Source: Sebaldella termitidis ATCC 33386 (GTDB lineage Bacteria > Fusobacteriota > Fusobacteriia > Fusobacteriales > Leptotrichiaceae). Taken from it: 64,000 nucleotides of DNA. The position numbers and the translations under genes were made by a program. The notes beneath the pieces are model-generated. The model was not told the origin of the DNA, did no database searches, and saw only the letters and a list, made by a program, of their open reading frames with translations. Positions 1-64,000 of this stretch are shown here, in pieces; positions within the stretch are counted from its first letter, which is position 1, and each line of letters opens with the position of its first letter. Where the stretch lies: positions 3,751,989 through 3,815,988 of the forward strand of contig NC_013517.1 of assembly GCF_000024405.1 (NCBI RefSeq), read 5' to 3'.

Positions 1-53
1 AATCCGATTAATATTCCTCCGTACATCTTAAATATTTTTTTAAAATTTATCAT
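1..53 (-). CDS. Sugar ABC transporter permease, N-terminal fragment
   Basis: Only the first 17 codons are inside the window; the gene continues past position 1. The ATG at 53 lies inside the last codons of the upstream ATPase gene, giving a 14-base overlap in another frame. The readable start, MINFKKIFKMYGGILIG, is a basic cytoplasmic leader running into a hydrophobic segment, as in RbsC-type permeases. The usual gene order of binding protein, ATPase, permease supports the call. Function is inferred from position and this short stretch. Confidence 0.6.
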   Translation of the reverse strand, partial: MINFKKIFKMYGGILIG

Positions 54-1554
54 TTCCATCTAAGTTTACACCTCCTGTTGAATATCTCATTATTTCCTCC
101 TGAGTTGTCAGCTCCGGATTCAGCTCTTTTACTATTTTTTTCTCTCTCATTACAAAAAGCCTGTCACTCATAAACAATACCTCGGATAACTCTGAAGATA
201 TCATTATTATTCCCACACCTTCACTTGCCAGTCTTCTCATTATTTCATATATTTCGTGTTTGGCTCCTACATCTATTCCCCTTGTAGGCTCATCCAGAAT
301 CAATATATCCGGTTTAGTCTCCAGCCATTTTGCCAGTATTACCTTCTGCTGGTTTCCTCCGCTCAGGTTTCTTATGTGCTGGTCACTGCCCGACGTTTTT
401 ATTCTCAGATTTTTTATTTCAGTCTTGGCAATTCCTTCTTCCTTTTTATTATCAATCAGCTTTAGCCTGCCTATTATGTTATCTATTGTAGCCATGGTAA
501 TATTCACCTTTACATCATTATCCAGCACTACTCCTTCTTCTCTTCTGTTTTCTGTAATAAATGCTATTTTATTTTTTATGGCGTCTTCCGGTGATTTTAT
601 ATTTACTTTTTTATTATTTATAAAAATCTGTCCGTTATCCAAAGAAGCAACACCAAATATTGCCTTTGCCACATCACTTCTTCCGGCTCCTACGAGACCG
701 AAGAAACCGACTATTTCTCCTTTTTTTATATCAAAGCTTATGTCTTCAAAATAATCCTTCTTTGATAGTGACTCCACTCTCAGGACAGCTTCATTTCCTG
801 TTTGATAGTCTTTTTTAGGATAAATATCTTTCATTTCCCGTCCTACCATCATTTTTATAAGCCCGTCAATATCTGCCTTTTCTCTCGGAACAGTTCCGAT
901 ATATTCCCCGTCTCTCATTACTGTTATATTATCAGATATTCTCAAGAGCTCATCCATTCTGTGCGATATATAAATTATTGATACCCCGTCTTTTTTCAGC
1001 TTATCTATAATTTCGAAAAGTTTTTCTGATTCTTTCAGACTGAGAGAAGAAGTGGGTTCGTCCATAATTATTATATCAGCTTTAAATGCCACTGCTTTGG
1101 CTATTTCGATCATTTGTCTCTCGGAAATACTAAGATCCTGTACCAAAACCGACGGCTCCATATCTACATCAAGATATTCCAGTATTTCCTTACTTTTTTT
1201 TGTCATTTCCTTATAATTAACAAAAAGATTATTCATCGGCTCCCTGTTTGCAAAAATATTTTCTGATATGCTCATATTGGGACACAGACTTAGTTCCTGA
1301 TATATTATGCTTATTCCGAGACTCTGTGATTCTTTAGGATTTTTTATATCAGTTTTTTTCCCTTTTAAAATTATTTCACCTTCATCAGGGGTATAAACCC
1401 CTGATAAAATCTTCATAAGTGTAGACTTCCCGGCTCCATTTTCCCCAAGCAAAGTATGTACCTCACCCTTTGCAAGCTTTAAATCTACATTTGATAATGC
1501 CGTGACACCGCTAAATCTTTTTGTAATACCCTTCATTTCCAAAATGTATTCCAT
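40..1554 (-). CDS. Sugar ABC transporter ATP-binding protein (RbsA/MglA type)
   Basis: This 504-residue protein contains two fused nucleotide-binding domains, the usual form and length of ATPases that power ribose- or galactose-type sugar import. The first half has Walker A GENGAGKST at residues 37-45 and Walker B with MDEPTSSLS near 165. The second half has the degenerate Walker A typical of the family (GLVGAGRSD, near 285), the signature LSGGNQQKV and LILDEPTRGIDVG. The start is preceded by GGAGG nine bases upstream. It lies 22 bases after the binding-protein gene and overlaps the permease start, so the three are one operon behind a LacI-type regulator. The sugar cannot be read from the ATPase. 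Confidence 0.93.
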   Translation of the reverse strand: MEYILEMKGITKRFSGVTALSNVDLKLAKGEVHTLLGENGAGKSTLMKILSGVYTPDEGEIILKGKKTDIKNPKESQSLGISIIYQELSLCPNMSISENIFANREPMNNLFVNYKEMTKKSKEILEYLDVDMEPSVLVQDLSISERQMIEIAKAVAFKADIIIMDEPTSSLSLKESEKLFEIIDKLKKDGVSIIYISHRMDELLRISDNITVMRDGEYIGTVPREKADIDGLIKMMVGREMKDIYPKKDYQTGNEAVLRVESLSKKDYFEDISFDIKKGEIVGFFGLVGAGRSDVAKAIFGVASLDNGQIFINNKKVNIKSPEDAIKNKIAFITENRREEGVVLDNDVKVNITMATIDNIIGRLKLIDNKKEEGIAKTEIKNLRIKTSGSDQHIRNLSGGNQQKVILAKWLETKPDILILDEPTRGIDVGAKHEIYEIMRRLASEGVGIIMISSELSEVLFMSDRLFVMREKKIVKELNPELTTQEEIMRYSTGGVNLDGNDKF

Positions 1555-1576
1555 TCAGGACAGCCTCCGTTACAAT

Positions 1577-2518
1577 TTATTTTTTTTCTCCCTCTTTTGT
1601 AAAAATTCCTGGTGTTACAGGTATATTTTTCTCCACCTGCTCGCCTTTTAAAATTTTCAGAGTAGTATCTACTGCTATTTTTCCCATATCCTCAGGATAT
1701 TGTGTTATTACTGCCGCAAATGATTTTTCTTTTGTTACTGCATCTCTTGCTTCCTGCATCCCATCGAATCCTATTACTTTTATCTGGTCTTCTTTACCAG
1801 CTGATTTTACTGCTGCTACTGCTGCAAGAGCCGCATCATCACCAAAACCAAATATTCCTCCCAGATTTTTATTTGCCTGAATCATATTCTGTGCTGCTGT
1901 AAGAGCTTCCGGTCTTGTAATCCCTGCCTGTATAGCTACTATTTTTATATCTGGATATTTAGCTATTACTTCTTTAAATCCTTCTATTCTCTGTACCACT
2001 GAATCTACTGTAGGATATTCTATGACTGCCACTTCACCTTTACCGTTAAGTAGTCTTGCCATTTCTTCACCGGCTATTTTTCCTCCTGTATAGTTGTCTG
2101 TAGCCACATGAGCTGCCACATCTACGCCTATAGCAGGAACATCTACTGTTATTACTGGGATATTAGCCGCTTCTGCTTTCTTTACCGCAGCAAGAACTCC
2201 TTTAGAATCCACCGGACTGATAATGATAGCATCTACTTTTTTTGTAATGAAATCTTCTATATCCGAAATCTGTTTATTCAGATCCTGATTTGCTATTGAA
2301 ACATTTAATTTTACATTCTGTGCCGCTGCTTCTTTTTCAATGGCATCCTTCAGACTAAGGTAAAAAGGATGCTGCTGTGTCAGAAGTGACACTCCTATTG
2401 TATAAGTCTTTTCACCTGTTTCTGTTGGTTTATCCTCTGTTTTACCGGCAGCCTGGTCCTTTGACCCGCATGAAAAGATAAACAACATTGTTACTAACAC
2501 TAATAAAATTTTTTTCAT
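1577..2518 (-). CDS. Sugar ABC transporter substrate-binding lipoprotein (RbsB type)
   Basis: This 313-residue protein begins with a lipoprotein signal; the lipobox ends FSC, with the lipidated cysteine at residue 17. The rest is a type I periplasmic-binding fold (Peripla_BP_4): 'IGVSLLTQQHPFYLSLKDAIEKE' family opening strands, 'DAIIISPVDSKG' near 105, and 'VIGFDGMQEARDAV' near 255 are typical of ribose/xylose/allose-type binders. It would capture a sugar in the periplasm and pass it to the neighbouring ATPase/permease. The ligand is unknown. It lies 18 bases downstream of the LacI-type regulator and is probably co-transcribed with it. Confidence 0.92.
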   Translation of the reverse strand: MKKILLVLVTMLFIFSCGSKDQAAGKTEDKPTETGEKTYTIGVSLLTQQHPFYLSLKDAIEKEAAAQNVKLNVSIANQDLNKQISDIEDFITKKVDAIIISPVDSKGVLAAVKKAEAANIPVITVDVPAIGVDVAAHVATDNYTGGKIAGEEMARLLNGKGEVAVIEYPTVDSVVQRIEGFKEVIAKYPDIKIVAIQAGITRPEALTAAQNMIQANKNLGGIFGFGDDAALAAVAAVKSAGKEDQIKVIGFDGMQEARDAVTKEKSFAAVITQYPEDMGKIAVDTTLKILKGEQVEKNIPVTPGIFTKEGEKK

Positions 2519-2536
2519 ATTATTTTCCTCCTGTTT

Positions 2537-3544
2537 TTATTTCAATTTTTTTATAGATTCTGTTATCACCAATTTTGTATCAAGTATTTTTACGTTACTT
2601 TTTCCGGAACTTCCGTTATTTGTTTCTTCAAGAATACTTTTGGCAGCCTCTGTTCCTATAAGCTGTGTGGGCTGATATATAACCGATATCTGCGGCTTTA
2701 TCATCTTGAAAAGATCACTCTGGTCATATCCCAGAAGCGATATATCCTCTCCTATTTTCAGACCTTCGTCATACATATACCTCAGACAGCCGAGAGTCGT
2801 CTTATAGTTTGTGGCAAATATAGCTGTCGGCTTTTCTTTCATGCTCATCAATTCTTTAATTGCCCTGTATCCTTCTATTTCCGTATAATCTGTATATTTA
2901 ACATAATCATTGTCCAGCTTGATACTCTCTTCTTTAAGTGCCATTTTATAGCCTTCAAATCTGTTTTTGGCAGTGTAAACTGTTTTAGGACCGTTTATTA
3001 TACCTATTTTAGTATGTCCTCTTTTTATGATCTCTGAAACTCCCTCATAACTCCCCGTAACATTGTCACAGACTACTGCATTTAAGGATACTCTGTCAAA
3101 TATCCTGTCTATAAGAACAAGTGGGATGTTGTTCTTTTCAAATTCTTTTATGTGTTTATATATACTTGAGGTAGGCATCAAAATAATTCCGTCTACCTTT
3201 TTCTTCCTTAAAAAGTCTAATTTTTCGCTCTCAATATTCCATTGATTCTGTGAACTGCATATTATTGTACTGAAATTCTGTTCATTCAGCACTGTTTCTA
3301 TTCCCTCTATTACCTGAGTCACGAAAATATCTCCTATATCCGGTACAAGAACACCTATAGAATTGGTCTTCTTGCTTCGCAGCCCCTGTGCAAGATAGTT
3401 TGTTTCAAAATTTAATTTTTTTATCGCCTCCTCTATATGTTTTTTATTCTTTTCTTTTACAGAAAATCCATTAATGTACCTCGATACTGTTCCTATAGAG
3501 ACTCCAGCCATTTTAGCAACTTCCTTAATAGTAGATTTTCCCAT
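2537..3544 (-). CDS. LacI-family transcriptional regulator
   Basis: The N-terminal helix-turn-helix (TIKEVAKMAGVSIGTVSRYI) is followed by a periplasmic-binding-like effector domain, about 335 residues in all, the normal LacI/GalR length. I chose the ATG at 3544 over one at 3571. Its protein starts MGKSTIKEVA as expected, it has AAAGGAG just upstream, and the longer form would place an operator palindrome (3558-3571) inside the coding region. The regulator heads the ABC-sugar operon, so it probably represses its own gene and the transporter until the sugar binds. The effector is unknown. Confidence 0.92.
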   Translation of the reverse strand: MGKSTIKEVAKMAGVSIGTVSRYINGFSVKEKNKKHIEEAIKKLNFETNYLAQGLRSKKTNSIGVLVPDIGDIFVTQVIEGIETVLNEQNFSTIICSSQNQWNIESEKLDFLRKKKVDGIILMPTSSIYKHIKEFEKNNIPLVLIDRIFDRVSLNAVVCDNVTGSYEGVSEIIKRGHTKIGIINGPKTVYTAKNRFEGYKMALKEESIKLDNDYVKYTDYTEIEGYRAIKELMSMKEKPTAIFATNYKTTLGCLRYMYDEGLKIGEDISLLGYDQSDLFKMIKPQISVIYQPTQLIGTEAAKSILEETNNGSSGKSNVKILDTKLVITESIKKLK

Positions 3545-3557
3545 GATTTCTCCTTTT

Positions 3558-3571
3558 TTGAAACGTTTCAA
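3558..3571. promoter_or_regulatory. LacI-type operator, proximal
   Basis: TTGAAACGTTTCAA is a perfect 14-base palindrome with the central CG typical of LacI/GalR operators. It sits 14 bases upstream of the regulator start and abuts its Shine-Dalgarno, so binding would block transcript elongation or initiation. It also resembles a catabolite-responsive site, so CcpA-like control cannot be excluded. Confidence 0.75.
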
Positions 3572-3665
3572 TTTTTTTAAAAAAATAAAAAGAGAATATT
3601 TTCTTGTTATCTTTCAAACAAAACCTTTATATAATAGGTTTTTATTCTTTTTCTTTTTTGTTTTT

Positions 3666-3679
3666 TTAAAACGTTTCAA
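3666..3679. promoter_or_regulatory. LacI-type operator, distal
   Basis: TAAAACGTTTCAAT-type site: 3668-3679 reads AAAACGTTTCAA and matches the proximal palindrome except for one base in the left arm. It lies just downstream of the predicted -10 element of the minus-strand promoter. Two sites about 108 bases apart would allow repression by looping. Confidence 0.6.
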
Positions 3680-3691
3680 TTTTTATATTAT

Positions 3692-3719
3692 AATATACCT
3701 CGTTTTTTTTTAAAGTCAA
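3692..3719 (-). promoter_or_regulatory. Promoter of the LacI/ABC-sugar operon
   Basis: On the minus strand a TTGACT -35 box (3719-3714) is followed after 16 bases by TATATT (3697-3692), with an overlapping TATAAT further on. The distal operator lies immediately downstream. The rest of 3572-3800 is AT-rich with no gene. Confidence 0.6.
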
Positions 3720-3800
3720 ATTTTTTTTACAGATTATTTTTCACTATAGAGAAAAATACCTTTAATATACTGTAATTTTATTATATTATTTTTTTTGCAC

Positions 3801-3833
3801 AAAAAAAACGGAGATATTTTTTTCCTATCTCCG
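3801..3833 (-). terminator. Terminator of the DKNYV-type gene
   Basis: Arms CGGAGATA (3809-3816) and TATCTCCG (3826-3833) form an 8-bp stem. On the minus strand it is followed by a run of eight T (the A run at 3801-3808). It lies 62 bases after the stop of the gene ending at 3895. Confidence 0.85.
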
Positions 3834-3894
3834 AAATTATTTTAAAAAGAATTCATTATTTTATTCCCAGTTCCAAGCATTTCTGTTTTACCTG

Positions 3895-5283
3895 TCACTC
3901 CCCTATAATATATGAATCCAACAATACTCCGCTTACATTTTTTATTCCTGTCAGTTCTGTTACTTCACCATTGTACATATCTGAAATAAAATAATATTTT
4001 TTAACTGCTGAATTATAAAATAAATTTCCGCTTATATTTTCTGTAGAATCCAGCAATTTTATTTTTTCATTTTTTATTTCACTAAACTGCCATCCGGTAG
4101 TATCTCCGCTGTACAGATAATAACCATTTTTATCACTTGCTATCTTATTATTATATCTGTCATTATATATCAGCCTGAATGTATCACTGTCATATTTTTG
4201 CTCCGTAATTCCGTATATCGGGGATATAAGATATATTTTTTTACCGTTTCTAAATAAATTCCCATTATCCAGCCACTCAAAATCCTCGGACTTAGCTGTT
4301 TTCACATCCAGATACGGATCATAATAATAGCTTTCATCATCCAGAATCCATTCTGTATATTTTGCATTTACCGGTATATTTCGTTTTTCTATCTTTATCT
4401 CCGGCTCATATTCACGAAATATATAAGTCTGATTCTCATCCTTAAAAATCGTTTTTCCTATAACCTCTGCTTTTCCCTGCAAAGCTGTACTGCTTATTTT
4501 TTTTCCTTTGTAATATATCCCGTCTTTGCTGTAGCCGATTACAAAAACCTCAGGCTCTGGATTCCACAGCTTCAGCAGCCGAAAACCTTCTGTATCTTTT
4601 ATTTTAAGTGCCTTGTTTTTATAGTATATATTCTTTCTGTCCCTGGCATAATTTTCATCTAATACCTGAAAAGTTTTTTCATCCGCACCTTTTATTTTCA
4701 GAAATTTCGATTGTGCTGAAAAATACTCATAAACATAAGAATATATCCCGTTTTTATCTTTAAAATAATTATTTCCAATCTGCTTTATACTTGCTGTATC
4801 TATATTTCCGATATTTACTCTCTCTTCCTCTGAAAAAGAATCCGGGCTGTCTGTATGATACATTTTTTCGTTTTTCAAAATCAGATATCCCGAATATTTT
4901 CCGGGAATTATATTTTCATCCAGTCCGCCAAAAATTTTCAAATTTTTCAAAATTACATATGGATTATCTGTATCATAAGTACGAACGGCATAACTGCCCT
5001 CAGGCTCGCTTGTCCACACTTCATCAGATATTTTTTCCTTTAAAATATACATTGTTGAACTCATAACCGCGGCTTTATATTTTTCCCCCTCAGCTGCATT
5101 TTCTTTTCCATTTATATAGAATTTTCCGCCGTTTTCCAGCATATTCCTTTCTTTGACAGCATGTGTACTTTCACTTTTCCCAAGATTCAAAACTGTGCCG
5201 TCTTTTCCCACGTAATATACATTTTCTGACAAACTGCTCCATATGCATACTATAAATGCTAAAAAAATATATCCCTTTTTCAT
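3895..5283 (-). CDS. Secreted DKNYV-repeat protein
   Basis: This 462-residue protein has a signal peptide of about 19 residues (MKKGYIFLAFIVCIWSSLS). The mature part is a chain of short beta-rich repeats in which 'D-K/R-N-x-Y-Y' phrases recur (for example DKNGIYSYVYEYF, ARDRKNIYYKNKALK, SKDGIYYKGKKI), interleaved with 'F.LL / F..I' half-repeats. This matches DKNYV-type proteins, which I associate with Leptotrichiaceae; their role is unknown. It is expected in the periplasm or on the cell surface. The gene stands alone with its own terminator. Two further members occur in this window, at 36174 and 38416. Confidence 0.65.
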   Translation of the reverse strand: MKKGYIFLAFIVCIWSSLSENVYYVGKDGTVLNLGKSESTHAVKERNMLENGGKFYINGKENAAEGEKYKAAVMSSTMYILKEKISDEVWTSEPEGSYAVRTYDTDNPYVILKNLKIFGGLDENIIPGKYSGYLILKNEKMYHTDSPDSFSEEERVNIGNIDTASIKQIGNNYFKDKNGIYSYVYEYFSAQSKFLKIKGADEKTFQVLDENYARDRKNIYYKNKALKIKDTEGFRLLKLWNPEPEVFVIGYSKDGIYYKGKKISSTALQGKAEVIGKTIFKDENQTYIFREYEPEIKIEKRNIPVNAKYTEWILDDESYYYDPYLDVKTAKSEDFEWLDNGNLFRNGKKIYLISPIYGITEQKYDSDTFRLIYNDRYNNKIASDKNGYYLYSGDTTGWQFSEIKNEKIKLLDSTENISGNLFYNSAVKKYYFISDMYNGEVTELTGIKNVSGVLLDSYIIGE

Positions 5284-5312
5284 TAATCCTCCTTTTTATC
5301 CTCTGAATTTTC

Positions 5313-6194
5313 TTAAGTGCTCTGCTCCTTCTTTGCTCCAAATCCGAGCTTAGTTTCTGAAACTATAACAGAAATCAGAATAAGTGCTGCTCCCGCTATT
5401 GCCTTTGGCGTTAATACTTCATGCAGTATCAGAAATGACAAAACAGGTGCAAATAATGATTCAGTACATAATAATATCGAAGCTCTTGCAGGTGTTGTGT
5501 ACTGCTGACAGGTAGTCTGAAGCAGAAAGCATATTCCCGTGGAAAAAATCCCAAGATATAATACTGCCAAAAACTGTGTCTGTGTTACATTTAATGTTAT
5601 ACTTCCGTTGAATACACATGTAATAAATGAAAACACAGTCATAGTATACATCTGAACCAGATTCAGCCTTATTGCATCTACTTTTTTTGACAGTATCCCG
5701 GTAAATGTTATATGACAGGCAAAAAACACAGCACAAATCATTGTAAGTATATCCCCTTTATTGAGAGAAAAATCTGTTCCTGTCAGACTGAGCAGGCCGA
5801 TCCCGCATAAACACAGTACAGCTGATAAAACAGCGAATATATCAGGTCTTTTTTTATAAAACATCCAGTATAAATACGGCACTAAAACTACATTTATCGC
5901 TGTAAGAAAAGCATTTTTAGATGCTGTCGTATACACCAGACCCACAGTCTGAAACGAAAAGCCGAGATATAAAAAAACTCCCAGCAGAACTCCAGCCAAA
6001 ACCTCTCTTCTTGTTACATTGCGCAGCTCTCTGAAAAAGATCACGCTTATAAATATTGATGCAAAAGCCGCCCGCAGAAACATCATATAATACGGTGTAA
6101 TTCCGCCGTCCAAACCTATTTTAGTCGCTGTAAACCCTGTTCCCCAAATAAAACCTACCAATAACAGCCCTAAATCAGCTGAATACTTTTTCAT
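5313..6194 (-). CDS. EamA/DMT-family transporter
   Basis: This is a 293-residue, very hydrophobic protein with about ten membrane segments arranged as two EamA repeats, the standard drug/metabolite transporter layout and length. The opening LGLLLVGFIWGTGFTATKIG is typical of the family's first helix, and 'NAFLTAINVVLVPYLYW' is typical near helix 4. It probably exports a metabolite or amino acid, but the substrate cannot be inferred. The start has GGAG five bases upstream. It lies between the DKNYV gene and recG with no evident functional link. Confidence 0.88.
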   Translation of the reverse strand: MKKYSADLGLLLVGFIWGTGFTATKIGLDGGITPYYMMFLRAAFASIFISVIFFRELRNVTRREVLAGVLLGVFLYLGFSFQTVGLVYTTASKNAFLTAINVVLVPYLYWMFYKKRPDIFAVLSAVLCLCGIGLLSLTGTDFSLNKGDILTMICAVFFACHITFTGILSKKVDAIRLNLVQMYTMTVFSFITCVFNGSITLNVTQTQFLAVLYLGIFSTGICFLLQTTCQQYTTPARASILLCTESLFAPVLSFLILHEVLTPKAIAGAALILISVIVSETKLGFGAKKEQST

Positions 6195-6269
6195 AGTTCT
6201 CCATTCTGTAAAATATCATGTTGTTATTTGATACTTACTCTAAATAAATTATACTCTTATATAAATTTT

Positions 6270-8336
6270 CTATTTTATCAGGCTTTCACCATCATGAAAC
6301 TTTCTGTATACATCACTTTTCAAATATTCATTTTCCACATGTCCGTTATTTTCCTCAAGATATTTCAGAACAAAATCTCTTATATATTTTATCTCTTTTA
6401 TATTTTTTATAATATCAGTAAGCAGGAGGTCTGATACACCGCTTTGCTTTGTACCGAATATCTCTCCCGAGTTTCTCAGCTTCAGGTCTTCCTCTGCTAT
6501 TTTGAAGCCGTCTATGGTATTTTCCATTATTTCCAGACGTTTTTCCGATATCTCATTAATGGTTTCCGATTCCAGAAAGCAGTAAGACCTGTATTCCCCT
6601 CTCCCTACACGGCCTCTGAGCTGATGCAGAGAAGAAAGACCGAATCTCTGTGCGTCTCTTATTACCATTATCGTGGCATTAGGCACATTCACCCCTACTT
6701 CTATTACAGTAGTAGATACCAGTATATTCAGGTTTCCTTTTCTGAATTTTTCCATTACTTCCTGTTTATCTTTATTTTTCATTCTTCCATGAATCAAGGC
6801 TATCTCCATCCCCTTAAAAATTTCCGAATATTCTTCAAATGTGCTTTCCGCAGACTTTACATTAAGAGTCTCACTCTCTTCTATCAAAGGTGAAACAACA
6901 TATACCTGTCTTCCTTCCCTGATTTTCTCCTTTATAAAGTCATACATTTTATTTTTTTCTTCCTGATCCTTTATCCATTTTGTCTTTATCTGTTTTCTTC
7001 CCGCAGGAAGCTCGTCAATAACAGAAACATCCAGATCTCCGTAAATAGTAAGCGCAAGAGAACGCGGTATAGGAGTGGCACTCATAACTATAAGATTGGC
7101 GAGCTCGCCCTTATCTCTCAGCAGCTTTCTCTGTACTACCCCGAATCTATGCTGTTCATCTATTATTATCAGTCCCAGACTGTGAAATACTATATCATTT
7201 TCTATAAGTGCGTGTGTTCCTATGACTATATCCACAAGTCCTGCTTCTATTTCTTTCAAAAGCTTTTCTCTTTTTTTGCCTTTAACACTTCCTGTAAGCA
7301 GCTCTACACGGACATTAAGATTGTTAAATTCATCCACTATTCCAAGATAATGCTGTGTAGCCAGTATTTCAGTAGGGGCCATTATCGCTCCTTGATAGTT
7401 ATTTTCTACCATGTATAAAAGCATAATCAATGATACTATGGTTTTTCCCGAGCCTACATCACCCTGTATCAACCTGTTTAGTATCTTTCCTTTTACCAGC
7501 TCATTATAAATTTCTTTAATTACTTTTTTCTGTGCTCTTGTCAGCTCATAAGGAAGCTCCCTTATGAACTGCTTTACCAGCTCTTTATTATTTTCTATTT
7601 TATATAATCCCTTATTAGCCTTATCCACTTCAAAACGGCTTTGAAGTATACCCATTTCCAGCAGAAAAATTTCTTCCAGCATAAATCTTCGCAGTGCTTT
7701 TTGTTTCAGCTGTTCATTTTCCGGGAAATGAACATTAATTACAGCATCTTTTCTGGGAAGAAGCCCTTCTTTCTTCATAAGTTCATCAGGCAGATTCTCT
7801 TCAAGCAGATAACCGAAATTCAATATAGCCTCATGTATTATCTTTCTTAAGTCTCCTTGTTTCAAAGAAGAAGTAGATGAATATATAGGCAGAATCTGAT
7901 TTCCGGGAAGCAGTGAAGCCACACTTACATTTTTGTACTCAGGATTGACTATCTGCATTCTCATCCCTTTTTTTGCCTTTCCGTAAACAATCATTTCATC
8001 GCCGATTTTTATGTTTTTTTGTACAAATCTGTTATTAAACCATGTGAGCTCTATTACTCCTGTATCATCACCAAGCCAGGCACGATACATATATCTTCCG
8101 CCTTTTATGTAGTTATTCGAGGCTTTTAATATTTTTCCCTTCAAAACTACAAATTCATCAGGCAAAACCTCACTTATATTCTTACTGTTGCTTCTGTCTT
8201 CATAGGCCCTCGGAAAAAAATAAAGAAGATCGTATAATGTACGCACATTTAATTTATTCAATTTAGAAACATTAGCTTTTCCAAGTCCTTTTATTTTTAA
8301 TTCGTCTAAATTTTTAAACAATAAATTATATGTCAT
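6270..8336 (-). CDS. recG: ATP-dependent DNA helicase RecG
   Basis: At 688 residues this is the usual RecG length. The N-terminal wedge/OB domain ('LKGKILKASN', 'MIVYGKAKKGMRMQIVNPEY', roughly 60-150) is followed by two RecA-like motor domains. They carry Walker A GDVGSGKT near 290, DEQHRFGV (DExH box) near 395, 'VMSATPIPRSLALTIYGDLD' motif III, and 'RDAQRFGLSSLHQLRGRVGR' motif VI. RecG reverses stalled replication forks and processes branched DNA. The start has AAAGGAG upstream. Nothing suggests divergence from the family. Confidence 0.97.
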   Translation of the reverse strand: MTYNLLFKNLDELKIKGLGKANVSKLNKLNVRTLYDLLYFFPRAYEDRSNSKNISEVLPDEFVVLKGKILKASNNYIKGGRYMYRAWLGDDTGVIELTWFNNRFVQKNIKIGDEMIVYGKAKKGMRMQIVNPEYKNVSVASLLPGNQILPIYSSTSSLKQGDLRKIIHEAILNFGYLLEENLPDELMKKEGLLPRKDAVINVHFPENEQLKQKALRRFMLEEIFLLEMGILQSRFEVDKANKGLYKIENNKELVKQFIRELPYELTRAQKKVIKEIYNELVKGKILNRLIQGDVGSGKTIVSLIMLLYMVENNYQGAIMAPTEILATQHYLGIVDEFNNLNVRVELLTGSVKGKKREKLLKEIEAGLVDIVIGTHALIENDIVFHSLGLIIIDEQHRFGVVQRKLLRDKGELANLIVMSATPIPRSLALTIYGDLDVSVIDELPAGRKQIKTKWIKDQEEKNKMYDFIKEKIREGRQVYVVSPLIEESETLNVKSAESTFEEYSEIFKGMEIALIHGRMKNKDKQEVMEKFRKGNLNILVSTTVIEVGVNVPNATIMVIRDAQRFGLSSLHQLRGRVGRGEYRSYCFLESETINEISEKRLEIMENTIDGFKIAEEDLKLRNSGEIFGTKQSGVSDLLLTDIIKNIKEIKYIRDFVLKYLEENNGHVENEYLKSDVYRKFHDGESLIK

Positions 8337-8360
8337 TATTCTCTCCTTTTTATTATTTTA

Positions 8361-8395
8361 AAAACTCTCTAAGAACCTTTCCGTTATTAGAGAGT
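8361..8395 (-). terminator. Terminator of the PagL-like gene
   Basis: Arms ACTCTCTA (8364-8371) and TAGAGAGT (8388-8395) pair; on the minus strand the stem is followed by a short T run. It lies just after the stop codon of the gene ending at 8403. Confidence 0.6.
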
Positions 8396-8402
8396 CTGTA
8401 TT

Positions 8403-9041
8403 TTATTTGAATTCTTTTTCCAGATAAAATGTCACATAATTAGAGCCGCCGTGTACTCCGTTTATCAGACCGAAAATACCTGATCTGTGCGATATTCCCA
8501 CACCGCCGTAAAAATCATCAAGCGGTTCTATTCTTGTGATATCTCTCAGATTTACTGCTATTCCGAACTCCAGATAATTCAGGAAATTTGAATGAGACTT
8601 GCCCTCAAAATCCAGATTTTCCTTTTCCAGATAAGGTATCTGATTGGCATAGGATAACCCTTCCAGTACATATACCTTAGTTCTTACATATTTAGACCAC
8701 GGAAACTTTTTCCATGTGAACTTTACACCTGCATTATACTGAAAAAAATCATCCTGATAATTATTCTCCAGATGATATATCAGTCCCGCCTGAGCACTGA
8801 TATCCAGTGACCCGTTCCATATATTAGTCCACAGATATTTTTCTCCCGATAAACCTACCAGTGATGTTCCTGCCGGATCCCTGTTATAATCCCAATCTAA
8901 GACCAGATTTTGAAGTGTTGACTTATAACCGTTTCCATACATTAATTTAACTCCGTATTTTGGTTCATCCGGTTCAAATCCAGAATCCGAAAATGAAACC
9001 AAAAAAGCTAAAAAAAATAATCCAATGATTACTTTTTTCAT
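8403..9041 (-). CDS. Outer-membrane beta-barrel, PagL/acyloxyacyl-hydrolase-like
   Basis: This 212-residue protein has a signal peptide (MKKVIIGLFFLAFLVSFSDS). Alternating aromatic/polar strands and a terminal aromatic residue (FYLEKEFK) are typical of an outer-membrane barrel. Near the C-terminus the H-x-S pair H185-R-S187, followed by 'GVHGGSNY' before the last strand, resembles the catalytic histidine-serine arrangement of lipid A 3-O-deacylase PagL. If correct, it would trim an acyl chain from lipid A in the outer leaflet. The overall length fits, but I judge the similarity by motif only; it could be an inactive barrel of unknown function. The Shine-Dalgarno GGAGG is good. Confidence 0.5.
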   Translation of the reverse strand: MKKVIIGLFFLAFLVSFSDSGFEPDEPKYGVKLMYGNGYKSTLQNLVLDWDYNRDPAGTSLVGLSGEKYLWTNIWNGSLDISAQAGLIYHLENNYQDDFFQYNAGVKFTWKKFPWSKYVRTKVYVLEGLSYANQIPYLEKENLDFEGKSHSNFLNYLEFGIAVNLRDITRIEPLDDFYGGVGISHRSGIFGLINGVHGGSNYVTFYLEKEFK

Positions 9042-9074
9042 TTCTCCTCCTTTTTATTGCCCTTTTAATATTTT

Positions 9075-9827
9075 TTAAGCATCCAGTTCTGCCATAATCT
9101 CGTCTGCTATATCAAAATTACTGTATATCTCCTGTACATCCTCATTTTCTTCCAGATCGTCATACAGTTTCATTAATTTTTTAGCTGTTTCAAGATCAGT
9201 AATCTCTATTTCAGTAGCGGGATGCATAGTTACCTCACCCTCTTCATAAATCAGTTTATTAGTATCAAACGCTTCTTTTACTGTATCAAAATCATTGGTA
9301 TCTGTTATTACCAGCCATGCTTCTGATTTTTCCACTACGTCTTCTGCTCCGGCATCTAACGCAGTTTCCATTAATACATCTTCATCTATTCCGTCTTTTT
9401 TAAATTCAAAAATACCTTTTCTGTCAAATAAAAAAGATACCGAGCCAGTTTCACCTAAATTTCCGTCATTTCTAGAGAAATTCATTCTTACTGTAGATGC
9501 AGATCTGTTTTTATTATCTGTAACTACATCTACTAAAAAAGCCACTCCTCCCGGTCCGTATCCTTCATATCTGATTTCCTGATAATCTACGCCTTCGAGC
9601 TCGCCTGTTCCTTTTTTTATAGCTCTTTCCATATTATCTTTAGGCATATTTGCTGCTTTTGCCTTATCTACTGCCAGTCTCAGTCTTGGATTAAATCCTA
9701 TGTCTCCTCCTCCAAGTTTAGCTGCTATAGTTAATTCTTTTCCGATTCTTGTAAAAACCTTGGCTCTCTGGGCGTCCTGTCTCCCTTTTCTATGTTTTAT
9801 ATTAGCCCATTTACTATGTCCTGCCAC
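9075..9827 (-). CDS. yebC: YebC/PmpR-family protein (TACO1-like)
   Basis: The protein opens MAGHSKWANIKHRKGRQDAQ, the hallmark N-terminus of the YebC/TACO1 family, and is about 250 residues long as usual. Family members are described as transcription regulators or as translation factors that relieve stalling on proline-rich stretches. I place the start at the GTG at 9827, because GGAGG lies eight bases upstream and the conserved MAGHSK follows. A longer form from a GTG at 9842 would include that ribosome-binding site in the coding region. The acidic C-terminus (EENEDVQEIYSNFDI) is also family-typical. Confidence 0.96.
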   Translation of the reverse strand: MAGHSKWANIKHRKGRQDAQRAKVFTRIGKELTIAAKLGGGDIGFNPRLRLAVDKAKAANMPKDNMERAIKKGTGELEGVDYQEIRYEGYGPGGVAFLVDVVTDNKNRSASTVRMNFSRNDGNLGETGSVSFLFDRKGIFEFKKDGIDEDVLMETALDAGAEDVVEKSEAWLVITDTNDFDTVKEAFDTNKLIYEEGEVTMHPATEIEITDLETAKKLMKLYDDLEENEDVQEIYSNFDIADEIMAELDA

Positions 9828-9893
9828 AAAAATTACCTCCACATTTTTTGAATATTATACCATATTTATAATTCTTTGAAAAGATTTCATACA

Positions 9894-9933
9894 CCTGAAA
9901 ATTAACTGAAAGGAATTTTTCAGTTAATTTCAG
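9894..9933. repeat. Inverted repeat between yebC and TPR gene
   Basis: Arms at 9894-9911 and 9917-9933 (core TTAACTGAAA / TTTCAGTTAA) form a long AT-rich hairpin with a five-base loop, 27 bases after the TPR gene stop. There is no strong T run, so it is only a possible terminator or mRNA-end stabiliser. Confidence 0.5.
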
Positions 9934-9959
9934 ACAAAAATATACTGTTAATTATTCTA

Positions 9960-10901
9960 TTAAAATTTTTTCTTTTCCCAGTTTTCCTTGCCAAGCTCCT
10001 GCCCTGCCGCAGCTTCTATCTCATCGGCCTTTTCTTTGTTTCCTTCTTCTATATTTATTTTATACAGATAAGCATAGGCATCTCCCAGATAGTCCAGACT
10101 CTGATTTTTTTGATACATAGGCACTACCTTTTCCAGATATTTTAGAGCCTGCTTATTATCTCTTTTATAATAATAATTTACTCCTGCGCCGAAGTAGTTC
10201 TCCGCTTCATCAGGATCGGCTTTCAAGCCTTTAAGATTATACTTTAAAGCTTCATCAAAATTCTTTTCCTCATAATAAAAATTTGCCAGCTGACTGTAAA
10301 AATATCCCTGAGCCAGTCCTTTTGAAACAGAATCATTAAGAAACTTTCTTGCCTTATCTCTTTCGCCTTTGTCCAGATATGTGAAATAAAGCATTCTTGC
10401 AGCCTTATCAGCTTTATCTTTTGCTTCTGCTTTCGTATAAAGTGCAATCGCCTTTTCAAAATTTTTCTCTGCTTTATCATATTCACCCATATCCGAGTAT
10501 ATAGCTCCGGCACCATAAAAATTCCCGCCCATTCCAGGATCCTTTTCACTTCCTTTTACATAAGTTTTCAAAGCCAGATCAGTTTTCCCCTGAATACTCT
10601 GCAGATAGCCGAGTTCATTATAAGCATAGCCTTCATTCGGATTTATTTCCAATGCTTTATTTAATACAGCCTCAGCTTTTTCATAATCCTTTTCCTCTAT
10701 ATAATAATAACCCATTTTAGCTGTATAATACGCTTTGTTCTGCGGGTCGGTCCTTCCCATCTTTTCGAGATACTTTATTGTTTCTTCTATACCCGAATCC
10801 TGATAAATTTTCAAATCATCAGGCAGTTTCTCCTCGCTCTTTAAATTATTACAAGATAATACCGTGCATACCAACAGCATAATTAAAAATATTTTTTTCA
10901 T
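9960..10901 (-). CDS. TPR-repeat lipoprotein
   Basis: This 313-residue protein has a lipoprotein signal (MKKIFLIMLLVCTVLSC, cysteine at 17). The mature part is built of tetratricopeptide repeats: 'KAYYTAKMGYYYIEEKDYEKAEAVLNKALEINPNEGYAYNELGYL' type units recur along the chain with A-x-x-x-Y/F pairs. TPRs form helical scaffolds for protein contacts, here anchored to a membrane. It is a close paralogue of the next upstream gene (10941-12206): both end in 'AFLYK..IE..(E/D)KA.E.E.AA...LG...WE.KK'. The partner is unknown. The start has AGGAG upstream. Confidence 0.85.
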   Translation of the reverse strand: MKKIFLIMLLVCTVLSCNNLKSEEKLPDDLKIYQDSGIEETIKYLEKMGRTDPQNKAYYTAKMGYYYIEEKDYEKAEAVLNKALEINPNEGYAYNELGYLQSIQGKTDLALKTYVKGSEKDPGMGGNFYGAGAIYSDMGEYDKAEKNFEKAIALYTKAEAKDKADKAARMLYFTYLDKGERDKARKFLNDSVSKGLAQGYFYSQLANFYYEEKNFDEALKYNLKGLKADPDEAENYFGAGVNYYYKRDNKQALKYLEKVVPMYQKNQSLDYLGDAYAYLYKINIEEGNKEKADEIEAAAGQELGKENWEKKKF

Positions 10902-10940
10902 ATTTCTCTCCTTTATTTTGATTTTCTCTATATTTATAAC

Positions 10941-12206
10941 TTATTTTTTCTTTCTTTCCCATTCCATACTGCCCAGATCATTTCTTGCAGCCTTTTCTAC
11001 TTCGGCGGCCTTTTCCCCGTCATTATTTTCTATGACAGTTTTATATAAAAAAGCATATGTTTCACCCAGATATTCCTTATTATCAGTTTCACGATAAAGC
11101 CTTGCCGCCTCTTCAAAATATTTCGCGGCATTATCCAAGTCTCCTTTATAATAATAGCTTATCCCTGCTCCGAAATAATTTTCCATACTGTAAGAATCAG
11201 CCTTTATTCCCTCAAGATTATACTTTAAGGCATCGCTGAATCTTCTTTCCTTTATATAAAAAGCTGCCAGATGAGAACAGAAGGTAGCCTTATTAATATT
11301 ATTTCCTATTGACGTTTTCAGGAATTCTTCAAGCTCATCCTTTGTTCCCGAATAATTTTTCACATAATAAATTCCGTCATATGCACGCTCCACACCTGTA
11401 TTATTTCCCTCTTCACCGTATAGTTCCACAGCTTTCTTTAAGTATTCCTCCGACTCTTTATATTTTTTTGTTTCATAATACAAAACTCCTGCGAGATAAT
11501 AAGTATCTGCATTTTCAGGCTCATTTCTCATTCCTATATGTACATACCTGATGGCAGCCCTGCTCATTCCCTTGGAATAATAAAGTTCAGAAAGCTTTTT
11601 GGAAAAAACGTTTTTATGAATATCTCTTTCTATCGCTCTTTTCAAAAATCTTTCCAGTTTTCCGTCATCACCGATAGAATTATATGTATAATACAGTAAT
11701 ATTGCCGCCCTGTTAAGCTCGTCCCGTTTATTCGCCATTTTATACATATTAACTGCTCTTTCCAGATATTCAGCGGCTTTTTCATAGCTGCCAAGATCAA
11801 AATATGCTGCCCCGGCACCAAAAAATATATCAGGATATTTCTCTTTTAACCTTGTTCCTTTCAGATAATATTCCAGTGCCTCTTTATTTCTTCCCTGCAG
11901 ACTGTAAAGAGTCCCTATCTTAATATAAACCTCTTCCATTTCTTTATCTTCCGAAAGTGCTTTTTTCAACATTCTTTCAGCATTTCCATAGTCCTTTTCC
12001 TCATAGTAATAATATCCCATTTTTGCGTGATAAAGAGCTTTTTTCGCGCTTTCTATTTCTGCCATATTTTCCAGATATTTTAAAGTTTCATTTATTCCCT
12101 TGGAATAATACATATCATAATCATAATCCGTGATACGTACCAGCGGTCCGCTGTTATACCATGATGCTGTCCCTAAAAAAAATAATACCAATAATAATTT
12201 TTTCAT
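10941..12206 (-). CDS. TPR-repeat secreted protein, paralogue
   Basis: I place the start at the ATG at 12206, giving MKKLLLVLFFLGTASWYNSG, a signal peptide preceded by GGAGGAG; an in-frame ATG at 12266 would add an unlikely 20-residue leader. The 421-residue product is almost entirely TPR units ('ALYHAKMGYYYYEEKDYGNAERMLKKAL...'). It has about one repeat block more than its downstream neighbour and shares that protein's N- and C-terminal phrasing, so the pair arose by tandem duplication. Unlike the paralogue it lacks a lipobox cysteine. It is probably a periplasmic or surface scaffold; the function is unknown. Confidence 0.82.
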   Translation of the reverse strand: MKKLLLVLFFLGTASWYNSGPLVRITDYDYDMYYSKGINETLKYLENMAEIESAKKALYHAKMGYYYYEEKDYGNAERMLKKALSEDKEMEEVYIKIGTLYSLQGRNKEALEYYLKGTRLKEKYPDIFFGAGAAYFDLGSYEKAAEYLERAVNMYKMANKRDELNRAAILLYYTYNSIGDDGKLERFLKRAIERDIHKNVFSKKLSELYYSKGMSRAAIRYVHIGMRNEPENADTYYLAGVLYYETKKYKESEEYLKKAVELYGEEGNNTGVERAYDGIYYVKNYSGTKDELEEFLKTSIGNNINKATFCSHLAAFYIKERRFSDALKYNLEGIKADSYSMENYFGAGISYYYKGDLDNAAKYFEEAARLYRETDNKEYLGETYAFLYKTVIENNDGEKAAEVEKAARNDLGSMEWERKKK

Positions 12207-12340
12207 CAGCTCCTCCTCCGCTTTTTTATCAATTATATCATAATTTTTAGTATTTTTGGGTATCATATTGAATTTTATTACAAAATAAAATTTTAGCTGT
12301 ATAAATTCTTTTATTGATTTAAAATAGATTTTTTATTATA

Positions 12341-12382
12341 AAAGAGTCAGCAGCCAAAAAATGATTTTGACACTGACTCATA
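12341..12382 (-). terminator. Terminator of the aldolase/PTS operon
   Basis: Arms GAGTCAG (12344-12350) and CTGACTC (12373-12379) pair; on the minus strand the stem is followed by TTTTATAAT. It lies 25 bases after the aldolase stop and closes the 12404-18518 gene cluster. Confidence 0.7.
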
Positions 12383-12403
12383 TATTTTATAATAGTCTAA
12401 AAT

Positions 12404-13048
12404 TTATAATTTTTTCCCGTAAGGCTTAAACTTCTCAAGAAATTCGTCCATTTCCTCTGATTTCAGCGGAATCGGCTCTCCCACACATTTTGCTTTATAG
12501 TATAATTCCGCCACAAATTCTGTTTCTTCCGCTGTATCAAAAGCATACTCCACTGTTCCGCCTATTGCAAGCAGTCCGTGATTGGCAAGAAGACAAGCGT
12601 TTCTGTCTTCCATTGCTTTAAGCGCCGCCTGTGCAAGCTCCTCTGTACCAAATAATTCATAAGGCGCACATCTTACATTTTTCCCTGCATATCCTATCAG
12701 ATAATGAACAGGCTCTATTTCCCAGTGCAGTGTTGCCAGCACTCCTGAATATGTCGAATGTGCATGTACCACTGCTCCTACATCATCTCTGTCTCTGTAA
12801 AATACCCTGTGCATAAAATACTCGCTTGAAGGCTTTTTATCCCCGTCTACCTGTTTTCCGTATAAATCAAGTACTGCCACATTTTCCGGCTTTGTCTCAA
12901 AATAATCTATTCCGCTGGGACTTATTGCCATCAGCCCCTCTTCCTTATTATAAATACTTATATTCCCCCCTGTTCCTTTAGTCAGACCGTGTGTTATCAG
13001 TTTTTTTCCGTATTCCACTATAAGTTCTCTTTCTTTTTGTAAAATCAT
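12404..13048 (-). CDS. Class II aldolase, FucA/AraD family
   Basis: This 214-residue protein has the length of L-fuculose-1-phosphate aldolase. The family's residues are in place: phosphate-binding G27-G-N29 and S43-P-S45-G, acid/base Glu in SSEY (E76), and zinc ligands H95, H97 (VHAHS) and H157 (NHGL). It should cleave, or epimerise, a phosphorylated sugar by a zinc enediolate mechanism. It is the last gene of a cluster with a 2-hydroxyacid dehydrogenase and a galactitol-type PTS, so the substrate is probably the phosphorylated product of that PTS after oxidation. Fuculose itself is not indicated, because no fucose isomerase or kinase is nearby. Confidence 0.88.
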   Translation of the reverse strand: MILQKERELIVEYGKKLITHGLTKGTGGNISIYNKEEGLMAISPSGIDYFETKPENVAVLDLYGKQVDGDKKPSSEYFMHRVFYRDRDDVGAVVHAHSTYSGVLATLHWEIEPVHYLIGYAGKNVRCAPYELFGTEELAQAALKAMEDRNACLLANHGLLAIGGTVEYAFDTAEETEFVAELYYKAKCVGEPIPLKSEEMDEFLEKFKPYGKKL

Positions 13049-13063
13049 ATTTATATTCTCCTT

Positions 13064-14131
13064 CTATAATTTAAAATTTTCGGCTGTTTTTCGGTTTATT
13101 ATCATATCCAGCTTTCCGTTATTAAAAAATTCATTCATTTCATTCACAAGAAGCTTAGGTGCTTTTGGTATTGCATCTACAGTATCTCCGGCTATGTGTG
13201 TAGTCAGGGTAACATTATCCAGCTTCAATATAGGATGATTCTCTGGAATCGGCTCTTCCCAGAATACATCTATTGCGGCTCCGGCTATTTTCTTTTTAGC
13301 GAGAACCTCTACAAGTGCTTTCTCATCAAGTATTCCTGCTCTCGCTGTATTTATAAGATATGCGCTTTCCTTCATGAGCGATAATAACCCCATATTGACA
13401 AAATTCCTTGTTTCATCTGTAAGTCTTATATGAAGTGATATAATATCAGAATTTCTGAATAAATCCTCCAGCGGTACAAGCTCTATATCTCCAAGCCCGT
13501 CTTTTTCCAAATCCTCCTTATTTATAAACGGATCATGAGCTTTTACTTTTATTCCGAGCTTTATTAGTTTTCCCGCTACTATCTTTCCTATATAGCCCAT
13601 GCCGAGCAGACCAACCTGAAGCTCTGAAAGTGTAGTAACATATCTGCTGTTTGGAAATGACTTTCTCCATCCACCGTTTATTATAGATACATGACTTCTT
13701 GTTATATTTCTGCATTCACTGTAAATAAGTCCCAGTGTAAATTCTGCCACAGGCTCTGCATTTCTTATCACATGAAGCACGGGTATATTTTTTTCAGTGG
13801 CGGCCTCTATGTCTATATGCTCTACTCCTCCCCTGCATGTTCCTATAAGTTTAAGATTTACCGCCTTGTCCAGCGTCGCCTTTGACACAGGGGCAAAGTG
13901 CACCATTAAGATATCCGCATCTTTTAGCTCATTTGTTATTTCCTCTGAAAGCTTCCTTGCTTCCGGACCGTTTTTTTCAAGATCCAGTATTACCTCCTGA
14001 AATTCTTCTTTTGTTTTCATTTCCCAGTCGAATTTCACGATCTTTTTATCATGTCCGGGAAATAATCTTTCTGCCTGCTTTTCCATATAATCAGAACTTA
14101 CAAGAGTATCTCCCACTACTACAATTTTCAT
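13064..14131 (-). CDS. NAD-dependent D-2-hydroxyacid dehydrogenase
   Basis: This is a 355-residue member of the SerA/phosphoglycerate-dehydrogenase-like family. The Rossmann glycine motif is G177-M-G-Y-I-G182. The catalytic set is Arg264 in NTARAG, Glu in VFWEEP (292/293) and His312 in THIAGDT. There is no C-terminal ACT domain, so it is not a regulated biosynthetic SerA. It sits 15 bases before the aldolase gene and 40 after the PTS IIC gene, so it probably oxidises or reduces the imported sugar phosphate or acid. The exact substrate is unknown. GGAGG precedes the ATG. Confidence 0.88.
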   Translation of the reverse strand: MKIVVVGDTLVSSDYMEKQAERLFPGHDKKIVKFDWEMKTKEEFQEVILDLEKNGPEARKLSEEITNELKDADILMVHFAPVSKATLDKAVNLKLIGTCRGGVEHIDIEAATEKNIPVLHVIRNAEPVAEFTLGLIYSECRNITRSHVSIINGGWRKSFPNSRYVTTLSELQVGLLGMGYIGKIVAGKLIKLGIKVKAHDPFINKEDLEKDGLGDIELVPLEDLFRNSDIISLHIRLTDETRNFVNMGLLSLMKESAYLINTARAGILDEKALVEVLAKKKIAGAAIDVFWEEPIPENHPILKLDNVTLTTHIAGDTVDAIPKAPKLLVNEMNEFFNNGKLDMIINRKTAENFKL

Positions 14132-14171
14132 CTCTCCTCCTTAATTTTTTGTATTATAAAATTATTGTTGT

Positions 14172-15581
14172 TTATTCCAAAGCAACTTCGCCGCTTTCTT
14201 TTTCAGCAGCTCTTTCCAGATAATCGTGTACTCTCTCTCTATTCTTTTGAAAAATAAAATAAAGCACAAAGTAAAGTAATATAACCCCGCCTATTATTAA
14301 GAAATTTCCTGACAGAAAGGCAAAAAACAAAAGTCCCATTACCGGATGTCCTATTACTGCAAAACTTGTTATTAATGCAGCTCCCGCCGGTATGCTTACT
14401 CCTGTACTCAAAGCTACCTCTGTGAATATCGGGGCTACTGCCGAACAAGTATACAGAGCTATTGCATACCATATTCCCCCTGATATGACACTCTTGAAAA
14501 TATTTCCGTTTCCTACGCATATTATCAGTTCCACCATATAAGGAAGTGCTATTAAATCCACCATAGGCAGAGTTTTATTCCCAGGAAGCAGAAATGAAGC
14601 TGCAAGTATAATCGGTATTAACATTATTCCTGTAATTAATGTAGCAGGCTCTCCGTATCCCGCCGCATCATTTATGGCAAGATACCATTCTCTTGATTTT
14701 CCGCCGGCTTTAGCTGTTCCTCTTGAAGCTTCAGTCAAAATCTGGAATGCTGATGCAAATATTCCCGCTACTTTCGGGAAAATAGCCAAAACTGCCGCCG
14801 TACTTATTCCCACTGTTGCTATCTCTCCCCAGGAAGCCAGCTGTCCCAAATCCTTCAGATTTCCGAGAATTCCAAGAAAAAGTCCCAGAATCAGCCCTAA
14901 AAACATAGGTTCTCCAAGCAGACCAAGCCTTTTTTTCAGATTTTCCGGATCAAGCTTTATTTTATTCGCTCCGAGTTTGTTTAATACCCAGTCCATAGCT
15001 ATTGCATAAGGCACAGACTCTATATGGTGCGGCGCCGTTATTGTACAATTCGGGTATCCGTAATATTTTGACCATCTCTTCTGAACTACCTCGGCTAGGA
15101 GTAATGTATAAAGATTCATTACAAGCATACATCCAAGTGACAGCCACAGGTTTCCCGTTACAAAGTAAAGCATCGAACCCCACAGCATATATGAATAATT
15201 ATTCCAGAGATCTCCCGGCATGAATATATTTGTCCATTTCAAAAGAAACAGTACTGCCTGAAATAAAAGACCGAGTCCCACAAAGATCATTCCTATCTTG
15301 GTAGAATATCCTACTATTGCCGAAGCCTGCCATCCCGTATCTATAACCGGAAGATTGATTCCTGTTATATCTACCATTTTCTGTACCGTAGGTACTATAA
15401 CAGGAATATAAGCCCCTATAAGCATATTAAATCCCGTAAGACCCACACCTGCAAGCAATGCGGAATTAAATGCTTTTTTGACATTTACTTTCATTATCAG
15501 TGCTATTATAAATAAAACAGCCGGAACAAATATTGCAGGTCCAAAGGTGTCAAAAATACTTTTCAAAGTCTGAAAAAACAT
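14172..15581 (-). CDS. PTS galactitol-family transporter subunit IIC
   Basis: This 469-residue integral membrane protein has around ten or more hydrophobic segments. It belongs to the EIIC-Gat family, as shown by 'GFNMLIGAYIPVIVP', 'WNNYSYMLWGS', 'YPNCTITAPHH' and 'NDAAGYGEPATLITGIMLIPI'. It is the membrane channel that moves the substrate while it is phosphorylated from IIB. The IIB gene starts 11 bases upstream and IIA just before that, so the whole permease is encoded here as three separate proteins. The family includes galactitol, pentitol and sugar-acid carriers, so specificity is open. Confidence 0.92.
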   Translation of the reverse strand: MFFQTLKSIFDTFGPAIFVPAVLFIIALIMKVNVKKAFNSALLAGVGLTGFNMLIGAYIPVIVPTVQKMVDITGINLPVIDTGWQASAIVGYSTKIGMIFVGLGLLFQAVLFLLKWTNIFMPGDLWNNYSYMLWGSMLYFVTGNLWLSLGCMLVMNLYTLLLAEVVQKRWSKYYGYPNCTITAPHHIESVPYAIAMDWVLNKLGANKIKLDPENLKKRLGLLGEPMFLGLILGLFLGILGNLKDLGQLASWGEIATVGISTAAVLAIFPKVAGIFASAFQILTEASRGTAKAGGKSREWYLAINDAAGYGEPATLITGIMLIPIILAASFLLPGNKTLPMVDLIALPYMVELIICVGNGNIFKSVISGGIWYAIALYTCSAVAPIFTEVALSTGVSIPAGAALITSFAVIGHPVMGLLFFAFLSGNFLIIGGVILLYFVLYFIFQKNRERVHDYLERAAEKESGEVALE

Positions 15582-15592
15582 AAAAATCCTCC

Positions 15593-15889
15593 CTATCCTT
15601 TAGAATTCAAAATTGTCAATACTTCCTCGATAAACTCCTCTTCGCCGAAACCTGTAAGAAATCCCATCGCACTTACTATCGGAACCCCGTAGACATCTTT
15701 AATCGGACATGTGTATGCAATAAAATCAAAGCTTCCCGAACCAAGAGCTGTTTCTATTCCTCCGGGATTCACTTCCGTAGCATTTACATTAAAACCGTGT
15801 TTCCCTAAATGCTCTTTTATTTTTGCCGATAACATTGAAGATGTTACAGTACCGGAACCGCATACTGATAAAACATTAATTTTAGCCAT
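15593..15889 (-). CDS. PTS galactitol-family subunit IIB
   Basis: This 98-residue protein opens MAKINVLSVCGSGTVTSSM. Cys10 in the CGSGTVTS loop is the phosphocysteine expected in EIIB-Gat. I place the start at the ATG at 15889, which has AGGAG eight bases upstream; a GTG at 15898 would add three residues. It receives phosphate from IIA and passes it to the sugar at IIC. The gene lies between IIA (14 bases away) and IIC (11 bases away). Confidence 0.93.
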   Translation of the reverse strand: MAKINVLSVCGSGTVTSSMLSAKIKEHLGKHGFNVNATEVNPGGIETALGSGSFDFIAYTCPIKDVYGVPIVSAMGFLTGFGEEEFIEEVLTILNSKG

Positions 15890-15903
15890 GATTCTCACTC
15901 CTT

Positions 15904-16365
15904 TTATTTTATTTCATTTAAAAAACCCAGTAATCCGTAAACTTCATCTATAGAAGCAGCATTCTTTATATTAAGCAATAACTCATGATTTTCAATAAGT
16001 GTTACCAGTCTCTGAAGAAAATCTATCTGCAGATCAGGATTATTAATTGCTATCATTATTATTACAGAAGCATTTACTTTTTGTTCAGGTTCACCCATCA
16101 TACAGAATTCCACAGGATTTTTTAGCACCGAAACCGCAATTTTCGGTTCATTTACATGCTCTCCCGTGGTATGGGGAATTGCTATGCTTATATTTCTGCA
16201 TAATATTCCTGTGGGAAACTCCTTTTCTCTTTCTACTATAGCCTGCGGATAAGTTTCCTTTACTATATTTTCTGCAAGCAGCTTTCCTCCCATATACTCC
16301 AGCAGACTGTCCCTGCTGCTCTGCTCTACATCTAATTCTATAAATTTTTTGTCTAGTAGTCTCAC
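15904..16365 (-). CDS. PTS IIA component, fructose/mannitol/galactitol superfamily
   Basis: This 153-residue EIIA has its phosphorylated histidine at H65 in SIAIPHTTGEHV, the family motif. The start codon is GTG with AAGGAG upstream. It takes phosphate from HPr and hands it to IIB. It follows the PRD regulator gene, so it may also phosphorylate that regulator's control domains, which is the usual logic in these loci. Confidence 0.92.
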   Translation of the reverse strand: MRLLDKKFIELDVEQSSRDSLLEYMGGKLLAENIVKETYPQAIVEREKEFPTGILCRNISIAIPHTTGEHVNEPKIAVSVLKNPVEFCMMGEPEQKVNASVIIMIAINNPDLQIDFLQRLVTLIENHELLLNIKNAASIDEVYGLLGFLNEIK

Positions 16366-16379
16366 TTTTATCTCTCCTT

Positions 16380-18518
16380 CTAAATTTCCGTATACTTTTT
16401 TATAAGGCAGAAAACAGCTTCACTGTCCCGGACATCCTCCAGTTCCTCCAAAAATCCTGTATTTTCCGAAAGCTTCAGTATATCTTCAAATGATCCTGAT
16501 AATTCTTCCTTTGAATGACAGGAAATAGCCAGTATATTTCTTACCATATACTTCCCCGGAAATTCCACAGGAAACTTTTTTCTTAAAAATGCAATACCTG
16601 TCTTGAATACATTATTTTGTTTCTCGGCATGCAAAAGTATAAATTCGTTTTTCAAAACCATGTAAACTCCGTTTTTATTGATATTTCCGATTATATTCTT
16701 TATATATCCCTCATTTATATAACCGTTTTTCAGCAAAATACCCCCTGCTGTATTAACAGTCTCAATCCAATCTGTCTTTTTATCCGACACCATTATATTC
16801 CCCAGTGTCAAAAAACTGCTGAGCCGCTCTTTAACTGCTGTTCCGTCATCTTCCCTGTCATCCAGAATTTTTCCGCCAAACCGGTTTATCAGTGAATCGC
16901 CAAGATTGTCCATATTTTGAAAATTTTCCGAACTGTTTAATATTTCCAGAATTTCTGTCAGCTTTATTCTTGACATTCTCTTGTTTACTCCTGTATTTCG
17001 AAGATTTTCCCTGTCGGAATCAGATAATACAACCCCTACTTTTATTATATTTATATTTTTTTTTATTATCCCTTCCTCTATATCTATGGTGGATATTATC
17101 AGATCTATATCAGAAAGATCATAATCAAATACTTTATAATAAGGTATCAAATCCGCTATTTCTATATTGTATTCAGCTGACAGCTGCTGAGACAAAAGAT
17201 TTGACGTGGCATATCCCGTACTGCATACGAGAAGTATCCTGTATATTTTTACCTGCTTTTCCTTTGCCCTCTCTATGGCAAGTTTGAAATGAACTGTAAA
17301 TAATGCAGTTTCTATGTTACTTATTTTACACCCTATATAGTTTTCCAGATCTGCCAGACTTTTTCCCACTATTTCCAAAAGCTCTTTTTCTGTATTAATT
17401 ATTTCTTCCAATACCAGCCCGGGAAAGAATATATTATTCTTTATTCTGTATATTGTGGGTTTTATATGATTTAGAAGTCCCTCAAAAAGAAGCTCGTCTT
17501 TTGTTATTTCTACTTCTGTATATTTATCTACTTCATTTATTATCTTTCTTACGAGTATTTCAGTTTCCACCCAGTTTTCATAAAATGAATAATCAAAATT
17601 ATAAGTATGGCTTCCCAAAAGATAATCCACTATTTTCAATACTTCATTTTTATGAATTGATATTTTGTATTTGCTTTCCAGCTCATTTATGGAATTGCTT
17701 ATGACTTCATATTCTTTAGTCATAAGAAGATATTCGTTAAGAACCGGCTTTTCCTCTGTGTGACTGCCTGCCTGCAGTCTTTTTACCAGTATCATGATAT
17801 ATAAGACCAGAACTTCATGTGCTTCGTTTGACACTATTCTGTCAAGACTTCCGCTCAAATTTTCCACATATTTATATAAATCTTCTGTATCAATATTTTT
17901 TCTGTAATCTGTCAGTATTTTTTTTATTTCAAATTTTAGAAAATCAGGAATAGCCTCTGTATTATTTCTGCTGTACCCTATGTTATAATCCACATAATAC
18001 TTCAGCTGTTTCTGCCGTATTTTTTCTTCATCTCCCGTTACTAAAAAGCCTCTCTTTTTATCAAACTGCAATGCCAGCTCCCTGTCTTTTATTTCCTCTC
18101 TCAAAATTTTCAGATCTTTTTTTATTGTAAGCTCACTGACACCCAGCTCAAAAGCTAATTTTTCCGTTGTAAGTTTTTCCTGTGTATTAAATAATATTCG
18201 TATTACAATAAATTCTGTCCGTTCTCTCTCAGAAAATTTATAATCCTTTACCTCCATATTTTTCAAAAAACTTTCAAGATTGAAGCCCTTTTGAAACCTC
18301 AGATATTTGTTATCCTCTATAATAGGCAGCTTATATTTTTTCAGATAATAATTCAGGTTTTTTATATCGTATCTTATGGTTTTAGGGATGGTGTACAGCT
18401 TTTCACTCAAAAATTTTACGTCGGTTTCCTTATATCCGTTTAATATATCCAGTATTTTTATATGTCTTTCATTTAGAATATTACTCACCTCCTTTTTTTC
18501 TGGTGTATTGACTAACAC
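16380..18518 (-). CDS. PRD-containing PTS-responsive transcriptional regulator (BglG/MtlR type)
   Basis: This regulator of about 700 residues has, in order, two N-terminal winged-helix segments (RHIKILDILNGYKETDVKFL; 'KLAFELGVSELTIKKDLKIL' near 120), two PRDs (about 190-400), a EIIB-like domain with Cys in LLVCSTGYATS (near 430), and a EIIA-like C-terminal domain (about 565-712). Phosphorylation of these domains by PTS proteins should set its activity; it is the likely activator of the downstream operon. The start is odd. The only GTGs (18518, 18488) lack a usable Shine-Dalgarno, whereas AAAGGAGGTGAG stands eight bases before an in-frame ATT at 18479, where homologues begin. The true 5' end is probably 18479. 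Confidence 0.9.
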   Translation of the reverse strand: MLVNTPEKKEVSNILNERHIKILDILNGYKETDVKFLSEKLYTIPKTIRYDIKNLNYYLKKYKLPIIEDNKYLRFQKGFNLESFLKNMEVKDYKFSERERTEFIVIRILFNTQEKLTTEKLAFELGVSELTIKKDLKILREEIKDRELALQFDKKRGFLVTGDEEKIRQKQLKYYVDYNIGYSRNNTEAIPDFLKFEIKKILTDYRKNIDTEDLYKYVENLSGSLDRIVSNEAHEVLVLYIMILVKRLQAGSHTEEKPVLNEYLLMTKEYEVISNSINELESKYKISIHKNEVLKIVDYLLGSHTYNFDYSFYENWVETEILVRKIINEVDKYTEVEITKDELLFEGLLNHIKPTIYRIKNNIFFPGLVLEEIINTEKELLEIVGKSLADLENYIGCKISNIETALFTVHFKLAIERAKEKQVKIYRILLVCSTGYATSNLLSQQLSAEYNIEIADLIPYYKVFDYDLSDIDLIISTIDIEEGIIKKNINIIKVGVVLSDSDRENLRNTGVNKRMSRIKLTEILEILNSSENFQNMDNLGDSLINRFGGKILDDREDDGTAVKERLSSFLTLGNIMVSDKKTDWIETVNTAGGILLKNGYINEGYIKNIIGNINKNGVYMVLKNEFILLHAEKQNNVFKTGIAFLRKKFPVEFPGKYMVRNILAISCHSKEELSGSFEDILKLSENTGFLEELEDVRDSEAVFCLIKKYTEI

Positions 18519-18735
18519 TATATATTTACCATGGAAATTTTTATTTACAAGTAAAGTAAAGTCTGAAAAAACGGTAAAATTTTATCCTCTAAAAAAAACT
18601 TCCTCTGTTTTTAATTAAGAAACAATATTTCCAGGAAATTCCACAGAGTAATTTATTATTTGTTTTTATTAAAATTTGAAAAGTACTGAATTTCATTGTA
18701 TAATAAAAAATAAAAATTCATATTGGAGGAAATTA

Positions 18736-20097
18736 GTGGCAGAAAAGAAAAAAAGAATGTCTCCATATTCTGTTTTGATACTTTCATTTCTTTTGATTAT
18801 TATTATAGGTACTACATTACTCAGTCTTCCTGTATCGAGTTTTCCCGGCAAAAAGCTTTCTATGGTAGATGCCCTGTTTATAGCCACTTCGGCAGTAACT
18901 GTAACCGGTCTTGTTATTACAGACATAAATTATACATTTACTTTATTCGGAAAAACTGTTTTGATTATACTTGTCCAGCTTGGCGGCTTGGGAGTAATGA
19001 CCTTTTCGTCTGTAATAGTATTGCTTCTTACACGTAAAATAGACTATACAGCTAAAAAAATTATACAAAAGGATCTTAATTACAACACTCTTTTTAATAT
19101 ACAGGCATATATAAAAAATCTTATAAAAATCGTATTTTTAATAGAATTCATCGGTGCATTCTGTTTATTTTTTGTTTTCATAAAAAAATTCAGCTTTCTA
19201 AAAGCTGTTTATTATGCGGCATTTCATTCGATATCTGCATTTTGTAATACAGGATTTTCTCTGTTTCCGGACAGTCTCAGCGCATACAGAACAAATGTCC
19301 CCGTGAATCTGATCATCCCTCTTTTAATAACTTTGGGAAGTCTCGGTTTTACTACGCTAAACAGCATTTATATATCACTTTTTCCAAAATTCAGAAGTGA
19401 TAATAAAAGAATGCATTTTACTCTTACTGCCAGACTGTCTGTTATAGTATCGCTTATTTTGATTATTTCAGGAACTGTCCTGACGCTTTTAATTGAAATG
19501 TCAAATCCTGAAACTTTGAAAAATTTTGTTTTTCATGATAAACTGCTGCTTTCCTTTTTCCAGAGCGTAAGTATACGGACAGCAGGTTTTCAGACACTAA
19601 ATCTGATTCATATGAAAAATTCCACTCTTATACTTTATATGATACTTATGTTTATAGGAGCCTCTCCGGGCTCTACCGGCGGCGGAATAAAAACAACTAC
19701 TATTGCTGTAATTACGCTAGGTGTATTTACTACACTATCACATAGAAAAAATATTGAATTTCACAAAAGAGAAATAAGCTGGAGGATTTTTAATAAAGCA
19801 ATTGCCTTGGTTTTTATATCAGTAATGTATATTTTCTTTACCGTTTTTATTTTGAGTTATATAGAAAAGGAGCAAAAGTTTATACTTTTACTTTTTGAAG
19901 TGATCTCAGCCTTCGGTACTGCAGGTTTATCACTGGACATAACACCTGTCCTCAGTTCTTTTTCCAAAATATTAATTTCCCTTACTATGTTTCTTGGAAG
20001 GGTTGGTCCGCTTACAGTAGCTATGGCGCTGACCATGAAGCGGAGAAAAAAAGGCCGATACAGTTATCCTGTTGATAAAATCCAAATCGGATGCTGA
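18736..20097 (+). CDS. trkH: TrkH-family potassium uptake protein
   Basis: This 453-residue membrane protein contains the four pore-loop repeats of TrkH/KtrB channels. The selectivity-filter segments are SAVTVTGLVITD, FCNTGFSLFPDS, IRTAGFQTLN and FGTAGLSLDI, each with its central glycine. I place the start at the GTG at 18736, which follows GGAGG by six bases; an upstream ATG at 18676 would add an unsupported 20-residue tail. The length is nearer KtrB than TrkH. No TrkA/KtrA regulatory subunit is adjacent, so that partner must be encoded elsewhere. It should import potassium across the inner membrane. Confidence 0.92.
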   Translation: MAEKKKRMSPYSVLILSFLLIIIIGTTLLSLPVSSFPGKKLSMVDALFIATSAVTVTGLVITDINYTFTLFGKTVLIILVQLGGLGVMTFSSVIVLLLTRKIDYTAKKIIQKDLNYNTLFNIQAYIKNLIKIVFLIEFIGAFCLFFVFIKKFSFLKAVYYAAFHSISAFCNTGFSLFPDSLSAYRTNVPVNLIIPLLITLGSLGFTTLNSIYISLFPKFRSDNKRMHFTLTARLSVIVSLILIISGTVLTLLIEMSNPETLKNFVFHDKLLLSFFQSVSIRTAGFQTLNLIHMKNSTLILYMILMFIGASPGSTGGGIKTTTIAVITLGVFTTLSHRKNIEFHKREISWRIFNKAIALVFISVMYIFFTVFILSYIEKEQKFILLLFEVISAFGTAGLSLDITPVLSSFSKILISLTMFLGRVGPLTVAMALTMKRRKKGRYSYPVDKIQIGC

Positions 20098-20102
20098 TTT
20101 TG

Positions 20103-20184
20103 AAAAGGAGCTGAAATAAAATAGTATTTTCCCGGATTTTACACCTAAAACCGGATAATTGCTATTTTATATTCAGCTCCTTTT
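20103..20184. terminator. Composite bidirectional terminator
   Basis: The outer arms 20103-20124 and 20162-20184 (AAAAGGAGCTGAA... / ...TTCAGCTCCTTTT) form a long stem with one small bulge. Nested inside is a second hairpin, 20132-20154 (CCGGATTTTA...TAAAACCGG). It lies between convergent trkH and the methyltransferase gene, with T runs on both strands, so it can serve both. Confidence 0.85.
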
Positions 20185-20197
20185 TTATTTACATTTT

Positions 20198-20932
20198 TTA
20201 TAATTCATTATTTCTGTTTTTTTTAAAAACAAATATACTTTGCAGTGATTTATTATTCCACTCTTCTTTTTTGAAAGAAGAATATACATTTTCCAACGCA
20301 AAGCCTTCTTTTTCTGCCAGAAATACGAGCTCATCCTTTGTAAGCGAGTAAAGCTCCTGATGAGATTCTATCTCTTTGTCAGCAGTTTTAAGAATTGTAT
20401 GAAAATCTATTATTCTGCTGTTTCCGTATCTGTGATAATTTCTTATAAATTCTGTGTCTTCATTTTTTATAGTAGGGAGAAAGTTTATATCATCATTAAG
20501 TATTCTGTCATAATTAATGATCTGTATAACCAGCCTGCCTCCGTCTTCCATGACTAAATTTAATTCTGTCAGTGCTTTTTTTATTTTATCCGGAGAAGTA
20601 AGATGTACAAGAGAATTCCCTATGCAGAATACTCCGTCAAACTTATCCCTTTTGAATACACTGCTTAGTTCCAGCATATCTCCGTATACGAATTTTATGT
20701 TATTCTTCTGGTCATATTTTTTCTCTGCTTCTTCAAGCATACCTTTATCCAAATCCACACCTGTTACACTTCTGTCCGGTGTAAGCAGGGAATCTGAATA
20801 TTTTCCGTCTCCGCATGCCAGATCAAGTATTTTCTTTTTCCCGTCTAATTCTTCCTCAAGAAATTCCACAGCAGCAGGATTCAGAGGAAATATTTTTTCA
20901 TAATAAATGCTTATATCCTTATAAAAGAGCAT
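20198..20932 (-). CDS. Class I SAM-dependent methyltransferase
   Basis: This 244-residue protein has a methyltransferase fold. Motif I is KILDLACGDGKYSDSLL near residue 35, an acidic residue ends strand 2 (TGVDLDKGMLEEA), and 'DGVFCIGNSLVHLTS' is the family's motif IV region. It should transfer a methyl group from S-adenosylmethionine, but the acceptor cannot be inferred. Its size and form resemble small-molecule or putative ubiquinone/glycine-sarcosine-type methyltransferases. GGAGG precedes the ATG. It stands alone, convergent with trkH. Confidence 0.85.
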   Translation of the reverse strand: MLFYKDISIYYEKIFPLNPAAVEFLEEELDGKKKILDLACGDGKYSDSLLTPDRSVTGVDLDKGMLEEAEKKYDQKNNIKFVYGDMLELSSVFKRDKFDGVFCIGNSLVHLTSPDKIKKALTELNLVMEDGGRLVIQIINYDRILNDDINFLPTIKNEDTEFIRNYHRYGNSRIIDFHTILKTADKEIESHQELYSLTKDELVFLAEKEGFALENVYSSFKKEEWNNKSLQSIFVFKKNRNNEL

Positions 20933-21004
20933 TTATCCACCTCCTGACTCAAAATATATACGTAAAATGATCATTTCAAACATTCTTTAAATATGCACTG
21001 CTTT

Positions 21005-22486
21005 TTAATTACAAAGTACATAAAGCTTTCCGTATTTCTCTCTCAGATAGTTTATATAGTAGTTAGGATTAAATTTTTCTTTTGTGGTATCCATTATTAT
21101 TTCTTCCGGATTTTTATATTTTCCGTACTGATGAATATTTTCTCTCAGATAAGTATTTATTTTTTCAAAGCTTCCACTTTTCAGTTCTTTTTCTACATCG
21201 AATTCAGCACACATTGCATGATAAAACTGACTTGCATAAGCACTGCCGAGAGCATAAGACGAGAAGTACCCGAATGACCCTCCTGACCAGTGAACATCCT
21301 GTAATATTCCCTCTCTAAAAGTCTCAGGTCTTATTCCCAAATATTCCTCATATTTGTCAGCCCATTTTTTAGGAAGCTCGTTTATATCCACATCTGTTTC
21401 AAAAATTTCTTTTTCCAGTTCATAACGAATTAGTACATGTATCGGATAAGTAAGCTCGTCTGCTTCTATTCTTATCAAAGAAGACTTAGAGTCATTTACT
21501 ATTCTGTAAAACTTTTCAAGTGATATATCCCCGAGCTCCTCGGGAAATTTTTCCTGCAGCTTGGGATAAACAGGAATCCAGAAATTCAGATTTCTTCCGA
21601 ACATATTTTCATACATTCTTGACTGTGATTCATGTACACCCATTGAAGTCCCTTCACCCAAAATTGTTTTGGAAATTTCATCCTTTATATTCTGCTCATA
21701 TATAGCATGTCCTCCCTCATGTATTGTAGAGAATACCGCACTCAAGGGATCACTTTCATAATAATGCGTAGTTATTCTTACATCTTTATTGTCAAAATTC
21801 AATGTAAAAGGATGCTCACTCTCTTTTATTACCCCTTTTGAAAAATCAAATCCTATATATTCAGCAAGAAATTTTGAAAATTCCTTTTGCTTATCTGTAT
21901 TAAATACGCCTTTTAACTTATTGTCTCCTTTATTCAGGGTATTTATTTTTTTTATCAAAGGTATTAATTCCTGTTTTATTTTTTTGAAAAATTCATCTGT
22001 TTTTTCCACTGTCATTCCTTCTTCATAGTCATCAAGAAGTGTATTATAAGGATGATCCTTGTATCCTCTGTATTTTATAAATTTTTTGTTAAAATTTATT
22101 ATTTTCTCTAGATACGGCTTAAATATCTCAAAATCATCAGCATTTTTAGCTTCCTCCCATTTTGAGGTAGCCTCTACCGTAAGCTGTGAATATTCTACAT
22201 ACTCCTCTTTTGGTATTTTTTCCAGCTTTTCAAAATCTTTCCTAAGAGTTTCTATTACCTTTTTATCAAGATCTGACAAAGATTCTGTTTCTATATTATA
22301 AAGCATATCCTTAAAATCATCATTTATTATCAAACTGTAGCTTTCAGCACTCAAAAAACCCATAGTTGCTGCTATTTTTTCTAATGCCATTTTTGGTGCT
22401 TCTGTTTCCAGATCCCAGTGAAGCAGTGCTATTGCATGGTCAAACGCCTTTTTTTTCTCTAATATTTCAAAAATCTTATCTTTCAT
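21005..22486 (-). CDS. M32-family metallocarboxypeptidase (Taq type)
   Basis: This protein of about 493 residues matches the length of thermostable carboxypeptidase Taq. The zinc site HEGGH (HExxH, about residues 256-260) is in STIHEGGHAIYEQ, followed by 'GTSMGVHESQSRMYEN' with the third ligand region and 'DELTYPIHVLIRYELEK'. It removes residues from peptide C-termini in the cytoplasm. I place the start at the ATG at 22486, which has GGAGG five bases upstream; the upstream ATG at 22498 overlaps that site. No neighbour suggests a special role. Confidence 0.95.
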   Translation of the reverse strand: MKDKIFEILEKKKAFDHAIALLHWDLETEAPKMALEKIAATMGFLSAESYSLIINDDFKDMLYNIETESLSDLDKKVIETLRKDFEKLEKIPKEEYVEYSQLTVEATSKWEEAKNADDFEIFKPYLEKIINFNKKFIKYRGYKDHPYNTLLDDYEEGMTVEKTDEFFKKIKQELIPLIKKINTLNKGDNKLKGVFNTDKQKEFSKFLAEYIGFDFSKGVIKESEHPFTLNFDNKDVRITTHYYESDPLSAVFSTIHEGGHAIYEQNIKDEISKTILGEGTSMGVHESQSRMYENMFGRNLNFWIPVYPKLQEKFPEELGDISLEKFYRIVNDSKSSLIRIEADELTYPIHVLIRYELEKEIFETDVDINELPKKWADKYEEYLGIRPETFREGILQDVHWSGGSFGYFSSYALGSAYASQFYHAMCAEFDVEKELKSGSFEKINTYLRENIHQYGKYKNPEEIIMDTTKEKFNPNYYINYLREKYGKLYVLCN

Positions 22487-22617
22487 GCTGACCTCCATAT
22501 ATTTATTGTTTAATTTTTTATCTCCTGTTGTTATAGTATACCAATATTATTTTAATAAGTACAGTATTTATATTCTCAGGTAAAACATCGGTCAGCCCTT
22601 GAATTTACTGACAAAAA

Positions 22618-22641
22618 AAGAGAAGCTGTTCAGCTTCTCTT
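22618..22641 (-). terminator. Terminator of the toxin/immunity operon
   Basis: Arms 22618-22628 (AAGAGAAGCTG) and 22631-22641 form a perfect 11-bp stem with a two-base loop. On the minus strand it is followed by a T run (A run 22613-22619). It lies 75 bases after the small gene ending at 22716. Confidence 0.85.
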
Positions 22642-22715
22642 ATCATTTCTGGAATAAAAAGATTGTTTTTATCTGCTTGCATTGCCCCATTTGTGACCAA
22701 AGTTTTTTGATCATT

Positions 22716-22997
22716 CTATTCACTTAAATCCTCTTTAAAAATAAAAAATACAGTATCTTTTATTTCAGATTTATTCATAATTTCTTTTATAACCAAACTG
22801 ATACTAGTTTTACCATTTGGAAGAGGCTTGACAGGCCTAACAAAAATAGCTTTAGCAATAACTATATTATTAGAATCTAATAAATAAATCATTTGATCCA
22901 TTTCTTTATCTTTTATTTTTTGAAAAACTTCTTCATTAATAATAATTCTCCATTCCTTAAAAACATTAAATATTCCTTCTATGTTTAAAATACTCAT
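22716..22997 (-). CDS. Small protein, probable immunity partner of the PAAR-like toxin
   Basis: This 93-residue acidic protein has no signal peptide and no family I recognise. Its gene begins 11 bases after the stop of the DUF4280 toxin-like gene, on the same strand and before a shared terminator, which is the usual position of a cognate immunity gene. The predicted pattern is alternating helix and strand ('IIINEEVFQKIKDKEMDQMIYLL', 'KTSISLVIKEI', 'DTVFFIFKED'). A cytoplasmic location fits neutralising a toxin that enters the cell. The function is inferred from context only. Confidence 0.55.
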   Translation of the reverse strand: MSILNIEGIFNVFKEWRIIINEEVFQKIKDKEMDQMIYLLDSNNIVIAKAIFVRPVKPLPNGKTSISLVIKEIMNKSEIKDTVFFIFKEDLSE

Positions 22998-23008
22998 TTT
23001 ATCACATC

Positions 23009-24568
23009 CTATTCTATTAATTTTACGCTATTCCAATAATCTAATTCCCCTTTTAAAACTTTTATTTCTATCTCGTCAAATCCAATCATTTGCCTATGCC
23101 TATACATAAAATCTCTTACATGCCGTTCTACTTTAATTTCATAGGTTCTGTTAACGTCAAAGCTTGGTTTGAGGGGAATCTTATTCCCTTTTGCATGTTT
23201 TACTTGGGTTCCATGTAAAAATTCTTCTACTACAGTTAATCTGGACGGATTCTCTCTAAGTAAAATATCAGTATTAAACTCACCACCAGCTAAACCATCT
23301 GCATTTGACATTTCTAAATACAGAAGATCATCTGTTCCTGGCTTAGCATATACAACATCTCTTCTAGAACTTACTTTATCCAACAACTCTTTTGAAGCCC
23401 GTTCAGTATTTTTTACTTGTGATGATTTTAAAGAATTTTCATATTTTTTAGTAATTTCATCATCAAGTTGTGTTAATTCATTTTTTATTTTTCCAGTTTT
23501 TACCTTCCCGCCTTTTAAACTTTTATGAATTGCATATATCTGCTGTCCTAATTCAATTCCTGACTGAAATTTAGTTAGCGCCATATTTTTTCTAGTATGT
23601 AATAAATATGCTGCTTTTCCATCAGGTGTAAGTGATTCAACTATTTTTTGAACTTCATCTTGTGAAAAATAAGTATATCCTGCAAGATTTGCAGCAATCT
23701 CCGGGTCACCACCCAAAAGTCCCGGTAACATTTTTTTATTTTGCGAATCCATCCCCTTACTATAAAGTTCTCCTATTCCTTCACGGCTTGTTCCTCTTCT
23801 AAAAAGCTCTCTTATTCCAAATTCTGGTGGAGTCGTATTCGGTTTAACTTCGCTTCTTAAATATGCTTCAAGCATTTGCTCACTTAATCCTGTCTGCATT
23901 TGCATATAAGTATTATTTAAATTTAATTCCCTTGCTTTCCTCTGACTATGCTGATAATCTCTTTTTTTTATCCTGTCAAGCTCTTCCATTCTTTCCCTAG
24001 CTTCTCCACTTGGATATCCATAATTTATATTATTTTGCATATAAGGATTATTAATATTATTTCTTATTTTTTCTGCTTCGCTATTATAAAAACTTTCCGC
24101 AAACTCATCAAAAACTGTTTCTAGCTGCTGTATCATTCCTTCCTGTAAAAAATCAAAACTCTTTTCTAATGCTTCTAATGTCTCGGAAGTTTCTCCAAAA
24201 ATTTCTGTCATTGCAATTGCATTATCAATTTGTTTACTATCAAATATCGTGATTTTCCCACCATAAGGACAGAAACAATAGCTATCCTCAAGTAATGCTT
24301 CAGCATTACCTAAAATAACCTTTGAATATGTCTCAAACCAGATGAGAAACTGCCCGTATAAATCTGTTTCCATTTTACAAGAACCCGTTACACTACAATT
24401 ACCAAAAGATTTTATATGTTCTCCTGCCACATTATCTGTTTGGTTTGCTACACTATACCCTTGAAACTGGATTGTTTTTTCTGATACTTGAAATTTACTT
24501 ATTGATCGGCCTTTATCACAGGTTAATTCAGTTCCCTTTATCAGAAAATCTTTATTTTCCCTACTTAT
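23009..24568 (-). CDS. PAAR-like (DUF4280) protein with C-terminal toxin-like domain
   Basis: Read from codon 24568 the protein is about 519 residues. Residues 1-110 form a DUF4280 PAAR-like domain with its cysteines: FLIKGTELTCDKG, then SFGNC, then SYCFCPYGGKITI. A linker rich in N, Q and charged residues follows. The last 120 residues look like a polymorphic-toxin domain, with EEFLHGTQ (His406 counting from GTG 24430) and a later E-x-x-x-E-R-H cluster that could bind metal; this is inference. PAAR-like proteins tip contractile injection systems and carry effectors. The first standard start, GTG at 24430, would cut the DUF4280 domain in half. The only start fitting homology and the GGGGGAG site (24580-24574) is ATA at 24568. 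Confidence 0.7.
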   Translation of the reverse strand: MSRENKDFLIKGTELTCDKGRSISKFQVSEKTIQFQGYSVANQTDNVAGEHIKSFGNCSVTGSCKMETDLYGQFLIWFETYSKVILGNAEALLEDSYCFCPYGGKITIFDSKQIDNAIAMTEIFGETSETLEALEKSFDFLQEGMIQQLETVFDEFAESFYNSEAEKIRNNINNPYMQNNINYGYPSGEARERMEELDRIKKRDYQHSQRKARELNLNNTYMQMQTGLSEQMLEAYLRSEVKPNTTPPEFGIRELFRRGTSREGIGELYSKGMDSQNKKMLPGLLGGDPEIAANLAGYTYFSQDEVQKIVESLTPDGKAAYLLHTRKNMALTKFQSGIELGQQIYAIHKSLKGGKVKTGKIKNELTQLDDEITKKYENSLKSSQVKNTERASKELLDKVSSRRDVVYAKPGTDDLLYLEMSNADGLAGGEFNTDILLRENPSRLTVVEEFLHGTQVKHAKGNKIPLKPSFDVNRTYEIKVERHVRDFMYRHRQMIGFDEIEIKVLKGELDYWNSVKLIE

Positions 24569-24924
24569 CTTAACTCCCCCTTTCTTATTACAACTTTAGA
24601 AAGTTTAACATATTTTTAAAACAAAGTATATACCTTATTCTATAATTTGAGTTAAAAAAGAGAAGGAGATAGAGAAAGGCAGCAAAAAAGAAAATACAGA
24701 TATTTTGGAGCATATAATAAGAAAAATATTCAAAGACATTAGAAATAATTATGGTCTCCAACATGCTGTTCCTAATGGTGAAACTGCTAATACTATTAAT
24801 GGTAAAAACATTAACGCTGAAATACAATAAAGTTTTTCATTTTCTCTCCTTTTATTTTTTACATATTCTACTATATATTTTTTTAAATAAAGTATTTTTT
24901 CAATATTATTTTTATATTCTATTA
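24569..24924. other. Gene-poor AT-rich spacer
   Basis: About 350 bases lie between the PAAR-like gene and the DUF502 terminator. A minus-strand stretch around 24775-24850 starts with a good Shine-Dalgarno and ATG (at 24850) but stops after nine codons. Another frame there reads a short hydrophobic peptide (CISALMFLPLIVLAVSPLG). It may be a decayed small membrane or lipoprotein gene. I call nothing firm here. Confidence 0.4.
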
Positions 24925-24959
24925 AAAAATGACCTGTATTTTTAATAAAGGTCATTTTT
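24925..24959 (-). terminator. Terminator of the DUF502 gene
   Basis: Arms AAAAATGACCT (24925-24935) and AGGTCATTTTT (24949-24959) form a perfect 11-bp stem. It begins five bases after the stop of the gene ending at 24965. Confidence 0.85.
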
Positions 24960-24964
24960 CCATA

Positions 24965-25597
24965 CTATTTATTTTCTTTATTTCTAACATATTTTTCAAG
25001 ATACTCTTCTATCAGTACACTTGACCCGGAACCGCCGGATAATACTGTCCTCATAGTATTTTCCACTCCTTCGTCCAGAGGAAATACTCTTTCTCTGGGC
25101 ACATGATATATGAATCCCGAAGTAGGATTAGGCGCCGTAGGACAAAAAATAGTAACATACTCTTCATGATCGTCGTCACTTACTATTCCTGTCATCAGAA
25201 TATCGTTATTATACAGCTTGAACAACACTACCTTAGAAAAAGGTCTTGTTTTACGTTCAGTAGAAAGTATCTGACCCAATGCCCCTTTTACCATGTTATA
25301 ACCGGGAATTTTTGCCAGAAGCTTTACTTCTATATTATTATGAACCCAGTTTCCCACTTTGGTTTTTACTATTAAGCCCACGCAAAAACAGATTAACACT
25401 ACTATTGCCACAGCTATTATTACCGGAAGTATTCTGACATCTATTATAAACATAGACACCAGTTTAGTTACCGGACTTATGTACTTTATTACAAAATTTA
25501 CCACAATGCTGAATATCCATAACAGCAGAGCCACAGGAAGAATTACCAGAAGTCCGCCTATTATTGATGTTATAAAAAAATTTCTTAACCTTTTCAC
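24965..25597 (-). CDS. DUF502 family membrane protein
   Basis: This 210-residue protein has two N-terminal membrane helices (RNFFITSIIGGLLVILPVALLLWIF region and about 50-75) and a soluble C-terminal part with 'FSKVVLFKLY', 'GIVSDDD', 'VTIFCPTAPNPTSGFIYHVPRERV'. This is the recognisable layout of DUF502, whose function is unknown. The start is GTG with GAGGAG upstream. It lies 15 bases downstream of the CoA-disulfide-reductase-like gene and probably shares its transcript. Confidence 0.88.
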   Translation of the reverse strand: MKRLRNFFITSIIGGLLVILPVALLLWIFSIVVNFVIKYISPVTKLVSMFIIDVRILPVIIAVAIVVLICFCVGLIVKTKVGNWVHNNIEVKLLAKIPGYNMVKGALGQILSTERKTRPFSKVVLFKLYNNDILMTGIVSDDDHEEYVTIFCPTAPNPTSGFIYHVPRERVFPLDEGVENTMRTVLSGGSGSSVLIEEYLEKYVRNKENK

Positions 25598-25612
25598 TTT
25601 TTCTTTTCTCCT

Positions 25613-26953
25613 CTATTTAATTAATTTTCTGTAGGCTACTAAAAGGGGATTCCATACGCTTGAGTTAGTAGGAGAATAAGCAAAGTCTATTTCTATGAAT
25701 TTTTCCACAGGAATTTCAAAATTTATTACTATTGCTATCTGATCCAGAAACTGTGCTACTGCCTCATGTCCTGTTACCGTTCCGCCCAGCAGTACTTTTC
25801 TGTCTTTATCATATATCATCTCTACCTTATTAGGTTTAGAATCTTCAAAATCCGAATTCTTTGTCATGGCTCTCATTTCCAGCCTGTCGGCATTATATCC
25901 GTGTCTTTTTGCTTCATCCAGAGTAAGCCCTGTCTGTGCTATTCTTATTTCGTAAAAAGAAGACGCATAGCTTCTGAGTGCCCCTCTCCATGACACATCC
26001 TGTCCTGACAGATACTTTGCCAGAATCATTCCTTCTTTATTTGCCACATCTCCGAAAGGAGCATATAAATATTCATTTGTAAGTATATTTCTCGTATATA
26101 TGGCATCACCCAAAGCATATACATCCTTAGTATTTGTCTCAAATTTGTCATTTACTATTACTTTTCCATTCTTTGTTTCGATACAGCTGTTTTCTATAAA
26201 ATCAATATTCGGAGTTATTCCTATACTGAATAACACAATATCAAAGCTTACCTCTTCGCCGTTTTCCAATACAAGGGCAGTAGCCTTTCCGTCTTCTGAT
26301 TTTACTTCCGTTACTCCGGAATTCAGCTTCAGTGTTACGCCTTTTGCCGCCATTTCTTTTATTATGGGTTCTTTCATGCTGCTGCTTACTGTAGGAAGTA
26401 TGTCTCCCATTTTTTCAAGTATAGTGACATCAAGACCTCTTTTTTTGAAAGCTTCGGCCATCTCCATTCCTATAAAGCCTCCGCCTACTACTACAGCCTT
26501 TCTGATATCATTTCTTGTATCAAGGAATTTCTTTATTTTTTCAGCATGTACTGCATGAGAAAGTGTAAATACATTTTCCAGTCCGTCTTTATATCCCTTT
26601 ATATTAGGTACAAAAGATTTTCCACCGAAAGCCAGAATTAACTTATCATATTGAAAAGCGCCGTTTATATCAGAACCGCTTATTTCCAGCTCTTTTTTTT
26701 CAAAATCTACTTTCTTCACTTCATGATTTACCAGAACGTTTAACCCTCTTGATCTGAATTCATCAGGTGTCCCCAGAACAACACTTCCAAATCCCAGCTC
26801 ACCTGCAATATAGTAAGGTGTAGGACAGCCTGCCCATGCTACATACGGTGTTTTTTCAAAAATAAATATCTCATCACCGGGATTCATTTTTTTATATTGT
26901 GTAGAGAACATCATTCCTGCCGCTCCCCCGCCAATTACCGCTATTTTCGCCAT
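25613..26953 (-). CDS. FAD-dependent oxidoreductase, CoA-disulfide reductase/NADH oxidase family
   Basis: This 446-residue flavoprotein has an FAD-binding GGGAAG motif (8-13), the single redox cysteine C43 in WAGCPTPYYIAG, an NAD(P)-binding VVVGGGFIGMEMAEAF segment near 155, a second FAD motif (TKDVYALGDA), and a dimerisation domain after about 330. One active cysteine next to FAD is the mark of CoA-disulfide reductase, NADH peroxidase and NADH oxidase. In an anaerobe it would cope with oxidants or keep CoA reduced. Which reaction it performs cannot be decided from motifs. There is no fused rhodanese domain. Confidence 0.88.
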   Translation of the reverse strand: MAKIAVIGGGAAGMMFSTQYKKMNPGDEIFIFEKTPYVAWAGCPTPYYIAGELGFGSVVLGTPDEFRSRGLNVLVNHEVKKVDFEKKELEISGSDINGAFQYDKLILAFGGKSFVPNIKGYKDGLENVFTLSHAVHAEKIKKFLDTRNDIRKAVVVGGGFIGMEMAEAFKKRGLDVTILEKMGDILPTVSSSMKEPIIKEMAAKGVTLKLNSGVTEVKSEDGKATALVLENGEEVSFDIVLFSIGITPNIDFIENSCIETKNGKVIVNDKFETNTKDVYALGDAIYTRNILTNEYLYAPFGDVANKEGMILAKYLSGQDVSWRGALRSYASSFYEIRIAQTGLTLDEAKRHGYNADRLEMRAMTKNSDFEDSKPNKVEMIYDKDRKVLLGGTVTGHEAVAQFLDQIAIVINFEIPVEKFIEIDFAYSPTNSSVWNPLLVAYRKLIK

Positions 26954-26993
26954 GTATATCGCTCCTTTTATTTATGATTAGATTTTTTTAATA

Positions 26994-27635
26994 CTATGTA
27001 TTGTTCATACTCGACAGCAGATGCTTCAGCCTTGTCGCTACCATTTTTATTCCTATTTTATTGTTGCCGCCGCGTGGAATAATAACATCGGCATATCTTT
27101 TGCTGGGCTCTACAAACTCCAGATGCATTGGTTTTACAGTTTTTCTGTACTGGTCTTTTATGCTGTCGAAACTTCTGCCGCGTTCTTTCATATCACGTTC
27201 TATTCTTCTCAGAAGTCTCTCGTCGTCATCAGTATCCACAAAAACTTTTACGTCAAAAAGGCTTCTTAACTCTTCAAGTGTAAATAATAATATTCCCTCT
27301 ACCATAATTAATTTCGAAGGTTTTACTATTTCCACTTCATTTTTTCTATTATAAATTTTAAAATCATAAATAGGCTTTGCTATTTCATTTCCCGCGCTTA
27401 ATTCTTTTATATGCTGAATTAACAGCGGAAAATCAATCAAATCCGGATGGTCATAGTTTAGCTCCACCCTTTCAGAGAATGAAAGATGATCATTTTTTAC
27501 ATAATAAGAGTCCTGTTCCAGTAATACCGGATTTATTTCATAATTTTTCAGATATTCCAGAATATAGTGCGCTACACTTGTCTTCCCTGAACCGGTTCCT
27601 CCTGCTATTCCTACCACTATTGATTTAGATTTCAT
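26994..27635 (-). CDS. udk: Uridine kinase
   Basis: This 213-residue protein has Walker A GGTGSGKTS at residues 12-20, 'VLLEQDSYY', 'YDHPDLIDFP' and 'YDFKIYNRK', the signature stretches of uridine/cytidine kinase in the P-loop kinase superfamily, and the usual length. It phosphorylates uridine and cytidine to UMP and CMP in pyrimidine salvage. GGAGG precedes the ATG. It is transcribed separately from the AraC gene upstream. Confidence 0.96.
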   Translation of the reverse strand: MKSKSIVVGIAGGTGSGKTSVAHYILEYLKNYEINPVLLEQDSYYVKNDHLSFSERVELNYDHPDLIDFPLLIQHIKELSAGNEIAKPIYDFKIYNRKNEVEIVKPSKLIMVEGILLFTLEELRSLFDVKVFVDTDDDERLLRRIERDMKERGRSFDSIKDQYRKTVKPMHLEFVEPSKRYADVIIPRGGNNKIGIKMVATRLKHLLSSMNNT

Positions 27636-27770
27636 AATACCTCCATTATATTTAGTATATAATATATAAGGTATGTTTTCAATATTTTATTTGCTATTTT
27701 TCTGCACTGTTTTGAAAGTTTTCGTTACAGATATTATACACCTGCCGGCTTTGTTTTTCCTTTATATAAA

Positions 27771-27800
27771 AAAATCCGGCATTTAATAAATCCGGATTTT
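27771..27800 (-). terminator. Terminator of the AraC-family gene
   Basis: Arms AAAATCCGG (27771-27779) and CCGGATTTT (27792-27800) pair; T runs follow on the minus strand. It lies 48 bases after the stop at 27849. Confidence 0.85.
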
Positions 27801-27848
27801 ATTTTTAATAAGATTCTGCACTATTACAGCATATCTTTTTTATTTTCC

Positions 27849-28706
27849 CTATGCTTTTACCACAGGAATCCATATTTCTGTGATATAATCTTCATTTTCT
27901 ATATCACCGGATAAATATAATTCAAAATCCGGCTTATTGTCATGTTTATATTCCGATCCTGTTAACACTTCCTCGTAAATCTGCTTTGTTACAGACTGAA
28001 CAGATTCTGGAAGCTTTCCCTTGGCTTCAAAAATCATCCATTTTGCATCGGGAATTTCATATTCTTCCAATTCACCGCCTGCTTCGGCACTGCTGTTTAT
28101 ACATATCATATAATCATATCCTGCACCTGTTTCATGTGGTATGCATAATCCCAGAAATCCTTTCAGCTCCCCGTCCATTTTACTGCACATTTCTGTACAC
28201 TCCTTAGAAGCATTGAATTCTATCCAGAATTTGGGAATATTTTCCATACCCTCTTCCACATTTTTATATGTACGCTTCATGCCAATTACCCTTAATTTCC
28301 CTTTTTCTGCTATTCTGTTTTTCATTTCTTTTCCTCCTTTAATTATCATGGAGAAATGAAGCTTTGGATAAGTTTTCAATTCATTGCTTCTCACTCTTCC
28401 GTCCTTTGGAGAAATTCCGTGAAAATTTTTGAAAGCCTTTGAGAAAGCATCTGCTGATTCATAATTATATTTAAATGCTATATCTATTATTCTCATATTG
28501 GTTTCTCTTATATCCACAGCCGCTTTTGAAAGACGGCGGTTCCTTATATACTCTCCGAGAGTTACTCCCGAAATTATCGAGAAAACCCTTTGTACATTAT
28601 ATTCCGAACATAGACATATCTGAGCTATTTTTTTTATTTTCACATCATTTTCAAGATTGTTTTCTATATATTCCAAAGCATTGTTTAAAGCACTTATCCA
28701 GTTCAT
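27849..28706 (-). CDS. AraC-family regulator with GyrI-like effector domain
   Basis: This 285-residue protein has an N-terminal double helix-turn-helix (LENDVKIKKIAQICLCSEYN... and 'IIDIAFKYNYESADAFSKAF', the AraC signature, about 15-105). A C-terminal GyrI-like domain (about 125-285) follows; there the 'VIGMKRTYKNVEEGMENIPKFW' and 'WMIFEAKGKLPESVQSVTKQIYEEVL' phrases are typical. This form resembles Rob and its relatives, which sense small hydrophobic molecules or drugs. The target genes are unknown, and no transporter is adjacent. AAGGAG precedes the ATG. Confidence 0.9.
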   Translation of the reverse strand: MNWISALNNALEYIENNLENDVKIKKIAQICLCSEYNVQRVFSIISGVTLGEYIRNRRLSKAAVDIRETNMRIIDIAFKYNYESADAFSKAFKNFHGISPKDGRVRSNELKTYPKLHFSMIIKGGKEMKNRIAEKGKLRVIGMKRTYKNVEEGMENIPKFWIEFNASKECTEMCSKMDGELKGFLGLCIPHETGAGYDYMICINSSAEAGGELEEYEIPDAKWMIFEAKGKLPESVQSVTKQIYEEVLTGSEYKHDNKPDFELYLSGDIENEDYITEIWIPVVKA

Positions 28707-28798
28707 TTTTTTCTCCTTTATGATAATATTATAACCCGTTTAAAAATCAAAAGCATGTCTTATTATGCCCGGTTTTGAAGGAATTAAATATCTATTAT

Positions 28799-28836
28799 AA
28801 AAAAGCTGTCTTTTCTAATTTTAAAGACAGCTTTTT
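28799..28836 (-). terminator. Terminator of the orphan PTS IIA gene
   Basis: Arms AAAAAGCTGTCTTT and AAAGACAGCTTTTT form a 14-bp stem starting six bases after the stop of the gene ending at 28842. Confidence 0.85.
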
Positions 28837-28841
28837 CCTGT

Positions 28842-29312
28842 TTATGCTTCATATTTATCAAGAATTTCGTATAACTCTTCTTTGGTCTTCACTTCCATAA
28901 CCTTTTTTATATTGTTTTCATCAAGAAAAATCTCAGAAACCTTGGCAAGAAGATTCAGATATTCGTTTGGATTTTCCTTTGGCGCTGCAATCATAATAAA
29001 TATTTTCGACGGCTTCTTGTCAAGAGCGTCAAAATCTATTCCTTCTTTTGAAATACCAAAAGCCAGAGATATTTTCTTTACTGCTCTTGCTTTCATATGG
29101 GGTATTGCCACTCCGTCCTGAAATCCTGTAGAACAAGTTTCTTCCCTGTTATTCAGCTTTTCTATAAATCTTGCATAACCGCTGTCATCTACAACACCAG
29201 TTTTTTTAAATGTTTCCCCCATTTCGTTTAGCAATTCCTCTTTTGTTTTTGCTCTCAAATCTAATATTATTCTGTTCTCATCTAAAAAATCACTAATTTT
29301 CATGCACTTCAC
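28842..29312 (-). CDS. Orphan PTS IIA component (fructose/PtsN superfamily)
   Basis: This 156-residue EIIA domain has its active histidine at H72 in DGVAIPHMKARAVK. No IIB or IIC gene is adjacent, so it either serves a permease elsewhere or acts as a regulator, as nitrogen-PTS IIA does. The start may be GTG at 29312 or ATG at 29303; both follow an AAAGGA. 'SLAFGISKEGIDFDALDKKPSKIFIMIAAP' is the conserved strand region after the histidine. Confidence 0.88.
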   Translation of the reverse strand: MKCMKISDFLDENRIILDLRAKTKEELLNEMGETFKKTGVVDDSGYARFIEKLNNREETCSTGFQDGVAIPHMKARAVKKISLAFGISKEGIDFDALDKKPSKIFIMIAAPKENPNEYLNLLAKVSEIFLDENNIKKVMEVKTKEELYEILDKYEA

Positions 29313-29355
29313 TAATCCTTTCGTTTATTATCCCATTTAGAGATAACATATAGTT

Positions 29356-29718
29356 TTATATCAAAAATTTTTTTAATAAATTCTCAGGTACGCCGTAAGT
29401 AGCTGAAAAATAAGAAGTTACTCCTTCTTCAAGAAACCGGTCATATGCATCTCTGTACCATTCCGGATTATCCGCAGAAGTATCATATTCTTCATAGACT
29501 CTCACATTAAAAAACTGTCTGTCCGGCCACGGCTCGATACCAAAAATTTTTAGTCCGTAAAATTCTGCTCTGTCCAATATTTTTTCAAAATCATCCTTAC
29601 TAAAATACTTGATTGACGGCGAATCAAATCCGTCATTCAAATCTTCCAGATCATAAAATACATATTTATCCAAAAACTCTTCTTCTTTGGATAAAACCCC
29701 GCTGAATCTTCCTTTCAT
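29356..29718 (-). CDS. Hypothetical protein, acidic, 120 residues
   Basis: I do not recognise a family. The protein is acidic and rich in aromatic residues (EPWPDRQFFNVRVYEEY, NPEWYRDAYDRFLEEG) with no signal peptide or membrane segment, so it is probably a compact cytoplasmic alpha/beta protein. It sits directly downstream of the ADP-ribosylglycohydrolase-like and DUF4253 genes on the same strand, a cluster that looks like accessory or immunity-type genes. GGGAG precedes the ATG. Confidence 0.6.
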   Translation of the reverse strand: MKGRFSGVLSKEEEFLDKYVFYDLEDLNDGFDSPSIKYFSKDDFEKILDRAEFYGLKIFGIEPWPDRQFFNVRVYEEYDTSADNPEWYRDAYDRFLEEGVTSYFSATYGVPENLLKKFLI

Positions 29719-29758
29719 TTATCCGACTCCCTGTCTCCTGCTTTAATTATACCGGTTA

Positions 29759-30544
29759 TCAGCTGGCGGCCCCGAATATCATCCCCAGTATAATTCCTCT
29801 GACTGCAAAATCTCCCTTAATTCTTATATTAGCATACTGTGCTTCCTCAAAGCTGCTATATTTTATACATATATACAGTATTACGGGAAATTCATCATTT
29901 TTAAAAAAAATACCGGATTTATTTTCTATTTCCTCAAAATTACAATCCTGATACTTTATTGCCCGGGAATATGCCTTTTCCAGATATTCGTATTTTTTCA
30001 CATCATTTCTAAAGCTCTTTACAGTGGATTCAGCCGCTTCCCTGATATTAAACAGCTCACATATTTTATAAAGAAACTTCACTAGGAATTCTGTAACTAA
30101 AAGTGATCTGTAGCTTGTATGAGTTACCTGTGTCTGCTCCAAAGCTTTCTCCAGAGCGGTCTCCCTGTCCTTCTCAAAATGCATAACCGGTCCGATTCTT
30201 GCCGCACCTCCCAGTTCCTCTGACTCATATCCGAACAGATATCCGTTTTTATAATACTCCAAAGATTTAGACGAAGCTTCATCAATATATCCGTCATATG
30301 AAATCATATTTTCAATCCAGATTTCTTTAAATACTTCATAATCAAATGAATTTTCCGAAATATAATCCGCAAGTATTTTTATCTGGTAACCGTAATGTGT
30401 AAGATTATTTCCAGCAGCTTTTTCATTATAAGTTTCTGATAGTAGTTTATCAGTTTTAGAACAAATTTCATAGTTATTTTTTATATTTTCCAATGTACTC
30501 GCATCTCCGGAAAAAGCTCCGGTAAGTATCTCCGACAGCGCCAT
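29759..30544 (-). CDS. ADP-ribosylglycohydrolase-like protein, active site degenerate
   Basis: I place the start at the ATG at 30544 (GGAGG upstream), giving MALSEILTGAFSGDAST, which corresponds to the family opening 'GALLGAAxGDALG'. The C-terminus 'IRIKGDFAVRGIILGMIFGAAS' corresponds to the final metal-binding helix region, normally 'GGDTDTxAxxxGxxxGA'. The internal 'EELGGAARIGPV' and 'TQVTHTS' also fit. Key aspartates and threonines of the two DTD-type magnesium motifs are missing, so it is probably not an active ADP-ribose hydrolase; it may bind ADP-ribose or another ligand. At 261 residues it is slightly short for the family. The assignment rests on these local matches. Confidence 0.6.
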   Translation of the reverse strand: MALSEILTGAFSGDASTLENIKNNYEICSKTDKLLSETYNEKAAGNNLTHYGYQIKILADYISENSFDYEVFKEIWIENMISYDGYIDEASSKSLEYYKNGYLFGYESEELGGAARIGPVMHFEKDRETALEKALEQTQVTHTSYRSLLVTEFLVKFLYKICELFNIREAAESTVKSFRNDVKKYEYLEKAYSRAIKYQDCNFEEIENKSGIFFKNDEFPVILYICIKYSSFEEAQYANIRIKGDFAVRGIILGMIFGAAS

Positions 30545-30660
30545 AAATATGTCCTCCTTTACAAAGCAGAAAAATTCTTTTGTTTTCCGGCATTCGGATA
30601 AAATCTCAAACAGAATGCTGTTCACAGGCTGCTAATATATTTATATATCTGTTTTTCTGA

Positions 30661-31407
30661 TTAATCCCACCAGAAATACCATGCAGAAGAATTCTTTAAT
30701 GTACTTGCCAAGGCTCTTATTCTGTCCCAGCCCCTTGCTGCCTGCATAACTATATCATAACAAAAAGAAAACTGCTCTTTTGCAAGGCTTTCTGCTTCTT
30801 CTTCGGTTTTCGGAGGATTCTCCGCCTTCAATTCCCATACATCATAAGTCACTACTGCAGGTACAGCCTTATATTTTTCATACCAATAACGAAAAACTGC
30901 TGCCTGTGCCGCCGGCTCCGGACAGTCGTTAAAACCACCCATAGGAATCCATGCTGCTATTTCCCAAGGATTTTTCACAGGTATTTTTACCAAAAGTATT
31001 TCATTATACGGAGCTGCTTTATCTATATGCGAATAAAAACCATGACAAGGCTCTGTTTCCAGAAATTCTCCCATTATATCCATATCTTCATGCATTTCTG
31101 AATATTCCGAAAACCTTTCATCTAAAAATTTTTTCACATCAATTGATTCTGCTTCTTTAATTATCTCTTCTCTGTACTTCTCTATTTCTTCCCTGCTGTT
31201 TTCCATTTCCCTGTCTTCAAGAGCAAGTTCCAGCGCTTCTGCCAGTATATCACTTGGTATTATAATTACGGGATAAAAGCCCTCTTCCCTGCCCTGACTG
31301 CTCCATTCTCTGAATTTATTAATTATCCCTGTATCATTTTCTTCATTTTCAAATATTTCGTATTCACACCCCAGAAAGTCAGCTATAAATTTACATTCTT
31401 CAGTCAT
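30661..31407 (-). CDS. DUF4253 domain protein
   Basis: This 248-residue acidic protein carries a C-terminal DUF4253-type domain: 'WIPMGGFNDCPEPAAQAAVFRYWYEKYKAVP', 'PPKTEEEAESLAKEQFSFCYDIV' and the terminal SSAWYFWWD are its recognisable phrases. The function is unknown; such proteins often sit in accessory gene clusters and some may act as immunity proteins. It has no signal peptide. It is followed by the degenerate ADP-ribosylglycohydrolase gene after about 116 bases. Confidence 0.78.
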   Translation of the reverse strand: MTEECKFIADFLGCEYEIFENEENDTGIINKFREWSSQGREEGFYPVIIIPSDILAEALELALEDREMENSREEIEKYREEIIKEAESIDVKKFLDERFSEYSEMHEDMDIMGEFLETEPCHGFYSHIDKAAPYNEILLVKIPVKNPWEIAAWIPMGGFNDCPEPAAQAAVFRYWYEKYKAVPAVVTYDVWELKAENPPKTEEEAESLAKEQFSFCYDIVMQAARGWDRIRALASTLKNSSAWYFWWD

Positions 31408-31570
31408 ACATCACCCTTTCCGGCAATTAGCCATCTTATATTGAATTTCACAGCTTCATTATACTATAAATTTTCGTAATAACAAAACATATGTAAAAAG
31501 CTCCGGCGGCTGCCGAAATTAAAAAACGCCCCAGAATTTCTGTATTCTGAAACGATTTCTATATTAATAT

Positions 31571-32008
31571 TTATTTTACTCCGAGATTATTCAATATTTC
31601 ATATATTCTGTCACGATCATCCTCTGTAAGTTCTCTTAAGAATTTGTATGCTTTTTTATCTCCGCTTACTTTCAAATCTTTTTTTGAAACATTAAATGTT
31701 GTAATATCGTTACTTTCTGAACCTACTCCAAATGCATACATTCTGCTGTTTGTGCTTACCAGGGTTCCTTTTTTTCCCTCTGATATTCCCAGATACAATC
31801 TCATTATGTCACCGGGTACAGCATCAGGTGCTCCGTCAGGTCTGACATATCCGTCATAGACTATTACTTTTTCCCCGTCAGCAGTAAATATATAATATAT
31901 TCCTCCGTTTGTGTAATCTTTTCCATTAGAGTAAACTCCCGATTTTACTGTTTCCGAAAAACCTAACAGCCCTATAAAAAATAACATAGCAAATACTATT
32001 TTTTTCAT
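31571..32008 (-). CDS. Secreted hypothetical protein, 145 residues
   Basis: A signal peptide (MKKIVFAMLFFIGLLGFSETV) precedes a small beta-rich domain ('GGIYYIFTADGEKVIVYDGYVRPDGAP', 'RLYLGISEGKKGTLVSTNSRMYAFG') and a basic helical tail. I recognise no family. It is expected in the periplasm. AAGGAG precedes the ATG, and the gene stands alone between the DUF4253 and mntH genes. Confidence 0.7.
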   Translation of the reverse strand: MKKIVFAMLFFIGLLGFSETVKSGVYSNGKDYTNGGIYYIFTADGEKVIVYDGYVRPDGAPDAVPGDIMRLYLGISEGKKGTLVSTNSRMYAFGVGSESNDITTFNVSKKDLKVSGDKKAYKFLRELTEDDRDRIYEILNNLGVK

Positions 32009-32070
32009 TCTCTTCTCCTTTTTAACGCCTGTTTTATAAAGATAATATCACAAAATATACTAAATGTAAA

Positions 32071-33417
32071 TTACTTTATATTCTTTCTGTTTTTTATCGG
32101 ATAATAGAATATATATCCCAGAAAAATCAGTGCAGCAATCAGCAAAGCATAAAGAAAGTATCCCAAAAGAAATATTCCCGACTCAAGCTGTGTGTCAGCT
32201 ATATCAAATACTAATTTTATATTTAATAAAATTATGATAAAAGCAATTACCCATGAAGCTGTTTTGGTAAAATTTCCTATAACATATCTTCCCATTAGTC
32301 TGCTGCTGCTGACAAAATGAATAAGCGGAACTACTGCAAAAGGAAGCTGGATACTGAGAAGCACCTGACTTAGTATGAGAAGATCTCCGGTTTCCTGTGA
32401 GCCGCCTATTACTATTATAATAACAGCAGGTATCACAGCCAGCAGTCTTGTAGCCAGTCTTGTTTTCCACGGTGCTATTTTCATGTCTATAAATCCTTCC
32501 ATCACTATCTGGCCTGACATTGTTCCGGTAATTGTGGAAGACTGTCCTGCAGCAAGAAGTGCTATTCCGAATAATGCCGGAGCCAGCTTTGTCCCGAGCA
32601 GAGGCTCCAGTAGATGGTAAGCATCCTGTATTTCCTCTATTCCAAAATAACCCTTTTTGTGAAAGGTGGTAGCTGCCAGTATCAAAATTGCGCTGTTTAC
32701 TAAAAATGCAAGATTCAGCGCCACTATTGAATCTATTTTATTATATTTCATTTTTTCTTTTTTGGATATTTTCATTTTATTTATGACAATATTGGAATGT
32801 AAGTATAAATTATGCGGCATAACAGTAGCTCCTATTATTCCGATGGCAATATACAGAGCACCGGAATCCGAAAGTCTCGGAATAAAACCATAAACAACCT
32901 CGCCCATATCCGGCTTTACAATGAGAAGCTCCGCCAGAAAACTCATCGCTATAATACTTACAAGACTTATTATAATTATTTCAATTGTACGCTTTCCGCT
33001 TTTGTGCAGCGCCAGAATAATCAAGGTATCAAAAGCAGTTATTATTATACCGGCCAGTATAGGAACATGAAACAGAAGATTCAGACCTATTGCAGTCCCT
33101 AAAACTTCTGCAAGATCTGTGGCGATTATGGCTATTTCTGCCAAAACCCACAGAGTAAACGAAGTTTTTCTCGGATATTCCCTTCTGCAGAGCTGTGAAA
33201 GATCTCTTTCTGTTACTATTCCTATTTTTGTGCACAACACCTGTAATACAACTGCCATAATATTAGACATTAATAATACCCATATCAGCTGATAGCCATA
33301 CTTACTTCCTCCGGCAATATCAGTGGCCCAGTTTCCCGGATCCATATAGCCTACCCCTACGAGATATGCAGGTCCAAAAACAGCAAACATTTTTTTATAG
33401 TTTTTTGGTTTCTTCAT
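32071..33417 (-). CDS. mntH: Nramp-family manganese/divalent metal transporter
   Basis: This 448-residue membrane protein has eleven predicted helices. The two metal-site helices are clear: DPGNWATDIAGGS in helix 1 and MPHNLYLHS in helix 6, and 'GQSSTITGTMSGQIVMEGF' is the family's transport signature. It takes up Mn2+ (or Fe2+) with protons across the inner membrane. It is the third gene of an operon led by a DtxR/MntR-type regulator and a ZIP transporter (31 bases upstream), so it is probably repressed when metal is plentiful. Confidence 0.95.
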   Translation of the reverse strand: MKKPKNYKKMFAVFGPAYLVGVGYMDPGNWATDIAGGSKYGYQLIWVLLMSNIMAVVLQVLCTKIGIVTERDLSQLCRREYPRKTSFTLWVLAEIAIIATDLAEVLGTAIGLNLLFHVPILAGIIITAFDTLIILALHKSGKRTIEIIIISLVSIIAMSFLAELLIVKPDMGEVVYGFIPRLSDSGALYIAIGIIGATVMPHNLYLHSNIVINKMKISKKEKMKYNKIDSIVALNLAFLVNSAILILAATTFHKKGYFGIEEIQDAYHLLEPLLGTKLAPALFGIALLAAGQSSTITGTMSGQIVMEGFIDMKIAPWKTRLATRLLAVIPAVIIIVIGGSQETGDLLILSQVLLSIQLPFAVVPLIHFVSSSRLMGRYVIGNFTKTASWVIAFIIILLNIKLVFDIADTQLESGIFLLGYFLYALLIAALIFLGYIFYYPIKNRKNIK

Positions 33418-33448
33418 TTGGCTTACCTCTCTGAATTAAAGACTTTAT

Positions 33449-34261
33449 CTATCCCAATGCTACATCCAGTATCATCATTATAGTAAAACCAAGCATTGCT
33501 CCTACTGTTGCCGAATCTGTCTTTTCATCCCTCTGTGCTTCCGGAATAAGCTCCTCTATACACACAAATATCATTGCACCTGCTGCAAATGCCAGTGCAA
33601 AAGGCAGAAGTGTAGTCATTTTTATTACAAATAAGGCTCCTATAACACCTGCTATAGGTTCAACTATTCCCGACATCTGTCCGTAAAAAAAGCTTTTTCT
33701 TCTGGACATTCCCTCACGTCTAAGGGGAATCGACACTGCCGCACCTTCGGGAAAATTCTGTATTCCTATTCCCAATGCAAGAGTCATTGCTCCAAGATAA
33801 CTGCCGTTTGCTCCGTTCAGGGCTGCCGCTCCGAATGCCACTCCTACTGCAAGTCCTTCCGGTATATTATGAAGAGTTATAGCCAAAATAAGAAGTATGC
33901 TTCTCTGCCAGCTTGTTTTTATCCCTTCTGCTTTCTTTGTATCCAGTCCCATATGAAGATGCGGAAGAATCTTATCTACTACAAGCAGAAACAGTCCGCC
34001 TGCAAGAAATCCGCCTGCTACGGGTACCCATGCTATATCACCGTTTTCTTCGGCTATTTCCAGAGCAGGTGCCAGCAGCGACCAGAAACTCGCAGCTATC
34101 ATCACACCTGCTGCGAAGCCCAGCATAGCATTCAGTATTCCTCTTTTTATATCCTTAAAAAATATTACCATGGCTGATCCCAGCGCAGTAAGAAACCATG
34201 TAAATAATGTCGCGAATAAAGCCTGAAGTACAGGATTTACTGTTTTAATACTTTCTAACAT
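33449..34261 (-). CDS. ZIP-family metal transporter
   Basis: This 270-residue protein has eight membrane segments. The metal-binding helices carry HNIPEGLAVGVAFG and GIQNFPEGAAVSIPL, the ZIP hallmark, and the family ends 'GFTIMMILDVALG'. It resembles ZupT/GufA-type transporters that carry zinc, iron or manganese. It lies between mntR (15 bases upstream) and mntH (31 bases downstream), so it is part of a metal-responsive operon. Direction and ion are not certain; GufA-type members usually import. Confidence 0.92.
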   Translation of the reverse strand: MLESIKTVNPVLQALFATLFTWFLTALGSAMVIFFKDIKRGILNAMLGFAAGVMIAASFWSLLAPALEIAEENGDIAWVPVAGGFLAGGLFLLVVDKILPHLHMGLDTKKAEGIKTSWQRSILLILAITLHNIPEGLAVGVAFGAAALNGANGSYLGAMTLALGIGIQNFPEGAAVSIPLRREGMSRRKSFFYGQMSGIVEPIAGVIGALFVIKMTTLLPFALAFAAGAMIFVCIEELIPEAQRDEKTDSATVGAMLGFTIMMILDVALG

Positions 34262-34276
34262 ATTTCCTCCTTAAAA

Positions 34277-34936
34277 TTATGCATCTAATGTTCTTAATCT
34301 GAAATGCTCCTGTATTTTCTCAGACAGCACCAGATTATTCCAGTTATTTTCCACTCTTATAATAATGGTATTATCAGTTTTCATTCTTTTCAGAATTTCT
34401 ACCCATTTAAAATTTTTTATTCCAAATTCCTCTATATACTTTTCTGCTGTTTCATCTGTAAGAATAAGCTCTCCTACCATTCCGCATTTTACATCTGACA
34501 TTTTATAAAGCTTTGATTCTTCTTCCCAGAAAATTATATTTGGAATTTCACTGCCGTGCGGGCAGACAGCAGGTTCTCTCAGATATTTATAAAGTCTCTC
34601 TACCAGTTTTGCAGAAGCATTGTGTTCCAGCAGCTCGGCATCATCATGAACGTCATCCAGCTGATATCCCAGTTTATTCACAAGAAAATATTCCCAGACC
34701 CTGTGTGCTTTCAATATAAATAATGCTTCATATTTTCCGTCTTCGGTAAGTTTTATTCCTTTATACGCATAATGATTAACAAGAAACTTTTTCTCCAGTC
34801 TCTTTATCATCTCATTTGCCGAAGGAACTGATATATTCAGATAACCGGCTATCTTCTTTACTGATACGAATTCTTCTTCTTCTGAAAGCAGATATATTCC
34901 TTTTAAATAGTCCTGTTCATTTCTGGATAATCTCAT
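34277..34936 (-). CDS. mntR: DtxR/MntR-family metal-dependent repressor
   Basis: I place the start at the ATG at 34936 (GGAGG upstream), giving MRLSRNEQDYLKGIYLLSEE. The protein is about 219 residues. A winged helix (VSVKKIAGYLNISVPSANEMIKRLEKK) is followed by the dimerisation/metal domain with 'ILKAHRVWEYFLVNKLGY', 'DDAELLEHNASAKLVERLYKYL' and CPHGSEIP, and a C-terminal FeoA/SH3-like part. It senses Mn2+ or Fe2+ and represses the ZIP and mntH genes that follow it. Whether manganese or iron is sensed is inferred from mntH. Confidence 0.92.
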   Translation of the reverse strand: MRLSRNEQDYLKGIYLLSEEEEFVSVKKIAGYLNISVPSANEMIKRLEKKFLVNHYAYKGIKLTEDGKYEALFILKAHRVWEYFLVNKLGYQLDDVHDDAELLEHNASAKLVERLYKYLREPAVCPHGSEIPNIIFWEEESKLYKMSDVKCGMVGELILTDETAEKYIEEFGIKNFKWVEILKRMKTDNTIIIRVENNWNNLVLSEKIQEHFRLRTLDA

Positions 34937-35170
34937 TTTTCCTCCAATTAACAATTAAATCTTTTTCTATGAAAATATTATAGCATAACCTTATATTTTT
35001 TTCTATATTTATTTATTTTGTTATGGCAAGCATTATGTTTTTATTATTTTATGAACCTTTATTCCGTAATTTTTTTCTCTTATTAATGCTTATTTTTCTG
35101 ATTAAATTGACTTTTCTCCGGCTTTAAGTTAAAATTTATTATAAATAACACAGGAAAGCGAGGAATAAAC

Positions 35171-36019
35171 ATGCGGATAATGCTTATCTATCCCAAATAT
35201 CCGTTAAAAAATATTGTTGACCCTGACTGGCTCGAGGAATACAATGCCGTTTCTAAAATATCTTGTATTGAAACAGGTTTGTATGATGAATATGAAAAAA
35301 AGCTTATTTTCAGTAAATTATCTGAAAATGACCGGTATATATTTTTATACAGAGGATGGATGCTGGAACCCGAGGATCATCCCTCATATATTTTCCCGCA
35401 GTACCGCTGGTTCTCTGACCATATTCAGGCAAAAACAGCAAACAGCGGTTTTTTCTGGACAGAATTACTGGAGCCATACATTATAGGCCCCACAATTTTA
35501 TATAATAATGATTTTTTGAATAGTATCCAGAGTATTGATTCAAAATCTTTTGATATACTGAGTGAAAAACTATACTCACTGACAGTACCGAAACTCGGAA
35601 ATCTTCTCTTTGTAAAGGACGGAGTAAAATCAGAAACCAACCCTGTTATTTCATCAGCAGAAGAATTAAGTGTTTTGTTATCAAAGATGGCAAGTCATAC
35701 TGGAAAATTCCGTGACGGCTTAATTTTTAAACCCGCAGTAAAAGTGGAAAATGAAAAACGCTTCTTCTGTTTTGCAATAAATAATAATATTATAGTTTTC
35801 CCTCAGGATAATTCAGAAAAAGAAGAGACAGAATTTCTTATATCAGTTATAAATACTGCTATTCCTGCTCTAAATCTGAACTTTTTCACACTTGACACTG
35901 CTTATGCAGACGGAAAACCTGTTTTAGTGGAATTAGGACACGGCGAATATTCTTCGTTAAAAAATCTAAATCCTGATGCTTTTGCACAAATACTCGGATC
36001 TGTAACAGAAAAATTTTAA
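35171..36019 (+). CDS. ATP-grasp domain protein (DUF4343-like)
   Basis: This is a 282-residue cytoplasmic protein. 'YIFLYRGWMLEPEDHPSY' near 60, 'RDGLIFKPAVKVENEKRFFCF' near 190 and the end 'GKPVLVELGHGEYSSLKNL' fit the small ATP-grasp-type family DUF4343, whose members probably make an acyl-phosphate and ligate an amine or add a phosphate. The substrate is unknown. AGCGAGG precedes the ATG. The + strand orientation makes it divergent from the mntR operon. Confidence 0.7.
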   Translation: MRIMLIYPKYPLKNIVDPDWLEEYNAVSKISCIETGLYDEYEKKLIFSKLSENDRYIFLYRGWMLEPEDHPSYIFPQYRWFSDHIQAKTANSGFFWTELLEPYIIGPTILYNNDFLNSIQSIDSKSFDILSEKLYSLTVPKLGNLLFVKDGVKSETNPVISSAEELSVLLSKMASHTGKFRDGLIFKPAVKVENEKRFFCFAINNNIIVFPQDNSEKEETEFLISVINTAIPALNLNFFTLDTAYADGKPVLVELGHGEYSSLKNLNPDAFAQILGSVTEKF

Positions 36020-36173
36020 TAAATTTTCTTATTTATAAAATTCCTATGGAACCTGAGTCTGTTCCAAAATTAAAAAAAGCTGCATGGATAAATGATAAAT
36101 ACAATATTCCATGACAGAGCGTCCGGAAGCAATTTCCGGCATATTTAAAAAAAATTTACTTAAGAGGTGTACT

Positions 36174-36971
36174 GTGAAAAAATTATGTTTATTGATTTTT
36201 ATGGGAGTTTCACTGGTTTTTTATGCTGCTTCACATGAAGAGCATATGATAGACGACTGTTATAACTGTTATATAACCAAAAATAACTCTGTTTATTTTG
36301 TTGATGATGCTTCCCATCCGTATAAAATTGAAATTGCCGATTATATTTCCTTTACTGTTCTGAGTCAGTTTTATGCTAAGGATAAAAATAATATTTATTT
36401 CTTTGAAGATATACTCGAAAATGTTGACAAAGATACTTTTTCTGCATTATCAGGCTTTTATGCAAAAGATGATAAGCATATATATTTCGGGGATAAAATA
36501 TTTCAAAATGTTGATTTTGACAGCTTCAAGGCTTTGAATATTTTTTATGCAAAAGATAAAAATTCTGTTTATATCTATAATAAAAAAATTAAAGGTGCAG
36601 CTCCGGAAAGTTTTCACACTCTTTCCGGTTTATATGCCAAAGACGCAAATCATGTGTATTTTGAAGGAGCTATTATTGATAAAGCAGATGCTCCAAGCTT
36701 TGAAACACTGGATTTTTCATATGCAAAGGATAAAAAAAATGTGTACTATCTGAAAACAATTATAAAAAATTCTGATATAAAAACTTTCCGTGTTCTAAAT
36801 AACGGATATGCTGCTGATAAAAATTCTCTTTACTATGACGGACAGGATGTAAAAGGTTCTGATCCGGATACTTTTGAAGTTTTAGATGACAATTTTGTAA
36901 GAGATCAAAATCATATTTATATGTGGGGCAATATTGCAGATGATGATTATGAAATAACGAATAAAAAATAA
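36174..36971 (+). CDS. Secreted DKNYV-repeat protein
   Basis: I place the start at the GTG at 36174, giving VKKLCLLIFMGVSLVFYAAS, a signal peptide; an ATG at 36111 would add an unlikely 21-residue leader. The mature part has at least seven repeats of about 27 residues in which 'xFYAKDKNxxYFxxxIxxxVDxxSFxxLx' recurs (AKDKNNIYFFEDIL, AKDDKHIYFGDKIF, AKDKNSVYIYNKKI, AKDANHVYFEGAII, AKDKKNVYYLKTII). This is an exemplary DKNYV-type repeat protein, expected in the periplasm or on the surface; the role is unknown. Confidence 0.85.
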   Translation: MKKLCLLIFMGVSLVFYAASHEEHMIDDCYNCYITKNNSVYFVDDASHPYKIEIADYISFTVLSQFYAKDKNNIYFFEDILENVDKDTFSALSGFYAKDDKHIYFGDKIFQNVDFDSFKALNIFYAKDKNSVYIYNKKIKGAAPESFHTLSGLYAKDANHVYFEGAIIDKADAPSFETLDFSYAKDKKNVYYLKTIIKNSDIKTFRVLNNGYAADKNSLYYDGQDVKGSDPDTFEVLDDNFVRDQNHIYMWGNIADDDYEITNKK

Positions 36972-36992
36972 TTCTCCTGCCTGTACGAAATT

Positions 36993-37036
36993 AAAAAAGA
37001 AGAGACAAAAGTTTAAAATAATGTCTCTTCTTTTTT
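36993..37036. terminator. Bidirectional terminator
   Basis: Arms 36993-37007 (A6 then GAAGAGACA) and 37022-37036 form a 15-bp stem with T runs on both strands. It lies between the + strand DKNYV gene and the - strand lipoprotein gene and can serve both. Confidence 0.85.
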
Positions 37037-37123
37037 ATTCCAGATTTTATAATCATAAATACCCGAAAACTCCCAGAGTATAATTCTTTGCCTCAAAGAT
37101 TTTGAATATATTACGGCAAAAAA

Positions 37124-37576
37124 TTAATAACCCAGTTTTTTCAGGACTTCATTTATTTCATCTGTTTTGGCACCCGGAGCATTTATATAAATAAAAGTCT
37201 CTCCTACTCTTGATACGACTTTATACGTAGAATTACTTTTTAGTGTATATTTAGATACATTCCCCATAGATTTTTGAGTTTCCACCATAGCATTTCCTTT
37301 AGTTTTCTCAAATTTTTCTTTATTCAGATTATACGAGCCCACAGCGTAATCTTTATTTTCAGTAACGAAAAATTCTATCTGATACCCGTCTTTCTTTGCT
37401 ATTAAAACTGCTTTAGCACCTTTTCCTACATATTTTTCAGAAATATCCTGTACCTGATATCCTTCCTGTGTCATCTTATTTTTAAATTCATCAGCAGTAA
37501 GTGCTTTTTTCCCTTTACAGCCTGTAATCACAAATAATAGCGTGATACTCATTAAAAATAATAAAATTTTTTTCAT
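37124..37576 (-). CDS. Small lipoprotein, function unknown
   Basis: This 150-residue protein has a lipoprotein signal ending VITGC (cysteine at residue 20). The mature part is basic, with 'LTADEFKNKMTQEGYQVQDISEKYVGK' and a final 'GAKTDEINEVLKKLGY'. I recognise no family beyond a small alpha/beta lipoprotein. GGAGG precedes the ATG. Confidence 0.75.
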   Translation of the reverse strand: MKKILLFLMSITLLFVITGCKGKKALTADEFKNKMTQEGYQVQDISEKYVGKGAKAVLIAKKDGYQIEFFVTENKDYAVGSYNLNKEKFEKTKGNAMVETQKSMGNVSKYTLKSNSTYKVVSRVGETFIYINAPGAKTDEINEVLKKLGY

Positions 37577-37755
37577 AATTCCTCCTTGATATTGTTTTAA
37601 TACTGTTATTTTTAATTTTTGATCTTTTCACAGACCGCAGTTCAAAATAAATATTCGATCTACAGTCTTTAAAAATTTCTAAATTTAGACTATATTCTAC
37701 TACATTATAACATAGTTTTCAAATAAATATTATTATAAAAAACATATAGTAAAAA

Positions 37756-37791
37756 ATCCCTGAAAGAGATTATTTATAACCTTTCAGGGAT
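37756..37791 (-). terminator. Terminator of the 194-residue secreted-protein gene
   Basis: Arms ATCCCTGAAAG (37756-37766) and CTTTCAGGGAT (37781-37791) form an 11-bp stem; a T run follows on the minus strand (A run 37751-37756). It lies 15 bases after the stop at 37806. Confidence 0.85.
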
Positions 37792-37805
37792 ATCCGCCAA
37801 ATATT

Positions 37806-38390
37806 TTATTCTATATTTATTTCTATTGGTATTATAATATTTGAATAAGTTTTGCTCCGATCCTCAAGGACAAGCTCACCTGTAAGCTTTCCTTCCGTAA
37901 TGCGCATATTTTTATTATTTTTCACTCTTAAATCAGAAATATCAAAATTTACAGTGAGAGTTTTTTCCTCATTAGGTTTAAAATTCAGTCCTGATGCTGT
38001 TTCTATCACATATTTGCTGTTTCTCCCGTCAGGTGAAACTTCTACGCCTACTCCGGTACCAGTCCGTGTTCTTCCCCCTGAACCTATCCCTATTCCTACG
38101 CCAATAACAGGACTAAAGCTCCATGAAGTTTTCTTTTTCAGCTCCACTTCGTACTTATTTCCATTATCATCAATATAAAAAAGCGAGCTTTCTATCCAAA
38201 GCTTTAATTTTTTATCTGTACGATTAGTGAGTGTAATTATATCAAAAAATTTACTCTCAGGTCTTACTGTTTTAACTATAGATGAAGGACTAAGCTCCAC
38301 AGGTCCGCCTGAAAGAACAGTTTTTGCATCACCAAATGCCAAAACTGTAAAAAAAAGCATAAATACTAAAAATCTAAAATTTCTACCCAT
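37806..38390 (-). CDS. Secreted hypothetical protein with glycine-rich loop
   Basis: This 194-residue protein has a signal peptide (MGRNFRFLVFMLFFTVLAFGDAK). The mature part looks like an immunoglobulin-type beta sandwich ('FFDIITLTNRTDKKLKLWIESSLFYIDDNG', 'NEEKTLTVNFDISDLRVKN', 'LVLEDRSKTYSNIIIPIEINIE'), interrupted around residues 100-115 by a G/T/R-rich loop (GIGIGSGGRTRTGTGVGV). No family is recognised. It lies 25 bases after the DKNYV lipoprotein gene and may share its transcript. Confidence 0.7.
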   Translation of the reverse strand: MGRNFRFLVFMLFFTVLAFGDAKTVLSGGPVELSPSSIVKTVRPESKFFDIITLTNRTDKKLKLWIESSLFYIDDNGNKYEVELKKKTSWSFSPVIGVGIGIGSGGRTRTGTGVGVEVSPDGRNSKYVIETASGLNFKPNEEKTLTVNFDISDLRVKNNKNMRITEGKLTGELVLEDRSKTYSNIIIPIEINIE

Positions 38391-38415
38391 AACTTTTTCT
38401 CCTTTTTTACTTTTT

Positions 38416-39672
38416 TTACTTTCTTTGTTTTTGTATCCCTAAAAGTCCGTCTATTATTTTCTTCTTGAGCTTTCTTGCATCATCAGCTGTATTCAATTCT
38501 TCCGGCTTGACTTCTTTTAATCTCTGCCCGGCATAATACACATGTTTTTTGTCTTTGATAAGCTCATCGCCCATGTACACATAATTTTTCCCGTCTATAT
38601 CTGTCTCGAGCTTTCGCTTTTTACCCAAAAGTGATGCACTTCCCAAATATAAAATATTATTTTTATAAAGATAATATGGTCCGCCTATATATTTCAGCAA
38701 TGCGGGATCAAGCTTTTCAAGCACTGAATCGCCACTGTAAACATGATTTTTATCCTTGGCCAGATTTTCTTCACCCAGCTCCTCAAAGGTTTCAACATCG
38801 ACACCTTCTACAGGTGTACCTCCCCAGTAAACCTTCGTCTTATCTTTTATGTAAATCCCGTTTTCCCAAATCTTATAATTTTTCATATCAATATCCAGAA
38901 TCTGTTTAGATTCATAAATATGATTTTTATCTTTGGCATATATATTCCCTATCTGAACAAATGTTTCAGGGTCTGCCCCTTCCATAATTTCTCCGTAATA
39001 ATAAACATATCTGTTATCCTTAGTGTATATTTCGCTTTTCTTTCTGCTCTGGTCTGCTACTATTACGAATGTAGCAGGATTTGCGTCCTCTAATACACGA
39101 TTCTCCATATATACACGGTTACTGTCTTTGGAATATGTATCCGAAAGAGGCTCAAAAGTATTTATATCTGCCCCGCTTATCTTTCTTCCGTCGTAATATA
39201 CATTTTTATCATCTATAACATAGTTTTCCAGTAATATTCTGAATTTACTTATATTAATATTCAAAGGTTTTCCTTCTCTGTTGTATATTTTTTTTCTGTC
39301 TGAAAAATATTTCGGAATCTCCCCGCCTATTGCAAAAAATGTTTCCGGATCTGCTCCTTCCAGAATCATTTCCCGGTAATATACATGATTTTTATCTTTT
39401 GACATATAATCGCCCACAAGAACAAAACTTTCTATATCTGCTCCCGCTATTATTTTGTTTCCGAAATATATGTGCTCATTATCTTTGGCATAATCAAAAC
39501 TGAGTATTTCAAAAGTTTTTTTATCTACATCATACATAGGATTCGTTTTATAATGAATTATATTAAATTTTTTTGCATAGGTACCGTTTAGAATGTTATC
39601 GTCCATTCCATCGTCTTTACTACAAGAAATTACTGTTGAAACTAAAATCAACGTTACTAGAAACTTCCTCAT
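38416..39672 (-). CDS. DKNYV-repeat lipoprotein
   Basis: I place the start at the ATG at 39672 (AAAGGAG upstream), giving MRKFLVTLILVSTVISC, a lipoprotein signal with cysteine at 17; an ATG at 39717 would put 15 extra residues in front. The 418-residue protein is a chain of DKNYV-type repeats ('YAKDNEHIYFGNKIIAGADIESFVLV', 'MSKDKNHVYYREMILEGADPETFFAI', 'YAKDKNHIYESKQIL'). It is a membrane-anchored relative of the secreted protein at 36174. It follows addA by only 13 bases. The function is unknown. Confidence 0.85.
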   Translation of the reverse strand: MRKFLVTLILVSTVISCSKDDGMDDNILNGTYAKKFNIIHYKTNPMYDVDKKTFEILSFDYAKDNEHIYFGNKIIAGADIESFVLVGDYMSKDKNHVYYREMILEGADPETFFAIGGEIPKYFSDRKKIYNREGKPLNINISKFRILLENYVIDDKNVYYDGRKISGADINTFEPLSDTYSKDSNRVYMENRVLEDANPATFVIVADQSRKKSEIYTKDNRYVYYYGEIMEGADPETFVQIGNIYAKDKNHIYESKQILDIDMKNYKIWENGIYIKDKTKVYWGGTPVEGVDVETFEELGEENLAKDKNHVYSGDSVLEKLDPALLKYIGGPYYLYKNNILYLGSASLLGKKRKLETDIDGKNYVYMGDELIKDKKHVYYAGQRLKEVKPEELNTADDARKLKKKIIDGLLGIQKQRK

Positions 39673-39685
39673 TCTTACTCCTTTA

Positions 39686-42673
39686 CTATAATCTGATGAA
39701 CTCTTTTCTGAAATCATAATCCGGAAGTTTTTCTTTTAATATTTTTTCATATTTTAAAATCTGCTCCTGATTATGGATTTCTCCGCTTTTAAAATCTAAA
39801 ATAACTGCCTTTTTGCCAGTTCTGTCCAATAGTAATTTATCTATCCTGAAAACTTCACCTGTCACACCGTCTGTAATCTCAAATTCATTAAAAACTTCCC
39901 ATGTCTTATAAAAAAGCTCCTTATTACCAAAAATAAAATTATCTGCTCTTTTAAATATTTCTTCCAGCTTTGACTTTCCCAGCATATTTCCATATTTTTG
40001 AAATACCTGGGATCTGGCAAAATATCTTTCTTCCTCACCCGCATACTTTATATTTTCAAAATAATAATGAATAGCTAATCCTTCTTTTCTTGAATTTTCT
40101 ATTTCTAATGATTTTGTACTTTTTACTATTTTATCATATTTTTTATTTTCTATAAAATATTTCTTTATATTTATTTCTTTTTTCTCCGGCCTTTTACTCT
40201 CTTCCTCTTTATTTTGATATACTCCGTCTGTATAAAAAGAGCCTGCTACCTCTTCTATTTCAAGACCCGAGGCTTTGTAAAGGGCATTTTCCAGATTGTC
40301 ATTTCTAAATCCTTTTTTTCCTGTATAATAAAAAATATATAAATTCGATTTTGCTCTTGTAAGTGCAACATAAAGATTATTTATTTTTTCGTCTTCCTCT
40401 TTTAGATCACTGTTTTTGGGAAATTTTCTGTATTCATCCAATAACTCTGTGATTCCTCTGTTTCTGCTGTTAAAGATTATGTAGTCCTCCACTTTGGTAA
40501 AAGTTTTGTCAAGCTCAGTGATGAATTCAAGTCCTCCCCTGTTATTTCCCTTTTTCCCCGAAGAATCTATCAGATAGTAAACTGTATTGTATTCCAGCCC
40601 TTTTGACTTATGTATTGTTGTTAATATTACGGCATTAGTTTCATTAAGTCCCTGAATTGACAGCAGCTCTTTATTCTCCTCTGTTTTACTCAAAAAATCC
40701 TCCATAGACTCAAATTTGAGCATTAGATTATAAAGATACAGAATATTTTTATACACAATACTGCTTTTTTCTTCTTTTATGATATTAAAATTTTCAAATA
40801 TATACCTTACCTTATCAGTATACTCCATTTTCTCCGCTATAACCAGCTTTTTAAAAAAATCTTCAAGTACACCGGGTTTTTCTGACCTGCCCTCAAGGTA
40901 TCCCTGAATCTTATATTTATTTTCCAGTATATACCTTAGATCCTCTGCATTTATATCTATAAAGCTGCTTCTCAGAAATTTTACAAGAGATATAAAATCT
41001 TTGTAAACCAAAAAATGAAATAAATAAAATACCGCTTCGGTTTCTTCATATTCTTTCAGAGTCTTGTTGCTTTCCAGTATAAAGGGTATCTTGTTTGTTT
41101 CCAGATAAGCGGCTATATTGGCCAGTTCACTGTTTTTTCTTGCGATAACCGCAGTATTCCTGTAATTTCCGTTTTCTTTCAGGGAAGCTGTTATATCGCT
41201 TAATATTTCTTCTATTGTATCTGTTTCAGGATCATCGTTATTATATGCATTCAGTTCTACATATCCTTCCGGGGAATTATACTCTACTTCTTCATAATTC
41301 CATGTATCATTTATATTATTAAAGAATTTATTCAAAAATATCATAACTTTTTCTTTTGTCCTGTAAGTTTTTGCAAGTGAATTTACATTTACCTCTCCGT
41401 CCAGTATATTTTCCAGATTTTCAAAGAGCTTTTTCTCACCGTCTCTCCAGCCGTAAATAGACTGTTTGGCATCCCCAACAATGACTGCATTTTTACTTCC
41501 CTCTACTATCGCCCGAAGAATTCTCCACTGAAGTACACTTGTGTCCTGAAATTCATCTATAAAAACAGTCTCTATCTCATTTCCAAAAAAATCATAAAAT
41601 TCCTCTGTTACTTTTCCGTTATTTATATATCTGTTATTTTCCATAAGAAGCTTATATGTGTATATTGTCCTGTCACTATTATTAAACGACTTTTCCGAAA
41701 ATCTTATCTGATCATATATACCAAAAATTATATCGGAAATTTCAAAATAATCCTTTTCATAGCTGATGATTTCCTCATTAAATATATACTTTGCAAGAAT
41801 TTTCTTATAATTCCTGTATTCTTCCTTAAAATTTTCTGCTGCTTCCTTGTATTTATTTCCTTTTATTTTTCTTCCGTTCCATATTATATCACTGGTAGCC
41901 TTTAAAAATTCCCTTATATTTTTCAAAAAATATTTTTCCTTATCATTTGAATCCAAAAAACTATTATAAGACAAAAAAGGCTCCTTCAAGACTTCCTCTC
42001 TGCTGAATTCCGAAAGCATTATCACCTCATCCGAAACAAGCAGCAGCTTTTCGGTTTCATAAAGAAGATCAGCTGTTTCAACCTTATACTTCTTTCTTGT
42101 TTTTCTCTCATTTCCGATAAATTCGAATTTCCACCTGTTTTTTATCAGCTGATCTATCAGCTCTTCATACTCTTCAAGATTTCTTCTTCTTTCTTTCAAT
42201 AGAAAGCTTTTTACCTTTTCCATGTGATATCTGTTTGAAATAAGCTCTGCAAGTACATTTTCTATTACTTCCTTATTTTCATCATTATCTGTATTATATG
42301 TATAAATATGTTTTTTTTCAGCTACAATTCTGTCAAAAATAATTTTTATAAATGAATCAATTGTATATATTTTTATTTTATCTTTATTATAAATAATATC
42401 TTTGTATATTATTTTCATTTTTTCTTGGTTAACTGTAAGTCCCGGATCTGACTTCCTTATATTTTCCAGTATCTCATCCCCTGCTTCTGTACCCTCTGAT
42501 ATTTCCTCCAGAAATAAAAGCACTCTTTCTCTTATTTCAGAAGTAGCTTTCTTGGTAAATGTCATTACATATATTTTCCTGAAATCAGTCCCCAGAATCA
42601 GCTCTTTTATATATTCCAAAGCCAGACTGTAAGTTTTTCCTGTTCCGGCACTTGCTTTTATTATTTTTTTCAT
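39686..42673 (-). CDS. addA: AddA/RecB-like helicase-nuclease
   Basis: This 995-residue UvrD-type helicase starts with Walker A KASAGTGKT (6-14). It also has FIDEFQDTSVLQW (Walker B), VGDAKQSIYGWRDGE, TYRTKEKV, 'TTIHKSKGLEYNTVYY' and 'ALTRAKSNLYIFYY' (motif VI). The C-terminus is a RecB-type nuclease with H-Y-Y-F, 'FRIDKLLLDRTGKKAVILDFKSGE' (Asp and D-x-K) and a Q-x-x-K-Y tail. Together with the AddB-like protein at 48371-50932 it should unwind and resect double-strand ends for recombination. At 995 residues it is shorter than Bacillus AddA. The two genes are separated by 5.7 kb here, whereas they are usually adjacent. Confidence 0.82.
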   Translation of the reverse strand: MKKIIKASAGTGKTYSLALEYIKELILGTDFRKIYVMTFTKKATSEIRERVLLFLEEISEGTEAGDEILENIRKSDPGLTVNQEKMKIIYKDIIYNKDKIKIYTIDSFIKIIFDRIVAEKKHIYTYNTDNDENKEVIENVLAELISNRYHMEKVKSFLLKERRRNLEEYEELIDQLIKNRWKFEFIGNERKTRKKYKVETADLLYETEKLLLVSDEVIMLSEFSREEVLKEPFLSYNSFLDSNDKEKYFLKNIREFLKATSDIIWNGRKIKGNKYKEAAENFKEEYRNYKKILAKYIFNEEIISYEKDYFEISDIIFGIYDQIRFSEKSFNNSDRTIYTYKLLMENNRYINNGKVTEEFYDFFGNEIETVFIDEFQDTSVLQWRILRAIVEGSKNAVIVGDAKQSIYGWRDGEKKLFENLENILDGEVNVNSLAKTYRTKEKVMIFLNKFFNNINDTWNYEEVEYNSPEGYVELNAYNNDDPETDTIEEILSDITASLKENGNYRNTAVIARKNSELANIAAYLETNKIPFILESNKTLKEYEETEAVFYLFHFLVYKDFISLVKFLRSSFIDINAEDLRYILENKYKIQGYLEGRSEKPGVLEDFFKKLVIAEKMEYTDKVRYIFENFNIIKEEKSSIVYKNILYLYNLMLKFESMEDFLSKTEENKELLSIQGLNETNAVILTTIHKSKGLEYNTVYYLIDSSGKKGNNRGGLEFITELDKTFTKVEDYIIFNSRNRGITELLDEYRKFPKNSDLKEEDEKINNLYVALTRAKSNLYIFYYTGKKGFRNDNLENALYKASGLEIEEVAGSFYTDGVYQNKEEESKRPEKKEINIKKYFIENKKYDKIVKSTKSLEIENSRKEGLAIHYYFENIKYAGEEERYFARSQVFQKYGNMLGKSKLEEIFKRADNFIFGNKELFYKTWEVFNEFEITDGVTGEVFRIDKLLLDRTGKKAVILDFKSGEIHNQEQILKYEKILKEKLPDYDFRKEFIRL

Positions 42674-42805
42674 TAGTGTTCCTTTCAGGAATTTTCTTAT
42701 ATTATATCATAAATCTCGTTTTATAAAAACATCACTGTTTTTTATATATTCTTGTTTATCCCTTATTTTTCGTTTTTTTAGATTTTATATTTTTTTAAAT
42801 AGTTT

Positions 42806-42846
42806 TATACTAAAAAATAAGTTATAATATTTGTATACTAAAATAA
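42806..42846. repeat. Direct repeat at the MFS promoter
   Basis: TATACTAAAAAATAA at 42806-42820 recurs as TATACTAAAATAA at 42834-42846, 28 bases apart, flanking a TATAAT-like element just before the Shine-Dalgarno of the exporter gene. It may be a regulator site, or simply AT-rich promoter sequence. Confidence 0.35.
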
Positions 42847-42856
42847 GGAGAAAAAT

Positions 42857-44284
42857 ATGGACGAAAAAGATACAAACTCATATAAAAATAAATGGATAAT
42901 ATTAATAACGGTTCTGCTTCTCATATTTATGTCAACACTGGACGGAAGTATTGTTAACGTAGCACTTCCTGCGCTTTCAAGAGAGCTTGGTGTTTCCAAC
43001 AGAGCTGTAAGCTGGGTTGTGTCCAGCTATCTCATAACAATCTGCACTGTTATTCTCGTATTCGGGAAACTTGGAGATATTACAGGAAAAACAAGAGTAT
43101 TCAAATATGGAGTTCTGCTTTTTACCTTTGGTTCTTTTCTATGCGGTTTTTCCTCATCGTTGGGAATGCTCATTTTTTCAAGAGCACTGCAGGCTGTGGG
43201 TGCTGCTGCTGCAATGGCTACCAGCCAGGGAATTATTACCCAGACTTTTCCAAAGCATGAAAGAGGTAAGGCTCTAGGATTAAGCGGAACTTTTGTTGCA
43301 TTAGGAGCTATGACCGGTCCTCCTCTCGGCGGCTTCCTGATTTCAATATTTAACTGGAACTATATTTTCTATATAAATGTACCTATTGGAATAATTGCAT
43401 TTATTTTCTGCATGAAATTTCTTCCCGAGGAAAAATATGAAAAAATAAAGTTCCCTGATATAAAAGGCTTTCTGCTTTTCTCTGCAGCTGTAATAACTTT
43501 ATTTATAGCTATCATAGAAGGTGAAACAATGAAATATACTAATCCTGTTATTCTTGCATGTTTTTTTGTTGCCATAGTAAGTTTTATAATATTTATCTTT
43601 GTAGAAAAACGTACTGAAAGTCCTATGCTTGATCTGAACATATTTAAATCAAAGCTTTTTTCTATAAGTATTTTCTGTGCATTCATAGTTTTTGTCGCTA
43701 CTTCATCTGTTGGTATTATACAGCCCTTTTATCTGCAGTATACAATGAAATTTTCTCCGGAAATGACCGGACTTCTTATGATGGCTTATCCTGTAGTTAT
43801 ATCTGTTACTGCGCCGAGCAGCGGTACACTTTCAGATAAAATAGGATCGGAACTTCTGACTTTCCTCGGACTTTTGATTATCAGCATCGGTTTATTTCTT
43901 ATGGCATTTTTGAATGAACATACACCTGTTGTATTATTTCTGGCAATTGTAGTTGTTATGGCTTTTGGAGCTGGATTATTTCAGTCGCCTAATAATTCTC
44001 TTATCATGTCTACTGTTGAAAAAGATAAACTTGGTATAGCCGGAAGTGTTAATGCACTTATCAGAAATCTCGGAATGAGTGTGGGAACAGCTATGTCCAC
44101 CGCAATACTTTATTCCAGAATGAGCAGTCTGGCAGGATATGAAGTGACAAGCTATATCGCAGGAAGAGATGATATTTTTATAAATTCCGTAAAATATGTT
44201 TATATCACGGCTGGTATATTATGTATAGCAGGAGCTCTTATCACTTATATGCGGCTTCATAATTCCAAAGTAAAACATTTTTAA
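42857..44284 (+). CDS. MFS multidrug exporter, DHA2 (EmrB/QacA) family
   Basis: This 475-residue protein has about 14 membrane helices. 'MSTLDGSIVNVALPALSREL' in helix 1 is the DHA2 hallmark, 'GKLGDITGKTRVFKYGVLLF' is motif A, and 'RALQAVGAAAAMATSQGII' is the motif B region. It should expel drugs or toxic compounds using the proton gradient. It is convergent with a rifamycin-phosphotransferase-like gene, so the two may both serve antibiotic defence. AAGGAG precedes the ATG. Confidence 0.92.
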   Translation: MDEKDTNSYKNKWIILITVLLLIFMSTLDGSIVNVALPALSRELGVSNRAVSWVVSSYLITICTVILVFGKLGDITGKTRVFKYGVLLFTFGSFLCGFSSSLGMLIFSRALQAVGAAAAMATSQGIITQTFPKHERGKALGLSGTFVALGAMTGPPLGGFLISIFNWNYIFYINVPIGIIAFIFCMKFLPEEKYEKIKFPDIKGFLLFSAAVITLFIAIIEGETMKYTNPVILACFFVAIVSFIIFIFVEKRTESPMLDLNIFKSKLFSISIFCAFIVFVATSSVGIIQPFYLQYTMKFSPEMTGLLMMAYPVVISVTAPSSGTLSDKIGSELLTFLGLLIISIGLFLMAFLNEHTPVVLFLAIVVVMAFGAGLFQSPNNSLIMSTVEKDKLGIAGSVNALIRNLGMSVGTAMSTAILYSRMSSLAGYEVTSYIAGRDDIFINSVKYVYITAGILCIAGALITYMRLHNSKVKHF

Positions 44285-44287
44285 AAG

Positions 44288-44327
44288 AAAAACACTTTTC
44301 TGTAAACTTAATTAGAAAAGTGTTTTT
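44288..44327. terminator. Bidirectional terminator between MFS and phosphotransferase genes
   Basis: AAAAACACTTTTCT and AGAAAAGTGTTTTT arms pair immediately after the MFS stop; T runs lie on both strands. It serves the convergent genes ending at 44284 and 44342. Confidence 0.85.
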
Positions 44328-44341
44328 TATTTATCTTTATT

Positions 44342-47005
44342 TCAAATTTCTTCCTTATATGCCTCTAATATCTCAACATATCCTTCAGTTCCGTTTACTC
44401 TTATTCTGTCTCCGGTTTTTATCTTCTTGACAGCATCTTTTACACCTGCTGCTGCAGGTATACCGCACTCCCTTGCCGTAACAGAACTATGCATCATCAT
44501 TCCTCCTGTTTCTGTTACGACAGCCGAAGCTTTCGTAAATAAAGGAGTCCATGCAGGATCTGTACAAGAAGTTACCAAAATCTCGCCTTCCTTCAGATCT
44601 GCATCGCTTAATTCCAAAATAACATTTGCTGTTCCTTCCTTTACCCCTGCTGAAGCTGCCATTCCTATAAGAGCTCCTTCCGGAGTACTGTTATTTCCTG
44701 TTTTATCTGTAAGTATTTCTCCGTCACTTGTCATTATACGCGGAGGAGTCATTTTTTTGTAAAATTCAAAATCTCTTTTTCTTTTTTCAAGAATTTTATT
44801 TATATCCTTATTGTATACTCCTTCCAGAATCTCTATTACTTCATCAAAGGAAAAATAAAATATATCTTCTCTGTTATTAATAACTCCCGCTTCTACGAGA
44901 ACATCAGCTTCATCCAGAACAGCAGTCCTTGCTATATCCAGAAATTTTACCATAAAATATTTTGGTGACTTGCGAAATCCAGCCATAGTTCTGTATATTT
45001 TTATGAATTTTGCTGCTTTTCTTGCTTTTGAGTTTCCAAGCTTACCCTTTATTCCGCTTACTATTTTATCCTCAGCTTCTTTTGCAGTCTGCAGACCTTT
45101 TTTAAATTTCTCACGGTGTTCATTCATACTGCTTATTCTAATGTAATCCATGATAAGCGGAAGTATCTCCGCTGGAGCCTCTTTCCATCTTTTTACACTA
45201 ATATCTATTTCTCCTGCACATCTTATTCCGTATTTTGCAATAAATTTTTTCATTTCCAAGGTAAATTCGAGATTAGTTTTCAAATTTTCCAGATCATTCC
45301 AGAATGTTTCATTAGTGGTGTTTTTCATAAATTCTTTCAGTTCTTTGCTGCCTCTTGCCATATCAGCCATATCATAAATTTCCATCATCATATCTCCGGC
45401 AATATCATTCTCAACAGACATGTTCAGCTGTGTCAGCAGTTCCTCTGTTTCTTCAGTACTAAAGCATTCCATGCACATTTTCTTGATTTTGACCTGAGAT
45501 ATCACAGCCGAAGCAGGAAATTCCACAGCTTTGGAAAATAGGAAATTAAACATCCCGCCTATATACCATCTTATCCTTTTTATCTTTTCAATTCCCTTGT
45601 ATGAATTTATATCATTCTCCCATTTTAGAGCTTCATTTCTAAAAAACTTTTCTCCTCTTGCCCTTAGTCTCTTCACATTCCAGACATGCAGATTTAAACC
45701 GGTCTTCCAAAATACAGGAGCCAAAAATTTCTCAGCTTTTTTTGTAAATTCTTCATCAGAAGCAAATTCACTTTCTCTCTCTGCTAATTCCTCAGCAATA
45801 TTTGCCCCGTCCACATCAGCATACTGAATAATATCGGAAATATTCTCCCTTATCTTGGGAATATGTAAAAAATAACCTAAATCTATATAAATTCTTCCGC
45901 CAGCTTCAGTCTGGATAGAAACAGAATCTGCCGCACCAAATTTGTCAAAAATTCTTGTTGTTTCAAAAACAGAAAGTGCCAGGGGTTTCATCGCTTCAGT
46001 CATTCTTTGTATATGCCCGAATGAATAAAATATATGCTTCTGGTTATCATGAGATTTTGGAATAGGAAATAAAGAAGTTACGGGTCTGCTCTGAAGTATA
46101 TGAAATTTCCCCTGATAAAATCCCCATTCTATATCCTGAGGACAGCCGAAAGTCTCCTGAATCTTCAATCCTGCAGCAGTAAGCTTTAGTATCTGTTCAT
46201 CACTCAAAACCTGTTTTTCCATATATTCTTCCACTATTTCCACTTCTATGACTCCGCCCTCGTTATCAGGAAAAATACCTTTTTCTTTTCTTGCAATTTT
46301 CTTATTTATTATTTTGGAATTATAAATCTGATAAAAATCCGGCGTTATCAAGCCTGACACAAGAGCCTCCCCAAGCCCGTATCCTGCATCTATATCTGTT
46401 ATCTTTCTATTTCCGCTTATCGGGTCGGCAGTAAACATAATTCCAGAATATTCAGAGCCGATCATTTTTTGAACTATAACCGCAAGCTTTACTTTAGTAT
46501 TATCGAATCCGTTTTTATTTCTGTATATTATCGCTCTGTCGCTAAAAAGAGAGGCCCAGCATTTTTGCACGGCTTCCACTATATTTTCATAGCCTCTGAT
46601 ATTCAGAAATGTATCCTGTTGTCCTGCAAATGATATTTCTTTAAGGTCTTCGGCAGTACCGCTTGATCTTACTGCATATGAATAATTCGCCCCCAGATTA
46701 TTCCAGGCCCCGTACACTGCTATCTTCACTGCTTCTGATACTTCTGCTTCGGTAATTATATTTCTTATATTTTTACCTGCTTCTGTTATTAATTCTGTAT
46801 TTTTATAATCAAGTGTATTCAAATTTTCTATCATTTCTTTTAATGCTTCATTCTCTACAAGCAGGTCATAGGCCTCGGTAGTTACACAAAAACCCTCGGG
46901 AACAATAAATTTATTATTGAATAATTCCCCGAGATTAACGCCCTTTCCGCCTGCAAGACTCTGTTTTTCCTTATTTATCTCATTAAAATATAAGATATAC
47001 TTCAT
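44342..47005 (-). CDS. Rifamycin-phosphotransferase/PEP-synthase-like enzyme
   Basis: This 887-residue protein has an ATP-grasp domain at the N-terminus (SLAGGKGVNLGEL..., 'VRSSGTAEDLKEISFAGQQDTFLNI'), a middle region of about 400 residues unlike PEP synthase, and a C-terminal swivelling phosphohistidine domain (TETGGMMMHSSVTAREC, H839). It lacks the PEP-binding barrel that follows the histidine in true PEP synthase and pyruvate phosphate dikinase. This layout and length match the rifampicin phosphotransferase family (RPH; B. subtilis YvkC), which inactivates rifamycins with ATP. Activity is inferred from architecture, and other small substrates are possible. Confidence 0.8.
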   Translation of the reverse strand: MKYILYFNEINKEKQSLAGGKGVNLGELFNNKFIVPEGFCVTTEAYDLLVENEALKEMIENLNTLDYKNTELITEAGKNIRNIITEAEVSEAVKIAVYGAWNNLGANYSYAVRSSGTAEDLKEISFAGQQDTFLNIRGYENIVEAVQKCWASLFSDRAIIYRNKNGFDNTKVKLAVIVQKMIGSEYSGIMFTADPISGNRKITDIDAGYGLGEALVSGLITPDFYQIYNSKIINKKIARKEKGIFPDNEGGVIEVEIVEEYMEKQVLSDEQILKLTAAGLKIQETFGCPQDIEWGFYQGKFHILQSRPVTSLFPIPKSHDNQKHIFYSFGHIQRMTEAMKPLALSVFETTRIFDKFGAADSVSIQTEAGGRIYIDLGYFLHIPKIRENISDIIQYADVDGANIAEELAERESEFASDEEFTKKAEKFLAPVFWKTGLNLHVWNVKRLRARGEKFFRNEALKWENDINSYKGIEKIKRIRWYIGGMFNFLFSKAVEFPASAVISQVKIKKMCMECFSTEETEELLTQLNMSVENDIAGDMMMEIYDMADMARGSKELKEFMKNTTNETFWNDLENLKTNLEFTLEMKKFIAKYGIRCAGEIDISVKRWKEAPAEILPLIMDYIRISSMNEHREKFKKGLQTAKEAEDKIVSGIKGKLGNSKARKAAKFIKIYRTMAGFRKSPKYFMVKFLDIARTAVLDEADVLVEAGVINNREDIFYFSFDEVIEILEGVYNKDINKILEKRKRDFEFYKKMTPPRIMTSDGEILTDKTGNNSTPEGALIGMAASAGVKEGTANVILELSDADLKEGEILVTSCTDPAWTPLFTKASAVVTETGGMMMHSSVTARECGIPAAAGVKDAVKKIKTGDRIRVNGTEGYVEILEAYKEEI

Positions 47006-47150
47006 ATTCTTCCACTTCCTTAAATAAATCTGCCAATATCATTAATATATTAACATAATCTATGTTATATTGGTAGTTTCTTTTTCAAAATGTTTCTTTA
47101 TAAAAAAATATGTTTAAATCCATATTTTTTATATAATATATATTATTTTT

Positions 47151-47188
47151 TGTTTACAATTTTTAAATTTTATGCTAATATGTAAACA
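47151..47188. repeat. GTTTACA/TGTAAAC inverted pair, copy A
   Basis: TGTTTACA (47151-47158) and TGTAAACA (47181-47188) are inverted arms separated by 22 bases. The left arm can act as a -35 (TTTACA) with TAATAT 17 bases downstream, in front of the FtsL-like gene. The same arrangement recurs at 53354, 55539 and 55714. Confidence 0.6.
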
Positions 47189-47249
47189 TAAAATAAAAAA
47201 TACTGTTCATTAATAAAGTTTTTCAAATAATAAATTTCTGGGAGGAAGA

Positions 47250-47660
47250 ATGAATTTTAATGATGACACAGAAATCATTAATCCGGTACTGAAAATTATC
47301 AGAGAGTATGAAATGTATGAGAAAGCTGAGCTTGCACGTTATAATCTGGAAAAGAAAGAAAAGAAAAAACAAAAAAGAAAATTTAAAAACTCAAAACATT
47401 ATAAGCTTCTCAAAAATGCAGCGATATATATAGGAATATTCATGATGATCTCAGCATTTAAGATGAATGCAGTATATGCCGTTATGGATCTTAATATGCA
47501 ACTGAAAATACTGGATTCCGAAATTACAGAATCTGAGAAAATACTAAACAGCCTTAATATATCTGATGTTTATCAGATGGATCTGGAAAAGGTAAAAAAT
47601 ACTTCTAAAAAAATGGGATTTACAGAAGAAAAAAATGTTGCCTATGTTTATTTTAAATAA
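47250..47660 (+). CDS. Small single-pass membrane protein, FtsL/DivIC-like
   Basis: This 136-residue protein has a basic cytoplasmic N-terminus (EKKEKKKQKRKFKNSKHYK), one membrane helix (about 50-72), a short heptad-like stretch (DLNMQLKILDSEITESEKIL) and a tail 'VKNTSKKMGFTEEKNVAYVYFK'. This layout and the ending (helix, 'lgM/F', then a strand) resemble FtsL/DivIC, septal proteins that bridge the division machinery. No division gene is adjacent, so the assignment is by shape only. GGAGG precedes the ATG. Confidence 0.5.
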   Translation: MNFNDDTEIINPVLKIIREYEMYEKAELARYNLEKKEKKKQKRKFKNSKHYKLLKNAAIYIGIFMMISAFKMNAVYAVMDLNMQLKILDSEITESEKILNSLNISDVYQMDLEKVKNTSKKMGFTEEKNVAYVYFK

Positions 47661-47687
47661 ATATTTATTTTGGTTTTATTCATGTTC

Positions 47688-47722
47688 AAAAAGACTGCAC
47701 TGTGTAAATTGTCAGTCTTTTT
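47688..47722 (+). terminator. Terminator of the FtsL-like gene
   Basis: Arms AAAAAGACTG (47688-47697) and CAGTCTTTTT (47713-47722) pair and are followed by more T. It lies 28 bases after the stop at 47660. Confidence 0.8.
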
Positions 47723-47730
47723 TTATTATA

Positions 47731-47808
47731 AAAGAGCCTTTTAAAAATATAAATGTATAACAATAAAAATCATAAATTATAACATTTTATTTTTCAAAAA
47801 GGCTCTTT
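47731..47808. repeat. Long-loop inverted repeat
   Basis: AAAGAGCCTTTT (47731-47742) and AAAAGGCTCTTT (47797-47808) are perfect 12-base arms with a loop of 54 AT-rich bases, between the FtsL-like and Nudix genes. There is no clear T run after either arm, so it is not an ordinary terminator. Confidence 0.55.
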
Positions 47809-47869
47809 CTGTTTTATTAATTATCTATTTTTTGCTTTTTCATTCTGGACACAGTTTTATATCTCTGTA

Positions 47870-48334
47870 CTAATCATAGAAAGTAACACTGTAATCCTTC
47901 ATTTTTTCATTTTCATCATATACAAACTTGGCAGAAAACATTCTGTCTTCCATCATCCATCTCATGAAAAGCTCATCGCCCTCCCACATATCCAGCTCAA
48001 ACAGCTTGCTGTCCTCCACCCATTTCAGATCACCTTCTGGGGATTCTATAATCTCTCCGGAAAATTTTTCCACTACATACAGGTAGCCGTACCAGTCCTC
48101 ACTATTATTAAAATCAGGAAATGTAAGCAGTCCCCGTAATTTTAGTTCCTCTGCCTTTAAACCGGTTTCTTCAAAAACTTCCCTTACTGCGCATTCTTCA
48201 GGTGATTCCCCTTTTTCTATCTTTCCGCCTACTCCTACCCATTTTCCTTCATGTATATCATTTTCCTTTTTTGTCCTGTGAAGCATAAGTGTTTTCCCGT
48301 CTTTTTTTATATAACAAAGAGTTGCTAATTTCAA
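47870..48334 (-). CDS. Nudix hydrolase (MutT-like)
   Basis: This 154-residue protein has the complete Nudix box GKIEKGESPEECAVREVFEETGL (Gx5Ex7REUxEExGU) near residue 40. Family members hydrolyse a nucleoside diphosphate linked to another moiety; 'KDGKTLMLHRTKKENDIHEGKWVGVGGK' suggests the MutT/8-oxo-dGTP type, but this is not certain. The start is TTG with GGAG ten bases upstream. It lies 36 bases after the AddB-like gene and is probably co-transcribed with it. Confidence 0.88.
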   Translation of the reverse strand: MKLATLCYIKKDGKTLMLHRTKKENDIHEGKWVGVGGKIEKGESPEECAVREVFEETGLKAEELKLRGLLTFPDFNNSEDWYGYLYVVEKFSGEIIESPEGDLKWVEDSKLFELDMWEGDELFMRWMMEDRMFSAKFVYDENEKMKDYSVTFYD

Positions 48335-48370
48335 TATTTTCCAGCTCCTTTTCTCTTTTTTATTTATTTT

Positions 48371-50932
48371 CTATTTCATGTTATCATATCTCATTCTGCA
48401 TATTTCCCTGTACTCACAGAAACGGCAATTCTTCGGATCGTCTGTTCTCCTGTATTTATCCGATTTCTCAAAGTCATCTATTACTTCCTTCATATCGCTC
48501 AAGGTTAGGAATTCTTTTCCGTCGTCCTTATCCTCAAAGCTCATATCCAAAACATTATAAATTATCTTTTCTGCACTTTCATTTTCATAAATCAGATTTG
48601 AATAGAAGTAAAGCTGCCCCAGCTTTCCCTTTCCTGATTTAAAATCAATGATAAAATGTTCTTTTTCTGTTTCTATGAGCAGATCGAGCTTTCCTACGAT
48701 CTTTACATTGTCCGTTATCTGTCTTTCCTTCTTAAATTCAGGCTCAAAAACTATTATTCCGTCTTTTATTTTTTTCTCAATATTCTTAAAAAATACTGCA
48801 ACACTCTCAGTAACTATCGGAAATATAATTTCTTCATAATAATTACCATACTTTTTTGATATCTTTTCAGACTCGTTTTTTATTACATTCTTTACAGTCT
48901 TTTCTACTTCTGTGGTATTTATATCAAATTTCAGATTATTCATAATTTTTTCCTTCTGAATAACAGATATTTTTTCAAATACCTCATGTATAAGTATTCC
49001 CAGAGACTTTGAGGTTATTTTTTCCTGCGGCTCCACGAATTCTTTCAAACCAATCATTTTTTTCAGATAAAATCTGTAGTGACATTCTCTCAAATCCCTG
49101 AAATCATAAGCCCCTATTTTTAATTCACTCCCGGGTCCGGATTTATACAAAGTGTCGTCTCTGCTTCCGTTATATTCTATTTTCTTCTCATCAAATATCT
49201 CTTTAAGAATACTTTTTATATTTGATTCATTGAACATAATCTCATTAAATTTCAGATTATTTTCTATTCTTATTTCTTCTGCAAGTGAACTTACAAAAAT
49301 ATTCTGATCCTGTATTTCCAAAGAATATATATCTATAATTTTTGCACTGTTTAAAAATCTGAAAATCCTGAATTTTTCATTTTTTTTCAATTCTTCTATA
49401 CCGGGAAGCCCGTTTGCCTCACGTTCTCTTTCCCCGAGAAAAAAAAGATTCTCATTTATATCATAAAGATTTTTTTCATGAATATTGAAAAGGACTATTT
49501 TTTCCTTTTCCTCGTTTCTGTAGCTTTTAAAATCATCCAGTATTATTTCCTGCGAATCCTCTTTTATATTTAATGTTACCTCTTTAAAATCAAAGTATTT
49601 CAGTATTATTTTCAAAAAATTGGCACCGTTCGGCTTAAAATAGCTTTCCCAGTCTCTGTGTATTTTCAGCTTTTCTATTGCCTCTATTTCATTCAAAGCC
49701 TCGTAATACTTGTCAAGATCATCAGTAAATCTGTTATCCAGCAGTATTGATTTATTAAATTTTTCCATTACTCCGAGAACCTGAAGAAAATTTTCCGTAT
49801 TAAACATACTTTCCAAATCAGAAAATATTCCTGACATTTTTTCTCTGAAAATTTCATTTAAATTCAGATGGTTTAACAGATTTCTGGTTATATAAATATA
49901 GTCGTACTGTATTATTTTATCTATTGTTTCAGTAAAAAAAACATCTATTTTATAATAATCTGCAAATACCTTATTCGATATTGCATTTCTGAATTTTTTG
50001 AGATTTATGTTAAAATCTTCTGTATGTGTTTCCTTGCTTTCCAAAAGCTCCAGAATATATTTGAAAAAAGTATAAAATTTCGTATTTTTAAGGTAAATCT
50101 TACTTTTTACATTTGCTTTACTCTGTGATAACAAATTAAAATAAATCTCATTTTCCAGATCAGGAACAAGAAGATTCAGATTTTCCAGATTTTTATTTCT
50201 TTCAAGAATATCAAAGACATTTAATATTTCATTATCACTTCTGTATAAAGTCACTTCCTTATCTTTATCAAAAACCATTCTTGCTTTTTTTATTTTCAGC
50301 TCAGTGCTGTCATAATCCTCTTCATTTATCTGGTTTACTATTTCCACTGAAAACTCCCCGTCAAGCTTCCCGGCTATTTCTTTCTCAAAGGCAGTAAAAT
50401 TAAAATGATTAACAAAAATTATGTCGGTATATCCTTTTAAAAATAAAGTATTAAAATTTTCCGGACTTTCCAGAAAAAGTTTATTGGTATAGTCTAATTC
50501 CAAAAGTTTTTTTTCATATTTTACTTTTATTTCCTCAAGAATTTCATAGACTTTCCTTTTATTTTCACTTTTCAGAGTGAGCTTGTTTATCCCCCATTCT
50601 TTTAATTCTTTATAAAAATTTAAAAATGAAGAGGCTATATCAATAGAATCAAAATAATTTTCTATCTTAAAAAAGTCTCTTTCTCTCTCATCAAGTATTT
50701 CATAAAATAATATCTGCTCTTTCTCCTCCTTTAGTACTACCTTATCAGTATAAAACAGCTTCTCCCTGAGCTCGCCGATGTATATAAATAAGTTTTCGCT
50801 TACAACCTCTTCACTTTCATACAATTTCTCAAACTCTGATTTATCTGAAGGATTAGAAAAGACAAATACCGTATTCTTTCTATTCATATATTTTGAAAAA
50901 TCTCCAAAATATCCTGTATTGCTTATTATCAT
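48371..50932 (-). CDS. addB: AddB-like helicase/nuclease subunit
   Basis: This 853-residue protein has a C-terminal PD-(D/E)XK nuclease: 'GILIHEVFEKI', 'KIVGKLDLLIETEKEHFIIDFKSGKG' (Asp and D-x-K), 'QLYFYSNLIY'. The cysteine in LRECHYRFYLKKM and the triad CRFCEYREIC near the end match the four iron-sulfur cysteines (C...CxxCxxxxxC) that staple the AddB nuclease domain. The N-terminal two-thirds is a UvrD-like fold without a clear Walker A, as in inactive AddB-type subunits. It should pair with the AddA-like protein in double-strand break processing. At 853 residues it is shorter than Bacillus AddB. Confidence 0.75.
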   Translation of the reverse strand: MIISNTGYFGDFSKYMNRKNTVFVFSNPSDKSEFEKLYESEEVVSENLFIYIGELREKLFYTDKVVLKEEKEQILFYEILDERERDFFKIENYFDSIDIASSFLNFYKELKEWGINKLTLKSENKRKVYEILEEIKVKYEKKLLELDYTNKLFLESPENFNTLFLKGYTDIIFVNHFNFTAFEKEIAGKLDGEFSVEIVNQINEEDYDSTELKIKKARMVFDKDKEVTLYRSDNEILNVFDILERNKNLENLNLLVPDLENEIYFNLLSQSKANVKSKIYLKNTKFYTFFKYILELLESKETHTEDFNINLKKFRNAISNKVFADYYKIDVFFTETIDKIIQYDYIYITRNLLNHLNLNEIFREKMSGIFSDLESMFNTENFLQVLGVMEKFNKSILLDNRFTDDLDKYYEALNEIEAIEKLKIHRDWESYFKPNGANFLKIILKYFDFKEVTLNIKEDSQEIILDDFKSYRNEEKEKIVLFNIHEKNLYDINENLFFLGEREREANGLPGIEELKKNEKFRIFRFLNSAKIIDIYSLEIQDQNIFVSSLAEEIRIENNLKFNEIMFNESNIKSILKEIFDEKKIEYNGSRDDTLYKSGPGSELKIGAYDFRDLRECHYRFYLKKMIGLKEFVEPQEKITSKSLGILIHEVFEKISVIQKEKIMNNLKFDINTTEVEKTVKNVIKNESEKISKKYGNYYEEIIFPIVTESVAVFFKNIEKKIKDGIIVFEPEFKKERQITDNVKIVGKLDLLIETEKEHFIIDFKSGKGKLGQLYFYSNLIYENESAEKIIYNVLDMSFEDKDDGKEFLTLSDMKEVIDDFEKSDKYRRTDDPKNCRFCEYREICRMRYDNMK

Positions 50933-51107
50933 TATATCTCCTGTATCACAGTAAATTTATTCTAATTTCATTTATAAGTATTATATACATGATACCATAA
51001 ATTTCCCCAAAATATAACATCAAAAAACTTCCTGTGATAAAATCTGTTTATCTCAGGAAGTCCCCTGTTTTTTATTATTTTTCAAAAATTTCGATACTGC
51101 CTCATTT

Positions 51108-51701
51108 TTAGAAGAGCTTTGCTTTTTCTTCCAATTCCGGCTTTATTTCATCAAACCTTTTATTTAAAGTATCCCTGCTATACATATTAGTACCTTCCAA
51201 AACCACAGAATCTGTTTCCATCCCGAAAAAATCCCTGAAGATAAGATTCAGATACTTTATTCCATTTTCCATTGATTTCATCGGTTCTTCAGAATAAACT
51301 CCCCCTCTTCCCATGAAAAATATTGATTTCTTCCCGCTTACGAGGCTCTGAAATCCGCTTTCAGTGTATCTAAAAGTTTTTCCCGCAATTAATAATCTGT
51401 CAATATAAGCCTTTAATATTGAAGGTATTGAAAAATTCCAAAAGGGAGCAGCTATAATAAATTTATCATATTCCATAAACTGGCTGGCATACTTTTTTTC
51501 CTCAGTTTCTTCCAGCACAGGCATCTTTCTGAGCTCATCCCCGCTTAACGGCTGAATTCCTTCACTATAAAGATCTAATTCATCAATTACATCATCAGGA
51601 TTAAATCTTCTGTAATTTTCCAAAAAATTTTCCGACATTTTCAAACTCCACGAATCATCTGTAGATTTAGGAGTCGATTTTATATACAGTACTTTATTCA
51701 T
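51108..51701 (-). CDS. azoR: FMN-dependent NADH-azoreductase
   Basis: This 197-residue flavodoxin-like protein has 'LYIKSTPKSTDDSWSLKMSENFLE' (the FMN phosphate loop region), 'AAPFWNFSIPSILKAYIDRLL' and 'FMGRGGVYSE', the signature stretches of AzoR. It reduces quinones and azo compounds with NADH and two electrons. It is divergent from an HxlR-type regulator gene (51837), an association that usually means the regulator controls it in response to quinones or electrophiles. Confidence 0.92.
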   Translation of the reverse strand: MNKVLYIKSTPKSTDDSWSLKMSENFLENYRRFNPDDVIDELDLYSEGIQPLSGDELRKMPVLEETEEKKYASQFMEYDKFIIAAPFWNFSIPSILKAYIDRLLIAGKTFRYTESGFQSLVSGKKSIFFMGRGGVYSEEPMKSMENGIKYLNLIFRDFFGMETDSVVLEGTNMYSRDTLNKRFDEIKPELEEKAKLF

Positions 51702-51738
51702 TTTCCAGCTTCCTTTCTTTTTCGATTATGTTATAATA

Positions 51739-51768
51739 ATGTTATCCTAAAAAGTAGTTTTTGTAAAG
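51739..51768 (-). promoter_or_regulatory. Promoter of azoR
   Basis: On the minus strand TTTACA (51768-51763) and TAACAT (51744-51739-type) stand about 17 bases apart. The inverted repeat at 51747-51782 overlaps it, so an HxlR-type repressor bound there would block it. Confidence 0.45.
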
Positions 51769-51782
51769 TAAGCACTTTTTAG
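51747..51782. promoter_or_regulatory. Candidate HxlR operator between azoR and hxlR
   Basis: CTAAAAAGT (51747-51755) and ACTTTTTAG (51774-51782) are perfect nine-base inverted arms with an 18-base gap, in the divergent azoR/hxlR promoter region. HxlR dimers usually bind such split palindromes. Confidence 0.6.
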
Positions 51783-51836
51783 TTATCTGATATCTAAAAG
51801 ATACTAATTAATTTTACTGAGAAAGAGGTATATTAT

Positions 51837-52163
51837 ATGTATGAGGATTCAAAGACCTGTCCTGTGGAAATTACGTTACTGCTTATCAATAATAAATGGA
51901 AAATAAGAATCATAGGCTCTCTTCTAAACGGAACAAGAAGATTTAATGAAATAAGAAGAATTCTTGAAGATATTTCCCAAAAAGTCCTGACACAGAATCT
52001 GCGTGAAATGGAGAAAGACGGACTGATTAACAGAAAGGTTTATCCCGAAATTCCGTTAAAGGTAGAATATTCACTGACGAAATTGGGATATTCCCTAAAG
52101 CCGATATTAGATGAAATGGTGGAGTGGGGAATTAAATATGAAAAAAATCTGCTGGATAAATAA
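51837..52163 (+). CDS. HxlR-family transcriptional regulator
   Basis: This 108-residue winged-helix protein has 'CPVEITLLLINNKWKIRIIGSLLNGTRRFNEIRRIL', 'SQKVLTQNLREMEKDGLINRKVYPEIPLKVEYSLT' and 'LDEMVEWG', the complete HxlR domain. A conserved cysteine near residue 8 is available for redox or electrophile sensing (YodB type). It is divergent from azoR and probably represses it. GAGG precedes the ATG. Confidence 0.93.
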   Translation: MYEDSKTCPVEITLLLINNKWKIRIIGSLLNGTRRFNEIRRILEDISQKVLTQNLREMEKDGLINRKVYPEIPLKVEYSLTKLGYSLKPILDEMVEWGIKYEKNLLDK

Positions 52164-52288
52164 AATATAATAATGCTGGGCATAAGTATAATTTTTCAGC
52201 TTATTTTGTTTTTCATTGACTTTTTTTCTAAAACAAAATATAATTTACCAATGATTAAATATAAAAAATATTATTAAAGGAGATAATA

Positions 52289-52855
52289 ATGAAAAAAATT
52301 ATTTTAATTTTTATGATCTTTTCCATTGGTGTATTTGCTAAAAGCTTTGATTCAACGGAGTCCAAGAAAGCACTGGATAAATTCATAGAAATAGAGCGTT
52401 CGGGAGATTTTAAGAAATATGCCGGGGATAAACAGGCGGAAGCTATGTTTTCCATAAGTAATATGACTGAACAGGAAATAAAAAACATGAACACAGGGAA
52501 AAAAATAATCGGTGAAAATTATAAATATAAAATTACCAATGTAAAAGAAACAGGAAATAAAAGTGAAATTACTATGGCTGTAGAGTATGAAACCATGGAT
52601 TATAAAGGTGAGAGCATGAAAAAAGTGCTTGAAGATTTAGAAGCTCAATACAGTGAAAAATGGGCAGAAAATCTTTCCACTGAGGAAACTGTTGATAAAA
52701 TAATGGAAAAATATACTGACTTTTCAGTTGTAAAGCGAACAATAAAAGTAAATCTCAAGAAGGAAAAAGGATACTGGCAGATTGATCTTAATGAAAATGA
52801 AGATTTCATGGTTAGTTTATATTCTCACGGAGATCTTTATTTCTGGCGTGATTAA
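52289..52855 (+). CDS. Secreted hypothetical protein, DUF4878/DUF5105-like fold
   Basis: A signal peptide (MKKIILIFMIFSIGVFAKS) is followed by a 170-residue mature domain: a helix 'ESKKALDKFIEIERSGDFKKYA', strands 'KYKITNVKETGNKSEITMAVEYET', another helix, then 'VVKRTIKVNLKKEKGYWQIDLNEN'. The final 'G.W.ID' strand is typical of NTF2-like secreted proteins of the DUF4878/5105 sort. The ligand and role are unknown. AAAGGAG precedes the ATG. Confidence 0.7.
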   Translation: MKKIILIFMIFSIGVFAKSFDSTESKKALDKFIEIERSGDFKKYAGDKQAEAMFSISNMTEQEIKNMNTGKKIIGENYKYKITNVKETGNKSEITMAVEYETMDYKGESMKKVLEDLEAQYSEKWAENLSTEETVDKIMEKYTDFSVVKRTIKVNLKKEKGYWQIDLNENEDFMVSLYSHGDLYFWRD

Positions 52856-52891
52856 CAGAATTTTTCATAAAAATCCATAAGTAAATATCTG

Positions 52892-52925
52892 CACACAGAA
52901 TACTAAATATAAAATATTCTGTGTG
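52892..52925 (+). terminator. Terminator of the secreted-protein gene
   Basis: Arms CACACAGAATA (52892-52902) and TATTCTGTGTG (52915-52925) form an 11-bp stem followed by a T run. It lies 37 bases after the stop at 52855. Confidence 0.9.
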
Positions 52926-53024
52926 TTTTTTTATTAATAAAGAAAGCTGTAAAAACCTCCTCTTATATCTATACCCTAATTTCGACAATTCCCGCTAAAC
53001 AGCTATTCAACTAAAATACAAAAA

Positions 53025-53058
53025 AATAAAAGGCTGTTTTAGTAATACTAAAACAGCC
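53025..53058 (-). terminator. Strong hairpin terminator facing the minus strand
   Basis: AGGCTGTTTTAGTA and TACTAAAACAGCCT (53030-53058) form a 14-bp stem with a tiny loop. On the minus strand a T run follows (A run about 53017-53029). It lies about 800 bases beyond the nearest minus-strand gene (stop at 53849), so the transcript it ends is unidentified. Confidence 0.7.
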
Positions 53059-53353
53059 TATTTCCTTAAGGGGTATTAAAGGAAATTTAAAATGAAGAAA
53101 AAAGCTTTTATCTAAAAGACCTGTATATTATATGTACACTTTCTTTGAGGGCACTTTATTTAGACTTAGAAACATGTTAGTATGTATATTCTAAATATTA
53201 TTATTCTTTACTTTCACGTTTTCTTATATAATAACCTGTTTATTTTTGATTAAACGACATTGTATTTTCTTTTATTCTGCATGGCTGCAAATATGAAAAC
53301 TAATAAACAGACAGTCTATGCTCTTTCATTAATTTATAATAAAACATCATTTT

Positions 53354-53390
53354 AGTTTACAGTTTATATTTTATATTATATTTGTAAACT
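53354..53390. repeat. GTTTACA/TGTAAAC inverted pair, copy B
   Basis: AGTTTACA (53354-53361) and TGTAAACT (53383-53390) are perfect inverted arms with a 21-base gap; the match extends to TTTAGTTTACA/TGTAAACTAAA. There is no gene nearby. Confidence 0.6.
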
Positions 53391-53610
53391 AAATAGGCGA
53401 TTTATCTTTTATTTTAAAGGGATAAATAAAAAAATCATGTATTTTATATAATATATACTATTGAAAAAAGAATACATTACTAATACCTGATTTTATTAAT
53501 TTCTACAGAATAAGGAATAATCATATGGAGCATTGAATAACATAGAGTACTGTCTTAGCATAACATATGTATACATTTTCTGCATTGTAGATCCCGATTG
53601 TAATATTATA

Positions 53611-53796
53611 TTATTTTCTTTCTATACTTCTGCATATTTTTTGACAAATTGCAAAGCGCTTTCTTTTGCTCGGCAGCTGTTTATAATAATGAACTCCCAG
53701 TTTCCCGGCAGATGGTGACTTGGTACCTAATCCTTGCATCAAATACTCACTTAAGCACTCCCGGCAAAACTTTTTTCTTTCGATTCCAGCACTGTT
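53611..53796 (-). pseudogene. Possible decayed gene fragment with Cys-x2-Cys
   Basis: A minus-strand frame open from 53796 to the stop at 53611 reads a basic, cysteine-bearing peptide (KKFCRECLSEYL, then LGVHYYKQLPSKRKRFAIC) without a start codon or Shine-Dalgarno. Local composition is less AT-rich than the surrounding spacer. It could be the remnant of a gene that followed the DUF1848 gene. I recognise no family, and it may be chance. Confidence 0.3.
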
Positions 53797-53848
53797 CTAT
53801 TTCTATTTATAATCTCGTAAAATGTTATAATCTTACCACTTTCTGCTT

Positions 53849-54784
53849 TTATAATTGCAATTTCTGCTGCCTTTGACCGATAAAGCTTTTTTGATTACCC
53901 TGCTGTATTGTGTCAGTTTCATTCAAATGCCCTAATAATAACGGAGAATTTGAATCATGATATTTATAATTCTCAAATGCTTTATTCGGATTTTTATTGG
54001 CATAACAGTATTTACAGCCATTCAGACAGGTATCATAAGCACCGATATCCCGGCTTTCAATACAATGACAGCCCTGTCTCGTACCTTTATGCTTCAGATC
54101 TTTAAACGAAATTCCATTAGCATTCCCCATGATTTCCAGTGTCATACATCCGGACGGATAAATTCCGTAATGTAAATAATCTCCGTTTGTACCACAGGTC
54201 TGAATATACAAGTTATTGCTTTTGGCAGTTTCGCCAAAGCTCTTCGCAAGCATGTCTTTGTCTTTATCTGTCATGGGAATCAGCTCCGGCATATTTATTT
54301 CCAGCTTCTTATACATCTCTACAAAACTAAAAATACATCGATCAACATAAGGAGCAATTTCCTTAGCCATGTATGAAAAAGTTTTCATATGTGTCTGAAC
54401 TGTATACTTGTCAGTCAGGAGTACAGGATCATAACGCCATGCTATACGCTGTTTGCCTGTAACGACAGATAACCTTTTCAATATCTCTATACTTTTTTCT
54501 ATAGACGGTACTCCCGGTTCTATATCCTGTCCATATGCAGTAATTGTGTAGTGAAAGTATGTATTGAACCGATCTGTGATCTTAGACAAGTCTGTTAAAA
54601 TAGGTTCATAATTTTTGGAACAGAACTGAATACAGTCTACTTTTTCCGGTGTCAGTTCATATCTTGATACCTTATTAGGAAACAGAGGATTGCGTGATAA
54701 AACATATCCTTCTTCAAAACGTTTCAGCAGCCATTTGGCATAGTACTGGACAGTATCCGTTCTCCCTCCTGTATTAATAATCAT
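53849..54784 (-). CDS. DUF1848 family protein
   Basis: This 311-residue protein opens 'MIINTGGRTDTVQYYAKWLLKRFEEGYVLSRNPLFPNKVSRYELTPEKVD'-type residues typical of DUF1848 and ends in a cysteine cluster, 'GCHCIESRDIGAYDTCLNGCKYCYANKNP' (C-x3-C-x2-C), suggestive of an iron-sulfur cluster. Family members look like radical-SAM-type barrels, but the role is unknown. It overlaps the MarR gene by four bases, so the two are translated together and the regulator probably controls it. Confidence 0.85.
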   Translation of the reverse strand: MIINTGGRTDTVQYYAKWLLKRFEEGYVLSRNPLFPNKVSRYELTPEKVDCIQFCSKNYEPILTDLSKITDRFNTYFHYTITAYGQDIEPGVPSIEKSIEILKRLSVVTGKQRIAWRYDPVLLTDKYTVQTHMKTFSYMAKEIAPYVDRCIFSFVEMYKKLEINMPELIPMTDKDKDMLAKSFGETAKSNNLYIQTCGTNGDYLHYGIYPSGCMTLEIMGNANGISFKDLKHKGTRQGCHCIESRDIGAYDTCLNGCKYCYANKNPNKAFENYKYHDSNSPLLLGHLNETDTIQQGNQKSFIGQRQQKLQL

Positions 54785-55236
54785 TTTTCATCCTCATTTC
54801 TATTCATTAAATCAGCAAGATTCCTTGTAAATTTTCTTGAAAGGCTGATAAGCTGTTCCTGCTCCTCTGGTGTAAACATCGACATGGCAGTATCTTCCGC
54901 CCGTGTAATATGAACAACTGGCTGTTTAGCATATGCTTTACCGCTTTCCGTCATCTTTACAAATTTATTTTTCTTATTTTGGGGATCCTCCTCTAACGTG
55001 ATATACCCGTCTTTAAGAAGATTTTTAATAATCAAATTTACTGTCTGTTTTGAATTAAATGTCTTTTGGCAGATTTCTTTCTGTGTCATGCTGCTTGGTG
55101 CATAGTAAAGCACATTTAAGACAAGCAGTGTTTTCATGAGTAATCCGTGCCTTTTAGCATATTCATCATAAAGAGCATACTGCTCATCACGAAATTTGCA
55201 ATATAAATATGCATTTCTTTTATCATTTTTTTTCAT
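54781..55236 (-). CDS. MarR-family transcriptional regulator
   Basis: I place the start at the ATG at 55236 (AGGATGAGG upstream), giving MKKNDKRNAYLYCKFRDEQY and 151 residues, the usual MarR length; an ATG at 55302 would lie within the promoter. The winged helix is 'SSMTQKEICQKTFNSKQTVNLIIKNLLKDGYITLEEDPQNKKNKFVKMTESGKAYA'. It is the first gene of a two-gene operon with DUF1848 and is likely autoregulated. The ligand is unknown. Confidence 0.9.
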   Translation of the reverse strand: MKKNDKRNAYLYCKFRDEQYALYDEYAKRHGLLMKTLLVLNVLYYAPSSMTQKEICQKTFNSKQTVNLIIKNLLKDGYITLEEDPQNKKNKFVKMTESGKAYAKQPVVHITRAEDTAMSMFTPEEQEQLISLSRKFTRNLADLMNRNEDEK

Positions 55237-55273
55237 ATTCCTCATCCTTTTAGTAAATTTATTGACTATTTTA

Positions 55274-55302
55274 AGTATAGTCCATATTTTGCATATTGTC
55301 AA
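55274..55302 (-). promoter_or_regulatory. Promoter of the MarR-DUF1848 operon
   Basis: TTGACA (55302-55297) and TATACT (55279-55274) are separated by exactly 17 bases on the minus strand, a near-consensus sigma-70 promoter 38 bases before the MarR start. Confidence 0.85.
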
Positions 55303-55538
55303 TTAATTGTTTCAAAAATAAACTGCTGCTAAAGCTGTTTTCATTCTGTTATATGAAAAATCCGTCCCGGTAAAAAAATAAATTCCAGACTGTAATAATA
55401 AAAAAATTTTCAAAAATATACTGCTTTAAATCCTCTGCATATAAAATTTTTCCCCAAAGTAACTTTGTTTAAAGTGTTCGTCTGCTTTACAAAAAAATCA
55501 TCAAAGTCATTGTTTTTAAAGGGATTGTATGAGTTTTT

Positions 55539-55604
55539 GGTTTACAATTTTTCTTTTTTCATATTTTATTTACAAATATTATATTTTTTTGAATTTTGTA
55601 AACC
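55539..55604. repeat. GTTTACA/TGTAAAC cluster, copy C
   Basis: GGTTTACA (55539-55546), ATTTACA (55568-55574) and TGTAAACC (55597-55604) lie with gaps of 21 and 22 bases. The outer arms TTGGTTTACA and TGTAAACCAA are exact inverted repeats. Confidence 0.6.
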
Positions 55605-55713
55605 AATTATACAACCAAAACCTTATTTTATATTGAATACAAATTATTTTATCTGTATATTTAATGATATTATGTCTGAAACCCTTAATTTTCAATTATT
55701 ACATTATGATTTT

Positions 55714-55775
55714 GGTTTACAATTTTTATATCCCATTCAGTTTACATATTATATTTTTTAAAATTTTTGTAAACT
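55714..55775. repeat. GTTTACA/TGTAAAC cluster, copy D
   Basis: GGTTTACA (55714-55721), AGTTTACA (55739-55746) and TGTAAACT (55768-55775). The last two are perfect inverted arms with a 21-base gap. Confidence 0.6.
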
Positions 55776-55965
55776 AAAAATATTAAATTAACCTTATTTA
55801 ACAAGGATATAAACAAATTTATTAACATTTTGAAATATATCTCATATTTTATCTAAGAGTTCTGCTCAGATCTTTTCGCAATGAAATTATAATGAAGCTC
55901 AGCTTCTCAGAATGACTCTATTTTTTTCTTTATTGGATATAAACAGATCACAAAACAGCTCTAAC

Positions 55966-55994
55966 AAAAAAACGGCTCTGACAAGCCGTTTTTT
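55966..55994 (-). terminator. Terminator of nrdDG
   Basis: AAAACGGCT and AGCCGTTTT arms with a six-base loop, directly after the nrdG stop at 55995; a long T run follows on the minus strand. Confidence 0.9.
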
Positions 55995-56486
55995 CTAGAA
56001 TTCAATATTATTATCTTTTATATACTCTTTTACATTTATAATTCTTTGATTTTTACTGCCTCTGAAACTCAACTCTTCAGAATGAAGTTCCTGTATAAAA
56101 CGTCCGTCCACAAGAGTATTTATATACTTTAGACATTCCTTTTTTACCTTGTCCAAAAGCAGCTGTTCTATTGTATAACCTGTATAACACCATATATCTA
56201 TATCCCCGGTTTCTTTTCTCAATCTCACAAGAAAATCCAGAAATTCCTCAGAGTCATAAAAAGGATCACCGCCGCTGATTGTTATACCGCTCAACATTTT
56301 ATTGCCGTTTATTTCATCTGTTATCTTCTTGAAATACTTACTGTCCATAACCTCGCCGTTATCAGGATTCCATGATTCCTCATTATGGCATCCCGGACAG
56401 GCATGGGAACATCCCGAAAAATATATTGAATACCGGAAACCCGGACCATCAGATATAGTTTCCCTGAATATTTTTAATATTCTCAT
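55995..56486 (-). CDS. nrdG: Anaerobic ribonucleotide reductase activase
   Basis: This 163-residue radical-SAM protein has iron-sulfur cysteines C26, C30 and C33 in GCSHACPGCHN, the CxxxCxxC motif. 'GITISGGDPFYDSEEFLDFL' is the SAM-binding GGD region. It makes the glycyl radical on NrdD using SAM and reductant. Its start overlaps the nrdD stop by four bases, so the two are translationally coupled. Confidence 0.96.
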   Translation of the reverse strand: MRILKIFRETISDGPGFRYSIYFSGCSHACPGCHNEESWNPDNGEVMDSKYFKKITDEINGNKMLSGITISGGDPFYDSEEFLDFLVRLRKETGDIDIWCYTGYTIEQLLLDKVKKECLKYINTLVDGRFIQELHSEELSFRGSKNQRIINVKEYIKDNNIEF

Positions 56487-58645
56487 TTAGAAACTCCGTG
56501 CTTTGTTCTGTCCTTTTCTTCAGCTTTCTTAAATGAATTCCAACTGTCAAGATCTCCTGTAAGATATCCTGTTATTCTTCTTGTTCTTGAAATTTCCTCG
56601 CTTCCGCATATAGGACATTCTATTTCAATAAGACTTTCAAATCCGCATGACTTACATCTGTCTATAGGATGGTTAATAGAACCATAGCCTATATTATTAT
56701 CCTTCATGGCTTTTATTATCTGAAGAATAACCACAGGATTCTTTTTCGCTTCCCCGTCAAGCTCTACATATGTGATATGTCCGCCCTTTGTAAGCTCGTG
56801 AAATCTTCCTTCTTTTTCTATTTTTTCAAGAGCCGAAATTTCAGACTTTACGTCAACATGGAAAGAGTTTACATAGTATTCTCTGTCATTTACATCTGTG
56901 ATTTCACCAAATTTTTTCTTATCAATAGTTGTAAATCTTCCTGACAGACTTTCTGCCGGCGTAGCCAGTACAGAATAATTCAGATTATCTCTTTTCTTAT
57001 ATTTATCTACTACTTCATTCATTACTTCAAGTGCTTTTACTAAAGTATCATATGATTTTTGACTGTCTCCGTGCCCTTTGCCTGTTAAAGCTACCATCGC
57101 ATTATGACCGCCGATAAATCCTACTCCTAATGTTCCTGAATCAAGCATAGATCCTACTTCATCATTTCCCATCAGAGTATTTCCGCCTTTCCAGATATTG
57201 TTTCTCATCATGAAAGGAAACTGTTTTGCAAGTGCTGTTCTCTGGAATTCATATCTTTCTTTTAACTGTTCTATTACGAATTCAGTATATTTTTTTAGTT
57301 TTTCAAAAAATCTTTCGATAGCCATATCTTCCAGAGACTGTGCATCTATATTGCTGTTTTCTGCCAAAATTTCATTCTTAGCTTCTACTGCAAGTCTTGG
57401 AAAGTTAATTGTAGTAAATGACAGATTTCCTCTTCCTATAGAAGTCTTATCTCCCGCTACATTTTCAAAAACTCTTGTTCTGCATCCCATTGTGGCTACT
57501 TCATATTTATACTTGTACGGATCATCCATTCTCCACATTTCATGCTTATTATAAGTAGTATCAAGAAATACGAAATTAGGGAATAATCTTTTTGCTGTAG
57601 TTAAAGTTGTTTTTATTAATAAGTCAAAATTCGGTGTTTTATACTTAAGCTCGCCTTTTATTGCCTTATCCCAGTTTTTAAGGGCCAGTTCATAGTCTTC
57701 TTCAGAATAATTCAGCCCTTCCTTTACCTTAAAAATCTGTATTGGGAAAATAGGTGTTTCACCATCTCCCAGTCCTGCTATTGTTGCATTCAGCAGTTCG
57801 TTTATAAGCATTCTTCCTTCAGGTGATGTATCTGTTCCATAGTTTATAGAAGAAAATACTACCTGATTTCCTCCACGTGAATGCATCGTGTTTAAATTAT
57901 GTATGAATCCTTCCATTGCCTGGTATGTCTCATATTTAGTATCATAATATGCTACATGTATTGCTTTTTCTACTTCATTCATTGTTAAATTCAATTTAGA
58001 TGACAAAATCAGCTTCTTCTCATCAGTAACTTCAATAGAGTCAATTATTTCCGTAAGAAGATCTTTTAATTCCTGATTTGCTTCTTCTACGTAATCAGAC
58101 TCAAGATATGCTAAAACTCTGTATTTCAGATGTCTTCTGAAAGATTTTAACACTCCTTTTGCCATAAAAAAATCAAATGCCGGTATCGACTGACCACCAT
58201 GCTGCTCATTTTGATTTGTCTGAAATATGATTGTAGCCAAAGTTGCATATGTCGATATACTTTTCGGCTGTCTTATGAATCCGTGCTTTGATTTAAATCC
58301 GTTTTCAAAAAGGTCTTCCAGATCATACTGAACACAAGTTGTTGTTTTTGTAGGATAATAATCCAGATCATGTATGTGGATATATCCTTCCTTATGAGCA
58401 TCAGCATATTTTGGTGTCACCAGATACTTCAGGGCATAATCCTTCGATGTTTCAGAAGCAAATTTCATCATTTGTCCTGCAGGAGTATCAGATGACATGT
58501 TAGCATTTTCATTGTTGGTATTATTTTTTTCTACATTTATAATACCGTCAAAAATTTCTTTAAAGTTATTTTTTATTGTTGAAAATCCCTCGTATTCTGT
58601 TACTCTTTCCTCATCATTTTTATTTATATACACCATTCTATCCAT
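56483..58645 (-). CDS. nrdD: Anaerobic ribonucleoside-triphosphate reductase (class III)
   Basis: This 720-residue protein has 'HIHDLDYYPTKTTTCVQYDLEDLFENGF' and 'PKSISTYATLATIIFQTNQNEQHGGQSIPAFDFFMAKGV', the NrdD signature. It also has a zinc-type C-x2-C/C-x2-C pair (CKSCGFESLIEIECPIC) and the glycyl-radical loop RRITGYLTG near the C-terminus. It makes deoxynucleotides without oxygen. The protein begins almost directly at the catalytic domain: the N-terminal ATP-cone of about 90 residues found in many NrdD proteins seems absent, so allosteric activity control by dATP may be missing. The start may be ATG 58645 or ATG 58636. Two NrdR boxes lie upstream. Confidence 0.96.
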   Translation of the reverse strand: MDRMVYINKNDEERVTEYEGFSTIKNNFKEIFDGIINVEKNNTNNENANMSSDTPAGQMMKFASETSKDYALKYLVTPKYADAHKEGYIHIHDLDYYPTKTTTCVQYDLEDLFENGFKSKHGFIRQPKSISTYATLATIIFQTNQNEQHGGQSIPAFDFFMAKGVLKSFRRHLKYRVLAYLESDYVEEANQELKDLLTEIIDSIEVTDEKKLILSSKLNLTMNEVEKAIHVAYYDTKYETYQAMEGFIHNLNTMHSRGGNQVVFSSINYGTDTSPEGRMLINELLNATIAGLGDGETPIFPIQIFKVKEGLNYSEEDYELALKNWDKAIKGELKYKTPNFDLLIKTTLTTAKRLFPNFVFLDTTYNKHEMWRMDDPYKYKYEVATMGCRTRVFENVAGDKTSIGRGNLSFTTINFPRLAVEAKNEILAENSNIDAQSLEDMAIERFFEKLKKYTEFVIEQLKERYEFQRTALAKQFPFMMRNNIWKGGNTLMGNDEVGSMLDSGTLGVGFIGGHNAMVALTGKGHGDSQKSYDTLVKALEVMNEVVDKYKKRDNLNYSVLATPAESLSGRFTTIDKKKFGEITDVNDREYYVNSFHVDVKSEISALEKIEKEGRFHELTKGGHITYVELDGEAKKNPVVILQIIKAMKDNNIGYGSINHPIDRCKSCGFESLIEIECPICGSEEISRTRRITGYLTGDLDSWNSFKKAEEKDRTKHGVSK

Positions 58646-58649
58646 AACG

Positions 58650-58665
58650 ACCTCACTATATATTG
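58650..58665. promoter_or_regulatory. NrdR box 1
   Basis: TCACTATATATTGT (58651-58664) matches the NrdR consensus acaCwAtATaTwGtgt on the opposite strand (ACAATATATAGTGA). It lies just upstream of the nrdD start. Confidence 0.8.
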
Positions 58666-58676
58666 TTTTATTTAAT

Positions 58677-58705
58677 ATAATATACCACTATATATAGTGT
58701 TTTGC
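58677..58705 (-). promoter_or_regulatory. Promoter of nrdDG
   Basis: TTGCAA (58705-58700) and TATATT (58682-58677) are 17 bases apart on the minus strand. NrdR box 2 fills the spacer exactly, so bound NrdR would exclude RNA polymerase. Confidence 0.75.
58683..58698. promoter_or_regulatory. NrdR box 2
   Basis: CCACTATATATAGTGT is an almost perfect palindrome matching the NrdR consensus. It is 33 bases (three helical turns) from box 1, the canonical tandem spacing for cooperative NrdR binding. The nrdR gene itself is not in this window. Confidence 0.88.
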
Positions 58706-58940
58706 AAATAATATCTTAGAATTTAAAAAAATGATTTTTCAAAATTTTTCAAGTTATTATTTGATTAAAAAATTTTAGTTTCCATAAATAAAGACCTGCT
58801 AAATTTATATTTTTTATTTTAAATTTTAAAATTATGTTCTATAAAACATTCGTTAATTATTTTTTATTTAAAAATATCGAATTTCATAATATATGCTACA
58901 GGCACCATAATTTGTACGACAACAATGCTTAAGACCTCGT

Positions 58941-61562
58941 TTATTTTGACAAAGCTACTGTTTTTACTTGGCATGGTTTCAAAATAATGTCTGCATTATT
59001 GAGATCATTTACCTTATCTTCATTTAAATTCGTTTCATATATGTTTTTTATACTCTTATCGAAAATAAGTGAATCCTGTATATCTTTATTAATATTTGGA
59101 TTATATATTCTTATCAGCAGAGCTTCCTCCCTCTCTGCTTTTTTTACTGCACTGAGAACACTTCCTTCTATTTTTTTGCCGAACAGGGAATATCTGTCCG
59201 GAGTGTTAAACTCGGCGGGATTTAGTCTCATTGCATTATAAGGAATTTTATTATAAACAGTGACAGGTGTAACATATTCTCTTCCTTTTTGCGGCACCAG
59301 TCCCTCTATTTCATCTCCGCTGTGTATAAACACAGCAAACTCAAATTTCAGTTTCCCCAACATTTGCGAATCAGGTGTTTCAAGCTTTATTCCTGATGGT
59401 CTTCCAGGTCTGTAATACATCTCCTCCTTCCCCAGAAGTCCTACCCCTCTGAATAAAGTAAGTGCAATATTGCTAAAATCTTCTCCCGTGATTTCATATT
59501 CACGAAAACCATTTGTCAGCAAAGACATCCCGGAATTTTTATCATTCAAATCTGTAAAAGACATCATCTGATACACAGGAACAGGTTTCTCTTTCCACTT
59601 TTCCGCTTCCCACACTTCATTTGCAGTATCTATAACAGGTCTTTTTATAGTTCCGAACTGATTATCCGATACCGATTCTGTACTCTTATATCCTGTCGGC
59701 ATTATAAATCTTACTCTGTGGTCTTTTGAATTATTATCTATTTCTGTTTTTATTTCCACTTTATCAGAATTTTTTCTTAATTTTATTTCTGTGGAAATTC
59801 TCATCTTTGAATCCTTTATTTTATTTTTTCTGCTTTCCAGATCCTTTGGTATATCCATTTCATATGAAACATAAGCTGTTTCGGCAAACGGAGTATGCTC
59901 GAACTTTATTTCCGCTGTCACATCTTTATTTGTAATAATAAAATCATCTTTCAGTGGTGAATAGTCATATTCATCACCGTCATCGGAACCGTCTTCCGCG
60001 ATAAGCAGTTCCCTGTATTCTTTCATTAGTCTTTTATCTGAAAGATTTATTGTACCGTTTGAATTAACAGTAATTTTATAATATTTGTTTTCAATAAACG
60101 CTTTTTCTTCTGCTATTTCCTTTAATCCCTCATTACCTGTATTATATTTTATATAAAATGTTTCATAACCCATAGGAGGTATATTTTCAGCTGAAAACTG
60201 TATCAAAAATTCATGGAACGGGTCGTAATTCCCATAATGCACTATCTGCCTGTCAATCAGTCCCGGATCAAGCTCTCTCTTTTCTTTTACATAATAAGGA
60301 ATTTCCTTTCCGTCTTTATTATATATAGTAAAGTTTCCGCCTCTGAGCCTTATTTTAGTTTCTACCTCTTCTGTACGCTCATACGGCAGAAGATTAAATA
60401 CAGTCAGTTTGTCCATTCCCTCTTTGTCTTTTACTGCATCCACAATTTTTCTTTTATAAAAATCTATAAGCTTGTCAGCCTTATCATGTGCCAGTTCAAA
60501 CCTCGCCATTATCTCCCTGTGCACCTGATCTGTACAGCAGCAGCTTATACTGTCATGTGCATGATTTTTCATAATTTCTTTCCACATAAGCTCTATAAGC
60601 CCGTGATGATATTCAAAACCGAGTGAATATGCTATAGATGCAAGCGGCTCCAGAATATTTGTTATTTTATTCTCTATAGTGACGTTGGCAATTTTTATAT
60701 CCATTCTTGTAGATGATATAGTTCTATGCACTCTCATATACTTAGGATCATTAAATTCACCTTTTATCACATCCAGCTTTTCTCTGTTCTTCTCCAGTTC
60801 TGCAAATATATTCTCATATCTGCTTATAAAAAAATCTTTATCAGGATATATTTTTTTCATCATATCCATTACTTCAAATATATTCTGCTGAAGGGGCATC
60901 TGGTCATGCCCGTTCGGAAGTATAAGATTTTCAGTTACCGCACCTCTTTCCAGCACAGGAAAATATTTATCCAGTCTGTCTTTCAGTTCTTCCTCATTAA
61001 GCGGAAGATATTTTCCTATGGCGTATCCCAAGGGCAGTATTTGAGCAGTGACCTCGCTTCCGTCATTTGACTGCCATAAAAATTCTGTTTTGTTTGTTCC
61101 GTGTCTTTCAGAGCAGCCCCTCCAAAAAACTGTATCTTTTATTCCAAATCCGTTCAAAATCTGCGGCAGCTGGGCAGACTGACCGAAGGAATCGGGAAGA
61201 TATCCTATCTTCATATAATCCCCGAATTCATTTGAATCTTTTATACCGTAAAGAAGGTTTCTAACTATTGATTCTCCCCCTACCATCATTTCATCTGTCT
61301 GGGTATACCAGGGACCGATTATGAGTTTTCCCTTTTGTACAAGACTTCTGACTCTTTCTTTATTTTCCGGCTTTACATCGAAGTAATCCTCGAGAATGGC
61401 CGTTTGTCCGTCGAGCATATAGTACTTATAATCCTCGTCATTCTCCAGTCTTTCTAATATTTCCTCCATATTATTTACCAGAAGTATTCTTGATTCCTCT
61501 GTAGTAAAATACCATTCCCTGTCCCAATGCATATGGGGTATTACATGTACTTTCCAGTCCAT
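58941..61562 (-). CDS. mngB: GH38 alpha-mannosidase, probable mannosylglycerate hydrolase
   Basis: At 873 residues this is close to E. coli MngB. The GH38 zinc and catalytic residues are visible: H10-M-H12-W-D14 in VIPHMHWDREW, nucleophile D124 in GYLPDSFGQSAQLPQ, and H334/H336/D337 in NHAHDSISC. Retaining alpha-mannosidases of this family cleave alpha-mannosides, and in the mng system 2-O-(6-phospho-mannosyl)-glycerate. The gene lies 34 bases after a fructose-type PTS gene, the same order as mngA-mngB in E. coli, behind a UTRA-type regulator. The substrate is inferred from this gene order; another phospho-mannoside is possible. Confidence 0.88.
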   Translation of the reverse strand: MDWKVHVIPHMHWDREWYFTTEESRILLVNNMEEILERLENDEDYKYYMLDGQTAILEDYFDVKPENKERVRSLVQKGKLIIGPWYTQTDEMMVGGESIVRNLLYGIKDSNEFGDYMKIGYLPDSFGQSAQLPQILNGFGIKDTVFWRGCSERHGTNKTEFLWQSNDGSEVTAQILPLGYAIGKYLPLNEEELKDRLDKYFPVLERGAVTENLILPNGHDQMPLQQNIFEVMDMMKKIYPDKDFFISRYENIFAELEKNREKLDVIKGEFNDPKYMRVHRTISSTRMDIKIANVTIENKITNILEPLASIAYSLGFEYHHGLIELMWKEIMKNHAHDSISCCCTDQVHREIMARFELAHDKADKLIDFYKRKIVDAVKDKEGMDKLTVFNLLPYERTEEVETKIRLRGGNFTIYNKDGKEIPYYVKEKRELDPGLIDRQIVHYGNYDPFHEFLIQFSAENIPPMGYETFYIKYNTGNEGLKEIAEEKAFIENKYYKITVNSNGTINLSDKRLMKEYRELLIAEDGSDDGDEYDYSPLKDDFIITNKDVTAEIKFEHTPFAETAYVSYEMDIPKDLESRKNKIKDSKMRISTEIKLRKNSDKVEIKTEIDNNSKDHRVRFIMPTGYKSTESVSDNQFGTIKRPVIDTANEVWEAEKWKEKPVPVYQMMSFTDLNDKNSGMSLLTNGFREYEITGEDFSNIALTLFRGVGLLGKEEMYYRPGRPSGIKLETPDSQMLGKLKFEFAVFIHSGDEIEGLVPQKGREYVTPVTVYNKIPYNAMRLNPAEFNTPDRYSLFGKKIEGSVLSAVKKAEREEALLIRIYNPNINKDIQDSLIFDKSIKNIYETNLNEDKVNDLNNADIILKPCQVKTVALSK

Positions 61563-61596
61563 AGTTTTATTGCCTCCTGTTTTATTCTGAAATCTG

Positions 61597-63510
61597 TTAT
61601 TTTGAAATACTTTTTTTATACTTATGCCCTTTTAAGATCAGCAGTAAAACAGTAGAAATAACAGTTCCTATTAACGCTGCTATCAGCCATAGAATTCCTC
61701 CTGCTATAGAGCTTTCTGCTCCGTCCATATTCATAAACAGCATAGAAAGTATTCCTGCTCCCGGAACTCCGAGTCCCAGCTTAAAGTATACAACCATCGC
61801 TCCGGTTACCATCGAACCTGCCACAAATGCTCCCAAAACCCTGAAAGGATCATTTAATGCCACAGGAATTGCACCCTCTGTAATCCCTGCAAGTCCCAGT
61901 ATCCATGTAGAATTCCCCAGTTCTCTTTCTTCTTCAAGAAAATAATGCGGTTTTAATTTAGTTACCAGAGTTGTAGTAAATGCCGAGACCATTTTTACAG
62001 ATGCAAAGGCTGCATACGGAACCAGATTTCCATTCCCCATTGCTCCGAGACAGAAAGCATAGGCTGCTTTATTCACCGGACCTCCAAGATCAAATGATAC
62101 CATAGCTCCTATTATCGCTCCGAGTACAATTGCATTTGCTCCCTGCATTGCATTCAGCCAGTCTGTCAGCGCAGTATTAAGCCATGCCACCGGTTTTCCC
62201 ACTACAAACATCATAAGTGTTCCTACCACAAATGTCCCTACTACGGGATACAAAAAGAAATTAAAGAAACCTGCAAGTGTTTTACCGCCTTTTATATTAG
62301 CCTTAATCCATTTCATTATATAACCGGCAAGGAATCCTCCAACTAATCCTCCAAGAAACCCTGAATTAATAAGATTCGCGGCAAATCCTGCGGCAAATCC
62401 CGGTGCAAGCCCCGGCTTATCTGATATTGAAAATGAAATATACGCTGCAAGTACCGGCACCATCAAGGTTCCAAGCAATCCGCCGCTTAATTTTCTGTAC
62501 ATCCACAGCCATGAATTTTCCTGATCCCATAATGCTTCCAGATGAAGTGTCTGCTTCATAAGAGTGGCTATAGCAAGAAGCATTCCCCCCGCTACAATCA
62601 ACGGTACTATATATGATATCCCTGTTAATATTGCTCTTTTCGATTCTTCCCTGAATGAAAGCTTTCTTTCGGGTTCCTGCGCAGCTCCTGCATAAACACT
62701 TCTTCCCTTTTTGGCAATTTCAAGTGCTTTTTTTATTAGTCCTTCCCCGTTTTTAATAGGCTCGGCTACAGGTACTTCTATGCTCGGAATTCCTGCGAAT
62801 CTTTCCTTTTCCTTTACTGCTACCTCAGCTGCAAATATTACAGCCTCAGCTTTGGCAAGCTCTTCATTGGTAAATCTTCCTTCTATTCCGTTTGCGCCCT
62901 GTTTCTCTGTCCTTACTTTTACATTTAGTTTTCTTCCTGCTTTTTCAAGTGATTCTGCTGCCATATATGTATGTGCTATTCCTGCCGGACACGCAGTAAC
63001 TCCCAGTATTAATCTTTCTGTATCAAAATTTTTCTCATCTTCTTTTATTTCATCTTCCGAAAGCAGTTCAAGAAACTTTTTTTCATTATCAGCTTTCAGA
63101 AGCTTTTCTATTAACTCTTCATCGGCAAGCTTTGATGTAAGCTTGGTCAGTATTTCAATATGAGTACTTCCGGCCTGTGAATCCGGCACTGCAATTAAAA
63201 ATATAAGCTCTGCATCTTCTGAAGTTTCATCTATTTTCTCCCAGTCTTTTATAGGTGTTTTTACAGTGGCTGCTGCAAAACATGGCTCCAGTACAAATGC
63301 CGATTTCCCGTGCGGAATAGCCAGCTTCATCCCTACATTTGTCGCTCCCTGCTTTTCTCTTGCTTCCACATCCTTAAGATAACCCTCTTTATCGCTTATT
63401 TTTCCGCTTTCATACAGCTTCTCTGCCAGAGCCTCCAAAGCTTCCTGCTTTGATTTGTAATCTGCTTTCAGAATTACCAAATCTTCATTTGTTAATTTTT
63501 TCAAATTCAT
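61597..63510 (-). CDS. mngA: PTS fructose-family IIABC transporter, probably MngA type
   Basis: This 637-residue fusion has EIIA (H67 in LAIPHGKSAFV), then EIIB (C174 in GVTACPAGIAHTYMAAE), then a EIIC membrane domain from about 290 ('GISYIVPLIVAGGMLLAI', 'GFAAGFAANLINSGFLGGLVGGFLAGY', 'LGGPVNKAAYAF'). The order A-B-C in one chain and the length match MngA (2-O-alpha-mannosyl-glycerate PTS), although FruA-type proteins are similar. Coupling with a GH38 enzyme decides for a mannoside substrate. GGAGG precedes the ATG. Two TGTATAGACA sites lie upstream. Confidence 0.88.
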   Translation of the reverse strand: MNLKKLTNEDLVILKADYKSKQEALEALAEKLYESGKISDKEGYLKDVEAREKQGATNVGMKLAIPHGKSAFVLEPCFAAATVKTPIKDWEKIDETSEDAELIFLIAVPDSQAGSTHIEILTKLTSKLADEELIEKLLKADNEKKFLELLSEDEIKEDEKNFDTERLILGVTACPAGIAHTYMAAESLEKAGRKLNVKVRTEKQGANGIEGRFTNEELAKAEAVIFAAEVAVKEKERFAGIPSIEVPVAEPIKNGEGLIKKALEIAKKGRSVYAGAAQEPERKLSFREESKRAILTGISYIVPLIVAGGMLLAIATLMKQTLHLEALWDQENSWLWMYRKLSGGLLGTLMVPVLAAYISFSISDKPGLAPGFAAGFAANLINSGFLGGLVGGFLAGYIMKWIKANIKGGKTLAGFFNFFLYPVVGTFVVGTLMMFVVGKPVAWLNTALTDWLNAMQGANAIVLGAIIGAMVSFDLGGPVNKAAYAFCLGAMGNGNLVPYAAFASVKMVSAFTTTLVTKLKPHYFLEEERELGNSTWILGLAGITEGAIPVALNDPFRVLGAFVAGSMVTGAMVVYFKLGLGVPGAGILSMLFMNMDGAESSIAGGILWLIAALIGTVISTVLLLILKGHKYKKSISK

Positions 63511-63522
63511 AATTTCCTCCTT

Positions 63523-63532
63523 GTATAGACAT
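63523..63532. promoter_or_regulatory. GntR-type operator-like site 1
   Basis: TGTATAGACA, imperfect palindrome of the TGTnTAnACA type bound by HutC/UTRA-type GntR regulators. It lies just before the Shine-Dalgarno of the PTS gene. Confidence 0.6.
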
Positions 63533-63586
63533 GTTTAACTTTTTCAAAAAAAATTGTCTTTTTCCAATAAAATCAGTATTCCAACC

Positions 63587-63596
63587 TGTATAGACA
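63587..63596. promoter_or_regulatory. GntR-type operator-like site 2
   Basis: The same ten bases, TGTATAGACA, recur 64 bases from site 1 between the UTRA-regulator gene and the PTS gene. Two identical copies in a 145-base intergenic region are unlikely by chance. Confidence 0.6.
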
Positions 63597-63655
63597 ACTT
63601 GTTTATTCCCAAAAAATAAAGAAGAAAAACTTCTTTACTTATATATACCATATTT

Positions 63656-64000
63656 TCAATATTTGTCAATATCTTTTTTCAAAATTTCCAAAAATTTATA
63701 TTTTTCCTGATTATAAAAAGCCTTTGTATATTCGAATATTTCCCCGTTTTCGAGTATCGCAGTATTTTCCAGTTTAAATACAGGAATATTTTCTTTTATA
63801 TTAAGAAGCTCCTTTATATCCCTGTTTGGCAATACACCCATATATTCCTTCTGCATCTCTTTTATTTTATAGTTTTCGCTTAATGCATAATTATACTTGG
63901 ACTCAAAAAATTCATTTAACCTTTTTTCATTTACAAATTTTTTCGGAATATAAGTTATCTCTACCACCACAGGCTCTTCATTGATAAATCTCAGTCTTTT
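63656..64000 (-). CDS. GntR/UTRA-family regulator, C-terminal part
   Basis: The open frame runs off the window end; 114 residues are visible, with no start. They read as the UTRA ligand domain of HutC-type GntR regulators: 'RLRFINEEPVVVEITYIPKKF' then 'FLEILKKDIDKY' at the end. The N-terminal helix-turn-helix lies outside the window. By position it is the MngR-like repressor of the PTS/GH38 genes, probably released by a phosphorylated sugar. Confidence 0.82.
   Translation of the reverse strand, partial: KRLRFINEEPVVVEITYIPKKFVNEKRLNEFFESKYNYALSENYKIKEMQKEYMGVLPNRDIKELLNIKENIPVFKLENTAILENGEIFEYTKAFYNQEKYKFLEILKKDIDKY

Follow-up and report, generated by a model that had tools for sequence, protein, structure and literature searches.

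Recurrent GTTTACA/TGTAAAC arm pairs in Sebaldella are predicted operators of an autoregulated XRE-M78 regulator associated with FtsL-like proteins

Introduction

Two spacers at 53.3-55.8 kb of a 64-kb stretch of the chromosome of the termite-gut bacterium Sebaldella termitidis (C1:3751989-3815988, the whole of which is called the window here) carry a repeated inverted element, in which the arms GTTTACA and TGTAAAC face each other across a nearly constant gap. What is this element for, and which protein would recognise it? The initial annotation offered three answers: repressed promoters of small RNAs, binding sites of a dimeric protein, or remnants of a mobile repeat. We analysed the element in S. 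termitidis (G000), in three other Sebaldella genomes (G001, G002 and G003) and in further members of the family. Our reading is that the elements are probably operators of an autoregulated XRE-M78 protein; the promoter copies would control FtsL-like proteins and the intergenic cluster would form a reservoir or anchoring array.

Results

Arm pairs recur with a gap of 21-22 bp

Exact GTTTACA/TGTAAAC pairs occur three times in the window, at 47152-47187 (gap of 22 bp, N22), 53355-53389 (N21) and 55740-55774 (N21), while 100 shuffles of the window produced none. Single arms are also in excess (18 versus 7.4 expected, with a shuffle maximum of 14). Based on local dinucleotide shuffles, the two spacers 53221-53480 and 55303-55995 should hold 0.19 exact arms; they hold 7, and a pair appeared in none of 20,000 such shuffles. 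As the initial annotation had proposed, we also asked whether the gap is enriched over shuffled sequence. Across the four Sebaldella genomes, gaps between 12 and 40 yield 15 exact pairs, and in 13 of them the gap is 21 or 22, so the attempt at refutation failed and the recurrent pairs stand as non-random, with a spacing that is enriched genome-wide.

A search for N21 pairs with two mismatches allowed returned background level only, so sites are either near-perfect or absent. We discounted two kinds of pair whose gap falls outside 21-22 bp: one at G000:C1:363941, with a gap of 25 that its G002 copy shares, is taken to be a chance occurrence, and N13 pairs in three further genomes of the family are regarded as unrelated. 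A further arm, at 54871, falls within a MarR gene and looks like chance.

Some details of the original description needed correction. The arms exist, with most positions given one base too low. The element placed at 55539/55568/55597 does have three arms, the middle one (55568) reading ATTTACA rather than GTTTACA; its 21 and 22 bp gaps involve this imperfect arm, and the exact outer pair at 55540/55597 is spaced 50 bp. The extra arm beside 55740 is present at 55715, at a distance of 18 bp and not 17.

Promoter sites and a promoter-less cluster

Two classes of site can be told apart: N22 copies, which in three species lie over the promoters of two genes, and an intergenic cluster without promoters. 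Arms and outer flanks are common to both classes. In the window, the N22 site at 47152-47187 (plus strand) overlaps the promoter TTTACA-N17-TAATAT and lies 62 bp upstream of the gene for a small bitopic FtsL-like protein, FtsL-A (47250-47660, plus strand). It is conserved in G001 and G003, with one mismatch each, and stands 62-70 bp upstream of the start in all three species.

The second N22 site, at G000:C1:3129544, precedes the ATG of an xre regulator gene by 16 bp. Its orthologs in G001 and G003 keep the same 16 bp, and the promoter in the three species reads TTTACA-N17-TATAAT or TTTACA-N17-TATACT. The N22 promoter type can thus be written TTTACA-N17-TATAAT: all six xre and FtsL-A sites overlap TATAAT, TAATAT or TATACT variants, matching the -10 in 4-6 of 6 positions at a spacer of 17, within the 16-18 bp of a sigma-70-type promoter-embedded operator. 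The arms of these sites reach past the promoter elements.

The cluster comprises three sites, to which no strand is assigned. Site 1 (53355-53389) is GTTTACA-N21-TGTAAAC without a promoter and corresponds to L037:8599-8633 in G001. Site 2 (55540-55603) has arms GTTTACA at 55540, ATTTACA at 55568 and TGTAAAC at 55597; in its G001 ortholog (L037:9026-9089) arms and spacing are identical. Site 3 (55715-55774; L037:9204-9263 in G001) has GTTTACA at 55715 and 55740 and TGTAAAC at 55768, the last two forming the N21 pair. We looked for a consistent -10 on both strands of the cluster sites and found none. The suggestion that TTTACA is the -35 box of a repressed promoter accordingly holds at 47152, where a TAATAT -10 follows at N17, but not for the cluster sites. 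Small-RNA promoters are not borne out in either class: 47152 precedes a protein gene, the cluster has no consistent -10, and there is no Rfam match.

Conservation is confined to the arms and to Sebaldella

Exact pairs with gaps of 20-23 number 13 in G000, G001 and G003 and zero in the 30 other Leptotrichiaceae genomes searched. The S. termitidis and G001 clusters are orthologous, third arms included, and 56/56 arm bases are identical compared to 70/107 between the arms (Fisher p = 1.7e-8). The G003 cluster has a different location, on contigs 101 and 130, which both end inside it; it contains four to five exact N21 pairs, with a unit of about 235 bp in tandem duplication.

This pattern bears on the proposed origin from a mobile repeat, which would make the elements decaying, non-functional copies. 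Local duplication has clearly taken place: the elements at 55.53 and 55.70 kb are 74.5% alike over 102 bp, and G003 has its tandem 235-bp unit. Against this, arm bases are conserved across species without exception and the DNA between the arms drifts, sites of the same kind stand at two conserved promoters, and each Sebaldella genome searched has one cluster and two promoter copies, without the dispersed copies of a mobile element or MITE. With orthologous positions conserved, the tandem growth in G003 notwithstanding, a mobile origin is not supported; the remnant reading is largely refuted and we hold it to be very unlikely.

G003 does have a high-copy, REP-like repeat of its own, TGTCATCCTGAGAAGCG...GAGGATCT, at L035 11277-14046 and on many other contigs. 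A two-copy query gave 68 matches in G003, mostly to this repeat, which is unmatched in S. termitidis.

The dimeric-protein proposal fared best: the arms, third ones included, keep their sequence and spacing across species as the inner DNA drifts, and the xre site keeps its place 16 bp upstream of the start codon in three species. We conclude that the repeated pairs are real, selected sites and, judged from their sequence, putative binding sites.

A sequence model built from 17 sites and run on four genomes recovered, at E < 1e-3, only the known sites and one new degenerate site in G002, so the regulon is tiny. This degenerate N21 pair of G002 lies in a partly deleted copy of the site cluster (L127 2040-2200), beside a MarR remnant and an ortholog of the window gene at 48371-50932. 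No xre was detected in the G002 assembly; at 86% completeness, that assembly has none of the xre neighbourhood, and the missing gene is not read as a loss.

An XRE-M78 protein is the candidate regulator

The xre gene encodes a protein of 348 aa (G000:C1:3128484-3129527, outside the window on the same chromosome). It is found in 3 of 33 family genomes, exactly those with exact sites (G000, G001 and G003), a co-occurrence drawn from one genus and therefore reflecting few independent events. The N-terminus is an XRE (Cro/CI-type) helix-turn-helix (HTH_3, E = 7.3e-11, above cut-off). A Peptidase_M78 domain scores 24.4 bits (cut-off 22) at residues 183-272 in S. termitidis; the G003 ortholog (59% identity) shows no match to it. 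The HExxH zinc motif, HELGH in distant relatives, is lost to SELAR or NELAR in Sebaldella, so the protein does not qualify as an active ImmA/IrrE metalloprotease. It scores under the cut-off of the spr1629 family (NF052239; 67.6 and 81.9 bits versus 335) and likewise under that of the RamB NCBIfam model. In the AlphaFold model the HTH alone is confident (helices within residues 3-63; mean pLDDT 48.9).

Relatives on plasmids and phages are all below 60% identity, the best among the matches listed reaching 22-28%, so nothing points to a recently mobile module. One distant relative, at L102 4013-5209, has HELGH intact and is followed by two short ORFs; by eye these are PIN-like and Fic/Doc-like, which suggests a toxin-antitoxin setting.

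We infer that the XRE-M78 protein binds the sites, that it represses, and that the cluster serves it; its identity as the operator-binding protein is predicted from association, conservation and its autoregulatory position. Each arm (about WWWRGTTTACAAAWTT) would be one recognition unit and a full operator would consist of two facing arms with 21-22 bp between them; where a copy has a third arm, binding may be cooperative or tetrameric. The regulator would then repress its own operon (xre and the next gene, FtsL-B) as well as FtsL-A. The geometry of the N22 sites fits such a role: a protein bound to the two arms would sit on the -35 and the last part of the -10 and should thereby keep RNA polymerase out.

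A different protein could instead bind the sites and have xre as one of its targets. The facing half-sites are centred 28-29 bp apart, a wide span for one XRE dimer that counts against binding by XRE-M78. Two known regulators provide a parallel. The RamB box, AA/GAACTTTGCAAA, contains TTTGCAAA (PMC4448153), which differs by one base from the core of the Sebaldella arms, TTTGTAAA. PrpR, a regulator homologous to RamB, is an IrrE-like protein that forms a tetramer and does not keep the HEXXH residues of IrrE (PMC6765138). The likeness to the RamB box, a short and AT-rich motif, and the PrpR parallel lend weak support, by analogy, to binding by the XRE-M78 protein.

The predicted targets are FtsL paralogs

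FtsL-B (L038:4004-4450) and FtsL-A are paralogs with 42% identity (E = 9e-32), and FtsL-A is 38% identical to the canonical ftsL product. Both match (blastp E = 3.5e-26 and 1.7e-26) this canonical ftsL of the mraZ-rsmH-ftsL cluster, where mraZ and rsmH were recognised by eye. They have a single TM segment, a C-terminal SKK[LM]GF motif and a core that aligns with canonical FtsL. Family models miss their cut-offs: FtsL-B scores 15.4 versus 24.6 bits for FtsL_2 and 14.6 versus 42.45 for ftsL_broad, and no FtsL match is listed for FtsL-A among Pfam and NCBIfam models. We therefore make the assignment from three things: paralogy, the core common to the proteins, and the gene order around canonical ftsL. 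The N-terminal tails of FtsL-B are extended and conserved. In G003, FtsL-A (L104 3626-3999) is apparently frameshifted between N-terminal tail and core, by decay or assembly error.

The regulator and the sites at the FtsL-like genes point to a small circuit for the control of cell division that is specific to the genus.

The cluster neighbours are not conserved

If the cluster sites acted as switches for nearby transcription, candidate targets would be a MarR-DUF1848 operon, a conserved small-RNA candidate or an unannotated promoter. The MarR gene (54781-55302) and the gene for the DUF1848 protein (53849-54784) lie between cluster sites 1 and 2 (53849-55302, minus strand), so that the sites at 55540-55774 are upstream of MarR. 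Site 1 (53355) is about 140 bp upstream, on the minus strand, of the RNA-like block, and a minus-strand TTTACA-N16-TAATAT is present at 55774. However, the orthologous G001 spacer keeps the sites without MarR-DUF1848, which thus cannot be their conserved target; in G003 the RNA-like block stands beside nrdG without sites, the cluster being elsewhere; and the -10 boxes are not conserved. With neighbours that differ among MarR-DUF1848 (G000), a PTS/glycosidase operon (G001) and others (G003), local gene regulation is disfavoured and appears rather unlikely.

The spacer with MarR-DUF1848 is otherwise orthologous to that of G001, which indicates an insertion in S. termitidis or a deletion in G001. 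Next to the cluster lies an nrdG-nrdD type anaerobic ribonucleotide reductase operon (55995-58645, minus strand, named from sequence). Because the cluster is 3' of it, we regard this operon as flanking context. A link between cluster and nrdDG was rejected, as G003 has nrdG and its nrdG spacer carries no site, and so was a link with the RNA block, the two being separated in G003.

The block itself (53023-53216, minus strand) is likely a structured small RNA. It shares 89% identity with G001, including an unbroken match of more than 70 bases, and folds with z = -4.0. An invariant loop, UUUAAUACCCCUU, sits in a hairpin whose stem varies compensatorily in G003, and a terminator hairpin follows. 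It has no Rfam match.

Possible roles of the cluster

The cluster at 53.3-55.8 kb may be better read as a set of the same operators without promoters, acting as a titrating reservoir or a nucleation or anchoring array rather than as a switch of neighbouring genes. For its location, we note that the S. termitidis chromosome has 4,418,842 bp (genome 4,486,650 bp in three contigs), with dnaA at position 361 and a flip in GC skew between 2.2 and 2.42 Mb. These positions put the cluster on the left arm, some 613 kb away from the origin and not at the terminus.

We prefer titration, a variant within our overall explanation and one that we consider a fair possibility though short of probable. The cluster operators would compete with the xre and FtsL promoters, replication of the locus would free or use up regulator, and expression of the FtsL paralogs would be tied to gene dose or the cell cycle, as with datA. 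It agrees with arms that are the same as in the promoter operators, with cluster sites that outnumber promoter sites and have no consistent promoter, with neighbours that differ among G000, G001 and G003, and with growth of the G003 array by tandem duplication. The left-arm position about 613 kb from the origin is compatible as well, although that distance is not special.

Anchoring comes second and seems improbable. Here the regulator would spread or oligomerise at a centromere-like site and contact the N-terminal cytoplasmic tails of FtsL-A and FtsL-B, positioning DNA relative to the divisome. There is a single cluster per genome, extra arms suggest multimerisation, a DNA-binding protein and a bitopic FtsL paralog are paired in one operon, and the FtsL-B tails are long and conserved; nevertheless, the cluster is at neither the origin nor the terminus, and we know of no precedent for such a role among XRE-M78 proteins. 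More broadly, the array, the autoregulated XRE-M78 protein and the two FtsL paralogs might together couple chromosome state, through array copy number or position, to divisome assembly, an idea that we regard as doubtful.

Discussion

None of the parts (XRE-M78 repressors, FtsL, operator arrays) is new on its own; their genus-restricted combination appears to be. A literature search combining FtsL with XRE regulators and paralogs found no paper on such control of FtsL. If our reading is true, a repressor of the ligand-sensing type stands over a duplicated core division protein in a small, dedicated Sebaldella circuit, and the genus maintains a separate, conserved array of the regulator's own operators. 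With an operator array that has no promoters, regulator titration or the coupling of chromosome and division would become testable in a simple system. The result also gives a concrete functional lead for proteins that match general XRE models only, or no family model.

Among operators, those of BirA and the cre sites of CcpA resemble the arms, but their orientation or spacing is different. CopY operators, considered as candidates, were dismissed for the same reason.

The closest relatives in architecture are RamB, PrpR and the spr1629 antitoxin, which likewise fuse an XRE HTH to an M78-like domain and have paired sites. The RamB core TTTGCAAA is close to the Sebaldella TTTGTAAA, and PrpR shares the degenerate protease motif. 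In contrast to these systems, the partners in Sebaldella are neither metabolic genes nor toxins but FtsL paralogs, the facing arms are 21-22 bp apart, and there is a promoter-less cluster.

The SOS and stress division inhibitors YneA, SosA and SidA are also small single-pass membrane proteins under a repressor, and a link to division control is possible in Sebaldella too; the Sebaldella proteins differ in being true FtsL paralogs that keep the FtsL core motif. The E. coli datA locus, with its DnaA boxes, is likewise a cluster of regulator sites away from promoters. Protein and sites differ in Sebaldella, where titration is a proposal. Finally, Noc/SlmA and ParB-parS resemble the present case as DNA-bound proteins linked to the division machinery, here by gene pairing. 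The Sebaldella regulator, however, has a single XRE HTH and no ParB or TetR fold, and its sites form one small cluster instead of distributed or contiguous palindromes.
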